From: a virus
DNA: 46,773 bases
IMG/VR virus record: IMGVR_UViG_3300030060_002220
Span: 1-46,773 of that record
Strand: one strand, 5' to 3'
Shown: piece by piece, positions 1-46,773 of the stretch
Numbering within the stretch: position 1 is the stretch's first letter
How the letters are laid out: every line of letters starts with the position of its first letter
Made by a program: the position numbers and the translations under genes
Notes under the pieces: generated by a model
Seen by the model: only the letters and a program-made list of their open reading frames with translations
Database searches by the model: none
Told to the model about the DNA's origin: nothing

Positions 1-3000
1 ACGATGGTGATACCATCACAGCAGCATTATTTAATAATGAGTTTAATCAACTATTAGCTGCATTTAATAATTCAACAGGACACAAACACGATGGTACAAC
101 AGCAGAAGGACCAGTTATAGGTCTTATAGGAGATGCTGGAGAAACTTCCCCAAACAACAAAGTATTAATAGATACATCAAACAATCATATAGAATTTTAT
201 GTAGAGGTCTCATCCTCTTCAGTACAACAATTAAGAATACAAGATGGAGCTATAGTTCCTATAACAGATAGCGATGTAGACTTAGGTACTAGCTCATTAT
301 ATTTTAAAGATGCCTTTATTGATTCTATTACAACTACAGGTAATGTTTCAGTAGGTGGTAATTTAGATGTTACAGGTACAATAGATTTTAGTGACTCAGC
401 TATTACTAATGTAGGTAGTATTCAACTAGATAGTATTGCAGGTGATGCTGATTCAAATACATCTATTACTTTTTCTGGCTCAGATGTTATTACAGTTGCA
501 GCTGGAGGAGATAATCAAGTAACATTTACTAATGGTGCAATCGTACCTTCAACAGACAACGACATAGATTTAGGAAGTTCATCTTCAGAATTTAAAGATT
601 TATTCATTGATGGTACTGCCAATATTGACAGCCTAGTTGCTGATACTGCAGACATAAATGGTGGTACTGTTGATGGAGCAATAATAGGTGGCTCAAGTGC
701 AGCAGCTATTACAGGTACAGCCATTACAGGTACAAGTTTTGTTATTGGTTCAGCAGATATTAGTGAAGCAGAACTAGAAACTATTGATGGAGTTACAGCA
801 GGAACTGTTGCAGCTTCTAAAGCAGTAGTAGTAGATAGCAACAAAGATATTGCAAGTTTTAGAAATGTTACATTAACAGGAGAACTAGATGCAGGTTCTT
901 TAGATATATCTGGCGATGCTGACATAGATGGTACATTAGAGGCAGATGCTATTACAGTCAATGGTGCAACCCTAACTGAGTTTATTACTGATGCTGTCGG
1001 AGGTATGGTAAGTTCTAATACTGAAACAGGTATTGCTGTTACTTTTGAAGATGGCGATAATACACTTGATTTTGTACTTGGCTCATCACAAACAACAATA
1101 TCATCTTTATTAAATACAAGTTTAGTTATTGGTAGAGATGCAGATAACGATATAGATTTTGCTACAGATAACACAATTTTATTTAGAGCAGAAGGAGCAG
1201 ACCAAATAAAATTAGTAAATGGTGCATTAGTTCCAGTTACAGATAATGATATAGATTTAGGTACATCTAGTTTAGAATTTAAAGATGCTTTCTTTGATGG
1301 CACAGTTACATCTGATGCTTTTGCCGGTCCATTGACAGGTGATGTTACAGGTAATGTTTCAGGAACAGCAGCTACAGTAACAGGTGCAGCTCAATCCAAT
1401 ATTACAAGTCTTGGCACACTTACAACTTTAACTGTTGATAATGTTATTATAAATGGTACAACCATTGGACATACTGATGATACAGACCTAATGACATTAG
1501 CTGACGGGGTACTTACTGTAGCCGGTGAAGTTGATGCTGTTAGTTTAGATGTTTCAGGTGATGTTGATATTGATGGAACTCTAGAAGCAGATGCCATAAC
1601 TGTTAATGGTGTAACTTTAGCAGAAACTATTTCTGATACTGTTGGAGCAATGGTATCTTCAAATACCGAAACTAATATTACAGTTAGTTATGATGATTCT
1701 GATAATACTTTAGATTTTGTAGTTGGTACACTTAACCAAAGCACTACAGGTAATGCAGCAACAGCAACAGCTCTTGAAACTGCTAGAAATATTCATGGAG
1801 TAAGTTTTGATGGTACTGCTAACATAGACCTTTCAGAAGTTATACAAGATACAGTTGGAGCTATGTTTAGTTCTAACACAGAGACAAACATTACAGCTAC
1901 TTATCAAGATGCTGATGGTACTATAGATTTAGTAGCAGATGCTGCAACTTCTTTTGTAGTTGAGGATGATGATGGCACAGAAGTTACAATAGACAATGGT
2001 AAAGAACTAAAAATTATTGGTTCTGGTATTACTACAAACTTTACAGATACAAGTGATGGTTCAGACTCAGACCCATTTGATTTAACCTTAACAATAGATG
2101 CAGCTCAAACAGGTATTACCTCTTTATTAGCTACAGATATTAAAATAGGTGAAGACGACCAGACAAAAATAGATTTTGAAACAGCAGATGAGATACATTT
2201 TTATGCTGCTAATGCTGAACAAGTATTTATATCAGATGGTGTTTTTGGACCACAGACAGATAGTGATGTTGATTTAGGTACAACAGGTGTTCGTTTTAAA
2301 GATGCTTATGTAGATAGTATTACAGTAACAGGCGAAGTAGATGGTGCTTCATTAGATATTTCTGGTGATGCAGATATTGATGGTACTTTAGAAGCTGATG
2401 CGATTACTGTTAATGGCACAGCTCTTGATGAATTTATTCAAGATACTGTAGGTGCTATGGTATCATCTAATACAGAATCAGGTATATCTGTAACTTATCA
2501 AGATGGTGATGGAACATTAGACTTTTCAGTTTCTGGTGGTGGTACAACAATAAATAATAATGCAGACAATAGATTAATAACTGGTAGTGGCACAGCAGAT
2601 ACCCTTGAGGGAGAAGCTAATGCTACATGGAATGGAAACACTTTAGCTCTAACAGCAGGAGCAGGAAATACTGGTATATCTCTTACTGATGGCTCAACTA
2701 ACTATGGTTTTATAGCAGGTGGTAATGCTCTTAAATCAGGTGGTAGTGCTAATGACTTTTCATTTAGAACAGATACTGGCTCTATAGACTTTTACACTAA
2801 TGGTCAAAATTTAAGATTTGCTATTGAGTCGGATGGTGTAATTAACACAAGTGAATTAGTCCGTATTGGTAGTGGTAGCACATTTGAAAATGAAGCCTGT
2901 AATATTAAGAAAACTGGCAACAATGATGACGCAGTTTTAGCTTTAGACAGCGATACTGGTGATGCTTCTTTCTATAGATTTATAAGATTTTATAGAAAAA

Positions 3001-3380
3001 ATTCTAACTCTAGTTTAGCTAAACTTGATTATGACCTTTCAGGAGATTCTATTTCATTAGCAGTAGAGTCTGATGAAAGATACAAAGAGATTACAGGACC
3101 AGCAGTAGGTTTAGATTTAATTTCTAGATTAGAGCCAATAAAATATACAAGAGAAGAAACAGGAGTAACTGATGGTTGTGGGTTTGGTGCACAATCCTAC
3201 AAACAGGCTTTTGATGATATAGGAGAATATGCAAGAGGTGTCACAGTCGGTTCTGATACAGTTAAGTGGGAATTAGATTATGCACCATTAGTTCCAAATT
3301 TAGTCAAAGCTATACAAGAACAACAAGAACAAATAGAAGTATTACAAAATGAAATACAGCAACTTAAAGGAGAAGAATAA
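1..3380 (+). CDS. Tail fibre protein with C-terminal S74 chaperone domain (5' partial)
   Basis: The frame is open from the first base, so the N-terminus lies outside the window; about 1125 residues are present. The body is built of repeated beta-type modules: motifs such as DIDLGTSSLEFKDAF and DTVGAMVSSNTET recur 3-4 times. The end (from about 3060) matches the peptidase S74 intramolecular chaperone: SDERYKE followed by LISRLEPIKY, GFGAQ and a C-terminal coiled coil. In this family the chaperone cuts itself off before the Ser of the SD-x-R-x-K motif (Ser codon at 3069) after trimerisation. The stop overlaps the next ATG (TAATG). Role as receptor-binding or side fibre is inferred from the domain and from marine podovirus fibres. 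Confidence 0.88.
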   Translation, partial: DGDTITAALFNNEFNQLLAAFNNSTGHKHDGTTAEGPVIGLIGDAGETSPNNKVLIDTSNNHIEFYVEVSSSSVQQLRIQDGAIVPITDSDVDLGTSSLYFKDAFIDSITTTGNVSVGGNLDVTGTIDFSDSAITNVGSIQLDSIAGDADSNTSITFSGSDVITVAAGGDNQVTFTNGAIVPSTDNDIDLGSSSSEFKDLFIDGTANIDSLVADTADINGGTVDGAIIGGSSAAAITGTAITGTSFVIGSADISEAELETIDGVTAGTVAASKAVVVDSNKDIASFRNVTLTGELDAGSLDISGDADIDGTLEADAITVNGATLTEFITDAVGGMVSSNTETGIAVTFEDGDNTLDFVLGSSQTTISSLLNTSLVIGRDADNDIDFATDNTILFRAEGADQIKLVNGALVPVTDNDIDLGTSSLEFKDAFFDGTVTSDAFAGPLTGDVTGNVSGTAATVTGAAQSNITSLGTLTTLTVDNVIINGTTIGHTDDTDLMTLADGVLTVAGEVDAVSLDVSGDVDIDGTLEADAITVNGVTLAETISDTVGAMVSSNTETNITVSYDDSDNTLDFVVGTLNQSTTGNAATATALETARNIHGVSFDGTANIDLSEVIQDTVGAMFSSNTETNITATYQDADGTIDLVADAATSFVVEDDDGTEVTIDNGKELKIIGSGITTNFTDTSDGSDSDPFDLTLTIDAAQTGITSLLATDIKIGEDDQTKIDFETADEIHFYAANAEQVFISDGVFGPQTDSDVDLGTTGVRFKDAYVDSITVTGEVDGASLDISGDADIDGTLEADAITVNGTALDEFIQDTVGAMVSSNTESGISVTYQDGDGTLDFSVSGGGTTINNNADNRLITGSGTADTLEGEANATWNGNTLALTAGAGNTGISLTDGSTNYGFIAGGNALKSGGSANDFSFRTDTGSIDFYTNGQNLRFAIESDGVINTSELVRIGSGSTFENEACNIKKTGNNDDAVLALDSDTGDASFYRFIRFYRKNSNSSLAKLDYDLSGDSISLAVESDERYKEITGPAVGLDLISRLEPIKYTREETGVTDGCGFGAQSYKQAFDDIGEYARGVTVGSDTVKWELDYAPLVPNLVKAIQEQQEQIEVLQNEIQQLKGEE
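879..2535 (+). repeat. Repeated module within the tail fibre gene
   Basis: Three long copies (about 879-1083, 1524-1727, 2331-2535) encode DGTLEADAITVNG followed by MVSSNTE(T/S) and a DGDxTLDF ending. A shorter fourth copy lies near 1830-1930. Synonymous differences show they are not recent identical copies. Such modules are typical of fibre genes that vary by internal recombination. Confidence 0.85.
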
Positions 3381-3724
3381 TGGCAATAAATTTTGAATGG
3401 GATGTATCAGATTGTGAAGTTTATCCAAATAAAGATGGATTGTCAGATGTAGTTCATAAAGTAAATTATACACTAAAAGGAATTGATAGCTCTAATCAAG
3501 ATGATAATGATAATAATTATTTTGCAACAGTTATAGGTAGAGTATATTTAGATACATCTGATTTATCAAATTTTATACCTTGGTCTGATTTAACACCAGA
3601 AATTGTACAAGGTTGGGTAGAAAATAATATGGGTTCTGAAAATGTTTTAGAACTTAAAAATCAAGTAGAAGCTAAAATAAATAATAAAATAAATCCAAGC
3701 TCTATAAATAAGGTGTTAGGATAA
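3380..3724 (+). CDS. Conserved phage protein, DUF7936-like
   Basis: 114 residues starting at the TAATG overlap with the fibre stop. The pattern MAINFEWDVSDCEVYP, a central VIGRVYLDTSD block, then FIPWSDLTPEIVQGWVE resembles small proteins placed next to tail fibre genes in cyanophages and other marine phages (DUF7936 type, from memory). Function is unknown; position suggests a tail or fibre accessory role. No membrane segment or signal peptide is seen. Confidence 0.7.
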   Translation: MAINFEWDVSDCEVYPNKDGLSDVVHKVNYTLKGIDSSNQDDNDNNYFATVIGRVYLDTSDLSNFIPWSDLTPEIVQGWVENNMGSENVLELKNQVEAKINNKINPSSINKVLG

Positions 3725-3969
3725 TGGAATTACTAACACCATACATTATCTGGAATGTATTCATAACTTTGGTACTTGCTCCACTAATGTATAGTATTAG
3801 GCAAAATGCTTCAGAATTAAAAAGACAAGATATATTAATAAACAAAACAAGAGAAGAGGTCGCAAAAGAATATGTGACTAAAATAGAAGTCAAAGAAGAT
3901 ATGCAGAATCTTATCGACAGATTTGATAGGCTCGATGAGAAGATGGATAGATTATTTGAAATTAAATAA
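3724..3969 (+). CDS. Small membrane-anchored coiled-coil protein
   Basis: 81 residues. One N-terminal hydrophobic helix (about 7-25) is followed by a charged coiled coil (LIDRFDRLDEKMDRLF). The start overlaps the previous stop (TAATG), so it is probably translationally coupled. The architecture fits an accessory lysis or membrane-associated virion protein, but no family was recognised. Confidence 0.7.
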   Translation: MELLTPYIIWNVFITLVLAPLMYSIRQNASELKRQDILINKTREEVAKEYVTKIEVKEDMQNLIDRFDRLDEKMDRLFEIK

Positions 3970-3988
3970 TTTTTTATAGGAGAAAAAA

Positions 3989-4318
3989 ATGAAACCAAAA
4001 ATGTATAATAAGAAAGCTCAACCAGAGCAATTAGACCATTATGCACCTAACGGACCAATGCTTTCAGGTGATGCAAACTCAGGAAGCCAAGTTGGATTCG
4101 GTGGTAATGTCAGCATGAGTAATCCTGTTGGTGGTGTTAACGATGTAGTTAATCCTGAAAATCCAAGAGTATCTGGTGGTGCTAATGATATTGGTGCTGG
4201 ATTCGGTGGAAGCCTAAGTGGTAATCCATCTGGAGGAGTTAACGATGTAGTTAATCCTGAAAATCCAAAAGTACCTAATAGTGGTAACATATATTTAAAC
4301 GATAACGAATCAGTTTAA
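3989..4318 (+). CDS. Gly/Asn-rich repeat protein of unknown function
   Basis: 109 residues with SD AGGAGAAAAAA before the ATG. It contains two tandem imperfect copies of a unit of about 35 residues ending GGVNDVVNPENP(R/K)V. It is otherwise low complexity with no hydrophobic helix. It sits among virion genes and may be a minor structural or decoration protein; this is position-based inference. Confidence 0.65.
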   Translation: MKPKMYNKKAQPEQLDHYAPNGPMLSGDANSGSQVGFGGNVSMSNPVGGVNDVVNPENPRVSGGANDIGAGFGGSLSGNPSGGVNDVVNPENPKVPNSGNIYLNDNESV

Positions 4319-4428
4319 TGCACAAAAGCAAAGGAGTAGCAATATTCGTGGCTATTGGTAAGCCTGTAGGTAAACTATTGCAAAAATTAAAGAGAAGAAA
4401 AAATGGCAAGACAAAGAGCAAAAAGTAA
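4318..4428 (+). CDS. Predicted 36-aa basic peptide
   Basis: The ATG overlaps the stop of the repeat protein (TAATG), and the frame runs 36 codons, overlapping the start of the next gene by 26 nt. The peptide is MHKSKGVAIFVAIGKPVG then a Lys/Arg-rich tail. Support comes from the overlap style shared by the whole operon; no homologue was recognised. Confidence 0.45.
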   Translation: MHKSKGVAIFVAIGKPVGKLLQKLKRRKNGKTKSKK

Positions 4429-6832
4429 TAAAAAAACATTAAAAGAAGTTAAAAAGAGACTTAAAAAACAAATTGGTGGTACAGGACCTTTAGGTGCTAG
4501 AGGTAGAGAATTACCTCCTAAAGATTTTGAAGACTCAGGTATTCCAAGAAAACCAGTTTTACCTACCACACCCACACCTACTGCTGCACCAGTTCCTGAA
4601 GCTCCTACTACTCCAGATACAGATAAAGGAACAGACGACCCTAATTTAGATTCACAAAAACAACAACAAGAAACTGAATCTGATAGAAGAGAAGCAGAAA
4701 AAAGAAAAGCTGAACAGGATAGAAAAAGAGCTGAAGAAGCTAGACAGAAAGCAATAGAAGAAGCAGCAAAAAAAGCTGCTCAAGAAGCTGCTGACAGAGC
4801 TAGTGATGATATAGATATTGATGGACCATTTCAAATAGGAGAAGAAAGAATATTTGGAAATCGTATCTTTGTCTGGAATGGAACCACTTTTGTTGATACT
4901 GGTAGAACAGTTGGTGATGATGGTGATGAGGGTAGTGCTGGTGACGAAGGTGACGATGGTGATGATGGTGACGATGGTGACGATGGTGAGGGTACAGGAG
5001 GCACAGGTGGTGCAGGTGATGAAGCCGGTGAACAAACATCGACAGACCCCGATGCTTTAAGAAAACAAATTGAAGATGCTGCAAAAGGAATTGTTCCAGA
5101 ATCAATTAAAGCACCTGATGCTGTAAAAGTAGATGTTGGTACGGATGTTACAGCTGAAACTATAGATACTGCTAGAGTAATTGACGATGAAGACATAGTA
5201 AAAATTACAGCTCCTACTAATGAACAGGTAAGTAAAATTACAAATGTTGTAACTGCTGATATTCCTGAAGAAGCAAAAGTTAATCAAATAAAAGAAATAT
5301 ATCGTGTTCCAGAAAATGTAGCAATACAAATAGCTAGAGGAGAAGTAAAACCTGAAAGTTTATCAGATGCTGCAGAAGTTGAAAGAGTTAAAGCTATTGA
5401 AGCTGCTGAAGTACAAATAAAAGAAGGTGCAGTATCTAAAAGAATTACAGGTATATTAACTCCAGAATCAAAAGCTCAAGCAGCAAAAAATGCAGGTACA
5501 ACTTTAGCCAGAGTTACAAGAGCTAAAAAACAATTAAGAAATGCTGGATTATCTGAAAATGATATATCAGAATTAGGTTCTGACCCAGAAGCTTTAGAAG
5601 ATAGATTAACAGATTTTACAGAAGAACAAAGAGGAATAATTGAAGGATTACCTGAAGAAGCTTTAGTATCTAATCAATTAGATAGTTTATTACAAGGTAT
5701 AGAAGAGGGAGAAATACCTATATGGGCAAAACCAGCTGTTGATAGTGTTGAAGCTATATTAGCTCAAAGAGGATTATCAGCTTCTACAGTTGGTAGAGAT
5801 GCTTTATTAAATACTATTATTCAATCAGCTTTACCATTAGCACAATCTAATGCTCAAGCTATACAACAAGCAGTATCTCAACAAAGAGGTATTGAAGCAC
5901 AGGCACTAGAGGCAAATGCACAAAGAGAACAACAGGCATCATTACAAAATGCTCAGAATGTTTTTGGATTAAATATGGCTCAGTTTAATGCTGACCAGCA
6001 AAGAGAGTTATCAAATAGTAAGTTTTTTCAAACTATTTCATTAGCAAATGCTGATAACACACAAAAGTCAGCTGTACAAAATGCTGTATTAATGTCACAG
6101 GCAAATCTTGCAGAGGCTAATTTTGCACAACAATCTCAAATTAATAATGCTAAAAACTTTTTAACAATGGATATGGCAAATTTAAATAATGAGCAACAAA
6201 GTTTTATGATAAAAGCTCAACAAGAACAACAAAGAATATTATCTAATCAAGCATCCGAAAATGCTAGAAGACAATTTAATGCAAAATCACAACAACAAGT
6301 TGAATTATTTAATAAGGAGTTATTTGCTCAAATAGAAAGATTTAATGTACAACAAGAAAACTTTGCTAGTCAGTTTAATGCTCAAGCTGAAAACGCAGCT
6401 GAAGCTAGAAGAGTTCAGAGAGATGTTGATATAGATAAAGCAAATGCAGCAATGGTAAATCAAATAAATCAATTTAATTCACAAATGGAATTTAATAGAG
6501 ATAAATTTAATACAGCAAATAAACAAGCTGTAGCTCAATCTAATATGGCATGGAGAAGACAAGCTAATACAATTAACACAGCTGCACAAAATGCAGTTAA
6601 TCAACAAAATGCTCAAAATGCATTTGCTATGACATCACAATCATTATCATTTTTATGGCAAGAGTTAAGGGACCAAGCTGATTTTGATTTTAGAGAAGCT
6701 GAAAATGCTAAGAATAGAGAAGCTCAACTTTATGCTACTGCTATCGCAAATGAAGCAAATGGAGCTTCTGATTGGAATAATATGACAGGTCAAGTTGCAG
6801 CATTAATTAAAAATTTATTTGGAGGAGATTAA
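4403..6832 (+). CDS. Large coiled-coil virion protein with acidic Gly-X-Y tract (internal virion protein candidate)
   Basis: 809 residues; SD-like GAGAAG precedes the ATG. Segments: Lys-rich N-terminus (1-25), proline-rich linker (about 45-75), charged helix (75-135), an acidic collagen-like tract (about 171-197), helical mid-region (200-470), then a Gln/Asn/Ala-rich region (about 480-790) with FN and NAQ repeats that should form a long coiled coil. No enzyme motif is visible. It is the first of five large genes after the fibre, where T7-like phages place internal core/ejection proteins. A fibrous tail component is an alternative. Confidence 0.6.
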   Translation: MARQRAKSNKKTLKEVKKRLKKQIGGTGPLGARGRELPPKDFEDSGIPRKPVLPTTPTPTAAPVPEAPTTPDTDKGTDDPNLDSQKQQQETESDRREAEKRKAEQDRKRAEEARQKAIEEAAKKAAQEAADRASDDIDIDGPFQIGEERIFGNRIFVWNGTTFVDTGRTVGDDGDEGSAGDEGDDGDDGDDGDDGEGTGGTGGAGDEAGEQTSTDPDALRKQIEDAAKGIVPESIKAPDAVKVDVGTDVTAETIDTARVIDDEDIVKITAPTNEQVSKITNVVTADIPEEAKVNQIKEIYRVPENVAIQIARGEVKPESLSDAAEVERVKAIEAAEVQIKEGAVSKRITGILTPESKAQAAKNAGTTLARVTRAKKQLRNAGLSENDISELGSDPEALEDRLTDFTEEQRGIIEGLPEEALVSNQLDSLLQGIEEGEIPIWAKPAVDSVEAILAQRGLSASTVGRDALLNTIIQSALPLAQSNAQAIQQAVSQQRGIEAQALEANAQREQQASLQNAQNVFGLNMAQFNADQQRELSNSKFFQTISLANADNTQKSAVQNAVLMSQANLAEANFAQQSQINNAKNFLTMDMANLNNEQQSFMIKAQQEQQRILSNQASENARRQFNAKSQQQVELFNKELFAQIERFNVQQENFASQFNAQAENAAEARRVQRDVDIDKANAAMVNQINQFNSQMEFNRDKFNTANKQAVAQSNMAWRRQANTINTAAQNAVNQQNAQNAFAMTSQSLSFLWQELRDQADFDFREAENAKNREAQLYATAIANEANGASDWNNMTGQVAALIKNLFGGD
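4913..4993 (+). repeat. 9-bp tandem repeats encoding an acidic Gly-X-Y tract
   Basis: About nine consecutive Gly-Asp/Glu-Asp/Glu-type triplets, with GDD repeated. The triplet register is collagen-like but almost purely acidic, without Pro or Lys. The repeated GGTGACGAT unit is prone to copy-number change by slippage. Confidence 0.85.
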
Positions 6833-6833
6833 A

Positions 6834-7700
6834 ATGTTTAAAAAATTATTTAAAGGTATTAAAAAAGTATTTAAAAAAGTTGGTAAAGGTATAAAAAAAG
6901 TAGTAAAAGGTGTTGGCAAAGTTATGGGAAAAATTGCTAAACCTTTTCAAAAATTTGGTCTAGTTGGTCAAATAGCTTTAGGATTTATTATGCCTTGGGC
7001 TATAGGTAGTGTGTTTGGTGGTTTAACATCTACTGCATTTGGAACTTTTGCTCAAGGATTAACTCAGAGTTCTAATATTTTTGCTAAAGCAGCTGGATAT
7101 ACTTTTAAAGGTATTCATTGGGGAGCAACTAAAATTAAAAATGCTTACAATTTTATATCTGATAAAATATCTCAAGGCATTGAAACTATGACTGATAAAG
7201 CAAAAAATTTATTTGGACAAGGTGCTGATGCTTCAAACTTAATAGAAGATTCTGTAATAAATGCTCCTGAATTTGATAAAGATTATGATTTTTTCAGACC
7301 AAAAACAACACAAGAAATTATACAAGACAATTTAGAAAATGTTGGTGTAGATACTGCAACTAAAGTTGCTACAGAAGTTGCTACAGAACAAACTTTTGGT
7401 CAAAAAATTCTAGGTGCAGCAACAAGTGGTGCTGTATCAGGAATAGAAAAAGGTGCTAAAAGTTTTGTATTCGATGCTATTGCTGGAGATGAAGGAGAAG
7501 GTGGTAGTTATGGTGGTTACATAGCTGACTTTATGGACCCTGATTTAGATGAGTCATTAATAAATAGTGTAGACTTTGCTCTACAATCAGATGGATATAA
7601 TTATGGTGGACCATCTTATCAGTATAATGTTGAAACAGGTGGGTTTGGTCAAGATGAATATAGTAAATGGTTTGATAGAGGTACAGCGTCTGTTGCATAG
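6834..7700 (+). CDS. Putative membrane-active internal virion protein with cationic amphipathic N-terminus
   Basis: 288 residues. The start at 6834 is chosen because GGAGGAG lies 8-13 nt upstream; an in-frame ATG at 6819 lacks a site and lies inside the previous gene. Residues 1-42 are almost only Lys, Phe, Val, Ile and Gly (MFKKLFKGIKKVFKKVGKG), predicted to form a cationic amphipathic helix. A hydrophobic segment (about 47-65, QIALGFIMPWAIGSVFGGL) follows, and the tail is acidic. This resembles a DNA-ejection protein that inserts into membranes; function is inferred from composition and place. Confidence 0.6.
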   Translation: MFKKLFKGIKKVFKKVGKGIKKVVKGVGKVMGKIAKPFQKFGLVGQIALGFIMPWAIGSVFGGLTSTAFGTFAQGLTQSSNIFAKAAGYTFKGIHWGATKIKNAYNFISDKISQGIETMTDKAKNLFGQGADASNLIEDSVINAPEFDKDYDFFRPKTTQEIIQDNLENVGVDTATKVATEVATEQTFGQKILGAATSGAVSGIEKGAKSFVFDAIAGDEGEGGSYGGYIADFMDPDLDESLINSVDFALQSDGYNYGGPSYQYNVETGGFGQDEYSKWFDRGTASVA

Positions 7701-7714
7701 TAAGGAGATTAAAA

Positions 7715-8329
7715 ATGGAAAAATTAAAATTTGCAGATTATGATAAAGAAGGTTTAGATTTTTTAGCAAATCGAGGAAGACCTATTCCCGGACAATCATT
7801 AACAAACGACCCAGATAATCCTTATCCTTGGGAAAGTCCTACAGAATTTACAAATTTACAATCTGCTACAGATGCATTATTTGTAGAATTAACTGAACCT
7901 GAAGTTTATGAATCAATATTAAATATGATACAATCAGGAGAGTCTATTGCTAATGTGGCTCAAATAGTATTATATGATGGTTTTCAAAAAGGTATGTTTA
8001 ATCCAGATTTACTTATGTTACTTATTGAACCTACTATGTATATACTTATGGCTCTATCTGAAAAAGCAGGAATTGATGATTACAAAATTTATGATGATGA
8101 AGAAGAAGATGAATTTGATACCAATGAGCAACTAGAGGGTATGGATAAAATTATGGATATGGCTCAAGAAAAGTTTACCTCTACTATGAAAAAGGGAGTT
8201 ATTCCAAGAGAAATAGAACAAAAAATAGAAAGGTTAGAAATACCTGAAAGAAAAAGTCTATTAGAAAGAAATGAACAACCACAGATAGAAAAACAACCAG
8301 ACAGTTTGTTAGATGAAGGAGAAAAATAA
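7715..8329 (+). CDS. Acidic hypothetical virion-region protein
   Basis: 204 residues, SD AAGGAGATTAAAA before ATG. Acidic, with a Glu/Asp cluster (DDEEEDEFD near 129) and a helical hydrophobic patch (LLMLLIEPTMYILMALSEKA near 100). The C-terminus is charged and rich in Glu, Gln and Lys. The family was not recognised. Overlap of its stop with the next ATG (TAATG) ties it to the following internal-virion-like gene. Confidence 0.6.
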   Translation: MEKLKFADYDKEGLDFLANRGRPIPGQSLTNDPDNPYPWESPTEFTNLQSATDALFVELTEPEVYESILNMIQSGESIANVAQIVLYDGFQKGMFNPDLLMLLIEPTMYILMALSEKAGIDDYKIYDDEEEDEFDTNEQLEGMDKIMDMAQEKFTSTMKKGVIPREIEQKIERLEIPERKSLLERNEQPQIEKQPDSLLDEGEK

Positions 8330-10074
8330 TGGCACAAGATATAAAAGCTTTAGGTGAATCTTTACTTGGTCAAGCTAAGAAAAGAAGAAAAAAATTAGAA
8401 AAAAGACAAAAAATATTTTCAGGATTAATGCTAGGTGTTAGTGTTGGTAATATATTTTTACGAAGACAAGCTGAAAAAAGAATGAATCAATTTATAAATT
8501 CGAATGCAGGGGTATTACAAAATCAAAAAAGACAATTCACACAAGGAGTTAATTTTTGGAATGACCATGAAAGTATGATGAAAACTTATGGTATGGGTTC
8601 ATCAGATACAGATTGGGAAAATGCTTTTAAACAAAAACAATATGATTTTTATAAAAAAAGAGATTTGGATGGTATATCTTTAGACAAATTAACAAGTACA
8701 AGAAGAAAAGAGTTTGAACTAGAAGTAGATAAGTTAATAAAAGACGATATAGAAGGTTACAATAAAAAAATGGATTTATTCCAAAATTTTGAAAATATAG
8801 AAAACACTTCAGAAAATAGAAAACTTTATATGAAACCACTTACTGATGAACTTCTAAAAGGTTCTAAGTTAATTCAAAAAGAAGGAACAGTGGGTAATTT
8901 TTTACTTAATAAATTAGGATTAAAAAAACGAGGTTTAGAAACAGTAAAATTAGGTAACACTGAAGTTGTAATTCCAGAGGCTTTAAAGGATGAAGATAGA
9001 GATATTTTAAGAAAAAATATTGTTAGAAACGAAGTGTTTGCTAAATCTTTAGATGATATAAATAAAAATATTCAATATGTACCTTTAAGTAGTGACAATA
9101 TTAAAAAGTTTACTGATGCAAATTTAGTATCATCAAAACCTGATGCATCATTTGTTACAGAAGTTACTCAGGCTTTAAATGCTAATGCTAAAAAAAGAAG
9201 TCAAAATTTAGTAGGAGTAGCTACATTTAATAGTTCGTTTGGTAAAGACAAATCATTTTATCAAATATATAATCAAATATTAAAAGGTGATACAAGTGGA
9301 GCTTCAAACGAAGCATTTCTATCAGAAGTTTATGCTTTTGCAGGACAAGCTAAAAAAGAGTTTGAAGATAATCCTGATAATATAGGTAAGGTAGTAGTAC
9401 CTTCTCAGTTTGTAAAAGAAGGAATACAATTAGCTATATCTAACAATCCAACATTATCCTATAAAGAAAGTGCAGAAGAAATTGTAGAGAAAAGAGAGTT
9501 TCAGTTAGATGTTGATTTTTCTAATGAAGAATTTAGTATAGAGAAAGAAGACCCTGTAACTGGAGTAGTTAAACCTTTTAAATTTAAACCTTTAAATTCT
9601 ATAGCATATTTTACAAAATTAGCAGAAACAGACAAAAATCAATTTGTAAAAGAATTTGCAGAATATGAAAACGATTTAAAAAGTATAGATATGCCTGAAC
9701 AATTTCTAGCATCAAGAGATAAACATTTAAATATAATTAGAGGCTTGATAGATATTGAAAAAGAACAAATAATTCAAGGTAGTCCACTATCTGTAGAGTT
9801 TTTAACAGAGTATAAAACTAGAGAAGAAAAATCTCTTTTAGAAAATATACAAAGATATAATAAACAACTTGAATTAGGAGATAGAAGTGAGTTATCTGGA
9901 GAAGTTGGATATATAAGAATGGCAAAAAATGCTTTAATTAAAAGAGCTAAAACTATTTTTGAATTTTCTGATAATGTTACAGATGATGAAATTTTTAATT
10001 TCTTAAAATCTCCACTAGATTCAGAAATAAAACCTGATAATTTTGATAGTTATAAAAATCTTTTTCAACAATAA
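8329..10074 (+). CDS. Putative internal virion protein
   Basis: 581 residues, starting at a TAATG overlap. Basic N-terminus (KKRRKKLEKRQ), one hydrophobic segment (about 28-44), then long charged helices with no Cys-rich or catalytic motif. Size, helical character and position between other large virion-like genes fit an internal core/ejection protein comparable in role to T7 gp15. No homologue was recognised directly. Confidence 0.55.
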   Translation: MAQDIKALGESLLGQAKKRRKKLEKRQKIFSGLMLGVSVGNIFLRRQAEKRMNQFINSNAGVLQNQKRQFTQGVNFWNDHESMMKTYGMGSSDTDWENAFKQKQYDFYKKRDLDGISLDKLTSTRRKEFELEVDKLIKDDIEGYNKKMDLFQNFENIENTSENRKLYMKPLTDELLKGSKLIQKEGTVGNFLLNKLGLKKRGLETVKLGNTEVVIPEALKDEDRDILRKNIVRNEVFAKSLDDINKNIQYVPLSSDNIKKFTDANLVSSKPDASFVTEVTQALNANAKKRSQNLVGVATFNSSFGKDKSFYQIYNQILKGDTSGASNEAFLSEVYAFAGQAKKEFEDNPDNIGKVVVPSQFVKEGIQLAISNNPTLSYKESAEEIVEKREFQLDVDFSNEEFSIEKEDPVTGVVKPFKFKPLNSIAYFTKLAETDKNQFVKEFAEYENDLKSIDMPEQFLASRDKHLNIIRGLIDIEKEQIIQGSPLSVEFLTEYKTREEKSLLENIQRYNKQLELGDRSELSGEVGYIRMAKNALIKRAKTIFEFSDNVTDDEIFNFLKSPLDSEIKPDNFDSYKNLFQQ

Positions 10075-10084
10075 TTAAAATAAA

Positions 10085-13000
10085 ATGAGTGAACCTAATC
10101 TTTATGAAAGAATTAATGCTGATTATTTGTATGGTAATACAGATATAGATTCTTTAGTTGAAGATGAAGATGAAAAAAAGAAATTAGAAGAAGAGCAAAG
10201 ACAACTAGAGGAAGAACTTAAAAAAGAAAGTGAAACTTTAAAAGAAATTGAAGAGCAAAAAGTTTTAAAAGAAATACAAACGCAAGAAGAAGTTGAAAAA
10301 TCTGAAAGTTTATATGACAAAATAAATGCTACAGAGCCAACTGCTCTAGAAGATATATCAATTAGCAGAAGATTACAATTTGGTGGTAGGCAAGAACCTA
10401 CAATTTTAGGAAGCACCAGTAGACTTGGTGAGGCTTTTTTCACATCTCTTTTTTCAGATGAAAGTTACAATGAAGCTGTAAAAAGAATAGAACGAGAAAG
10501 ACAAACAAAAATATTTCAAGATTATCCAGAGTTTTTTGGTAAAGCAGAAGACCTTACAGTTCTTAGTGGTAGAATGGGAGTTGCTTTAGCAGACCCTGTA
10601 ACTTTTCTTTTACCTTGGACAAAAATTGCTAAAGCAGGTAGACTTGCTTCAATCGGAGCAGGTTCAGCTTTTGCAGCATCAGATGCCACTGCCAGAGAAC
10701 TATCTTTATATGGTGAAATTAGTCCTAGTATAGTAGGAATCTCTGCTGTTTTAGGTGGAGGAAGTACAGCACTAGGTTCTGTTTTAGCTAATAGATTAAA
10801 TATAAATAACAATAAAAATGTTATAAACGCACCTACAAAAAATAATCAAGTTGAAAAAGTTTCTTTAACTAATCAATCTGTTCCTTTAGTTCCTAAGTTA
10901 ACAAGAGATGAGGCTAATGCTTTTATAAAATTAGAAAGAGAACTATACGAAGAAAATTTACCATCTATAAAAAAAATATCAGAACAATACACAAGTGTAG
11001 GAGAGCTATACACAAAATATGATTTACTCAAAAAAAGTATATTAGATTCTAGAAATAAAATAAGAAAAAATCTTGTAGCAGTAGATAAAGTTACAAAGAA
11101 AGATTTAGTTTACTCAAAAAAAACAAAAGATAAATTAGCTCAAGTAGTTAGAGCATCTAAAGATTTAACAAGAGTTGAAGCTGAAAAACTATTAGACTTA
11201 ATTAAAAGTCAAACAGCTTTACAGAAAAAAATAAAAAATGAACTCTATAACATTCAGTTTAATAAATTACCAGAAGAAGTTTCCATAGTAGGAGCAAATT
11301 CATTTTTAAAAGCTTGGCAAAAGGGTGTGCTACCAGATAATAAATTTGGTCAAAATTTAGTAAGGGCTTTAATTCACGAAATAACTCAACCTTTATTTGG
11401 TGCAACTGCAGGTGGATTGGTTGGTATTTATCTAGAAACTGATGATGATGATGATAATTTAACAAGAGGTTTAATGGCAGGAGCATTTCTTGGAGCAATC
11501 TCAAAAAGATTATCTTTAGCCCAATACAAAGTTATTCCTACAAGACTAATAAAAGAGGCAACAGGAGAAACTTCTAGAGTATTCAGACAAAGTTATCTTA
11601 GTTCTATGAAAGGTATATTAGCTGGAACACATGCTGCTGGATTACAAACAAAAAATCCTGTTCTAAGAAGATTTGGAATGGACACATTTAGAAATCAAGG
11701 AGCTAATCAAAAAACTGGAGAAGCTATAAAAGATTCAGCAGAGGGTAATTTTGACATAGCTGAAGATTTTTTTAGAGGTAAATTATTTGACATATTCCAA
11801 GATGCTGACGAGGATTTAGTGTTAGCTGTAGGTAGAATTGTTCAACAAAGAAATATGCCTAAAAAATCAAAATTTAGTTTTTTAGAAAAAGGTGATTTAC
11901 AAAATAAAGAAGCTGTAAGATTAGCTAATGAATTAAATAAATTAGATAACACTTTTAAACAATATGTAAAATCAACAGGAATACAATTTGAAGAAGCTGA
12001 TGCTTATGGATTAACTCAACTACTAGATACAAATGCAAACACACAAGAATTATTTGAGGAATCTGTAGATATTTTAAAAGAAGCTTTTAAAATTCAAAGC
12101 AAAAATCATAAAGGTAAAATTGTTTCAGGTTTTTCAAAATATAATACTAAAACAGGTAAGTATGAACCTATAAAAGTTTTATCTGATAAAGAAGCAGAAA
12201 AAATAGCAATACGATATTTACAAAATTCTGACAGTTCAAAAAGACACATGCTAGTTAATTCATCAAGTCTTGATAGTGATGAAACAGCATCAATATTTTT
12301 AAGAAGTGGTGGTAAATCTTTATCTGACAAAAATCAAACTGCTATACAGTCAGCTAAATTTTTTGAAAATGAAAGAGTTTTATTTGACCAAGAAGCAAGG
12401 GCTTATGCTAAAAAATTATTTATTCAAGACCCACTAGAGACACATTTAAGTTTATTTGAAAATACAATTAGAGTTGCTGAATTTGCTAGAAAATTTGGTG
12501 ATAAAGGTCAAGGTATTCGTGTACTAAGAGAGCAACTTAGAAATTATTATAATAGTATAGCTGCTAAACATACGACAGGTAAAATTAAAGATTTTACAAA
12601 AATTAAAACTTTATCAAATTTATACAAAAAAGATATTGCTACTTTAGAAAAAAGTATAAATGGTTATTTCGGAGTTTTTAATAGAAGTGTCGATGGAAGT
12701 ATTGGAGCTATAGGAGGAGATGATTTGCAAAGAACTCTTCTTCTAAGTTTAACAGCAATGTTATCTATGACTAAATTAACAAAAGTAGCTCTACCATCAT
12801 TAGGTGATATTTTACAAACTATGCAAAATAGTGGATTTAAAGCAGCATATAAAGGTTTAGCAAATTATAGTAAAAAATCTTTTGGTAAAAAAGAATTAGC
12901 ATTACGAACACAACCTGAAGGAGTTTTTGGAAGAGCATTTTCAGGTAGAAAATATAATGGAGCTTTAGAAAAGGAGTTGTCAGCTTTTGCACTTAGAGCA

Positions 13001-14581
13001 AGTACAGCTGATAGTAGAAATGCTAAAATACAAAGAAGTTTAGTTGATTGGCAAAGAAACTTTTTTGAAGTAATTCAATTAGGTAGAGTAACTAGATTTG
13101 CTAGAGAATATGCGTTTGATGCTGGTGTTTATAGAAGTTTTGATTTAGGAAAAATTTTAAATAGAAAAGGAAAATTATCAAGGGCTCAACAAAGAGAAAT
13201 TGATTTGTTTGGTTTAAACAAAGAACAAATGCAATATTTAGGAAAATTTAAAACTTTAGATGATGCTTATTCTGACAGTCTTGGAAAGACATATTTAAAT
13301 CAATCAGGTAGAAGAAGTGCTGATAGAGATGCTTTAATACCACAAGTAGGTAATAGAAGATTATTTTCACAATCAGAAGACCCTCTTATGAGATTTGCAG
13401 GAAGTTTTTTATCTTGGGCTCAAGCAAAAGTTTCACAAACATCCTCATTAATAAGAAGAATTGAAGATGGAGATGGTAAATTAGCTTTAACTATGTTAAC
13501 AGTGCTACCACTTTATGCTGCTGTTAGAGATGCTTATGTTTTTGTCAACCCTAATGCACAATTTAGAGAAGAGGCTGGTGGATTTTTTGAAGCTTTATCT
13601 GAAGGAAATGTTGATAAGTTTGTAAAATCTATAGCTGATGCTGCTGTTTTTTCTGGACAAACAATGCCTTGGTATATAGATAAAATGGTAAATTCTTATA
13701 AATTTTATGGCAATGATGCTATCGAATCAGTTTATCCTATTGTAGGTCTTATTAATAGTATATTTAGAGAAGTAGGTTCTGATAAACCACTAGCAGCAAA
13801 AAGTATTGCTTTAGTAGAAGAAACAATACCATTTGGAAAAGACATAGTAAGAAGTCAAGCGATTGGAGAGATTATTGGTTTAGAAGATGATAGAACAATA
13901 AAAGAAGAACTTGAAATACAAAGTTCAGGAAATGTACCTATGTCTACAGGTGGAGTAGTTAGACAAAGATACACCAAAGGTCAAGGTGTTATGTCTCAAG
14001 AAGGACCAAAAGTTCCAAATAGTAAAGAAGACCCAGCTGAAGCCATCAATCCTAGAACAGGATTAACCTATGAAGGTAAAACTCCAGTCGAACAACAGAT
14101 GGAAGATTTACTTGAAGAAAGAATAGGCTTTGCTAATGGTGGTGAATATGAATCAAAAAGTGTTATTGATGAGTTAACTAAACAGTTTATGAATGCTCAA
14201 GAACAAAGAAATTTTGAAGCTGATGCAGCTGATAGTTTAAATAAATTAGTAAGTGAACAAAGATTACCAGAAGAATATAAATTAAATATCACAGGAAATA
14301 AAGATAAAGTTAGATATGTTAAAGGAAGTAATGAAGCTTTTAATGCTTTAAAACATTATAACTTAGGAATAAAATATGGTGATAGTGTTTTAGGAACTAC
14401 CCTTATAAATGCAAGGGAAGTTGGTCAAATACTAACACAAGGTCGATTTCTTGACTCGGCTCAAGATATTCAAAATAATATAAAAGGTATAACTTTTCTG
14501 CGTGAAGCTAAAGGAAACAAACAAGAAGCTTTAATGTTGGCTTTAAATGATATTGAAAAAAGATACAAAACAAATAAATGA
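10085..14581 (+). CDS. Very large internal virion / DNA-ejection protein
   Basis: 1498 residues, the largest gene in the window. A charged coiled coil (about 20-85) is followed by hydrophobic segments near 170-220 (LADPVTFLLPWTKIAKAGR) and about 440-475, then long helical stretches, and a C-terminal part with Gly-rich STGGVVRQRYTKGQGVM. The length and mix of membrane-like and helical segments match T7 gp16-type ejection proteins. I see no lytic transglycosylase signature, so peptidoglycan hydrolysis cannot be claimed. No clear SD precedes the ATG (AATTAAAATAAA). Confidence 0.65.
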   Translation: MSEPNLYERINADYLYGNTDIDSLVEDEDEKKKLEEEQRQLEEELKKESETLKEIEEQKVLKEIQTQEEVEKSESLYDKINATEPTALEDISISRRLQFGGRQEPTILGSTSRLGEAFFTSLFSDESYNEAVKRIERERQTKIFQDYPEFFGKAEDLTVLSGRMGVALADPVTFLLPWTKIAKAGRLASIGAGSAFAASDATARELSLYGEISPSIVGISAVLGGGSTALGSVLANRLNINNNKNVINAPTKNNQVEKVSLTNQSVPLVPKLTRDEANAFIKLERELYEENLPSIKKISEQYTSVGELYTKYDLLKKSILDSRNKIRKNLVAVDKVTKKDLVYSKKTKDKLAQVVRASKDLTRVEAEKLLDLIKSQTALQKKIKNELYNIQFNKLPEEVSIVGANSFLKAWQKGVLPDNKFGQNLVRALIHEITQPLFGATAGGLVGIYLETDDDDDNLTRGLMAGAFLGAISKRLSLAQYKVIPTRLIKEATGETSRVFRQSYLSSMKGILAGTHAAGLQTKNPVLRRFGMDTFRNQGANQKTGEAIKDSAEGNFDIAEDFFRGKLFDIFQDADEDLVLAVGRIVQQRNMPKKSKFSFLEKGDLQNKEAVRLANELNKLDNTFKQYVKSTGIQFEEADAYGLTQLLDTNANTQELFEESVDILKEAFKIQSKNHKGKIVSGFSKYNTKTGKYEPIKVLSDKEAEKIAIRYLQNSDSSKRHMLVNSSSLDSDETASIFLRSGGKSLSDKNQTAIQSAKFFENERVLFDQEARAYAKKLFIQDPLETHLSLFENTIRVAEFARKFGDKGQGIRVLREQLRNYYNSIAAKHTTGKIKDFTKIKTLSNLYKKDIATLEKSINGYFGVFNRSVDGSIGAIGGDDLQRTLLLSLTAMLSMTKLTKVALPSLGDILQTMQNSGFKAAYKGLANYSKKSFGKKELALRTQPEGVFGRAFSGRKYNGALEKELSAFALRASTADSRNAKIQRSLVDWQRNFFEVIQLGRVTRFAREYAFDAGVYRSFDLGKILNRKGKLSRAQQREIDLFGLNKEQMQYLGKFKTLDDAYSDSLGKTYLNQSGRRSADRDALIPQVGNRRLFSQSEDPLMRFAGSFLSWAQAKVSQTSSLIRRIEDGDGKLALTMLTVLPLYAAVRDAYVFVNPNAQFREEAGGFFEALSEGNVDKFVKSIADAAVFSGQTMPWYIDKMVNSYKFYGNDAIESVYPIVGLINSIFREVGSDKPLAAKSIALVEETIPFGKDIVRSQAIGEIIGLEDDRTIKEELEIQSSGNVPMSTGGVVRQRYTKGQGVMSQEGPKVPNSKEDPAEAINPRTGLTYEGKTPVEQQMEDLLEERIGFANGGEYESKSVIDELTKQFMNAQEQRNFEADAADSLNKLVSEQRLPEEYKLNITGNKDKVRYVKGSNEAFNALKHYNLGIKYGDSVLGTTLINAREVGQILTQGRFLDSAQDIQNNIKGITFLREAKGNKQEALMLALNDIEKRYKTNK

Positions 14582-14823
14582 TATTATACACTGAAAAACA
14601 ACTTGACCAAGCTTGGCACTCCGATTGTAAAAAAAGAACACTAAACGATAAGCCTTGGTTATCAAGAGAAAACTATAGACAACTTTTTGAAGGTTGTTTA
14701 GATTTTAAAGTAGCAGGAATGCATCAAGAAAGTAAATACTATTTAAAAACTTTTGATGTTCATATACCAAGATATATATTAGAAACAATAGAAGAAACAA
14801 TAACTGTAGAATCAGAGGAGTAA
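14578..14823 (+). CDS. Conserved small phage protein
   Basis: 81 residues, start overlapping the previous stop (ATGA). The pattern YTEKQLDQAWHSDC, then WLSRENYRQLFE, is one I associate with small proteins of marine cyanophages and relatives in the same position after virion genes. No catalytic motif; function unknown. Confidence 0.65.
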   Translation: MILYTEKQLDQAWHSDCKKRTLNDKPWLSRENYRQLFEGCLDFKVAGMHQESKYYLKTFDVHIPRYILETIEETITVESEE

Positions 14824-14824
14824 T

Positions 14825-15259
14825 ATGGGATTCCCTTTTGAAATAATAACAATGTTAGCATCTACTTTATTAAGTAGTGTACTTAGCCTATGGTCAGAAA
14901 GTAGAAAAGCTAAACAACAAGAACAAATGGCTCTAATAACTAGAGGCAAGTTTCAACTAAAGGCTATTGATGCAGCTCGTAATGTTAAGAGCCAAGGCTT
15001 TCAATGGACAAGAAGAATCATAGCTTTAGTTTCTGTTTTTGCTATAGTAGTTTTCCCAAAACTCGTAGCAGTATATTACCCAGAAGTTTCAGTTACTGTA
15101 GGATATACAGAGTTCAGACCCGGATTCTGGTTCTTTACCAGTGACGAAGAAGTATTCAAGTGGGTAACTTTTAAAGGTTTAGTAATAACACAACTAGATA
15201 CAAACCTAGTATCAGCTATTATAGGAATGTATTTTGGTGGTAGCCTAGTAAGAAGATAA
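14825..15259 (+). CDS. Conserved marine-phage membrane protein (holin-like candidate)
   Basis: 144 residues with SD GAGGAG upstream. N-terminal hydrophobic helix (about 3-23), basic linker, second strong helix (about 57-80, RRIIALVSVFAIVVFPKLVAV), a conserved-looking VGYTEFRPGFWFF block, and a third hydrophobic segment near 120-138. The family recurs after internal virion genes in marine phages, usually as a hypothetical protein. With two membrane micro-genes downstream it may belong to a lysis cassette, but no endolysin is nearby. Confidence 0.65.
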   Translation: MGFPFEIITMLASTLLSSVLSLWSESRKAKQQEQMALITRGKFQLKAIDAARNVKSQGFQWTRRIIALVSVFAIVVFPKLVAVYYPEVSVTVGYTEFRPGFWFFTSDEEVFKWVTFKGLVITQLDTNLVSAIIGMYFGGSLVRR

Positions 15260-15378
15260 TGGATGATTTTAAAAAGGTTGTACTAGCCTTTTTAGTATCT
15301 TTCTGTTTTTTACTAGGATGGTTTATTGGTAAACTTATACTTGTATTTTACTATATATTTTTTTCACACTTTAGATAA
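15259..15378 (+). CDS. 39-aa transmembrane micropeptide
   Basis: The ATG overlaps the previous stop (TAATG). The peptide is a short basic start (MDDFKK) and one long hydrophobic helix (VVLAFLVSFCFLLGWFIGKL) continuing to YYIFF. It could be a pinholin, antiholin or spanin-like element; inference only. Confidence 0.55.
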   Translation: MDDFKKVVLAFLVSFCFLLGWFIGKLILVFYYIFFSHFR

Positions 15379-15458
15379 TGGATGATTGCAGAGAAAAACT
15401 TGAGATAACACTTTTATGCCTTGTATTTGTAGGTATGCTAATTGCGTTGTCAGCTTGA
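15378..15458 (+). CDS. 26-aa transmembrane micropeptide
   Basis: Starts at a TAATG overlap with the preceding peptide and begins with the same MDD. A single hydrophobic helix (LLCLVFVGMLIALSA) ends at a stop that lies inside the -35 box of the hsp20 promoter. Very short; supported by the chained overlap. Confidence 0.4.
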   Translation: MDDCREKLEITLLCLVFVGMLIALSA

Positions 15459-15483
15459 CAAATTTGTAAAATAACAGTATAAT
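15455..15483 (+). promoter_or_regulatory. Perfect-consensus sigma70-type promoter for hsp20
   Basis: TTGACA (15455-15460), 17-nt spacer, TATAAT (15478-15483). The -35 box overlaps the last codons of the upstream micropeptide. The spacer contains ACAAATTTGTAAAA, a sequence repeated at 34.9-35.05 kb. The transcript would start near 15490, about 55 nt before the hsp20 ATG. Confidence 0.85.
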
Positions 15484-15545
15484 AAAAAGAGCAATAGGGC
15501 AAAAAGCATATTGCATAATTTAACTTGCTTAATAAGGAGTGAAAT

Positions 15546-15977
15546 ATGACAAGTAAATTTCTTTTGGATTTAACACATCCATCTTTTAGCAAATCCTTAA
15601 TCGGGTTTGATTCGTTATTCAATGAGCTATCTAAGTTACAAAATTTAGATAGAGAATCTAATAGTTCTTATCCACCTTATAATCTTTATAGGGATGGTGA
15701 AATATATACAATAGAAATGGCAATGGCAGGTTTGTCTTCTAAAGATATTGATATTGAATTAAAAGAAAGGGTATTGACTATTTCTTATGAAAAGAAAAAT
15801 GATGATAATGATATAGCTGTCCATAAAGGTCTAGCTAATCGTTCATTTAGAAGAAGTTTTAATTTAACAGAAGATATTGTTGTTAATAAAGCTTCACTAA
15901 AAAATGGATTACTTTCTATAGTTTTAGAAAAAATTATACCTGAAGATAAAAAACCTATCAAAATCAAGGTTTCTTAA
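15546..15977 (+). CDS. hsp20: Small heat-shock protein (Hsp20/alpha-crystallin family)
   Basis: 143 residues, SD AAGGAG before ATG. The alpha-crystallin domain spans about 48-135: YTIEMAMAGLSSKDIDIEL, then SFRRSFNLTEDIV, then NGLLSIVLEKIIP (the conserved A-x-x-x-NGxL-type strand). The C-terminal IKIKV supplies the I-x-I motif used for oligomer assembly. An ATP-independent holdase for unfolded proteins, presumably acting during capsid assembly or host stress. It is monocistronic, with its own consensus promoter and terminator, so it is expressed independently of the virion operon. Confidence 0.92.
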   Translation: MTSKFLLDLTHPSFSKSLIGFDSLFNELSKLQNLDRESNSSYPPYNLYRDGEIYTIEMAMAGLSSKDIDIELKERVLTISYEKKNDDNDIAVHKGLANRSFRRSFNLTEDIVVNKASLKNGLLSIVLEKIIPEDKKPIKIKVS

Positions 15978-15984
15978 TCCAAAA

Positions 15985-16010
15985 GCCCTCGAAAGAGGGC
16001 AATTCTTTAT
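15985..16010 (+). terminator. Intrinsic terminator after hsp20
   Basis: GCCCTC-GAAA-GAGGGC hairpin (GNRA tetraloop) followed by AATTCTTT, 8 nt after the hsp20 stop. A second small hairpin, TACTATT-CCT-AATAGTA, lies at 16060-16076 between the convergent operons and has no U-tract. Confidence 0.85.
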
Positions 16011-16123
16011 CTCAGGCTCTCAGAGGCTGTCTAACAAAAATCATAAGATATTCGACTCCTACTATTCCTAATAGTAAAAGAATGTCTTACACACGATTCT
16101 ATGAGGTCAATTTTTAAAAAATA

Positions 16124-16345
16124 TTAATTTTTTATAGCATTAATCTCATTTTCTATCTGATGATGTATTTTATCAATTTTAGTTCTACCTTCTCTTATTA
16201 TTGTTTGAATAACTTTTAAATCGTGTCCAGAAAAAACTTTATCAGCATACTCATAAGGTAATCCTGATATTTCTCTAACCAATTTTCCAGAGGTGTCAAA
16301 CAATATTTTATAAGATAGAATGTTTGCTTCTTGATTATTTTCCAT
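16124..16345 (-). CDS. Hypothetical protein, last gene of the replication operon
   Basis: 73 residues, hydrophilic, with a helical C-terminal half (IIREGRTKIDKIHHQIENE). Starts 1 nt after the stop of the upstream membrane gene. No family recognised. It lies at the promoter-distal end of the minus-strand operon. Confidence 0.55.
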   Translation of the reverse strand: MENNQEANILSYKILFDTSGKLVREISGLPYEYADKVFSGHDLKVIQTIIREGRTKIDKIHHQIENEINAIKN

Positions 16346-16346
16346 T

Positions 16347-16643
16347 TTATATAATTTGATTTATTAAATTGTTTATTAGTAAAGATAAACCGACAGCATT
16401 TAATATTATTAATGCTCTATCTTTCCACATTAAGCCAACAACTAGCCACGAAGTAACTCCTGTTATAGATAATAACAAGTCAGTATAAATCATACCATCT
16501 ACTCCTCGCATGGACATAGCAACTAATATTAATATACTACCTGCCCATTTGATATACCAAGATATATCTCCTTTAGGTGTTGCTGACTTAAATATTCTTT
16601 TAGAATTTAGTAATTCTTTACTGTCAAACTTTTGCTTACTCAT
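16347..16643 (-). CDS. Small membrane protein with three transmembrane helices
   Basis: 98 residues from the ATG at 16643, which overlaps the nrdB stop by 8 nt; a TTG at 16652 would give three more residues. Hydrophobic segments lie at about 30-48, 55-73 and 77-95, following a hydrophilic N-terminus. The build (short, three helices, WYIKW at the first helix) resembles small membrane proteins seen near replication genes in cyanophages. Function unknown. Confidence 0.65.
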   Translation of the reverse strand: MSKQKFDSKELLNSKRIFKSATPKGDISWYIKWAGSILILVAMSMRGVDGMIYTDLLLSITGVTSWLVVGLMWKDRALIILNAVGLSLLINNLINQII

Positions 16644-17616
16644 TGTTTTCAATATTAGAAAAAGTTACTAAATCTTGTTTACCTCTTAATCCTGCTTTCA
16701 TGTAAGTAGTTGCCCTGCCTTCAAAAAAGTTTTGATGCTCTATACCCATAACTTCATCTAGCCAAGGTAAAGGGTTATCTTTTTGATTATAGTTAGGCTT
16801 TAACCCTAGCTGTAATAATCTTCTGTCTGCAATGTATCTGTTGTATTTATACATATCTTGTTTAGTAAGTCCTTCAATGTCGCCCATTTCAAATACTAAA
16901 TCTAAAAACTTATCTTCAAGTTCAACCATTTGTCTACAGATGTCGTAAAGCTCTTTCTTAAAATCATCTGTCCATATTTCTATGTTCTCTTGAATAAACT
17001 CTCTAAATAGTTTAGTCATGGCTTCAACATGCATTGACTCATCACGAATAGAATATGTTACAATCTGTCCCATACCTTTCATCTTACCAAATCTAGGAAA
17101 GTTTAATAGTATTGCAAAGCTACTAAATAATTGTAGTCCTTCTGTAAATGCAGAATAAACTGCTAAAGTTTTAGCAATAGTTTCTCTTTTAGCTTTCTTA
17201 GGTTTAAAGTTACCAACATAATCATGTTTATCAGCCATCTCTTCATAATCAGAAAAAGCTTTATACTCAATATCAGGCATACCAACTGTATCTAATAGTA
17301 AAGAATAAGCATGTTGATGTATTGATTCCATATTAGCAAAAGAACTCATCATCATTCTTGCTTCTGGTTTTTTAAATATAGGCATATATTTATCTATATA
17401 CCCTGCTCCAACATCTACATCTGACTGTGTGAATAATCTAAATATTTGTGTCAGTAGATTTTTTTCATTGTCTGATAAGTCTTGCCAATCTTTTACATCT
17501 GTATGTAAAGGTACAGACTCAGGCATCCAATGCATTTGATTTTGTAAAAAGTAGTAATCGAACATCCAAGGATATTCAAAAGGTTTGTAGTATTCTCTAG
17601 TTGTTAATAAACTCAT
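16636..17616 (-). CDS. nrdB: Ribonucleotide reductase class I, small (radical) subunit
   Basis: 326 residues, the length of NrdF/short NrdB proteins. The dimetal ligands are visible: D66, E97 and H100 in MESIHQHAY, E159 in FTEGLQLF, and E193 and H196 in RDESMH. Y104 sits at the tyrosyl-radical position (E-x2-H-x3-Y). With NrdA it reduces ribonucleotides to deoxyribonucleotides, feeding phage replication. The start overlaps the 17613-17834 gene (ATGA). nrdA and nrdB are separated by four genes, including a cytochrome c. Confidence 0.95.
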   Translation of the reverse strand: MSLLTTREYYKPFEYPWMFDYYFLQNQMHWMPESVPLHTDVKDWQDLSDNEKNLLTQIFRLFTQSDVDVGAGYIDKYMPIFKKPEARMMMSSFANMESIHQHAYSLLLDTVGMPDIEYKAFSDYEEMADKHDYVGNFKPKKAKRETIAKTLAVYSAFTEGLQLFSSFAILLNFPRFGKMKGMGQIVTYSIRDESMHVEAMTKLFREFIQENIEIWTDDFKKELYDICRQMVELEDKFLDLVFEMGDIEGLTKQDMYKYNRYIADRRLLQLGLKPNYNQKDNPLPWLDEVMGIEHQNFFEGRATTYMKAGLRGKQDLVTFSNIENNE

Positions 17617-17834
17617 TCATCCTCCTCTATAAAATATGTGTTTAAAACTTCAAGCTTGTCATGGTAATCTGCCATATATCCAAGTTCTTTTTCCATAGTT
17701 TCCATAATATCAGAATGCTCTCCTACTCCTACACTTTTTTGCAGATAGTTTTCTACATTCATTCTATGTTTATGTAGCTGTCCTGTAAAGTATTGTTTTA
17801 ATACATCAATACTTATGTTTCTAAAATCATCCAT
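17613..17834 (-). CDS. Hypothetical protein next to nrdB
   Basis: 73 residues, helical and charged, with VGVGEHSDIMETMEKEL in the middle. It overlaps nrdB by 4 nt and follows the cytochrome gene by 1 nt, so the three are likely co-translated. Similar short proteins occur in RNR neighbourhoods of marine phages; function unknown. Confidence 0.6.
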   Translation of the reverse strand: MDDFRNISIDVLKQYFTGQLHKHRMNVENYLQKSVGVGEHSDIMETMEKELGYMADYHDKLEVLNTYFIEEDE

Positions 17835-17835
17835 A

Positions 17836-18276
17836 CTATTCTAATTCATTTTCTATAAAGTCAGCTAAAGTATTTATATCTGTATCAGATAAGATACTAG
17901 CTTGACTCCACATTGTAGAACTCATTCCTCCTCTGGTTTCTTTGTTCCTATACTGTGTTAATGCTTCAATAATGTAAGCCTCGTTTTTACCAACTAAAGA
18001 TGGAAAAGCTCCTACTCCTTGTCCATTTTGTCCATGACATGCAGCACAACCACCCCATAAGCCTCGAATATTTGAGTAAGGGTCAGCTGCTGCTTGTTCA
18101 TTTTTTTCCTTTAGTTGTTCTAATAAAGACCCATGTTCTTTAATATAATTAGTGTAACACTCATCATAACATCCATGTACTCTACTATGTCCCTTGTACT
18201 CAAGATTAGTTGACACATAGTAAATAATAGATACTAAGAATATTATAATTAATGTTGGAAATTTTAAATTGTTCAT
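17836..18276 (-). CDS. Membrane-anchored c-type cytochrome
   Basis: 146 residues. One N-terminal hydrophobic anchor (about 6-22, no obvious cleavage site), then a region with C36 and C40 (GCYDEC), a linker, and a class I cytochrome c domain (about 70-146). The heme motif is C77-A-A-C80-H81 followed by GQNGQGVGAFPSLVG. M118 or M122 is the likely sixth heme ligand, ahead of LSDTDINTLADFIE, a typical c5/c553-type ending. The heme domain should face the periplasm and need the host cytochrome c maturation system. It overlaps the upstream membrane gene by 4 nt (ATGA), inside the nrdA-nrdB operon. The electron partner is unknown. Confidence 0.88.
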   Translation of the reverse strand: MNNLKFPTLIIIFLVSIIYYVSTNLEYKGHSRVHGCYDECYTNYIKEHGSLLEQLKEKNEQAAADPYSNIRGLWGGCAACHGQNGQGVGAFPSLVGKNEAYIIEALTQYRNKETRGGMSSTMWSQASILSDTDINTLADFIENELE

Positions 18277-18668
18277 GCTTCTTTATCTAAGTTCCATTTA
18301 GCTCTTTTTTCGTAGTTAGGTTTAGATATTTTATTCCAAAACCTTTTTCTTTCTATATCACTTTTTAAATCTACATACCACCTATGTCCATCTCGTTCAG
18401 CATCTAAAAAGATTGCTCTTGTAAAAAGTAAAGGTATTATGACAGAGCAATGTATTGCAAAAGATAATATGCTATTATATCCATACCATCCTAAGTAATA
18501 AGTTGCTACTAATCCAAAAAAGAAAGACCATATTGTAAATAATATTAAAGTAAAATAGGCTTGAATAGATGGTTCAGGAATGTATTTTAATGGATTATAT
18601 CTATTATCCATAACTAACTTCCAACACTCATCAATCCAAAACATAAATTGTAATATTTTATTTTTCAT
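18273..18668 (-). CDS. Membrane protein coupled to the cytochrome c gene
   Basis: 131 residues. Two strong hydrophobic segments (about 38-60 and 65-88) separate a WIDECWKLV N-terminus from a basic tail containing DGHRWYVDL. It overlaps both the upstream 49-aa gene and the downstream cytochrome gene by 4 nt (ATGA each). Two-helix proteins beginning with a similar WID-type helix occur in other marine phages. Co-translation with the cytochrome makes a membrane partner plausible, but no heme-binding pattern proves it. Confidence 0.65.
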   Translation of the reverse strand: MKNKILQFMFWIDECWKLVMDNRYNPLKYIPEPSIQAYFTLILFTIWSFFFGLVATYYLGWYGYNSILSFAIHCSVIIPLLFTRAIFLDAERDGHRWYVDLKSDIERKRFWNKISKPNYEKRAKWNLDKEA

Positions 18669-18814
18669 CCTTGTCCTCTATATTTTTTAAAACTTCTACG
18701 AAAGTTTTTATTCATGGTAGAAGTTGCTAAATTTCTTCTACCTTGACTTGTTTTCTTACCTCTGACACCTGTAACCGGTGTGTGACTATTTGTTGTACTC
18801 CACTTAGCTGCCAT
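18665..18814 (-). CDS. 49-aa basic protein between nrdA and the membrane gene
   Basis: The ATG overlaps the nrdA stop (TAATG) and the TGA overlaps the next ATG, so the frame exactly fills the gap. The peptide is Arg/Lys-rich (MAAKWSTTNSHTPVTGVRGK, then RRSFKKYRGQG). Function unknown; possibly nucleic-acid binding from charge alone. Confidence 0.6.
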   Translation of the reverse strand: MAAKWSTTNSHTPVTGVRGKKTSQGRRNLATSTMNKNFRRSFKKYRGQG

Positions 18815-20703
18815 TATCCCTCACAACTTATACATTCAACCTCATCTAATTTAATACGAGGTACTTTAATATTTACATTTTCTGTAGACCTTGCAGCATT
18901 AGACCTAAAGTAATACAATGATTTTAACTTATGCATACCATACCAATGAACATCATTTATGTATTGTATGTATTCATTATGCACACCTTGGTCAGCTGTA
19001 GCACTTGGTAAATCAAAAAATAGATTTACACTCTGAGCCTGACATATAAACTCTTGTCGTTTATAAGCATGTTCTATAACCCATATCTGATTTATTTCAC
19101 TTGCTGTTTTAAATACTTCTTTTTCATTATCTGTAAAAATATCTATACTTTGTATTGAGCCTTCATTAGCAGATATTTCTTTCCATAGTTTTTCTCTCTT
19201 CTTTTTAGAAAGTTTCTTTCTGTTTATTGTTTTTTCTAAATATCTATTTTTAACTTGGTAAGTACCTGAGAGAGTTTTGTGTGTATATATGTTAGCACGA
19301 TATGGCTCAATCGAAGGAGATGTCCCACCACAAATAATACTAGAAGAGGCATTAGGAGCAACAGCGATAAGATGCACATTCCTAACATTACTAGAACCTG
19401 CATCAGGGCATGACCCACGCATGTCTGCCAAGTCTTGAGTTGCTTTAGTAGCTTTACTATTAATGTGTTTAAACAGTCTATAGTTAATTCCTGTTGCTTC
19501 CATACCCTCAAAAGGTACATTTTTAGATTGTAAGTAGGCATGAAAACCCATTGCTCCAAGACCGATTGACCTTTCTCTGTATGCTGAAAAGGCTGCTTTT
19601 TGATAACCCTCTTTTTCTTCTTTGATGTAGTTTGTAAATCTTTTGTAGTTGGCATTATATTCTCCTAGTTCTTCTATGTCTACAATGTTTTCTATAAAAT
19701 GTTGAATGACATTATCCAACATAGTTATTAAGTCTGATATAAAAAGTTTATTATCTTTCCACTCATCAAACTTTTCTAAATTTACACTAGACAAACAACA
19801 AACTGCTGTTCGTTCTTCATTAGTAGCCAGTGTTATTTCAGAACATAAATTACTTTGTTTTATTTCTAAGCCTAAATCTTTTTGACTTTTTGGCAAATGT
19901 TCATTACAAGTATCTATGTTTATTAAATATGGTTCTCCTGTTTCTGCTCTTGCATTTATAAGTTGCCACCATAAAGAACGAGCATTAATAGTCTTAACAG
20001 GTTTATTTGTTTTAGGGTCAATCAATCTCCAATCTTCATCATTTTTTATAGCTTTCAAAAAATCGTTAGTGATGTTTACACCATTATGTAAATTTAAACA
20101 TTTTCTATTTATGTCTCCACCTGATTCTTTTCTCATATTTAAAAACTCTTCTATCTCTGGGTGAGATATATCTAAATATGCAGCATAAGAACCTCTTCTT
20201 GTAACACCTTGGTTAAAGGCTAACATTTGTGAATCAACTACATGCATGAATGGTATGCAACCAGTAGACTTACTGCCATTAGAAGTAGATACCCCATTGC
20301 TACGCAAATCCCCCCAATATCCACCGATGCCTCCACCTGCACTTGCCAACCATATATTCTCGTCATAATGAGCAGACAAACCAACCCTACTGTCAGGTAC
20401 ATAATTAAGAAAACAGCTGATAGGTAAACCACGACTCGTTCCTCCATTACTAAGGATAGGAGTGCTAAACATGAACCAATGTAGGGAACTATAGTCATAC
20501 AGTCGTTGAGCCAATTCAAAATCGGTGTTATTTTTATATGTTGCTGCAAATACTGCAGCCCTTGCCAAAGCTTCTTGAGCATGTGTTTCCTCCTTCCAGA
20601 AATATCTATCTCTTAATGTATCTAAACTAAATTTATCTAGCTTAGACTCTCTATTATAATCTATTGTAATACCTAAGTATTCTTTTCTTCCAACTTTATC
20701 CAT
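18814..20703 (-). CDS. nrdA: Ribonucleotide reductase class I, large (catalytic) subunit
   Basis: 629 residues, shorter than E. coli NrdA (about 760), with no N-terminal ATP-cone. Visible features: C97 in SCFLNYV and C302 (redox pair), N285-L-C287-S-E289 (thiyl-radical Cys with its Asn and Glu), LYYFRS near 608 (the Tyr pair of the radical path) and C624/C627 at the C-terminus for re-reduction. The absence of an ATP-cone suggests weakened dATP feedback, a frequent phage trait. It reads from the minus-strand replication operon. Confidence 0.95.
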   Translation of the reverse strand: MDKVGRKEYLGITIDYNRESKLDKFSLDTLRDRYFWKEETHAQEALARAAVFAATYKNNTDFELAQRLYDYSSLHWFMFSTPILSNGGTSRGLPISCFLNYVPDSRVGLSAHYDENIWLASAGGGIGGYWGDLRSNGVSTSNGSKSTGCIPFMHVVDSQMLAFNQGVTRRGSYAAYLDISHPEIEEFLNMRKESGGDINRKCLNLHNGVNITNDFLKAIKNDEDWRLIDPKTNKPVKTINARSLWWQLINARAETGEPYLINIDTCNEHLPKSQKDLGLEIKQSNLCSEITLATNEERTAVCCLSSVNLEKFDEWKDNKLFISDLITMLDNVIQHFIENIVDIEELGEYNANYKRFTNYIKEEKEGYQKAAFSAYRERSIGLGAMGFHAYLQSKNVPFEGMEATGINYRLFKHINSKATKATQDLADMRGSCPDAGSSNVRNVHLIAVAPNASSSIICGGTSPSIEPYRANIYTHKTLSGTYQVKNRYLEKTINRKKLSKKKREKLWKEISANEGSIQSIDIFTDNEKEVFKTASEINQIWVIEHAYKRQEFICQAQSVNLFFDLPSATADQGVHNEYIQYINDVHWYGMHKLKSLYYFRSNAARSTENVNIKVPRIKLDEVECISCEG

Positions 20704-20707
20704 ATTA

Positions 20708-21007
20708 TTAATTTAAATAATTATTATCATCATCTCCTTTTAAAAATCTTTCTTCTTCATCATGCACATACAACATAATTATAGCATAGTGTAATATCTT
20801 CATTAGGTCTTTTCTATTCTTGCCATCTTTATTACCATATCGTTTAGCATACTTCATAATATTACCAATACAAAATCCCTCTCCATGTCCAGAGTCGATG
20901 ATAACATCAGTAGCTTGGTATTTATCTGTAGCATAGTGTTGTCCATAAGTATCATAAATATAATTTTTTAGTTCTTCTATTAACTCATTTTCATTAAACT
21001 TATACAT
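20708..21007 (-). CDS. DUF3310-type protein
   Basis: 99 residues with the DUF3310 pattern: YQATDVI, then GFCIGNIMKYAKRYGNKDGK, then DLMKILHYA. This family is widespread in phages next to nucleotide-metabolism genes and is sometimes labelled nucleotide kinase-like, without firm biochemical proof. It lies 4 nt upstream of nrdA. Confidence 0.75.
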   Translation of the reverse strand: MYKFNENELIEELKNYIYDTYGQHYATDKYQATDVIIDSGHGEGFCIGNIMKYAKRYGNKDGKNRKDLMKILHYAIIMLYVHDEEERFLKGDDDNNYLN

Positions 21008-21260
21008 TTAAACCTCCTACTATATCTTGTAATGTTATGCTAGGATTTTTCTTAACTTGTTTATAAAACCATCTTAGTGAATAGGCACTTAATATAAATC
21101 TGTTGTTAGCATATATGTGTGTTTGTTCTGGTAAAAACTCTTTTAAATTTTTCATAGTAATTTTATTAACATCTTCTCCATCTGGAACCATAGTTTTTAA
21201 CCACTCAATAAGTAGTTCTTTACTTCTTCTTCTTAATTGTTTAGCTTTTTTACCTCTCAT
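21000..21260 (-). CDS. Conserved small basic phage protein
   Basis: 86 residues, basic N-terminus (MRGKKAKQLRRRSKE), then TMKNLKEFLP and AYSLRWFYKQVKKNP. It overlaps both neighbours by 8-11 nt. Similar MRG-K-A-K-starting proteins occur in marine phage replication operons. Function unknown; the charge suggests DNA or RNA contact. Confidence 0.6.
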   Translation of the reverse strand: MRGKKAKQLRRRSKELLIEWLKTMVPDGEDVNKITMKNLKEFLPEQTHIYANNRFILSAYSLRWFYKQVKKNPSITLQDIVGGLNV

Positions 21261-22119
21261 ATTTTATCTCATCTACTTTTGGTGGATTAGGTGTGTCGGT
21301 AAAGTAAGTCAATCCTCTTGCATACTTAAACACTCGTAAACCTTGTCCATCATTTGCATCTTTATGACACTCAAACTTATGTCTGCAATAAGTACATTCT
21401 CTAGGTAATTTCATATTACCAGATACACCTTCAGGTATAGTATTATAACATAGGTCGGGGGGTGTGTCAAGGGCTATAACACTTTTAACATCTTTTATTT
21501 TCTTCTTAATATTTGGCTTGTCAAAATTAGAAGGTTGAAATAAAGCTAACTCTCCACTCTCTTTATTAAGAGCTAAGAAAGCACCCTTCTTTGTTCCTTC
21601 AGCTGACTCATATCCGGTAAGTTGTGCCATGTAGCCAAAGGTATCTTCTTCTGCTAATGTTCCATCTTTAAATTTTCTAAACCCATAACCAGATGCAGTT
21701 TTAACATCAACTACTTCGCCATCTATGATGCAATCCATGTGACCTTTAACACCACTAACCTCGATAGCTTTCTGTTCTCCCTCTACTTTATGACCAGATA
21801 GCTTTACTAAAAATAAAACAATCTCTTCTAATAAGTGTCCATATAAAAACTTTATAAAAACTGAGGGTGGTATTTTCTCTGGTTCTTTATCCGACTTTAT
21901 ATCAAACCAAAGTTGTCTAAGTGGTCTACCAATATTAGACATTCTTAAATTTGCATTACTACGAGGCTCTGGATTTGACCACTTTCGTAGTATGTCTTTC
22001 ATTGACTCTCCGAACTTGTCAATGTTCTCCTCTTTAATGTCTAATGAACCACCCTCGCCAAGGACAGAAAGTTTTTCATATATATCTTCTACTAATGTAT
22101 CTAGTGTTTTTTTACTCAT
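21250..22119 (-). CDS. PD-(D/E)XK exonuclease with C-terminal iron-sulfur-type cysteines
   Basis: 289 residues. The nuclease core is visible: E99 in HLLEE, D129 in GHMD, D138-V-K140 in VVDVKT and Q166 in YMAQLTGY, the RecB/Cas4-like arrangement. C224, C242, C245 and C251 form a C-xn-C-x2-C-x5-C pattern as in AddB/Cas4-type 4Fe-4S nucleases. In the operon it takes the place of the T7 gp6-type exonuclease and likely degrades host DNA, processes ends or supports recombination. It overlaps the next gene by 8 nt. Confidence 0.82.
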   Translation of the reverse strand: MSKKTLDTLVEDIYEKLSVLGEGGSLDIKEENIDKFGESMKDILRKWSNPEPRSNANLRMSNIGRPLRQLWFDIKSDKEPEKIPPSVFIKFLYGHLLEEIVLFLVKLSGHKVEGEQKAIEVSGVKGHMDCIIDGEVVDVKTASGYGFRKFKDGTLAEEDTFGYMAQLTGYESAEGTKKGAFLALNKESGELALFQPSNFDKPNIKKKIKDVKSVIALDTPPDLCYNTIPEGVSGNMKLPRECTYCRHKFECHKDANDGQGLRVFKYARGLTYFTDTPNPPKVDEIKYER

Positions 22120-22525
22120 CTTTTATTTCTTTATATGATTTTACAACATCAGTTGAAAATAACTTTAACAGATTTACAAGATACATACGACTTGCATTAT
22201 TGTCGCCACCTGCTACACTTCTAAAATAATCTAACTTAGAAACTATTTTCTTTAGTGTAGAAGTTTTAAATACTAATGTGCAATATTCATCTTTACCAAT
22301 ACAAAGATTATGAAACCAATAGTCTGATTCAGTTGCCATAATACCTGATGGTTTATTCCAACACTCATATTCAATAGCTATATTGCCTGTCTTTTGCCAA
22401 ATATCTCTTTCAGATTTAACTTCTATTTTAGCTTTAGAAAATATATCTGCTATCTTATCTTCTCTAATTTGACCATACTCTAAATCTATGTCAAACTTTT
22501 TTCTATCTTTCTTAGTGGGTTTCAC
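22112..22525 (-). CDS. Putative PD-(D/E)XK endonuclease / resolvase-like protein
   Basis: 137 residues. The start is GTG at 22525, supported by GGAGG 7 nt upstream; it overlaps the polymerase stop. The motif order DLEYGQIRED, IEVKSERDIW, GNIAIEYEC, PSGIMATESDYWF matches small nuclease-fold proteins of marine phages: an acidic residue, then E-V-K, then a conserved second beta-strand. By position it parallels T7 gp3 (Holliday-junction endonuclease I). The fold is inferred from motifs only. Confidence 0.65.
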   Translation of the reverse strand: MKPTKKDRKKFDIDLEYGQIREDKIADIFSKAKIEVKSERDIWQKTGNIAIEYECWNKPSGIMATESDYWFHNLCIGKDEYCTLVFKTSTLKKIVSKLDYFRSVAGGDNNASRMYLVNLLKLFSTDVVKSYKEIKDE

Positions 22526-24239
22526 TCCAATTACCTCCTACTTTGTACTCTCCATCCAGAGGACATCGTAAATTAAAATGTTTTCCTGACTCTACGATTG
22601 ACTTAACTGCCATATCTCCAAAGAAGTCAGCGTACTCTTCTTTTACTTCAACCTGCCATTCATCGTGTATGTTAGCAACAAATTTATAATCTATATTATT
22701 ACATGTTGCCCACTTGTCTGCTAATGTTAAAGCTTGTTTCATAACAATCGCACCTGCACCTTGTAGTAAACTATTTAAAGATGCATGTGCATTTCGTATA
22801 TATATCTTTCTACCATCTAAAGCCTTGAGATATTTCTTTGTTGCTGCTCTTTGAACTCTATCTCGAAGTGATTTAAATGATGGTTTATTAGCAAAGAAAT
22901 GTTTTCTAATTCTCGAACCATCTGCTTTGTTCCCTCCAACCACTTTGCCAAGTTTTTCATCTCCTGCTCCGTACATGAGGGCATAGATGAATGTTTTCGC
23001 CTGATTTCTTGATTTAAGTCCTGCAAGTTTTTGATTAGAGCTGTGTACATCTCCGTTGATAATTTCATTAATAAACTCCTCGTCATTCATGTAATGTGCT
23101 AACATTCTTATTTCAAGACCACTAGCATCAATACCTACTAATTTATACCCTTCGTCTACTATCCAACAAGCTCTACACTCTTCCCCATAGGGAGAAGCTA
23201 GACTAGGAACTTGAGCCATGTTAGGATTTCTGTGTGTCATTCTACCTGTTATAGTACCATTAGGAATAACAAAGCCATGCACTCTGTTATCCTCTTCAAC
23301 TGCTTCAATCCATGAATCAATTTGTGCTATTCGTTTTTGTAGTAATAAAAACTCTGCTATTAAACCTGCCTCATGGATATGAGTTATCTGAGATAAAGTT
23401 TTCTCATCAACTATAGGTTGATTGGTGGGAGTAAATCTTTCAGGTTTCCAACCCATCTCTATAAGATACTCTCCTATTTGTTTTCTTGAGCCTAAATTAA
23501 ATGGCTCTAGTTTTCTTCTCATAAATGGCTCAAAATCAGTATTGGCTAGGCATTTATCATACTCATCATCTGTTAGTCCCCTCTTTGATAGTGAGCCATC
23601 TTTTTTAATGTAAGGTTTAACTATTCTATCATCAACCCATCTAGGCTTGAATGTTTTATGAACCTCATCTTCTACACTCTGTAATCGTTCTCTTAACTGT
23701 GCAAGTAATAAGGTAGCTGATTTACTGTCAAATTTAAATCCATTTGTTTCTTGTTGATTCATTATTTTTACTACTTGATGCTCTAAGTCTACACTCTCTT
23801 TAGAAAATCCTCTAGATTCTATCTGTAATCTTTTATATACTAAAGTATTTAACTGTACATCTCTGACACAATAGGTAAGCATCTCAGTAGAGTAATTTTG
23901 ATAATCCTCAAACTCTATCTTGCGATATGATAATCTATAACCCCAATTATCTAGGCTATGTCCTCCCTCTCTTGTTGGGTTAAACAACCTAGATAATACT
24001 AAAGTATCTACCACATTGTCCGTAAGTTTAATATTACCAAACTTTTCAACCATAGGTATGTCAAACCCTAAAACATTATGACCTATCAACTGTTCAGCAC
24101 TTTGTAAAAACTTATACCCCTCTTCTAGTTTATCAGGAGGAAACTTATAAATTTTATTAGTGTCTATATCTTGTGCTACAATACACCATATCTTAGTAGC
24201 ATTTAGGTCGTCTGTTTCTATGTCAAATATTAATCTCAA
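22512..24239 (-). CDS. polA: Family-A DNA polymerase with 3'-5' exonuclease domain
   Basis: 575 residues. Exonuclease motifs: D6-I-E8-T, N55...D60 in GHNVLGFD, and Y123-C-V-R-D127. Polymerase motif A: D371-ASGLE376-IR; motif B: R411-NQAK415-TFIY419-ALMYG; motif C: H525-D526-E527. The residue equivalent to E. coli F762 is Tyr (Y419), as in T7. No 5'-3' exonuclease domain. The start is TTG at 24239, overlapping the helicase TGA, with AAGGAG upstream; no earlier in-frame ATG would keep the first exonuclease motif in place. It copies the genome with the upstream primase-helicase and SSB. Confidence 0.95.
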   Translation of the reverse strand: MRLIFDIETDDLNATKIWCIVAQDIDTNKIYKFPPDKLEEGYKFLQSAEQLIGHNVLGFDIPMVEKFGNIKLTDNVVDTLVLSRLFNPTREGGHSLDNWGYRLSYRKIEFEDYQNYSTEMLTYCVRDVQLNTLVYKRLQIESRGFSKESVDLEHQVVKIMNQQETNGFKFDSKSATLLLAQLRERLQSVEDEVHKTFKPRWVDDRIVKPYIKKDGSLSKRGLTDDEYDKCLANTDFEPFMRRKLEPFNLGSRKQIGEYLIEMGWKPERFTPTNQPIVDEKTLSQITHIHEAGLIAEFLLLQKRIAQIDSWIEAVEEDNRVHGFVIPNGTITGRMTHRNPNMAQVPSLASPYGEECRACWIVDEGYKLVGIDASGLEIRMLAHYMNDEEFINEIINGDVHSSNQKLAGLKSRNQAKTFIYALMYGAGDEKLGKVVGGNKADGSRIRKHFFANKPSFKSLRDRVQRAATKKYLKALDGRKIYIRNAHASLNSLLQGAGAIVMKQALTLADKWATCNNIDYKFVANIHDEWQVEVKEEYADFFGDMAVKSIVESGKHFNLRCPLDGEYKVGGNWSETH

Positions 24240-25903
24240 AATGCATCTCCTTGTTCAGATTTTAAATCGTCAAAATCATCTACAACTTCTGCTAACCTGC
24301 CGGTATCTCCATCATATAGTAAATGAGTAGCAAGTCCTACATCTCCTGTGTATCTTGATTTTAGTATTCTAACTTTTGTTGTTCTTGACTCTTCAGGGTC
24401 AGTAGCCTGTTGATTTCTTTCTAAAGCTATCACACAATCAGATAACTGTGCTATACTATTAGAACCTCTAAGATGTGATAAGCTAACTTGTATGCCATTC
24501 TCATGTCCTTTATTACCATCAACTCGTCTTAGATGAGATACTAATATTATACCTGCACCTGTTTCTTCAACCATACTTCTTAATCTAGTCATAATGTTGT
24601 CTATAGCTCGTCTTTCATCGCCCTCAGAGGTTGCACTAACTAACATGTGTAAGTGGTCTATTACTATCCATTTACAACCACAACCTACAATCATAAATCT
24701 AAGTTTAGAAAATATCTCATCTATATCTGTTGTGCCAAAGTGGGCATGAACCCATACTCTATTTTTATTATCGCCATCATATAGTATATCAAAAAACTTA
24801 TCTATATCTTCTGTACTAAATTGTTCTCTTATCTGGTCAATGTAAAGTCTAGCATTAGCTTCAATAGATATAATACCATCTATTGTTCTTCGCCAATCTT
24901 CCTCTAAAGCTATAACACCTACATTGTCTTTTGTATTTTTTATCAAGTGATGCTCTAACTCTCTTGTGACACTTGACTTACCTAGTCCTGTGCCACCTGT
25001 TAAAGTCACTAACTCTCCTTGTCTAAGTCCATATAACTTTTTATTTATTCCCTCCCAAGGATAAGGAACACTTTCTTTTCTTTCTCTGTTATGAAACTTA
25101 TCTCTAGTTTCAGATACATTTAAAACTCCTGTAGGAGTATATGTTTTTGCTGACCACCATGCCTCAACAAACTCTTTATGCTTATTATTTTTAAGCATAT
25201 CATTGGGGTCTTTCCACCCATTAGGCATTGTCATTATTTTACACTTGGCAGGTTTAAACAGTCTTGCAACTTTTACTGATGCTTCTTTACCTGCTTTATC
25301 ATTGTCAAAGGCAATAATAATATTTTCAAACTGCTCTAAAAATTCTAGGCTTTCTTTAACATCTTTTTCTGCACCTGCTGAACCTCTTTTAATTGATACT
25401 ACTGCCCACTTACTACCTAGTAATTCATAGGTCGCCATAGCATCACACTCACCTTCTGTTATGGTTATATACTTAGCCTGTTTAAACAGTTGCTGTCCAA
25501 ACAAACCTGTGTTTTCAAATGAGCCACTAAGATAAAATCTTTTGTCTTTTGAGTATCTAGTTTTAGTAGCACTTAGTTCGTGTCCATTATAGTAAGGATA
25601 GAAATGTTGAATAACATCTCCTGCCTTATCATGTAGTGCAGTCACACCATACTTCTGTGCTGTTGCCTTACTAATTCTCCTATCGGTCAAGTCTGCAAAT
25701 GTTCCTTGACCAACAGGATTATCGTAAGAAGATTTTTTTGTAGTAGTTTCCATTACACTTTCCCCATTAAATAATTTATTATAATCAGGCATAAACTCGC
25801 CACAACTAAAACACTTAGCTGAACCATCAGTATTAATACCAACTGCATCGCTAGAATTACATAGTGGGCAAGGTTGATGCACCTTGTCAAATCCATTATT
25901 CAT
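24236..25903 (-). CDS. Primase-helicase (T7 gp4-like)
   Basis: 555 residues. The start at 25903 is preferred because GGAGGGTGGC lies directly before it; the in-frame ATG at 25915 has no SD. N-terminal zinc finger C12-x2-C15...C31-x2-C34, TOPRIM primase (EGECDAM and FDNDKAG), then a RecA-type DnaB-family helicase: Walker A GGTGLGKSS, Walker B IVIDHLHML, and ILVSHLRRVDG with a later SLSHLRGSNSIAQLSD (sensor and arginine-finger region). It unwinds DNA and lays primers at the fork. The stop overlaps the polymerase TTG start. Confidence 0.95.
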   Translation of the reverse strand: MNNGFDKVHQPCPLCNSSDAVGINTDGSAKCFSCGEFMPDYNKLFNGESVMETTTKKSSYDNPVGQGTFADLTDRRISKATAQKYGVTALHDKAGDVIQHFYPYYNGHELSATKTRYSKDKRFYLSGSFENTGLFGQQLFKQAKYITITEGECDAMATYELLGSKWAVVSIKRGSAGAEKDVKESLEFLEQFENIIIAFDNDKAGKEASVKVARLFKPAKCKIMTMPNGWKDPNDMLKNNKHKEFVEAWWSAKTYTPTGVLNVSETRDKFHNRERKESVPYPWEGINKKLYGLRQGELVTLTGGTGLGKSSVTRELEHHLIKNTKDNVGVIALEEDWRRTIDGIISIEANARLYIDQIREQFSTEDIDKFFDILYDGDNKNRVWVHAHFGTTDIDEIFSKLRFMIVGCGCKWIVIDHLHMLVSATSEGDERRAIDNIMTRLRSMVEETGAGIILVSHLRRVDGNKGHENGIQVSLSHLRGSNSIAQLSDCVIALERNQQATDPEESRTTKVRILKSRYTGDVGLATHLLYDGDTGRLAEVVDDFDDLKSEQGDAF

Positions 25904-25921
25904 GCCACCCTCCATAGTGGG

Positions 25922-26149
25922 TTAATTACTATTATTATCGTTATCTGATTGAGCATCAGCTTCTACTAATGCATCATCAGGTAATAAAGGTCTTAATTCT
26001 TCTTGTAGTTTATCGTTAGACTTTTGTAAACTAATTTGCATTTGATTGTTAAATGCCATCTGACTCACATAAGCCTGTATTTGTTGTCTTACCTTTTCAT
26101 CAGAAACATTTTCTGTATTGTAAGACTTACCATCAAAACTAATAATCAT
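25922..26149 (-). CDS. Small conserved phage protein (DUF6447-like)
   Basis: 75 residues: MIISFDGKSYNTENVSDE, then a helical Gln/Leu-rich stretch and an acidic Asp/Asn-rich end. The IxxDGKxYxxExLSDE start resembles the DUF6447 family common in marine phages (recognised from memory). It sits between SSB and primase-helicase, so a replication accessory role is possible. Confidence 0.55.
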   Translation of the reverse strand: MIISFDGKSYNTENVSDEKVRQQIQAYVSQMAFNNQMQISLQKSNDKLQEELRPLLPDDALVEADAQSDNDNNSN

Positions 26150-26151
26150 AA

Positions 26152-26559
26152 TTAAAACTCCTCGTTATCAGGGTCAGCTTCGCCAAACTCAATTAAGTTA
26201 TTAACTTTTACTGCAACTAACTCAGCAAAAGTTCCAAAGTCATTTGAGTAAGGTTTAAACTTTACTGTCACATCACTACCATTACCTACCAAAGTATCTA
26301 ATGTATTACCATCAGTATCAATTAACTTTGGTGCAGGATTAGTAGCACCATCTCTGTTTGCAACTCTTTTAGCAAACTTAAAAGTAGGTTCTTCGTATTT
26401 TTCAACACCTGATTTATCTTTAACTCTTGATAAACCAATGCTTTCTAAACGACCAGCTTCATCTTCATTTGTTGTCAAGTATATTAAATACTGACCGAAC
26501 TTATTCGGTGTAGACACACTTGCCCACAACGAACTTCCATTAGCATATTCTACTGCCAT
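26152..26559 (-). CDS. Single-stranded DNA-binding protein (gp2.5-like candidate)
   Basis: 135 residues, SD AGGAGG before ATG. Beta-rich with a central FKPYSNDFGTFAELVAVKV block, and a strongly acidic tail ending PDNEEF. An acidic tail closed by a terminal Phe is the feature by which T7 gp2.5 contacts polymerase and helicase. First gene of the replication operon, right after a strong promoter, as expected for an abundant SSB. The OB fold itself is inferred. Confidence 0.7.
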   Translation of the reverse strand: MAVEYANGSSLWASVSTPNKFGQYLIYLTTNEDEAGRLESIGLSRVKDKSGVEKYEEPTFKFAKRVANRDGATNPAPKLIDTDGNTLDTLVGNGSDVTVKFKPYSNDFGTFAELVAVKVNNLIEFGEADPDNEEF

Positions 26560-26592
26560 AATATAATCCTCCTATAGATTAAATTGTTGACC

Positions 26593-26621
26593 ATTATAAC
26601 ATTTTCAGATTGAAAAGTCAA
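26593..26621 (-). promoter_or_regulatory. Strong promoter of the replication operon
   Basis: On the minus strand TTGACT (26616-26621), 17-nt spacer ending in TGT, then TATAAT (26593-26598): five of six -35 matches, a perfect -10 and an extended TGn. The SSB ATG follows about 30 nt downstream. Confidence 0.85.
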
Positions 26622-26638
26622 TACCTGTTTTGAGGTAT
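26621..26638. promoter_or_regulatory. Operator-like palindrome abutting the -35 box
   Basis: ATACCT-N6-AGGTAT inverted repeat that shares one base with the -35 hexamer. The placement is typical of a repressor or activator site. As RNA it could also form a hairpin, but no U-tract follows. Confidence 0.5.
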
Positions 26639-26639
26639 G

Positions 26640-27318
26640 TCACAGGCAAAACATTCAGAACTGAGTAGCATACGAAAAGGTGATTTATGAGGGTAATATG
26701 CTACACCTCTTTATGTTCAGTGCTAGTTTATTTAGTTTTAAGACTGCTTTGAACTCTAGCAAACTCAGTCTGCACATATTGGCTTTGTTGTTTATCGTCT
26801 GTTCAAACCCCTCGCTAAATGAGAAAAATCGGACTAGGCAGTTTTTTAGTTCCGAAGATAACTACCAACTCCTCCAACAGCAACATAACTATCGGTTTTT
26901 ATCGTGCCTGTCAACACTATCCTTCCTTCGTCACTCTATATAAAATAGCTCAGACTTCTAGGCTTTTAGGTAGTCGCATGGTGGTTTAGTTCTCATTTGC
27001 GTTTTATCCTTAACCTTAATACATTCCAATCTACTAACAACTTAATGTCTTCAATCTCATACAGAAAGGATTTTACAAAGGCTCACTCCTACCTAAACTA
27101 AAAGCAAGGTGTTGTTTATATGACTTCTCCTAGCCTAACTTACAGAGTATATATCCTCTATTGTAAGTTACAAACTTCAGTTCCTCATCAAACAGCTATC
27201 ATCCTTTAAGTCCTTGCTGTATTCTAGGACACCTTGCAAACTTTAAAATTCGACCCTCTAATTTCGCTTCTAACGAAAAGTTTTAGGGGTATCAAGGGTA
27301 AGATACCCCCTAATTTTA
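26640..27318 (-). ncRNA. Candidate large structured noncoding RNA A (about 0.68 kb)
   Basis: No plausible gene on either strand. The minus strand is purine-rich, as folded RNAs usually are. Perfect stems include 27136-27170 (9 bp), 27262-27278 (5 bp), 27210-27230 (5 bp) and 26665-26704 (8 bp), plus a long-range pairing of 26962-26973 with 27089-27105. An H-type pseudoknot at 26721-26771 has two 6-bp stems and an A-rich third loop on the minus strand. A promoter-like element at 27325-27353 would start the RNA just before a strong 5' hairpin. Size and style recall the phage-associated ROOL/GOLLD class, but family membership was not shown. Confidence 0.6.
27283..27313 (-). other. Strong hairpin at the candidate RNA A 5' end / after the 91-aa gene
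   Basis: TTAGGGG(G)TATC pairs with GATACCCCTAA around an 8-nt loop. It begins 3 nt after the 27316-27591 stop. On the minus strand AAAACTTTT follows; on the plus strand AATTTTAGT follows. It may be a terminator, or the 5' stem of RNA A. Confidence 0.6.
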
Positions 27319-27591
27319 GTAATTATTAAACACATCTGTTATGATAGGCTCAACATAATCGTAGGCTACATCATCAAATGTATATATAAAATTACCTCCT
27401 TGTGTTTGTTGCTTGTTAAAAAATACAGGCTCATTAACCTCGTTTAAACAGTCTATCTCTTTATCAAACTGCTTTGCCTGTTGAGGTGTTAAATGCCAAG
27501 TCACTTCCCAAGGTGCTTCAGGGTGTGGGTAATATGTTATACCTTTATAACCAACATCTTCTTTTGTTCCTGTTGTTAAGTCTTTTAACAT
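27316..27591 (-). CDS. Hypothetical early-type protein
   Basis: 91 residues, SD AAGGAG before ATG. Contains YPHPEAPWEVTWHLTPQQAK and an acidic, aromatic C-terminus (DDVAYDYVEPIITD). The start overlaps the upstream gene by 7 nt. No family recognised. A GTTTAAACAGTCT element lies inside it at 27442. Confidence 0.55.
   Translation of the reverse strand: MLKDLTTGTKEDVGYKGITYYPHPEAPWEVTWHLTPQQAKQFDKEIDCLNEVNEPVFFNKQQTQGGNFIYTFDDVAYDYVEPIITDVFNNY
27325..27353 (-). promoter_or_regulatory. Candidate promoter for RNA A
   Basis: Minus strand TTGAGC (27348-27353), 17-nt spacer, TTTAAT (27325-27330): 4/6 and 5/6 consensus matches. It lies inside the 3' end of the 91-aa gene and predicts a start near 27318. 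Confidence 0.4.
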
Positions 27592-27836
27592 ATACTCTCC
27601 TTTGCCATCTCGTCTATATCTTTAGATGATATTGTATCAGAAGACTGACTTGATAAATACTCTATCATTCCTCTAAACATAACTGTATCTGTCACAACAC
27701 CCTCATGTTCAATACAATAATTAAATACATAATCTTTACAATCATCTTGCAAATCTTGTCTTGATATTATACACCATTCGTTTTCAACAAACTCATTAGC
27801 TTGTTCCATTATTAAATCATTAATTATATTACTCAT
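27585..27836 (-). CDS. Hypothetical acidic early-type protein
   Basis: 83 residues, acidic and mostly helical, with three Cys (WCIISRQ, DDCKDY, NYCIEHEG). It overlaps neighbours by 7-8 nt on both sides, indicating coupled translation. No recognisable domain. Confidence 0.55.
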   Translation of the reverse strand: MSNIINDLIMEQANEFVENEWCIISRQDLQDDCKDYVFNYCIEHEGVVTDTVMFRGMIEYLSSQSSDTISSKDIDEMAKESIC

Positions 27837-28023
27837 TAAAAGTCTCCTTAAAATCCATTTTTATTCCTAACATATTTTCAAATAATTTCAATCCCTCTGT
27901 TGAATTTATTTCAGGTTCGTTAAAGTTTCTTCTTTCTTGGTTAGTTAAGTGCAACCAATATCTAAAGTTTTCATAGTCTGTTTTACTATCGTTCCATTCC
28001 CATCTTAATATTTCGCCCATCAT
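27829..28023 (-). CDS. Hypothetical early-type protein
   Basis: 64 residues from the ATG at 28023, chosen because GGAGATAAAA precedes it; an in-frame ATG at 28035 overlaps this SD. Aromatic-rich (LRWEWND, NFRYWLHLTNQE). It overlaps the 47-aa gene upstream by 38 nt in another frame. Function unknown. Confidence 0.5.
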   Translation of the reverse strand: MMGEILRWEWNDSKTDYENFRYWLHLTNQERRNFNEPEINSTEGLKLFENMLGIKMDFKETFNE

Positions 28024-28129
28024 TTTTATCTCCATAATTTTTTATCTTTATAAATTCATTTTCATCCGTGCCAATTAAATCTTGGCTATCATACCAATCA
28101 TCAACTAACTTATCTAATTCTTCTTCCAT
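27986..28129 (-). CDS. Predicted 47-aa acidic protein
   Basis: MEEELDKLVDDWYDSQDLIG followed by a Lys/Asn-rich end. TGGAGG lies 8 nt before the ATG. Its last 38 nt overlap the next gene. Supported by the SD and by filling an otherwise empty 140-nt gap. Confidence 0.5.
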   Translation of the reverse strand: MEEELDKLVDDWYDSQDLIGTDENEFIKIKNYGDKNDGRNIKMGMER

Positions 28130-28174
28130 ATATACAACCTCCAAAGGTTAAAACAATTATAACATATAATTAAC

Positions 28175-28453
28175 TTATTGTAAAGCATTTTCTTCAACAT
28201 AATCTTTTAATTTAAAAATTACAAAATCTTTAAATGCGTTTTTAAATTCTTCCATATCCCAACCTCGTCTAGTATGATAACAAAATTCATATATTAAATT
28301 GTCATGCACTACAAAGTCTTGGTCAGTTTCTTTCATTCTATCACGAATACAATCAATAGTCAATGCCCAAATGACAAGAGATTTATTATCTTCCTCCCAC
28401 TTAGTTATACTATCCCAATCTATCTTTCTTTTTCTACTTTCAAACCTAGTCAT
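28175..28453 (-). CDS. Hypothetical early-type protein
   Basis: 92 residues from the ATG at 28453 (MTRFESRKRKIDWDSITKWE), preferred over an upstream start at 28480 because AAGGAGAAAG lies just before it. Basic start, then helical, with WDMEEFKNAFKDF near the end. Overlaps the upstream gene by 8 nt. No family recognised. Confidence 0.55.
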   Translation of the reverse strand: MTRFESRKRKIDWDSITKWEEDNKSLVIWALTIDCIRDRMKETDQDFVVHDNLIYEFCYHTRRGWDMEEFKNAFKDFVIFKLKDYVEENALQ

Positions 28454-28655
28454 TATCTTTCTCCTTAGAAATGTCATCATAACCAGTTATACACTCCCAA
28501 TGACAACTATTAGAATCAACTTCTTCTGTATCGCCACCTCCAGAACAAAATATATCTTCTGCTTCTTCATACGAATTAGCCATAACAGTAGTTTCTTCTA
28601 CAACTTCTACAGTTCTAACAAATACATATTCTTTCTTTTTATCTCTACTCATCAT
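28446..28655 (-). CDS. Small protein with EEA-type repeat motif
   Basis: 69 residues: beta-strand start EYVFVRTVEVVEETTVMANS, then YEEAEDIFCSGGGDTEEV and a Cys/Trp-containing end. The short beta-alpha layout (VxV...A-x-SYEEA) is common in small phage proteins; the 29094-29288 gene has the same layout. Function unknown. Confidence 0.5.
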   Translation of the reverse strand: MMSRDKKKEYVFVRTVEVVEETTVMANSYEEAEDIFCSGGGDTEEVDSNSCHWECITGYDDISKEKDND

Positions 28656-28774
28656 TCACCCCTTGTTTCTCTTTGCTCTTTCATATTTTTAATAATTTCG
28701 ATTAACAAATCTTCAAAATCATCTTCGTTATATAAATCTAATAGTTCAACTATCATACTTGTATTTGATTTCAT
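28652..28774 (-). CDS. Predicted 40-aa acidic protein
   Basis: MKSNTSMIVELLDLYNEDDF then a helical EIIKNMKEQRE tail. GAGGAGG precedes the ATG, and its TGA overlaps the next ATG (ATGA). Function unknown. Confidence 0.5.
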   Translation of the reverse strand: MKSNTSMIVELLDLYNEDDFEDLLIEIIKNMKEQRETRGE

Positions 28775-28869
28775 GTTTCCTTTTCCTCCTCACTATTAAA
28801 CCAAACTGCAAAACCTACTGCTATTGATACAAACAGTAAGAACAATATTATTATCTCAGCACTCATCAT
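28771..28869 (-). CDS. Predicted 32-aa transmembrane micropeptide
   Basis: MMSAEIIILFLLFVSIAVGF with one membrane helix and an acidic tail (NSEEEKET). SD GGAGATGA lies at the end of the upstream gene, and the TGA overlaps the next ATG. It begins with the same MSAEI as the 28856-29104 gene. Confidence 0.5.
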   Translation of the reverse strand: MMSAEIIILFLLFVSIAVGFAVWFNSEEEKET

Positions 28870-29104
28870 TCATCTCCTTATTTAAATGTTTATCTCTTTC
28901 TTCTTCGGTTTTAAACCAAGACCAATAAACATCATCATCTGCATAGTCTAAAACCTCATCTAACTTTTGATTTCCATACCATTGAACATACCCATAGATA
29001 TAATTATCGTTATTATCTCCACTAAATTTGTATGCTTGTGTGTCATACCAATTAAATTTTTTGTAATTTATAATTTCGTAATCAGTCACTATCTCAGCAC
29101 TCAT
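28856..29104 (-). CDS. Hypothetical aromatic-rich early-type protein
   Basis: 82 residues, rich in Tyr, Trp and Asp (YGYVQWYGNQKLDEVLDY). SD GGAGATAAAAG before ATG. It starts MSAEI and ends NDEC; both junctions repeat those of the neighbouring genes. No family recognised. Confidence 0.5.
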   Translation of the reverse strand: MSAEIVTDYEIINYKKFNWYDTQAYKFSGDNNDNYIYGYVQWYGNQKLDEVLDYADDDVYWSWFKTEEERDKHLNKEMNDEC

Positions 29105-29288
29105 CTTTTATCTCCTTTATATCTAAACACTCCCAATCTTTAGAAGCATCACGACCTATTGCATACCTTAATTCATCTCGACCTTTATCGTATGCTTCAT
29201 CTTCGTCCTTTGCTTCTACAACATAATCGTATTGCAAAGCGACATACGGCATAAAAGATACTTTGTATTCTTTTGGTTTACTCATCAT
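29094..29288 (-). CDS. Small beta-alpha early-type protein
   Basis: 64 residues with SD GAGGAGGAGA before tandem ATGs. KVSFMPYVALQYDYVVEAKD is followed by EDEAYDKGRDELRYAIG, a beta-strand then an EDEAYxKG helix as in many small phage proteins. Ends KDEC, overlapping the next start. Confidence 0.5.
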   Translation of the reverse strand: MMSKPKEYKVSFMPYVALQYDYVVEAKDEDEAYDKGRDELRYAIGRDASKDWECLDIKEIKDEC

Positions 29289-29430
29289 TCTCCTCCTCTA
29301 GTTTATCTTCATAAAAATATACAACTGCAACAGTTCCTTTTGTGGGGCTATCATGTACTGATAAATCCACATCATAAAACTCTGCATCTATTCTTTTACA
29401 TAGTTCGTGCATAGTTAATTTATTCATCAT
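29278..29430 (-). CDS. Predicted 50-aa early-type protein
   Basis: MMNKLTMHELCKRIDAEFYD, then a beta-like VAVVYFYEDK and acidic end. Overlaps neighbours by 11 nt on both sides and fills the gap between them. The SD is weak. No family recognised. Confidence 0.5.
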   Translation of the reverse strand: MMNKLTMHELCKRIDAEFYDVDLSVHDSPTKGTVAVVYFYEDKLEEENDE

Positions 29431-29737
29431 TCAATCCTTGTTCTTCACTTGCCTCTAGTATTGCTCTGTCCATAATTGGCTCAGTAATCTCATAACAACT
29501 ATCCCAATCACCATTCTGAGCAAAACTAACTGCTCTTGGAAAGTAGTAAGAGGCTCTCCTACTCTCATTACCACCACCATTATTATACAAATCGTGGTAA
29601 GCATTAACAAGTTTTCTAAACCTTTCTAGTTTAGGATTATCCTCTGCATTTTCTACATAACCTATATCAGGTATCAACTCCATTAGTTTATCTCCTAACT
29701 CTTGATACTTACCATTACTACTCCAATAATCACTCAT
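29420..29737 (-). CDS. Hypothetical early-type protein
   Basis: 105 residues: MSDYWSSNGKYQELGDKLME, LERFRKLVNAYHDLYNNGG, and a C-terminal DWDSCYEITEPIMDRAI. Soluble, mostly helical. Start overlaps the upstream stop by 4 nt (ATGA). Function unknown. Confidence 0.55.
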   Translation of the reverse strand: MSDYWSSNGKYQELGDKLMELIPDIGYVENAEDNPKLERFRKLVNAYHDLYNNGGGNESRRASYYFPRAVSFAQNGDWDSCYEITEPIMDRAILEASEEQGLNDE

Positions 29738-29895
29738 TTCTTTTTCTCCTTTAAATTCATAGCGTTATCTAAATCAATAAAGTGATGATACTTTTTTAAT
29801 ACAGTAATATCTTCTACATCAACTTTATACTTTTCTATATATTCAAGTATATGCCTACTATCTATTAAATCATCTACATTTGTTATATCAATCAT
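29734..29895 (-). CDS. Truncated paralogue of the 31948-32298 gene
   Basis: 53 residues from the ATG at 29895, chosen by alignment with its paralogue. The first 25 residues (DITNVDDLIDSRHILEYIEK) are nearly identical to that protein, after which the sequences diverge and this one stops. It looks like a partial duplication. Longer in-frame starts exist up to 29922. Confidence 0.5.
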   Translation of the reverse strand: MIDITNVDDLIDSRHILEYIEKYKVDVEDITVLKKYHHFIDLDNAMNLKEKKK

Positions 29896-30202
29896 CTTCA
29901 TTAACCTCGTTGCAATTTTCATCTAAGACTGCTTCCCTATCTGCCCATTTCCAATCGACCTCATATTCTTGGGTAGCTGAAAAAGTTTTTTCAGTACCAT
30001 CTTTATAATCAATATCTAATTCAGAGTGTTTAATTCGATAATCTTTTACTTTATCCCAATCAATACCTAACTCGTCTAAGTCAAATTCTATTGTTTGATG
30101 ATAGGTTGCTTGTATGTATTTTGGTTTCATCTTTGTTCTCCTACCCATTATGCTATCAGTTATTAAGTCTGCTTGTGCCTTAATATCTTTATCGTCTATC
30201 AT
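29888..30202 (-). CDS. Hypothetical acidic early-type protein
   Basis: 104 residues, Asp-rich, with FDLDELGIDWDKVKDYRI and a beta-rich YEVDWKWADREAV. The start overlaps the upstream stop (TAATG). The layout suggests a compact soluble protein; no family recognised. Confidence 0.55.
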   Translation of the reverse strand: MIDDKDIKAQADLITDSIMGRRTKMKPKYIQATYHQTIEFDLDELGIDWDKVKDYRIKHSELDIDYKDGTEKTFSATQEYEVDWKWADREAVLDENCNEVNEDD

Positions 30203-30393
30203 TATACACCTATGAATGAAAGGTAGTGCTTACCAAAGTTAAATACTCTGCCTCGCCCTGTAGCATAAGTGCCATACTTACTTTGCATACCTCTCTTATG
30301 ATATGCAACTCTAAATTTAAAACCTAGAATACTACAATGTGTGTATCTAGTATTGAGGTAATTATTACCACTAAAAGTTTTTATGCTAAACAT
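30202..30393 (-). CDS. Hypothetical basic aromatic protein
   Basis: 63 residues: MFSIKTFSGNNYLNTRYTH, FKFRVAYHKRGMQSKYGTYA, ending in FIGV. SD AAGGAGG before ATG. Its leader carries a GTTTAAAC palindrome and an H-type pseudoknot (30423-30460), so its translation may be regulated. Function unknown. Confidence 0.55.
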   Translation of the reverse strand: MFSIKTFSGNNYLNTRYTHCSILGFKFRVAYHKRGMQSKYGTYATGRGRVFNFGKHYLSFIGV

Positions 30394-30422
30394 ATTGCCC
30401 TCCTTGTTGGCTCGTTTAAACA

Positions 30423-30460
30423 GACTACACTTTTTTATGTAGTAGTAGTCTTTTACTACA
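30423..30460 (-). promoter_or_regulatory. H-type RNA pseudoknot in the 30202-30393 gene leader
   Basis: Minus-strand order: TGTAGTA (30454-30460), AAA, GACTAC (30445-30450), TACTACA (30438-30444), TAAAAAAGT, GTAGTC (30423-30428). Two perfect interleaved stems of 7 and 6 bp are joined without linker, with an A-rich third loop. This is the geometry of preQ1-I-like riboswitches and of stable H-type pseudoknots, but no known ligand-binding consensus was recognised. Confidence 0.6.
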
Positions 30461-30461
30461 G

Positions 30462-31487
30462 AAAATAAAAGGGAAACTTTTGATAAAAAATCTACTCATT
30501 CCCCTGTTAGCATTTGGTTTTTTATACAAAGTATAGGTTATAGTTTATAGTTATTAGTCAAATGTCATTACCAAAAAACACGACCTCCTAGAGCTACACT
30601 AACATTCTCGCCCCAAATTAAAAGTGTGATGAGGGAAAATACACAGTTGCAATCCACATATTTTCCCCAGACCAAGCGAGTTTACCCCTTCTCCACACTT
30701 GCCGTACAAGTGGCTGGACTTGAACCAGCGACCTCTCAGTCCTTAATTTTTGCTACGACTCACACATGTCGTAGGTTCTGATATTGTTTTGTTGGGTATC
30801 CCCTACCTTCAGTTCAATATAGGATGAAACAACTCTCTTATTCGCCAAGAGTCCTATATAGACTAGCTTATCTCTTACTCATCACAGATATTTCAATCAT
30901 TACCTCTATCCTTTCTCAACAGTATCTCTAATCACCCCCATCCCATAACATTCAATTTGACTTTCATATTCTGCTCAGTCTATGTCTTTCGACTCTTTAA
31001 GCTGTTGTTAGCTCTGTTATGTTGAGTTTACTTAGTTTTCATTACAAAAAGCGATATTGTAGTTATCATGTCAGCATCACCTAGTATTACCTTTGGCTCG
31101 TCTCCATGTGCCTAGTAGCTTAATTCAGCATCAAGACTATTACCTCTTGAGTTCATACTTGTCTAAAAGCAAGTTCGGTATCCTGTCCTCTACTTCAATT
31201 AACCCAATGTATTACTTCTCTGCCCCACAAACATTAACATATATCCTACTCTCTCTGCTATCTTATCCCTAAGACTACTCAAGTCCTCAGATATAAAGAT
31301 GTCTTTTCACCTATGTCTGTCTACACTTCATATAGTTTTATATTTTCAGAAACCATTCCTGATGGTATCAAAACATATCATTAAGTTAGTTTAAGAAACA
31401 AGAACCCTCTCGGTGAAAATGTGTTCTAAATCTTGCCTCAGTGGAGTTGCCTCTTTGTTTTATATCGTCAAACTCCCAAGCCGATAT
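30462..31487 (-). ncRNA. Candidate large structured noncoding RNA B (about 1.03 kb)
   Basis: About 1.2 kb without a plausible gene on either strand. A promoter at 31494-31522 predicts a start at 31487, exactly at the hairpin ATATCG...CGATAT (31462-31487). Further perfect stems: 30753-30774 (7 bp), 30696-30712 (6 bp), 30633-30667 (9 bp), 31352-31366 (5 bp). A tRNA-like T-arm, GCTGG-TTCAAGT-CCAGC on the minus strand, lies at 30713-30729 directly beside the 30696-30712 hairpin. A GGGAA...TTCCC hairpin (30471-30503) with TTTTATTTTC may end the RNA. The minus strand is purine-rich. Size and T-loop resemble GOLLD-type RNAs; membership is unproven. Confidence 0.65.
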
Positions 31488-31493
31488 TTAAGT

Positions 31494-31522
31494 ATTGTTT
31501 CATACTTTTTTAATCTTGTCAA
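31494..31522 (-). promoter_or_regulatory. Promoter of candidate RNA B
   Basis: Minus strand TTGACA (31517-31522), 17-nt spacer ending TGA, AACAAT (31494-31499): perfect -35, extended TGn, and a -10 with 4/6 matches. Confidence 0.65.
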
Positions 31523-31589
31523 TAGTAAAATTAAAATAAGTATGTGTTTTTATTTTCTTCTTTAGAATGTTTAAACACTCTATTATCTT

Positions 31590-31820
31590 TTACTCTAAAG
31601 CTAAGTATTTTATTTCTTCAAGTTTCTCTACAAGCTCTCTATTATTTGTTGGAATACCTTGCTCTCCATCAAATAAATCGTCTATTGCCTCATCAAGTGT
31701 GATACCATCTACACTATCTCCTGCGATAAACTCTCCACCATAATACATAATCATATTATTTAAAAATATTTTTAGCTTTACAAATTTTTCGTTATCTTTA
31801 ACATTTCTTTTTTCTTCCAT
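31590..31820 (-). CDS. Hypothetical acidic early-type protein
   Basis: 76 residues, Lys-rich start then acidic (DGITLDEAIDDLFDGEQG). GAGG precedes the ATG, and a GTTTAAAC element lies 15 nt upstream. No recognised family. Confidence 0.5.
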   Translation of the reverse strand: MEEKRNVKDNEKFVKLKIFLNNMIMYYGGEFIAGDSVDGITLDEAIDDLFDGEQGIPTNNRELVEKLEEIKYLALE

Positions 31821-31822
31821 TT

Positions 31823-31942
31823 TTACCTCACAATGTTTAAACCAATTATTGAAAATATTACCACTAAACTAAATTGGAATAGTTTAACTTTATAAAAATG
31901 ATTATCATACAGATAATCTAGTTTGTCAAATAATTTTTTCAT
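31823..31942 (-). CDS. Predicted 39-aa membrane micropeptide
   Basis: MKKLFDKLDYLYDNHFYKVK followed by a C-terminal hydrophobic helix (SLVVIFSIIGLNIV). It fills the gap between two genes and stops 3 nt before the next ATG. The coding end contains the GTTTAAAC element. The SD is weak (AAAGAG). Confidence 0.45.
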   Translation of the reverse strand: MKKLFDKLDYLYDNHFYKVKLFQFSLVVIFSIIGLNIVR

Positions 31943-31947
31943 ACTCT

Positions 31948-32298
31948 TTAATATTTTTGATACCAATAATCTATGCCACGAAAATTAACACTATCATAAT
32001 AGTATTGTTGGTCACGGGCAAAAGCCTCTATGTCTATATAACATTCTAAAGCCTCATCTACTTGATTAACTTCACGAAAGTAATCCCACATATAATCTTC
32101 AAAATAACTATCTCTAATAAAAAACACTCCAAACTTTAAGTCCTCCAAGCCCTCAGTATAGTTATCACAATACTCCTCCACTATACTTTGTAATGCTTTT
32201 ACCTTTTCCTCAAAGTCTTTATCGTCTTTATACTTTTCTATATATTCAAGTATATCTCTACTATCTATTATATCATCTACATTTGTTATGTCAGTCAT
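31948..32298 (-). CDS. Conserved accessory protein with DSRDI...DSYFEDY architecture
   Basis: 116 residues, SD GGAG before ATG. An N-terminal DDIIDSRDILEYIEKY helix, a charged coil, then IRDSYFEDYMWDYF, and a C-terminal YYYDSVNFRGIDYWYQ. This order is familiar from a widespread phage/plasmid hypothetical family with an antirestriction-like flavour. That link is a memory-level resemblance; no activity is claimed. A truncated paralogue lies at 29734-29895. Confidence 0.6.
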   Translation of the reverse strand: MTDITNVDDIIDSRDILEYIEKYKDDKDFEEKVKALQSIVEEYCDNYTEGLEDLKFGVFFIRDSYFEDYMWDYFREVNQVDEALECYIDIEAFARDQQYYYDSVNFRGIDYWYQKY

Positions 32299-32308
32299 TT
32301 TCGTTCTC

Positions 32309-32494
32309 CTAAACCAAGCCTCTGTTTTTTGCTTGATGTAATTTAATTTCTTTTAATTTAGTTAATTCTTTTAATCTTCTTTTGTGATAAGGTAAATTTG
32401 GCTCACAATACAAAGCATTACCAATCCAATCTTTCGTTTTTTGAATTTCTAAAATTAAATTTACTAACTCTTTAATTCTACCTCTATCGTTCAT
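32309..32494 (-). CDS. Hypothetical basic helical protein
   Basis: 61 residues: helical MNDRGRIKELVNLILEIQKT and a Lys-rich C-terminal helix (YHKRRLKELTKLKEIKLHQA). AAGGAG lies 11-16 nt before ATG, preceded by a GTTTAAAC palindrome in the leader. Function unknown. Confidence 0.5.
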   Translation of the reverse strand: MNDRGRIKELVNLILEIQKTKDWIGNALYCEPNLPYHKRRLKELTKLKEIKLHQAKNRGLV

Positions 32495-32549
32495 TTTAAT
32501 TTTTACTCCTTAGAGTGTTTAAACACCCTCAACAATTTACATACAAAAT

Positions 32550-32582
32550 GTAAGATGTTGTGAGGACTATACAACATCTTAC
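32550..32582 (-). terminator. 12-bp hairpin after the 32591-32935 gene
   Basis: GTAAGATGTTGT pairs perfectly with ACAACATCTTAC around a 9-nt loop; outer AAAA/TTTT bases extend it. ATTTTG follows on the minus strand. Probably a terminator or mRNA-stabilising stem. Confidence 0.65.
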
Positions 32583-32590
32583 TAATTTTG

Positions 32591-32935
32591 TCAAGCTGGA
32601 TAATAAATACAATATGGATTATATCGTATCTCCATATTATCTTTAAAATCAAATGTACTACTTGCCTCCAAAAACCACTTATGATTTTTCTGATAAATAT
32701 TAAAAGGGGTATATCTATTCATTCTGTCCTTTGTGGTGACTGTTTTGTGTCCACCTGAATTTAAAACAATTTTGTCTGAATAGTGTATAACTACTTCTGT
32801 TTCATGTAGTCTGATACCAAAACCACCATCATCACGCACAACTAAATATGTGTTATTATCTAGCTTTCTTTTTTTGGTCTTTGCTAGTTCTCGAAAATAT
32901 CTGAACATTTGGTTGTAATTAGACTGTTTAAACAT
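32591..32935 (-). CDS. Conserved phage protein (NTYL...LHxT...TTKxRxN family)
   Basis: 114 residues. The succession LDNNTYLVV, IRLHETEVVIH, IVLNSGGHKTVTTKDRMN and a C-terminal YQKNHKWFLE is shared with a common phage hypothetical family (recognised by pattern). Beta-rich and soluble; function unknown. GGGGGTG upstream serves as SD. The first codons contain a GTTTAAACAGTC element. Confidence 0.65.
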   Translation of the reverse strand: MFKQSNYNQMFRYFRELAKTKKRKLDNNTYLVVRDDGGFGIRLHETEVVIHYSDKIVLNSGGHKTVTTKDRMNRYTPFNIYQKNHKWFLEASSTFDFKDNMEIRYNPYCIYYPA

Positions 32936-32937
32936 TC

Positions 32938-33246
32938 TTACACCCCCAATAATTTTGGAAAACCTGCAAACTTTTGCTTAGTATTTTTTGCGTAAATAAC
33001 ACTTCTTTCTCTTTTTAATAGTTTGCCATTTGCGTGTATTGTTCTGCCTGTGTGTTTACAAACTCGTCTGATAAACTCACCTGTAATAGAGCAAAATTTA
33101 TAACCATGCCTACTCGACCTAAACACCTTTTGAATGTCTAGTATATTTTTATTATTAAAACCTTTTTCAATATCAACAGCTTTAATACTTTCGATTTTAA
33201 AAAACTGATTTTTGTTATCAGCTTTTATATTTACAATCTGAAACAT
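32938..33246 (-). CDS. Hypothetical basic protein, first gene of the minus-strand cluster
   Basis: 102 residues, basic, with RVCKHTGRTIHANGKLLKRE in the middle and FPKLLGV at the end. CGAGGAAA before ATG. As the first gene after the divergent region it should be among the earliest expressed. No family recognised. Confidence 0.55.
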   Translation of the reverse strand: MFQIVNIKADNKNQFFKIESIKAVDIEKGFNNKNILDIQKVFRSSRHGYKFCSITGEFIRRVCKHTGRTIHANGKLLKRERSVIYAKNTKQKFAGFPKLLGV

Positions 33247-33313
33247 ACAATTTCCTCGTTGTGTTTAAACACTCTAAGACTTTTAGTTTTAAAGTGCTAA
33301 ATTTCAGTATTAC

Positions 33314-33343
33314 TATCTAAACATTTTTTTAGTCTGTTGTCAA
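33314..33343 (-). promoter_or_regulatory. Candidate promoter of the early minus-strand cluster
   Basis: Minus strand TTGACA (33338-33343), 18-nt spacer, TAGATA (33314-33319). The GGTATTGACA context matches that of the SSB promoter. A GTTTAAACAC palindrome lies in the leader at 33263. Confidence 0.5.
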
Positions 33344-33528
33344 TACCTTTGAGTAAATTTATTAACTTTTTTTTAAAAGTGTTTAAACAGTTTTAATATT
33401 ATAATATATTATAATATATATAATAATTATTATTATAATGTCTTACAATATTATTATAATAATAATAGGTTATATTAAAGACTTTTGCAAGTGTTTTTAA
33501 AATATTCTGTGTTTTTTTATTTTAGGTA

Positions 33529-33831
33529 TTGACAAATAAAAATTGTTTCTCTCAGGTTCTGTTTTGAGTTCTAAGAATAATTTATTAAATATCCATAGCC
33601 TAGCATTAAAAATCTTTTTTAAAATGTTCTGTAAAAGTCAAGTCTTTTTTAAAATTGTTGCTAAATTGTCACATAAAAAACTACTAATAAAAAAACTACC
33701 TATTATTTTTTATAACCTATTGACATATAAAAATTGTTTCTCTCGTTGTCTAATTTCAATTCTAAGACCTTTTTATTAATTATTGGTATCCATATACCAA
33801 AAACTTTTTTTAAAATGTTCTGTAAAAGTCA
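33529..33831. repeat. Two 112-bp imperfect direct repeats
   Basis: Copies at 33529-33640 and 33720-33831. Each starts TTGACA(A/T)ATAAAAATTG, and each ends with TTAAAATGTTCTGTAAAAGT then CAA, so its ends are inverted TTGAC/GTCAA. A degenerate third end (TTTTAAAATATTCTGT) lies near 33496-33511. Confidence 0.8.
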
Positions 33832-33914
33832 ATAAATTTTATTTAATTGTCACAAGATTGTCACATTTAAACTTATAATACATTATAAATATTATTTATA
33901 TTTCATAATATAAT

Positions 33915-33996
33915 AAATATTTATACTTAATTATAAATATAAATTATATCTTACAAACATAACAAATATTTATACTTAATTATAAATATAAATTAT
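33915..33996. repeat. Exact 33-bp AT-only-like direct repeats
   Basis: Identical copies at 33915-33947 and 33964-33996 (beginning AAATATTTATACTTAATT), starts 49 bp apart. Iteron-like; only one C per copy. Confidence 0.85.
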
Positions 33997-34119
33997 GAAA
34001 TGTTTAAACAGTCTAAATTTAGACAATAAAAAAAATATTAAAAAGTTCTTGCATTTAAGTTGAAAATATGCAGAATAGTACTTAATGAAGTTATATTTTT
34101 TGTTTAAGGAGGACAGATA

Positions 34120-34755
34120 ATGAAAAATAATAAATCATTAAATCGTGAAACATGGCTAAAAATGGTCACTACAGAGCATTTAAGCAAGTTGTTTAAACAA
34201 GCTGGAAATTATGTAATTCCAGAAGATGTAAAAGTTAGTTGTGGATTTCCACCATCTGGAAACAGAGGAACAAAGCAAAAAACTCTCGGAGTTTGTTTTA
34301 ATAAAGCAAGTTCAGTAAATGGTGTAAATGAAATATTTATATCCCCTGTCTTAGATGATACTTCAAGGGTGTTAGATGTTTTAATACATGAACTTATTCA
34401 TGCTGTTGATGATTGCGTACATGGTCATAAAGGACTGTTTAAACAGATTGCACTAGCCGTAGGCTTAGAAGGTAAAATGACTTCAACAGTTGCTGGTGAA
34501 GAGCTACAGAAAAAGCTTAAAGCAATTATTAAAGAAGTTGGGGAGTATCCACATAGCGAGTTGCAATTATCTGGTAAAAAGCAAACTACAAGAAATATAA
34601 AACTTGCTTGTAATTGTTGTGAGTTCTCATTTAGAACATCAAGAAAGAATATCGAATTGATGGAACTAAAAGCATGGGAGTACACAGACTGCCAAATTAT
34701 ATGCCCAGCTTGTGTAGATGGTAATTTAAATATTGAGACTAAGGAGGGAGAATAA
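34120..34755 (+). CDS. SprT-like zinc metalloprotease
   Basis: 211 residues, SD AAGGAGG. The active site H90-E91-L-I-H94 is followed by H101-G-H103, the HExxH...HGH layout of SprT/Spartan-type domains. C-terminal Cys pairs (C164/C166/C167 and C195/C198) form a probable zinc ribbon, as in SprT-like proteins. Spartan removes DNA-protein crosslinks in eukaryotes; the phage substrate is unknown. It is first in a short plus-strand unit leaving the putative origin, so it is likely expressed early. Two GTTTAAAC elements lie within the gene. Confidence 0.85.
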   Translation: MKNNKSLNRETWLKMVTTEHLSKLFKQAGNYVIPEDVKVSCGFPPSGNRGTKQKTLGVCFNKASSVNGVNEIFISPVLDDTSRVLDVLIHELIHAVDDCVHGHKGLFKQIALAVGLEGKMTSTVAGEELQKKLKAIIKEVGEYPHSELQLSGKKQTTRNIKLACNCCEFSFRTSRKNIELMELKAWEYTDCQIICPACVDGNLNIETKEGE

Positions 34756-34824
34756 ATGTTTGATTGGCTTAGTGACTTTGACCAATTTGAGGATTTAAAG
34801 TTTAACGAAAAACCACCGAGATAA
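34756..34824 (+). CDS. Predicted 22-aa acidic peptide
   Basis: MFDWLSDFDQFEDLKFNEKP then PR. A strong SD (AAGGAGGGAG) lies at the end of the SprT gene and the ATG directly follows its stop. The terminator comes 18 nt later, so it is the last cistron of the unit. Confidence 0.5.
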   Translation: MFDWLSDFDQFEDLKFNEKPPR

Positions 34825-34841
34825 AATCCCCAAATTGTAAG

Positions 34842-34869
34842 CCCCCCACCTAGGGGGGTTTTTTTTTGG
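34842..34869 (+). terminator. Strong intrinsic terminator
   Basis: CCCCCC-ACCTA-GGGGGG followed by nine T. Ends the SprT-like transcript. Confidence 0.95.
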
Positions 34870-34904
34870 GAGTGTTTAAACAGTCTGTCTAATTTTTTTA
34901 GAAT

Positions 34905-35040
34905 TTATAAAATTTGTAAAATCCTTTTTAAAATTAATTTTACAAATTCATTAAATTTTACAAAGGCTCGTTAACTAGATTATTCAATTTACAAATTTGT
35001 AAAATTTTGCACATGGTTTATCCCCTTGTAAAATTTGTGA
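34905..35040. repeat. TTTACAAA/TTTGTAAA inverted-repeat cluster
   Basis: A perfect 16-bp palindrome TTTACAAATTTGTAAA lies at 34988-35003, with further half-sites near 34912, 34939, 34955 and 35031. Similar sequence lies in the hsp20 promoter spacer (about 15459-15472). Possible operator sites for the late promoter. Confidence 0.65.
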
Positions 35041-35061
35041 AATGCTACAGGGTGTTTAAAC

Positions 35062-35329
35062 GGGGTGGGCAGGGTGACAGGGGGGGTGTACCGGTATATA
35101 TATAATGGACATACATTTCACAAAGATTTATAGTGTTAACCAGATGTTAAATCGCCCTAGTTTTGATGTAGTTTTTTACCAGATTTTGCAAGGGGATATA
35201 TAAGACTTGTTTGACTCGGTTGTATATTAGGTGTATATGCAACCCTGCCAAACTTACAGTTTTATTATACACTTTTATTTGTTATTTGTCAAGGGGTTTG
35301 GCAAACTTTACACAATTTGCTAAATACTA
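35062..35329. other. Gene-free upstream region of the late operon
   Basis: No gene seen. Contains a G-rich run (35064-35092), a TATATATATAAT stretch near 35095-35106, and a weaker promoter-like TTGACT-N17-TATATG at 35211-35239 on the plus strand. Confidence 0.5.
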
Positions 35330-35358
35330 TTGACAAACTGGTAAATAAAATGTATAAT
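35330..35358 (+). promoter_or_regulatory. Consensus promoter of the packaging/structural operon
   Basis: TTGACA (35330-35335), exactly 17 nt, TATAAT (35353-35358). The expected start falls at about 35364-35367, where the ATG of the first gene lies (35365), implying a leaderless mRNA. Confidence 0.85.
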
Positions 35359-35364
35359 ATGTTT

Positions 35365-35790
35365 ATGAGTTATTTAGAACCTCGTAAGAAAACTCTTACA
35401 GAGAAACAACAAAAGTTCTTAGATTGTCTTGTGGAAACACAAGGCGACCCTAAAATAGCAGCCGAATTAGCAGGTTACTCAGGCAATCATCAACAAGTAT
35501 TAAAAAGTCTTAAAGATGAAGTGATAGATTTAGCCTCGGAGGTACTTGCAAGGTCTGCACCTAGGGCAGCTTTTAAGTTGATTGAAGTTATGGAATCGAA
35601 TAGACCGGTGCCACAAGCTAATAATAAACTACAAGCAGCTCAGAATATATTGGATAGAGTCGGTGTTACTAAAACAGAACGGCTCAATGTTAATCACATG
35701 TCAGGGGGTGGTATCTTTATACTGCCTGAAAAACAAGATGTGATTGATGCTACTTATGAGAATATAAATAATGAAGATATTCCTGACTGA
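35365..35790 (+). CDS. terS: Terminase small subunit-like protein
   Basis: 141 residues from ATG 35365. Upstream in-frame starts would lie inside the promoter. N-terminal LTEKQQKFLDCLVE with PKIAAELAGYSG is the helix-turn-helix-like start of terminase small subunits. Then a helical core (SEVLARSAPRAAFKLIEVME), NNKLQAAQNILDRVGV, and a C-terminal segment. Recognises packaging sites and loads the large subunit. Position before the packaging genes agrees. No SD is seen, fitting leaderless initiation. Confidence 0.75.
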   Translation: MSYLEPRKKTLTEKQQKFLDCLVETQGDPKIAAELAGYSGNHQQVLKSLKDEVIDLASEVLARSAPRAAFKLIEVMESNRPVPQANNKLQAAQNILDRVGVTKTERLNVNHMSGGGIFILPEKQDVIDATYENINNEDIPD

Positions 35791-35953
35791 AATTAATGAC
35801 CCCTTTGGCGATAAAAAGTTTATAGGTCCTTATATAAGAGCAGAATCGTTAGCAGAAGCTGAAAAAATTGCTTATGAGTATGAGTTAATTTTAGTTGGTG
35901 AATTACATGAATTAGTAACAGAAGAAGAGGAACCTAAAAAAGTTATACACTAA
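35771..35953 (+). CDS. Small conserved phage protein
   Basis: 60 residues, overlapping the terS end by 20 nt in another frame. FIGPYIRAESLAEAEKIAYE then LVGELHELV matches a short beta-alpha protein often seen in marine phages (GP-I-x-A-x-S...A...GEL). Function unknown. Confidence 0.6.
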   Translation: MKIFLTEINDPFGDKKFIGPYIRAESLAEAEKIAYEYELILVGELHELVTEEEEPKKVIH

Positions 35954-36267
35954 TGCCACATGCCGATAGAAAAACAGCAATGCTTAAAAAATATGGATTG
36001 AAAGGAGTTAATAAAGCTAAACGAACTCCTAAACATCCTACTAAATCGCACATGGTTTTAGCCCAAGAAGGTCATAAGATAAAACTTATCAGATTTGGTC
36101 AACAGGGTAAAAGAATAGGTACTCTTGAAGGTACATCTGGTAAGCCTAAAGCAGGTGAGTCAGATAGAATGAAAGCAAAAAGAAAATCTTTTAAAGCTCG
36201 ACATGCTAAAAATATTGCTAAAGGCAAGATGTCAGCAGCATGGTGGGCAGATAAAGTTAAATGGTAG
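35953..36267 (+). CDS. Conserved basic phage protein
   Basis: 104 residues, strongly basic. The C-terminal SFKARHAKNIAKGKMSAAWW ADKVKW pattern is shared with a widespread marine-phage family near terminase genes. Starts at a TAATG overlap. Probably DNA-associated or a minor virion protein, by charge and place only. Confidence 0.65.
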   Translation: MPHADRKTAMLKKYGLKGVNKAKRTPKHPTKSHMVLAQEGHKIKLIRFGQQGKRIGTLEGTSGKPKAGESDRMKAKRKSFKARHAKNIAKGKMSAAWWADKVKW

Positions 36268-36272
36268 ATACT

Positions 36273-36401
36273 ATGTTAGATAAAATATTACAATGGTTAG
36301 GTTTTATTTGGGTTAGAAATAGAGATTCAAGAGGTCGCTATGTTCCAGATAAAAAGAAAACTAAGTTTAGAAATGAAGCTTGGAAGCTACAGAGAAAATA
36401 A
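36273..36401 (+). CDS. Predicted 42-aa basic protein
   Basis: MLDKILQWLGFIWVRNRDSR, then a Lys-rich tail. The stop overlaps the next ATG (TAATG). No clear SD. Function unknown. Confidence 0.5.
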   Translation: MLDKILQWLGFIWVRNRDSRGRYVPDKKKTKFRNEAWKLQRK

Positions 36402-36559
36402 TGCCTCAAATAAATAGCGAAGAACAACCAATAAAATTTAAAACAGGTACAATAGCCGGTAAAGGTTCTAAAGCCAGACCCGGAGTTTATACTAAAGAGT
36501 ATAGAGATAATTTTGATAGGATATTTAAAAATGCCAAGAAAAGCGAAAACAAAAACTAA
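36401..36559 (+). CDS. Predicted 52-aa basic protein
   Basis: Starts at a TAATG overlap: MPQINSEEQPIKFKTGTIAG, KGSKARPGVYTKEYRDNFDR. It overlaps the next gene start by 29 nt. Function unknown; supported by chained overlaps. Confidence 0.5.
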   Translation: MPQINSEEQPIKFKTGTIAGKGSKARPGVYTKEYRDNFDRIFKNAKKSENKN

Positions 36560-36737
36560 AAAAAAGAGTAAGTCTCGAGTTAACGAAGCTGGTAATTACA
36601 CCAAGCCGAGTATGCGTAAGAGGCTATTCGAGAGGATTAAAGCCGGTTCTAAAGGTGGTAAACCCGGTCAGTGGTCAGCTCGAAAAGCCCAGCTTTTAGC
36701 AAAAGAATATAAAGCTAAAGGTGGAGGCTATAAATAA
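36531..36737 (+). CDS. Conserved basic phage protein (NEAGNYTKP family)
   Basis: 68 residues from ATG 36531, preferred over an in-frame start at 36513 by family length. RVNEAGNYTKPSMRKRLFER, then GQWSARKAQLLAKEYKAKGG, is a highly conserved pattern across marine phages, close to packaging genes. Very basic; function undetermined. Confidence 0.75.
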   Translation: MPRKAKTKTKKKSKSRVNEAGNYTKPSMRKRLFERIKAGSKGGKPGQWSARKAQLLAKEYKAKGGGYK

Positions 36738-36871
36738 TGTCTCGTAGTGCAGCTCAAAGAGCAGCCATTGCAATAGCTAAGAAAAAATCAGGTAAGTATA
36801 ATAAAGCAGGAAAAAGGACAGCACCCTATGCCAGACCCGAAAAAAGGAACAGGAAAAAAACCAAAAGGTAG
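36737..36871 (+). CDS. Predicted 44-aa basic protein
   Basis: TAATG overlap start: MSRSAAQRAAIAIAKKKSGK, ending in a Lys/Arg run. Its end overlaps the next gene by 44 nt. The AIAIAKKKSGKYNKAGKRT pattern recurs beside the NEAGNYTKP family elsewhere (from memory). Confidence 0.55.
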   Translation: MSRSAAQRAAIAIAKKKSGKYNKAGKRTAPYARPEKRNRKKTKR

Positions 36872-37112
36872 TGGTCGTAGATTATATACTGACGAAAATC
36901 CTAAAGATACAGTTAGTATAAAGTTTGCTACCCCAGCAGATGCTAGAGCAACTGTTGCTAAAGTTAAAAGAATAAAAAAACCTTATGCTCGTAAAATACA
37001 AATACTTACTGTTTTAGAACAAAGAGCCAAGGTTGCAGGTAAAAACGAACAAGCAAGAATAGCTAAAAAAGGTAAAGAAGCTATTAGAAAAAAAAATAAA
37101 AAAACAAAGTGA
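36828..37112 (+). CDS. Conserved basic phage protein (PKKGTGKKPKGSGRRLYT family)
   Basis: 94 residues: MPDPKKGTGKKPKGSGRRLY, VSIKFATPADARATVAKVKR, KPYARKIQILTVLEQRAKVA. A very conserved marine-phage family next to terminase genes. Highly basic, so nucleic-acid binding is plausible; function not established. Confidence 0.7.
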   Translation: MPDPKKGTGKKPKGSGRRLYTDENPKDTVSIKFATPADARATVAKVKRIKKPYARKIQILTVLEQRAKVAGKNEQARIAKKGKEAIRKKNKKTK

Positions 37113-37300
37113 AGTATGAAGAACAGCTTGAATTACACTTACAAGTTACAAGAGATGCAACTCCTAAAGAGTGTCAAGAGTGGTTTGAACAAGAACTTAA
37201 ACCTCAAGCAGATATACAGTTTAAGGTAATTTTTCTAGCAACTATTATGCAAGTTGTATCATGGTTGTTAGTTATGTCTTCATTTTTTTGGAAAATTTAA
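37109..37300 (+). CDS. Small protein with C-terminal membrane helix
   Basis: 63 residues from a GTG start overlapping the previous TGA (GTGA). LHLQVTRDATPKECQEWFEQ is amphipathic and acidic, followed by a hydrophobic helix (VIFLATIMQVVSWLLVMSSF). Tail-anchored topology. Function unknown. Confidence 0.6.
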   Translation: MKYEEQLELHLQVTRDATPKECQEWFEQELKPQADIQFKVIFLATIMQVVSWLLVMSSFFWKI

Positions 37301-37301
37301 T

Positions 37302-37559
37302 ATGGCAAAAAAAATTAAAAAATTAAAAAAGTCTCAGAAAAGTTTAGTAGATTGGGGTAATCAAAAATGGACAACCAAATCAGGTAAACCATCTGCTAAA
37401 ACTGGAGAAAGATATTTACCTGAAAAAGCTATTAAATCTTTAACAGCAGCTGAATATGCTGCAACAAGTCGTAAAAAAAGAAAAGATACTAAAAAAGGTA
37501 AACAATTTTCTAAACAACCTAAAAGAATAGCTAAAAAAACTAGCAGATATAGAAGATAA
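37302..37559 (+). CDS. Conserved Lys-rich phage protein
   Basis: 85 residues, very basic: SLVDWGNQKWTTKSGKPSAK, then LTAAEYAATSRKKRKDTKKG. Recognisable as a family common in marine phages between the small basic genes and terL. No SD-independent evidence of role; possibly a virion DNA-binding protein. Confidence 0.65.
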   Translation: MAKKIKKLKKSQKSLVDWGNQKWTTKSGKPSAKTGERYLPEKAIKSLTAAEYAATSRKKRKDTKKGKQFSKQPKRIAKKTSRYRR

Positions 37560-37563
37560 AATA

Positions 37564-37833
37564 ATGTTACTGCCTGATGGTTATATAAGAAGAACCTCAT
37601 CAACTATACCTTTTGGCTATGAAGAGTCAGGTGTAGTTGGACATTTAAAACCTATACCAGAACAACTAGAAGCATTAGAGGTTGTTGAAGACATGTTAAA
37701 TAAACAAGAAATAAGTTTACAAACAGCATCAGATTGGCTAGACTATAAAGTAGGTCGAACATTATCAAAAGCCGGACTTAAAAAATACATGGATAAAAAA
37801 TATGGCAAAGAAAGGCAGACCAACACTAGATGA
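37564..37833 (+). CDS. Helix-turn-helix-like protein upstream of terL
   Basis: 89 residues: GYEESGVVGHLKPIPEQLEA, then VVEDMLNKQEISLQTASDWL and GRTLSKAGLKKYMDKKY, which reads as a recombinase/resolvase-type HTH. It could be a second terminase recognition factor or a regulator. Overlaps terL by 32 nt. Confidence 0.6.
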   Translation: MLLPDGYIRRTSSTIPFGYEESGVVGHLKPIPEQLEALEVVEDMLNKQEISLQTASDWLDYKVGRTLSKAGLKKYMDKKYGKERQTNTR

Positions 37834-39397
37834 AGTTCTTAGTGATGTAAAAAAAGCAAAAGTTCAAAAAACTAAAGTTAAACGAACTTTAAAAACTAAA
37901 GAAGCTCAAATTAAAAAGTTGGAAACAACTTTAAACAACAAAAAAAATTCCTTAAAGAAATCTAAAGAAGTTTTGTCTAAACTTGACAAGACCTCAGACA
38001 ATCAAGTTATATCAGAAGATAAATTAAAAGATTTGCCACAATCAGTAGCTGATGCCATAAGTTCAGATACAGTATTGTTTCAACCCAACGAAGGACCACA
38101 AACTGATTTTTTAGCTGCAGATGAAAAAGATGTTTTGTATGGTGGTGCTGCTGGTGGTGGTAAATCCTATGCTATGTTAGTAGACCCTCTAAGATACTGC
38201 CATAAGAAAGCACATAGAGCTTTAATTCTTAGAAGGTCTATGCCTGAACTTAGAGAACTTATTGATAAGTCTAGAGAATTATATCCACAAGCATTTCCCG
38301 GTGCTAAATTTAGAGAAGTTGAAAAAGTTTGGAACTTTCCATCAGGAGCTAAAATTGAATTTGGCTTCTTAGAAAAAGATGCAGATGTTTACAGATACCA
38401 AGGACAAGCATATTCTTGGATAGGTTTTGATGAGATTACTCACTTACCTACAGAGTTTGGGTGGAATTACTTAGCATCTCGTTTAAGAACAACAGATAGA
38501 AGTATTAAAACATATTTAAGATGTACAGCTAACCCCGGTGGTGTAGGTGCAACTTGGGTAAAGAAAAGATATGTAGACCCAGCAGAACCGAATAAGTCTT
38601 TCGCAGGTTCTGATGGGTTATCTAGAAAATTTATACCAGCTAAATTAGTAGACAACCCTTATCTTGCTGAAGATGGTGTTTATGAAAAAATGCTACAATC
38701 TTTGCCTCCAACACAAAGAAGACAGTTATTAGAAGGTAATTGGGATATTGCAGAAGGTGCTGCATTTGCAGAATTTGAACCAGAATCACATATTGTAGCT
38801 CCTTTTGAGATACCTGTACATTGGCAAAGAGTAAAAGGTATTGACTATGGTTATGCTTCAGAGAGTTGTTGCTTGTGGGGTGCAGTTGATATAAATGATG
38901 GCACTTTAATAATTTATAGAGAATTATATCAAAAAGGCTTGACAGGAGAAGAATTAGGTGGTATAATATCTAATATGGAACTAGAAGACCCAGTTTCAGT
39001 TTCAGGGGTACTTGATACTGCAGCTTGGGCAAGAACAGGAACGACTGGTCCTACTGTTGGAGAAACTCTGCAAAAGATGGGTCATAAACTCAGACGAGCA
39101 GATAAGAATAGAATACAAGGGAAAATACAAATACATGAGTATTTAAAAGTGCAACCTAGTGGCAGACCTAGATTACAAATTTTTAATACTTGTAAGAATT
39201 TAATTAGAGAATTGCAAAGTATTCCATTGTCTAAAAATAATTCAGAAGATGTAGATACCCATGCCTCAGACCATGCTTATGATGCATTACGATACATGAT
39301 AATGAGCAGACCAAGAGTGCAATCTACTTATGATGAATTAAAAAGATTAAAAGAACAATCGTATTTTAATCCAGCAGATTCGACTTTTGGATATTAA
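37802..39397 (+). CDS. terL: Terminase large subunit
   Basis: 531 residues. N-terminal charged coil (1-70). ATPase: Walker A G114-GAAGGGKS122, Walker B WIGFDE with D210/E211, coupling-type TANPGG at 243-248. RNase H-like nuclease: D348 (GIDYGY), D405 (GVLDTAAW), D494 (HAYDALRY). Powers DNA translocation into the prohead and cuts the genome. All key residues are present. Confidence 0.95.
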   Translation: MAKKGRPTLDEVLSDVKKAKVQKTKVKRTLKTKEAQIKKLETTLNNKKNSLKKSKEVLSKLDKTSDNQVISEDKLKDLPQSVADAISSDTVLFQPNEGPQTDFLAADEKDVLYGGAAGGGKSYAMLVDPLRYCHKKAHRALILRRSMPELRELIDKSRELYPQAFPGAKFREVEKVWNFPSGAKIEFGFLEKDADVYRYQGQAYSWIGFDEITHLPTEFGWNYLASRLRTTDRSIKTYLRCTANPGGVGATWVKKRYVDPAEPNKSFAGSDGLSRKFIPAKLVDNPYLAEDGVYEKMLQSLPPTQRRQLLEGNWDIAEGAAFAEFEPESHIVAPFEIPVHWQRVKGIDYGYASESCCLWGAVDINDGTLIIYRELYQKGLTGEELGGIISNMELEDPVSVSGVLDTAAWARTGTTGPTVGETLQKMGHKLRRADKNRIQGKIQIHEYLKVQPSGRPRLQIFNTCKNLIRELQSIPLSKNNSEDVDTHASDHAYDALRYMIMSRPRVQSTYDELKRLKEQSYFNPADSTFGY

Positions 39398-39400
39398 AAT

Positions 39401-41638
39401 ATGGCAGACGAAAAAGACAATTCATTTTTAAATGCAAACGAAATCTACGAAGATGTAGAAGGTGAAGCTGGTAAGAATTTAAATCTTATAGCAGACCAAA
39501 AAATAAACTTAGTAGGTTTAATTCAAAGTAGATTTACTCTTGCTGAAGAATCTAGAGATTCAGATGAAACTAGATGGCTTGAAGCTTATGAAAACTATAG
39601 AGGTTTGTATGGTAAAAGAGTTAAATTTAGAGAATCAGAAAAATCTAGAGTTTTTGTAAAAGTTACAAAGACAAAAGTATTAGCTGCATTTGGTCAGTTA
39701 GTAGATGTTTTATTTGGCACTGGTAAATTTCCAATAGGTATTAGTGAAACTAAAATATCTGAGGGTGAATTTGATAATGTATATTTAGATTCTCAAAATC
39801 CTCAACCCGGAATAGAAATGTCTGAGCCTATGGAAATAGAGCCAGACAATATTGGTAATCAAATAGGTGGACCTTTTGATATTGGTTATGAAGGTGATGG
39901 TAAAGTTTTAAAGCCCGGAGCTACTTTTGGCGATGGGATATTTGAAGAAAATGAGTTATCATTAGAACAACAAGCAAAAAATTTAGGAATATTACAAGAA
40001 GGTTTAGTTCCAAATCCACAAACACCTGAAATGTCTCCAGCACAGAAAGCTGCGAGAAGAATGGAAAAATTAATTCATGACCAAATAGAAGAATCAAATG
40101 GTTCTTCAGAAATGAGGAGTGCTTTATTAGAATCAGCACTATTAGGAACAGGAATTATTAAGGGTCCTTTTAATTTTAACAAAACTCTTAATAATTGGCA
40201 AATGAATGAAATGGGTGAAAGAGAATATTCACCTGTACAAGTTAGAGTTCCAAGAATTGAATTTGTAAGCTGTTGGGATTTTTACCCAGAACCCGGAGCA
40301 ACAAATGTAGAAGAATGTGAATATATAGTACATAGACACAAACTTAATACTTCACAAATTAGAGCATTAAAAAATATGCCTTACTTTGATAAAGAAGCAA
40401 TTAGAGAAGCAATTCAAAATGGACCTAACTATATTGAAAAAGACTTTGAAAGTCAACTGAAAGAAGACTATGATACTGAAGAAGCTTATGGAAATTCTTT
40501 TGAAGTATTAGAGTATTGGGGTATCATGGATGCTAAGTATGCCAAAGAAGTAGGTATAGAGTTAGCAGATGAAATTGATGAGTTAGATGAAGTGCAGATT
40601 AATGCATGGATTTGTGGTGATAAGTTACTAAGAGCAGTAATAAATCCATTTACACCATATAGAATACCTTATCATGCTTTTCCTTACGAAAGAAATCCAT
40701 ATAATTTTTTTGGTATAGGAGTTGCTGAGAATATGAATGATTCTCAACAAATTATGAATGGTCATGCTAGAATGGCTATTGATAACTTAGCATTGTCAGG
40801 TTCTTTGGTATTTGATGTTGATGAATCAGCATTAGTAGGTGGACAAAATATGGAAATCTATCCGGGTAAAATTTTTAGAAGACAAGCTGGAATGCCGGGA
40901 CAATCTATATATGGATTAAAGTTTCCTAATACTGCACCTGAAAACATGATGATGTTTGACAGGTTTAGACAACTTGCTGATGAACAAACTGGCATACCAA
41001 GTTATTCACATGGTCAAACCGGAGTTCAAAGTATGACAAGAACTGCCTCTGGTATGTCTATGTTACTTGGAGCAGCAAGTTTAAATATCAAAACAGTTGT
41101 TAAAAATCTTGACGACTTTTTGTTAAAGCCTTTAGGAGAATCATATTTCGCATGGAATATGCAATTTTTTGAAGGTAGTTTAGATATACAAGGTGATTTA
41201 GAAGTTAAGGCAACAGGTACTAATAGCTTGATGCAGAAAGAAGTAAGAAGTCAAAGATTGACAATGTTTTTACAAACTGCCCAAAATCCAACTATTGCAC
41301 CATTTGTTAAGATTTCTAAATTGGTTAGTGAACTTGCTTATAGCTTAGATTTAGACCCTGATGAGATTTTAAATGACCCTGAAGAAGCAGCTATAATGGC
41401 ACAAATAATAGGAATGCAAAATGCTAGACAAGAAATTGGCGAAGAAGTTGAACCTACTGGTGAACAACAAGGACCTATGGGAGGCATTGCTGGAACACCT
41501 CAACAACCTCAAGAGCTTGGACCTACAGGCACTGGTGGTGGCAACATCGGAATCGGAAATGCTCCGGTTGCAGGGGAAGATGCGTTCAGTGGTACAGTTG
41601 GAGCAGCTCAAGGAGCAGGTACAGGAAGCCCTGAATAG
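39401..41638 (+). CDS. Portal (head-tail connector) protein
   Basis: 745 residues, immediately after terL. Contains SQQIMNGHARMAIDNLAL and AMINO-terminal stem-type helices, MTRTASGMSMLLGAASLNIK and a C-terminal Gly/Pro-rich tail, as in large podovirus-type portals. An insertion of about 120 residues near 120-215 is acidic and flexible. Forms the dodecameric DNA channel at one vertex. The assignment rests on size, position and these helical motifs. Confidence 0.85.
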   Translation: MADEKDNSFLNANEIYEDVEGEAGKNLNLIADQKINLVGLIQSRFTLAEESRDSDETRWLEAYENYRGLYGKRVKFRESEKSRVFVKVTKTKVLAAFGQLVDVLFGTGKFPIGISETKISEGEFDNVYLDSQNPQPGIEMSEPMEIEPDNIGNQIGGPFDIGYEGDGKVLKPGATFGDGIFEENELSLEQQAKNLGILQEGLVPNPQTPEMSPAQKAARRMEKLIHDQIEESNGSSEMRSALLESALLGTGIIKGPFNFNKTLNNWQMNEMGEREYSPVQVRVPRIEFVSCWDFYPEPGATNVEECEYIVHRHKLNTSQIRALKNMPYFDKEAIREAIQNGPNYIEKDFESQLKEDYDTEEAYGNSFEVLEYWGIMDAKYAKEVGIELADEIDELDEVQINAWICGDKLLRAVINPFTPYRIPYHAFPYERNPYNFFGIGVAENMNDSQQIMNGHARMAIDNLALSGSLVFDVDESALVGGQNMEIYPGKIFRRQAGMPGQSIYGLKFPNTAPENMMMFDRFRQLADEQTGIPSYSHGQTGVQSMTRTASGMSMLLGAASLNIKTVVKNLDDFLLKPLGESYFAWNMQFFEGSLDIQGDLEVKATGTNSLMQKEVRSQRLTMFLQTAQNPTIAPFVKISKLVSELAYSLDLDPDEILNDPEEAAIMAQIIGMQNARQEIGEEVEPTGEQQGPMGGIAGTPQQPQELGPTGTGGGNIGIGNAPVAGEDAFSGTVGAAQGAGTGSPE

Positions 41639-41650
41639 AAAAGAATAATT

Positions 41651-42598
41651 ATGAAACACGAAAACGAAAAAGAAAAAGATAGTTTATTAAAACCAGATTT
41701 TTTAGATTTGGATGGTGATGGCAATAAAGAAGAGCCTATGAAAAAAGCTGCTCAAGATAAAGAAGAAATGAGAGAACCTAAAGCAGAAGGTGGCGACCCA
41801 GTAGCAGATAGAGGTCCTAAATTTAACTTTACTAAAGATGGAGGTCCTGAAGGTAGGACAGCAGATACAAATAAGATAAAAAATCCTAACGATTTTACAG
41901 AAGAAATATCAGAAATTAGAAAAGAATTTAATAAAGCATTTAGAGAAGCTAGAAATGAAGGTTTAGAAACTTTTATGTTTAGAGGTGATGAATACCATAC
42001 TAGATTAAAAGAAGAAATGAGAGAACCTAAAGCAGATGGTGGCGAAATGGAAATGCTACCCGATGAACAAATGGAAGAACAATTTGTAGACTTTGTGATA
42101 GATGAAGCTCTATCCGACAAAGAAGAGTCTATGTTAATGGAACAACTAGAAGCTAATCCTGAGTTGAGTATGATATTCGACAAAGTAGTGGAGAAAGCTT
42201 CGGAGTTTACTGGAGCCGGAGAAGTCGAAGGACCCGGCACAGGAGTCTCTGATTCGATACCTGCAAGGTTATCGGATGGAGAATTTGTCTTTACAGCAAA
42301 ATCAGTAGAGCAGATTGGTGCAGACAACCTTATGAAAATGATGAAGGATGCCGAAGCTGCTTTTGATTCTGCTGGAGAAGATAGGAAAGCTATGCAAGAA
42401 GGTGGTTCTCAAAACATGTCAATGGACATGGAAGAGGATAGACCTGACAATACTAAAAGAGTTGAAATGACTTATAACATTAATCGACCAGAATCGGTTT
42501 CTACAGTGAATCCACTGTTAGCAAAAGATGAAGAAGAAGACCTTATAAGTCAAGAACTTAAAAAAGGTATGTTAGGTAGACCTAATATGCGTAGTTAA
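41651..42598 (+). CDS. Virion-associated protein with DxDxDG motif
   Basis: 315 residues, acidic. DFLDLDGDGNKEEPMKKAAQ near 16-35 is a calcium-loop-like motif common in marine phage structural regions. EEMREPKA(E/D)GG occurs twice (about 38 and 120). GVSDSIPARLSDGEFVFTAK around 200-220 matches a motif repeated in many marine phage virion proteins. Located between portal and scaffold; probably a head-assembly or minor head protein. Confidence 0.65.
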   Translation: MKHENEKEKDSLLKPDFLDLDGDGNKEEPMKKAAQDKEEMREPKAEGGDPVADRGPKFNFTKDGGPEGRTADTNKIKNPNDFTEEISEIRKEFNKAFREARNEGLETFMFRGDEYHTRLKEEMREPKADGGEMEMLPDEQMEEQFVDFVIDEALSDKEESMLMEQLEANPELSMIFDKVVEKASEFTGAGEVEGPGTGVSDSIPARLSDGEFVFTAKSVEQIGADNLMKMMKDAEAAFDSAGEDRKAMQEGGSQNMSMDMEEDRPDNTKRVEMTYNINRPESVSTVNPLLAKDEEEDLISQELKKGMLGRPNMRS

Positions 42599-42688
42599 AT
42601 TTAACCGAAAGGCGACCTTTACAAGACAAGCCCTGCATGTACAGCAGCTACCTTGAAAGATTGTTAAAGCACTTAATAGGAGAATAAG
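42599..42688 (+). other. Leader before the scaffold gene with a short conserved-looking frame
   Basis: 90 nt. One frame reads TERRPLQDKPCMYSSYLERL and stops just before the scaffold ATG, with only an internal ATG (42634-42636 region). It resembles short conserved sequences at this place in other marine phages. It may be a vestigial coding piece, or a leader with the SD AGGAGAA. Not called as a gene. Confidence 0.35.
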
Positions 42689-43546
42689 ATGGCTAAAAAA
42701 GAAGAAAAAGCTAACCCATATAATATGAAAAAAAGTTGGCACAATGTAGAAGATAAACAATTTGTTTCATCTGAATCAGTGTACTTTCCAGACCCAGAAA
42801 GTAATTCTGTAGAAGAAAATACTGAAGAGTCTGTTCAAGAAGAACAAGAGATTCAAGCAGAACAAAAAGGTGACTACAAGCGACCCGACTATAAAAAACG
42901 ATATGATGATTTGAAAAAACATTATGATAGTAAACTTAATGAGTTTAAACAGAAAGAGCTTGAACTTATAGAACAAGCACAACAAGGTCAGGTAAAATAT
43001 ACCCCACCTAAATCTGAAGAAGAACTTGCTGAGTTTAAACAAAAATATCCTGATGTTTATGATGTAGTAGAAACAGTTGCTACTATGCAAAGCGAAAGCA
43101 GAGCAAAACAACTTGAAGAAAAGGTAAAACTTTTACAAGAAAGAGAACAGCAACTTGTTAGATTAGATGCTGAGAAAGAACTCAAGGCAAAGCATCCTGA
43201 TTTTGACGATGTTAGAAACAGTGATGATTTCCATGATTGGGCAAAATCTCAACCTGAGTCTATACAGAATTGGATTTATAAAAATTCTGACGACCCAGAA
43301 GCAGCAAGTCGAGCTATAGATTTATTTAAATCAGATATGGGAGTAACTAGCAAACAACAAAAGCTATCAGCCGGTCCTAAACAAAAGCTTTCGGCAGCAG
43401 ACATGGTGTCTACTAAGACAACTAATGTTGAGCCACAACAAGCTAAAGTTTGGAGCCAACAGGAGATTCTAAATTTATCTCCGGCTGAGTTTGATAGACT
43501 TGAAAAAGAAATCGACAAAGCATGGGATGAAGGAAGAATTAATTAA
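42689..43546 (+). CDS. Scaffold-like capsid assembly protein
   Basis: 285 residues, SD AGGAGAATAAG. Highly charged and acidic (EENTEESVQEEQEIQAEQKG) with central coiled coils (YDDLKKHYDSKLNEFKQKEL; LEEKVKLLQEREQQLVRLD) and a Gln-rich end. Directly precedes the capsid gene, the standard scaffold position. Catalytic protease motifs are absent. Confidence 0.8.
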   Translation: MAKKEEKANPYNMKKSWHNVEDKQFVSSESVYFPDPESNSVEENTEESVQEEQEIQAEQKGDYKRPDYKKRYDDLKKHYDSKLNEFKQKELELIEQAQQGQVKYTPPKSEEELAEFKQKYPDVYDVVETVATMQSESRAKQLEEKVKLLQEREQQLVRLDAEKELKAKHPDFDDVRNSDDFHDWAKSQPESIQNWIYKNSDDPEAASRAIDLFKSDMGVTSKQQKLSAGPKQKLSAADMVSTKTTNVEPQQAKVWSQQEILNLSPAEFDRLEKEIDKAWDEGRIN

Positions 43547-43582
43547 TTAACTTAATTTTTAACCCATAGGAGGGACGAAAAA

Positions 43583-44566
43583 ATGGCACAGTATTTTGAA
43601 CCTAGTCCAGATACAAATGCAAACTTCGGTAACTCTGTGAGTGGTCAGAATAATAGTTACTTCTTACCTGCAATTTATTCTGCTAAAGTATTAAACTTTT
43701 TCAGAAAAGCAAGTGTAGTAGAAGCTATTACAAATACCGATTACTCCGGAGAAATTTCAAACTATGGTGACTCTGTACTAATTATCAAAGAACCTGAAAT
43801 TAGTGTAGCAGATTACACCAGAGGAAGTGACCCTAGTGCAACAAAATTAACAGACCAAGAAACATCTTTGGTTGTTGATTCAGCAAAAGCTTTTAAATTC
43901 ATCGTAGATGATATTGAAAGCAAAATGTCACATGTTAACTTTAAAGAGGTGGCAACATCATCAGCAGCTTATGCTTTAAGAGACTCTTTTGACTCTTCAG
44001 TATTAGCATCAATGTTTAGTGGTGTTTCATCTTCTGGACCAGACCATATTATAGGTGCTGATGCAGCTTCTGCATCTCAAAACCTAGGTCAACATCAAGG
44101 TGGTTCTAACTCTATCGACCTTTTAGGTTCTGATGGAACAGGAATTGACCCATTAGATGTTATGGCTTTTATGGCTAGATTACTTGACGAGCAAAATGTA
44201 CCTGAAGAAGGTAGATGGTTTGTTGCTCCTCCAAGTTTTTATGAGCAACTATCTCAATCTGGTTCTAAGTTATTAAGTGTGGACTTTAACGCAGGTCAAG
44301 GTTCTATTAGAAATGGTTTAGTTTCTAGTGGAATGTTAAGAGGCTTTAGTATGTACAAGTCTAACAATGTTGCTGCTACATCTACATGTAGTGGTAAAGT
44401 GTTAGCTGGACATATTTCCTCATGTGCAACTGCTCAAACAATTATCTCAACTGAGGTTCTAAGGGACCCAGATTCATTTGGTGATATTGTAAGAGGATTG
44501 CATGTTTTTGGAACAAAAGTTCTAAGACCTGAAGCATTAGTTTCAGCATTTTACACAATAGACTAG
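43583..44566 (+). CDS. Major capsid protein
   Basis: 327 residues, strong SD GGAGGGACG. N-terminal NSYFLPAIYSAKVLNFFRKA, middle DPLDVMAFMARLLDEQNVPE and RWFVAPPSFYEQLSQSG (the P-domain-like helix-strand pattern of HK97-fold capsids), end FGTKVLRPEALVSAFYTID. Followed at once by a strong terminator, suggesting high expression. HK97 fold inferred from pattern and position. Confidence 0.88.
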   Translation: MAQYFEPSPDTNANFGNSVSGQNNSYFLPAIYSAKVLNFFRKASVVEAITNTDYSGEISNYGDSVLIIKEPEISVADYTRGSDPSATKLTDQETSLVVDSAKAFKFIVDDIESKMSHVNFKEVATSSAAYALRDSFDSSVLASMFSGVSSSGPDHIIGADAASASQNLGQHQGGSNSIDLLGSDGTGIDPLDVMAFMARLLDEQNVPEEGRWFVAPPSFYEQLSQSGSKLLSVDFNAGQGSIRNGLVSSGMLRGFSMYKSNNVAATSTCSGKVLAGHISSCATAQTIISTEVLRDPDSFGDIVRGLHVFGTKVLRPEALVSAFYTID

Positions 44567-44575
44567 AAATAGTTA

Positions 44576-44604
44576 GGAGGGGTCTTCGGACCCTTCCATT
44601 TTTT
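44576..44604 (+). terminator. UUCG-tetraloop terminator after the capsid gene
   Basis: GGAGGGGTC-TTCG-GACCCTTCC (9 bp, one G-U) followed by ATTTTTT. The very stable C(UUCG)G loop fits an abundant mRNA. The tail genes follow in the same direction, so it may be read through partly. Confidence 0.92.
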
Positions 44605-44617
44605 AAGGACAACAATT

Positions 44618-44836
44618 ATGAAACATAAAAAAGAAGAAAAAATGTCTTACAAAAGAGGTGGCTACGCAATGGGTACTATGGCAGAAAAACCTAGAAAACC
44701 TATGATGGGTGGTGGCGAAAGAATGCCTATGAAACATGGTGGTATGCACGACTATGGTTCAGTAAAAGAACTAGAAAATGCATGTCGAGGCGATGTAGGA
44801 TATAACGAATCATTAAAATCAAAAGAAGATAAATAA
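44618..44836 (+). CDS. Small Gly/Met-rich virion-region protein
   Basis: 72 residues: SYKRGGYAMG, KPRKPMMGGGERMPMKHGGM, then a charged C-terminus with one Cys. Similar MGGG/MKHGG proteins occur between capsid and tail genes in marine phages. AAGGAC is a modest SD. Function unknown. Confidence 0.6.
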   Translation: MKHKKEEKMSYKRGGYAMGTMAEKPRKPMMGGGERMPMKHGGMHDYGSVKELENACRGDVGYNESLKSKEDK

Positions 44837-44985
44837 TGAAAGTTAAAGCACCTAAAGGTTATCATTGGATGAAACAAAAAAATGGTAGCTTTAAAATAAT
44901 GAAAAACCCTAAAGGTGGTTATAAACCACATAAAGGTGCAAGTTTAATGGCAAACTTTGCAATACAAAAGGTACACAGCAAATAA
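44836..44985 (+). CDS. Predicted 49-aa basic protein
   Basis: TAATG overlap start: MKVKAPKGYHWMKQKNGSFK, then GGYKPHKGASLMANFAIQKV. The KGYHWMK...KPHKGAS layout is conserved in related phages (from memory). Likely a small head-tail region protein. Confidence 0.65.
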   Translation: MKVKAPKGYHWMKQKNGSFKIMKNPKGGYKPHKGASLMANFAIQKVHSK

Positions 44986-44986
44986 A

Positions 44987-45109
44987 ATGTTAAGTGAAGC
45001 ACAAACAAAAAAATTAATAGCTGCATTAAAGAAAGCTTCTAAAAGTCATGCTGGTCAAGCTAAGATTTTAGAAAGGTCTTTAAAGGCTAATAATAAAAAG
45101 AAAAAGTAA
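44987..45109 (+). CDS. Predicted 40-aa basic helical protein
   Basis: MLSEAQTKKLIAALKKASKS, then HAGQAKILERSLKANN and a Lys run. It starts 1 nt after the previous stop, and its own stop overlaps the tail-tube gene ATG (TAATG). Small LS-E-x-Q-K-type helices of this kind recur here in marine phages. Confidence 0.6.
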   Translation: MLSEAQTKKLIAALKKASKSHAGQAKILERSLKANNKKKK

Positions 45110-45876
45110 TGGCAACAACATATCTTGGTTTAACAAATGAATTGTTAAGAGAACTTAATGAAGTTCCTCTTACTTCTTCTAGTTTTTCAGGAGCAGTAGG
45201 CTTTCAAGCATTTGTTAAAGATGCAATAAATAAATCTATATTTGATATTGCTAATCAAGAACCACAGTTACCTTTCTTTTCAGCTGGAGTTAGTGGTAGC
45301 ACAGACCCTTTTTATGGCAATACTACAGTTGCTACAGTAGCAGGAACTAGATGGTATTTACTAAATTCTAGTAGCTCAAGTTTAACAACTGACTTTGCCT
45401 CAATAGATTGGGATGATTTTTACCTAACAACAATAAATGTTTCTGGAGAATCAGCTCCTTTTATTTCAAAAGGATTACGATTTGTAAATCTTAATGAATG
45501 GAGAAGATACTACAGAGATAGCGAAAACGAAGATGATGCTGGTAATCAGCAGTTTGGAGAACCTAAATTTGTAATTAAGTCTCCAGATAATAGAAAGTTT
45601 GGATTAAGTCCAATACCTGATAAAGTTTATAATGTGCATTTTTATGCCTTTACAAAACCCACAGCTTTATCAGCACATGATGATACTATAGTATTACCAG
45701 AACAGTATAGTAATGTTATAACTTCAAGAGCAAGATATTACATTTGGCAATTTAAAGAATCTCCTCAACAAGCAGCATTTGCTTTAGAGGATTATAAAAA
45801 AGCTATGAAATACATGAAGTCAAATTTAATAAATCCTGCTCCTAAATTTATGACAGACGATAGAACTTATTTTTAA
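45109..45876 (+). CDS. Tail tubular protein A / adaptor-like protein
   Basis: 255 residues. Y-L-G-LTNELLRELNEVPL start, FVKDAINKSIFDIANQEPQ, a beta-rich middle with WRRYYRDSEN, then YSNVITSRARYYIWQFKESP and EDYKKAMKYMKSNL at the end. This alpha-beta-alpha order matches podovirus gp11-type tail tubular protein A, which joins portal to nozzle. Length is close to the family norm (about 200-260). Confidence 0.8.
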   Translation: MATTYLGLTNELLRELNEVPLTSSSFSGAVGFQAFVKDAINKSIFDIANQEPQLPFFSAGVSGSTDPFYGNTTVATVAGTRWYLLNSSSSSLTTDFASIDWDDFYLTTINVSGESAPFISKGLRFVNLNEWRRYYRDSENEDDAGNQQFGEPKFVIKSPDNRKFGLSPIPDKVYNVHFYAFTKPTALSAHDDTIVLPEQYSNVITSRARYYIWQFKESPQQAAFALEDYKKAMKYMKSNLINPAPKFMTDDRTYF

Positions 45877-45878
45877 TT

Positions 45879-46773
45879 ATGGCTCGTTCACAACCTTACG
45901 CAGTTGCTTGTGACGGAGGATTAGTTACTGCTTCTAATGCTTTAGATTTAGTAAGAACTCCCGGAGTAGCAACGAAGTTACAAAATTTTGAAGTTTCTGT
46001 AAAAGGAGGCTACAGAAGAGTTAGTGGTTTTGCTAAGTTTGGTGGCGATAGTGCTGTTAAACCTTCAGGTTCTACAGATACTATATTAGGAGTATTTCCT
46101 TACGCAGATGGAGTTATAGCTTGTGTAAGTGATGATATTTATTTTAGTAATACAGGCACAAGTTGGTTACAAATAAATAGAAGCTCAGTAGCATCTAGTG
46201 GTGATAACCATACTGCTTTTACTGGTAGAAGTGTTTTAAACAGAACAAGTCAAGGACAAGTACAGTTTGCTTTATTTGAAACAGCTACATCTAATTATGG
46301 CACAGTATTCATGGCAGATGGAGCTAATAAAATTTATAGTTTTAGAATGGAAGGAACTGGTATATTAACTTCTAGAACTTTCTTTTCAGAAGAAGTTGAT
46401 GTTACAAGTTCTAAACATGTAAAGTTTATAGCTTTGCATAATAAACATTTAATAGCAGCTGGAGTCGAAGATAATTTAAACACTATATTTTTTAGTGCAG
46501 TTTCAGGAACTAATAGAAATACTATTGACCCTACAAGTTTTAGTGGTACAGGTTCAGGAAGCATAGTATTAGAAGACCAAATTGTAGGTATAAAAAGTTT
46601 CAGGAACGAATTATTTATATTTTGTAGAAATAGTATTTTTAAATTAGTAAATATAGAAGATTCAAGCAATATAGCAGTAGTTCCAGTTACAAAGAATGTG
46701 GGATGTTTAAGTGGTTATAGTATTCAAGAGATTGGTGGTGACTTAATATTTTTAGCACCAGATGGTCTTAGAA
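45879..46773 (+). CDS. Tail tubular protein B / nozzle protein (3' partial)
   Basis: Open from ATG 45879 to the window end (298 codons); no stop, so truncated. MARSQPYAVACDGGLVTASN, LVRTPGVATKLQNFEVSVKG, GYRRVSGFAKFG, then repeated beta-strands, and VGIKSFRNELFIFCRNSIFK with LGGDLIFLAPDG-like propeller blades at the edge. Fits the beta-propeller nozzle (T7 gp12-type), normally about 800 residues, so roughly 1.5 kb is missing. Confidence 0.8.
   Translation, partial: MARSQPYAVACDGGLVTASNALDLVRTPGVATKLQNFEVSVKGGYRRVSGFAKFGGDSAVKPSGSTDTILGVFPYADGVIACVSDDIYFSNTGTSWLQINRSSVASSGDNHTAFTGRSVLNRTSQGQVQFALFETATSNYGTVFMADGANKIYSFRMEGTGILTSRTFFSEEVDVTSSKHVKFIALHNKHLIAAGVEDNLNTIFFSAVSGTNRNTIDPTSFSGTGSGSIVLEDQIVGIKSFRNELFIFCRNSIFKLVNIEDSSNIAVVPVTKNVGCLSGYSIQEIGGDLIFLAPDGLR

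Follow-up and report, generated by a model that had tools for sequence, protein, structure and literature searches.

A region of the phage genome IMGVR_UViG_3300030060_002220 encodes not a protein but a large folded RNA of about 870 nt, belonging to a family that is absent from the Rfam library and that is found in several otherwise different phages. Near its 3' end most members carry a tRNA-like fold whose two halves are joined in swapped order, and no function is known yet. The RNA gene occupies the minus strand at 31489..30620 of the window, that is, of the whole stretch of 46,773 nucleotides analysed here. That this is a structured phage RNA of a class not in Rfam, with a permuted tRNA fold, is held with high confidence.

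Location and boundaries of the RNA gene

The window is a virus record with genes for a T7-like primase/helicase and DNA polymerase, ribonucleotide reductase, terminase and portal. The primase is 49% identical to that of pelagiphages HTVC103P/104P. The RNA region sits among small minus-strand genes, and its GC content is locally 0.38-0.44 against about 0.32 for the record. The features of the region, all on the minus strand, are the following.

31494..31522 (-): sigma-70-type promoter TTGACA-N17-AACAAT with extended -10 (TG)
30620..31489 (-): core of the structured RNA, about 870 nt
31436..31489 (-): 5' pseudoknot domain, hairpin ATATCG..CGATAT whose loop GGAGTT pairs with AACTCC
31395..31439 (-): second 5' hairpin, GAGGCAAGA / TCTTGTTTC
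30814..30862 (-): most conserved motif, junction hairpin ATATAGGA-[TCTTGGCGAATAAGAGAGTNGTNTCRTC]-CTATAT
30753..30774 (-): hairpin CTACGAC..GTCGTAG with compensatory changes
30672..30739 (-): circularly permuted tRNA-fold domain (anticodon-stem 3' strand, variable loop, T-arm, capped acceptor stem, D-arm, anticodon-stem 5' strand)
30632..30668 (-): 3' hairpin, GGGAAAATA..TATTTTCCC
30461..30619 (-): separate block between the RNA core and the next gene, not part of the conserved RNA

The preliminary description of this region, made from the sequence alone, is confirmed in its observation, although some details needed correction. It had found no credible gene on either strand, and indeed no open reading frame of 60 aa or more lies between 30394 and 31589 on either strand. 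The promoter it had pointed out, with TG before the -10 element, is present at 31522-31494 and matches 10 of 12 positions, and the T-arm GCTGG-TTCAAGT-CCAGC and the adjoining hairpin CACTTG-TACGG-CAAGTG are present at 30729-30696. The purine richness of the minus strand (59%) is real, but neighbouring genes are purine-rich too, so that alone means little. The many perfect stems are not above chance when the single sequence is folded (MFE z = -0.11) and become significant only with homologues (see below). The region had been drawn at 30462-31487, whereas the RNA core is 31489..30620. The candidate terminator placed inside the block 30619-30461 is not supported, since a scan found no minus-strand terminator there, and the window copy has no clear terminator.

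Among close relatives the RNA is a presence/absence module, the same promoter being followed by different sequences. The relative L084 has the RNA core at 95.7% identity but lacks 30619-30461. L082 goes from the promoter straight to 30621 and keeps the 160-nt block without the core, and L003 has 43 unrelated bases and then the same downstream gene. The RNA core is therefore a unit of gain or loss that begins beside the predicted transcription start. The block 30461-30619 may be a second small RNA or a leader element of the next gene.

These comparisons bear on the possibility that the whole region is a long regulatory leader (5' UTR) of the downstream gene 30393..30202. In the window and L084 this gene follows the RNA without a clear terminator and shares its promoter. 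However, L082 and L003 keep promoter and gene without the RNA, and the downstream genes differ in the more distant homologues L123, L125 and L126, with terminators in between in L123 and L125; this reading is considered unlikely.

Homologues in other phages

Diverged homologues lie in other phage types: L123 (~70%), L125, L127 (82% to L123), and a distant, shorter L126. A pattern from the tRNA-like part found L123, about 70% identical over the 3' 300 bases, and a pattern from its conserved hairpin then found L125, L127 and L126. A profile search of all collected loci confirmed exactly these members, and a covariance model of the junction hairpin, which is present in all six members, hit 6 of 31 whole records at E about 8e-17 or better and nothing else. 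When relatives of this phage were collected by primase or by the neighbouring 63-aa gene, the model found the motif in none of those searched except the window and L084. The genomic settings differ: L123 lies beside tail and head-tail connector genes, L125/L127 lie before structural genes (terminase, portal and major head genes in L125), and L126 lies between a RecE-like exonuclease gene and an endolysin gene, in a contig also carrying a PAPS-reductase-like gene.

Other searches gave no further members. Nucleotide searches of named phages with the RNAs of the window, L123, L125 and L126 returned no homologue at blastn sensitivity, only short tRNA matches or chance. An exact 32-mer around the T-arm found nothing. 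A 26-position pattern of the junction motif found nothing in bacterial genomes, and a 17-mer found four chance hits. The known family comprises only six members in IMG/VR, all from metagenomic contigs, and two of them are near copies of another, so that covariation rests on four distinct lineages.

Conserved structure

Covariation among homologues, whose absence had been named in advance as grounds for rejecting a structured RNA, was found. The alignment of the window, L084, L123 and L125 gives a consensus energy of -219.5 against -150.9 +/- 9.7 for 60 column shuffles (z = -7.1), although the large middle region (the middle third) aligns poorly. The loop of the 5' hairpin pairs with a downstream strand as GGAGTT/AACTCC, AAAGTT/AACTTT and TTGGTT/AACCAA in the window, L123 and L126, respectively, with 4 of 6 pairs in L125. 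The covariation score is 0.433 against 0.187 for shuffled alignments; 0 of 500 shuffles were as high, and slid controls fall to at most 0.167. An alternative pseudoknot, AAGTGTG/CACACTT plus CTCGC/GCGAG, is present in the window but broken in L084, which also lacks the second partner, and was rejected.

The second 5' hairpin has 9 bp, with 1 covarying pair, 2 pairs changed on one side and none broken. In the 3' domain 98.6% of cells pair and five pairs change on both sides; one pair of the hairpin CTACGAC..GTCGTAG occurs as C-G, U-A and A-U, and the 3' hairpin keeps 9 bp in the window, L084 and L123. A long-range helix closes the central region, with 9 bp in the window and L123 and 23 bp in L126, but this helix was matched between members by eye and is less certain. 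L123 and L125 end in strong intrinsic terminators, and L126 has a weaker candidate.

A circularly permuted tRNA fold

The T-arm noticed in the preliminary description is half of a complete, circularly permuted tRNA fold, which that description did not see. Read from 30739 to 30672, the domain is CTGAG-AGGTC-GCTGG-TTCAAGT-CCAGC-CACTTGT-ACG-GCAAGTG-TG-GAGA-AGGGGTAA-ACTC-G-CTTGG. This is a tRNA whose 3' half precedes its 5' half, joined by a tiny cap at the acceptor end, and the anticodon stem opens into the RNA body and is extended beyond 5 bp.

A model built from 24 real phage tRNAs with the halves swapped finds the window copy at 55.7 bits (E 1.3e-19, next best 8.4 bits), L084 at 68.6 bits, the best of 765 kb including many tRNA arrays, and L123 at 46.6 bits. 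All four tRNA stems are present in swapped order in these three members. L125/L127 have a degenerate version at 20.5 bits and L126 lacks the domain. In the window, L084 and L123 all tRNA elbow residues are kept (U8, A14, G15, G18, G19, A21, C48, U54, U55, C56, A58) while T-stem pairs and the D-loop vary. Between the window and L084 two T-stem pairs change on both sides and one anticodon-stem pair goes from U-G to C-G. With the halves put back in normal order and an added anticodon loop, ARAGORN calls a tRNA; in the natural order it does not.

Adjacent copies of one tRNA can also look permuted, as in the control locus L103 (61.8 bits), and a more general permuted-tRNA pattern gave 24 hits, mostly tandem tRNA arrays plus the L084 contig. 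This, together with the patchy presence of the RNA, could suggest a decayed tRNA array or functionless pseudogene debris in an intergenic gap. However, ARAGORN finds no tRNA at all in the window, the contig of L084 (L112), L123, L125 or L126, and the compensatory changes, the kept elbow residues and the conservation across unrelated phages make this reading very unlikely. Even less likely is a phage attachment site (attP) copied from a host tRNA 3' end. attP sites often copy a tRNA 3' end, and the L123 T-arm half matches phage tRNA-Ile genes over 29 nt, but both tRNA halves are present in swapped order with complementary ends and covarying stems.

Relation to known RNAs and possible function

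The earlier interpretation, a large ornate phage RNA that is either GOLLD/ROOL or a new class and possibly has tRNA-like parts, is supported in its new-class branch, by homologues in unrelated phages, covariation, a discrete promoter and terminator, and a real tRNA-fold domain. The other branch is not supported. The comparison with Rfam covariance models that had been proposed as a check returned no match to any family at the gathering cut-off, and none to GOLLD, ROOL, OLE, tmRNA or group I intron models even at E up to 10 with relaxed filters in the window, L125 and L126; group II introns were likewise not matched.

GOLLD is phage-encoded, richly folded and over 800 nt in many members, sometimes has tRNAs in its linker region and is often near tRNA islands (PMC12286853). 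The tRNAs linked to GOLLD are described simply as phage-encoded tRNAs, whereas here a permuted tRNA fold is built into the RNA through its anticodon stem. ROOL is a standalone phage RNA of similar style, with pseudoknots and no known function, for which no permuted tRNA domain was found described (PMC12286853). Size, phage location and tRNA association match these two RNAs, but there is no covariance-model match to either in the window, L125 and L126, and it is very unlikely that the RNA is a highly diverged GOLLD or ROOL.

Permuted (two-piece) tmRNA also has a tRNA-like domain with the 3' half first and an anticodon stem extended into the RNA body. The present domain differs in its full tRNA D-arm and its capped acceptor stem without CCA, and neither ARAGORN nor the Rfam tmRNA models give a hit. 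Circularly permuted tRNA genes of algae and archaea show the same swapped order of halves, but those mature into tRNAs, whereas here there is no anticodon loop and the stem continues into an RNA of about 0.9-1.1 kb. A search of the open-licence literature found no earlier description of such a domain.

The best explanation is a phage gene for a large, free-standing structured RNA. Sequence comparison shows the promoter directly before the conserved 5' end, the 5' hairpin-loop pseudoknot, the long-range closing helix, the strongly conserved junction hairpin, the permuted tRNA fold near the 3' end in the window, L084 and L123, and the intrinsic terminator in two members. What the RNA does is inferred only, and no expression data were at hand. 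In this view it would be made early in infection from its own promoter and would fold, probably compactly and perhaps as an oligomer, into an RNA particle in the manner of GOLLD and ROOL. The tRNA fold would serve as a rigid L-shaped building block and/or a handle for host factors that recognise the tRNA elbow (T-arm modifying enzymes, RNase P, ribosome). The tRNA domain would be optional equipment, with the conserved 5' pseudoknot and junction hairpin as the functional core. This particle-and-handle mechanism remains tentative; oligomerisation, RNA-only cage assembly, protein partners and the role of the tRNA fold were not assayed.

The permuted domain keeps the residues that hold a tRNA elbow together but has a short loop capping the acceptor stem, no CCA and no anticodon loop, so as encoded it cannot work as a translating tRNA. 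It might instead be a real precursor, in which RNase P and 3' processing open the cap and CCA is added, giving a two-piece, tmRNA-like or tRNA-like molecule that can be charged. The gene order is that of permuted tmRNA and permuted tRNA genes, and the anticodon stem runs into the RNA body as tmRNA helix P2 does. Against this, the cap is only 5-6 nt, no CCA is encoded, and the seventh acceptor pair is G-U in two members and mismatched in L123, in addition to the differences from tmRNA given above; this reading is unlikely. A related possibility, also unlikely but not excluded, is a processed two-piece machine in which the cap is cut during infection, giving a tRNA-like end that enters the host translation or tRNA-processing machinery, while the rest of the RNA carries a separate activity. 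That would be a new type of RNA machine, neither tmRNA nor GOLLD/ROOL.

Very few large structured non-coding RNAs are known and most have no function, and recent work shows that two phage ones form RNA-only cages. The RNA described here is another candidate class of that size, and its recognisable tRNA fold, built in by circular permutation, gives a concrete experimental handle on what it touches in the cell. Three members with the canonical permuted domain, two with a degenerate one and one without it also form a natural experiment on how a tRNA is turned into a structural module.

Other features of the window

The palindrome GTTTAAAC occurs 20 times in the window against 2.0 expected (the largest of 100 shuffles gave 7). 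Most sites lie between 30414 and 35061, clustered in the early region and close to several gene starts, and two copies (30414, 31569) flank the RNA cassette. An 86% identical 95-nt repeat at 29813-29907 and 32216-32310 covers the gene starts of two minus-strand open reading frames, and the gene order around it is shuffled in L003, L082 and L084. Tandem-like repeats (143 nt at 73%, 41 nt at 95%) occur at 33499-33832 and 33907-33996, in the intergenic region between divergent gene blocks. A minus-strand open reading frame at 31948-32298 has a weak ArdA (antirestriction) Pfam match, E 1.4e-4, below the curated cut-off.
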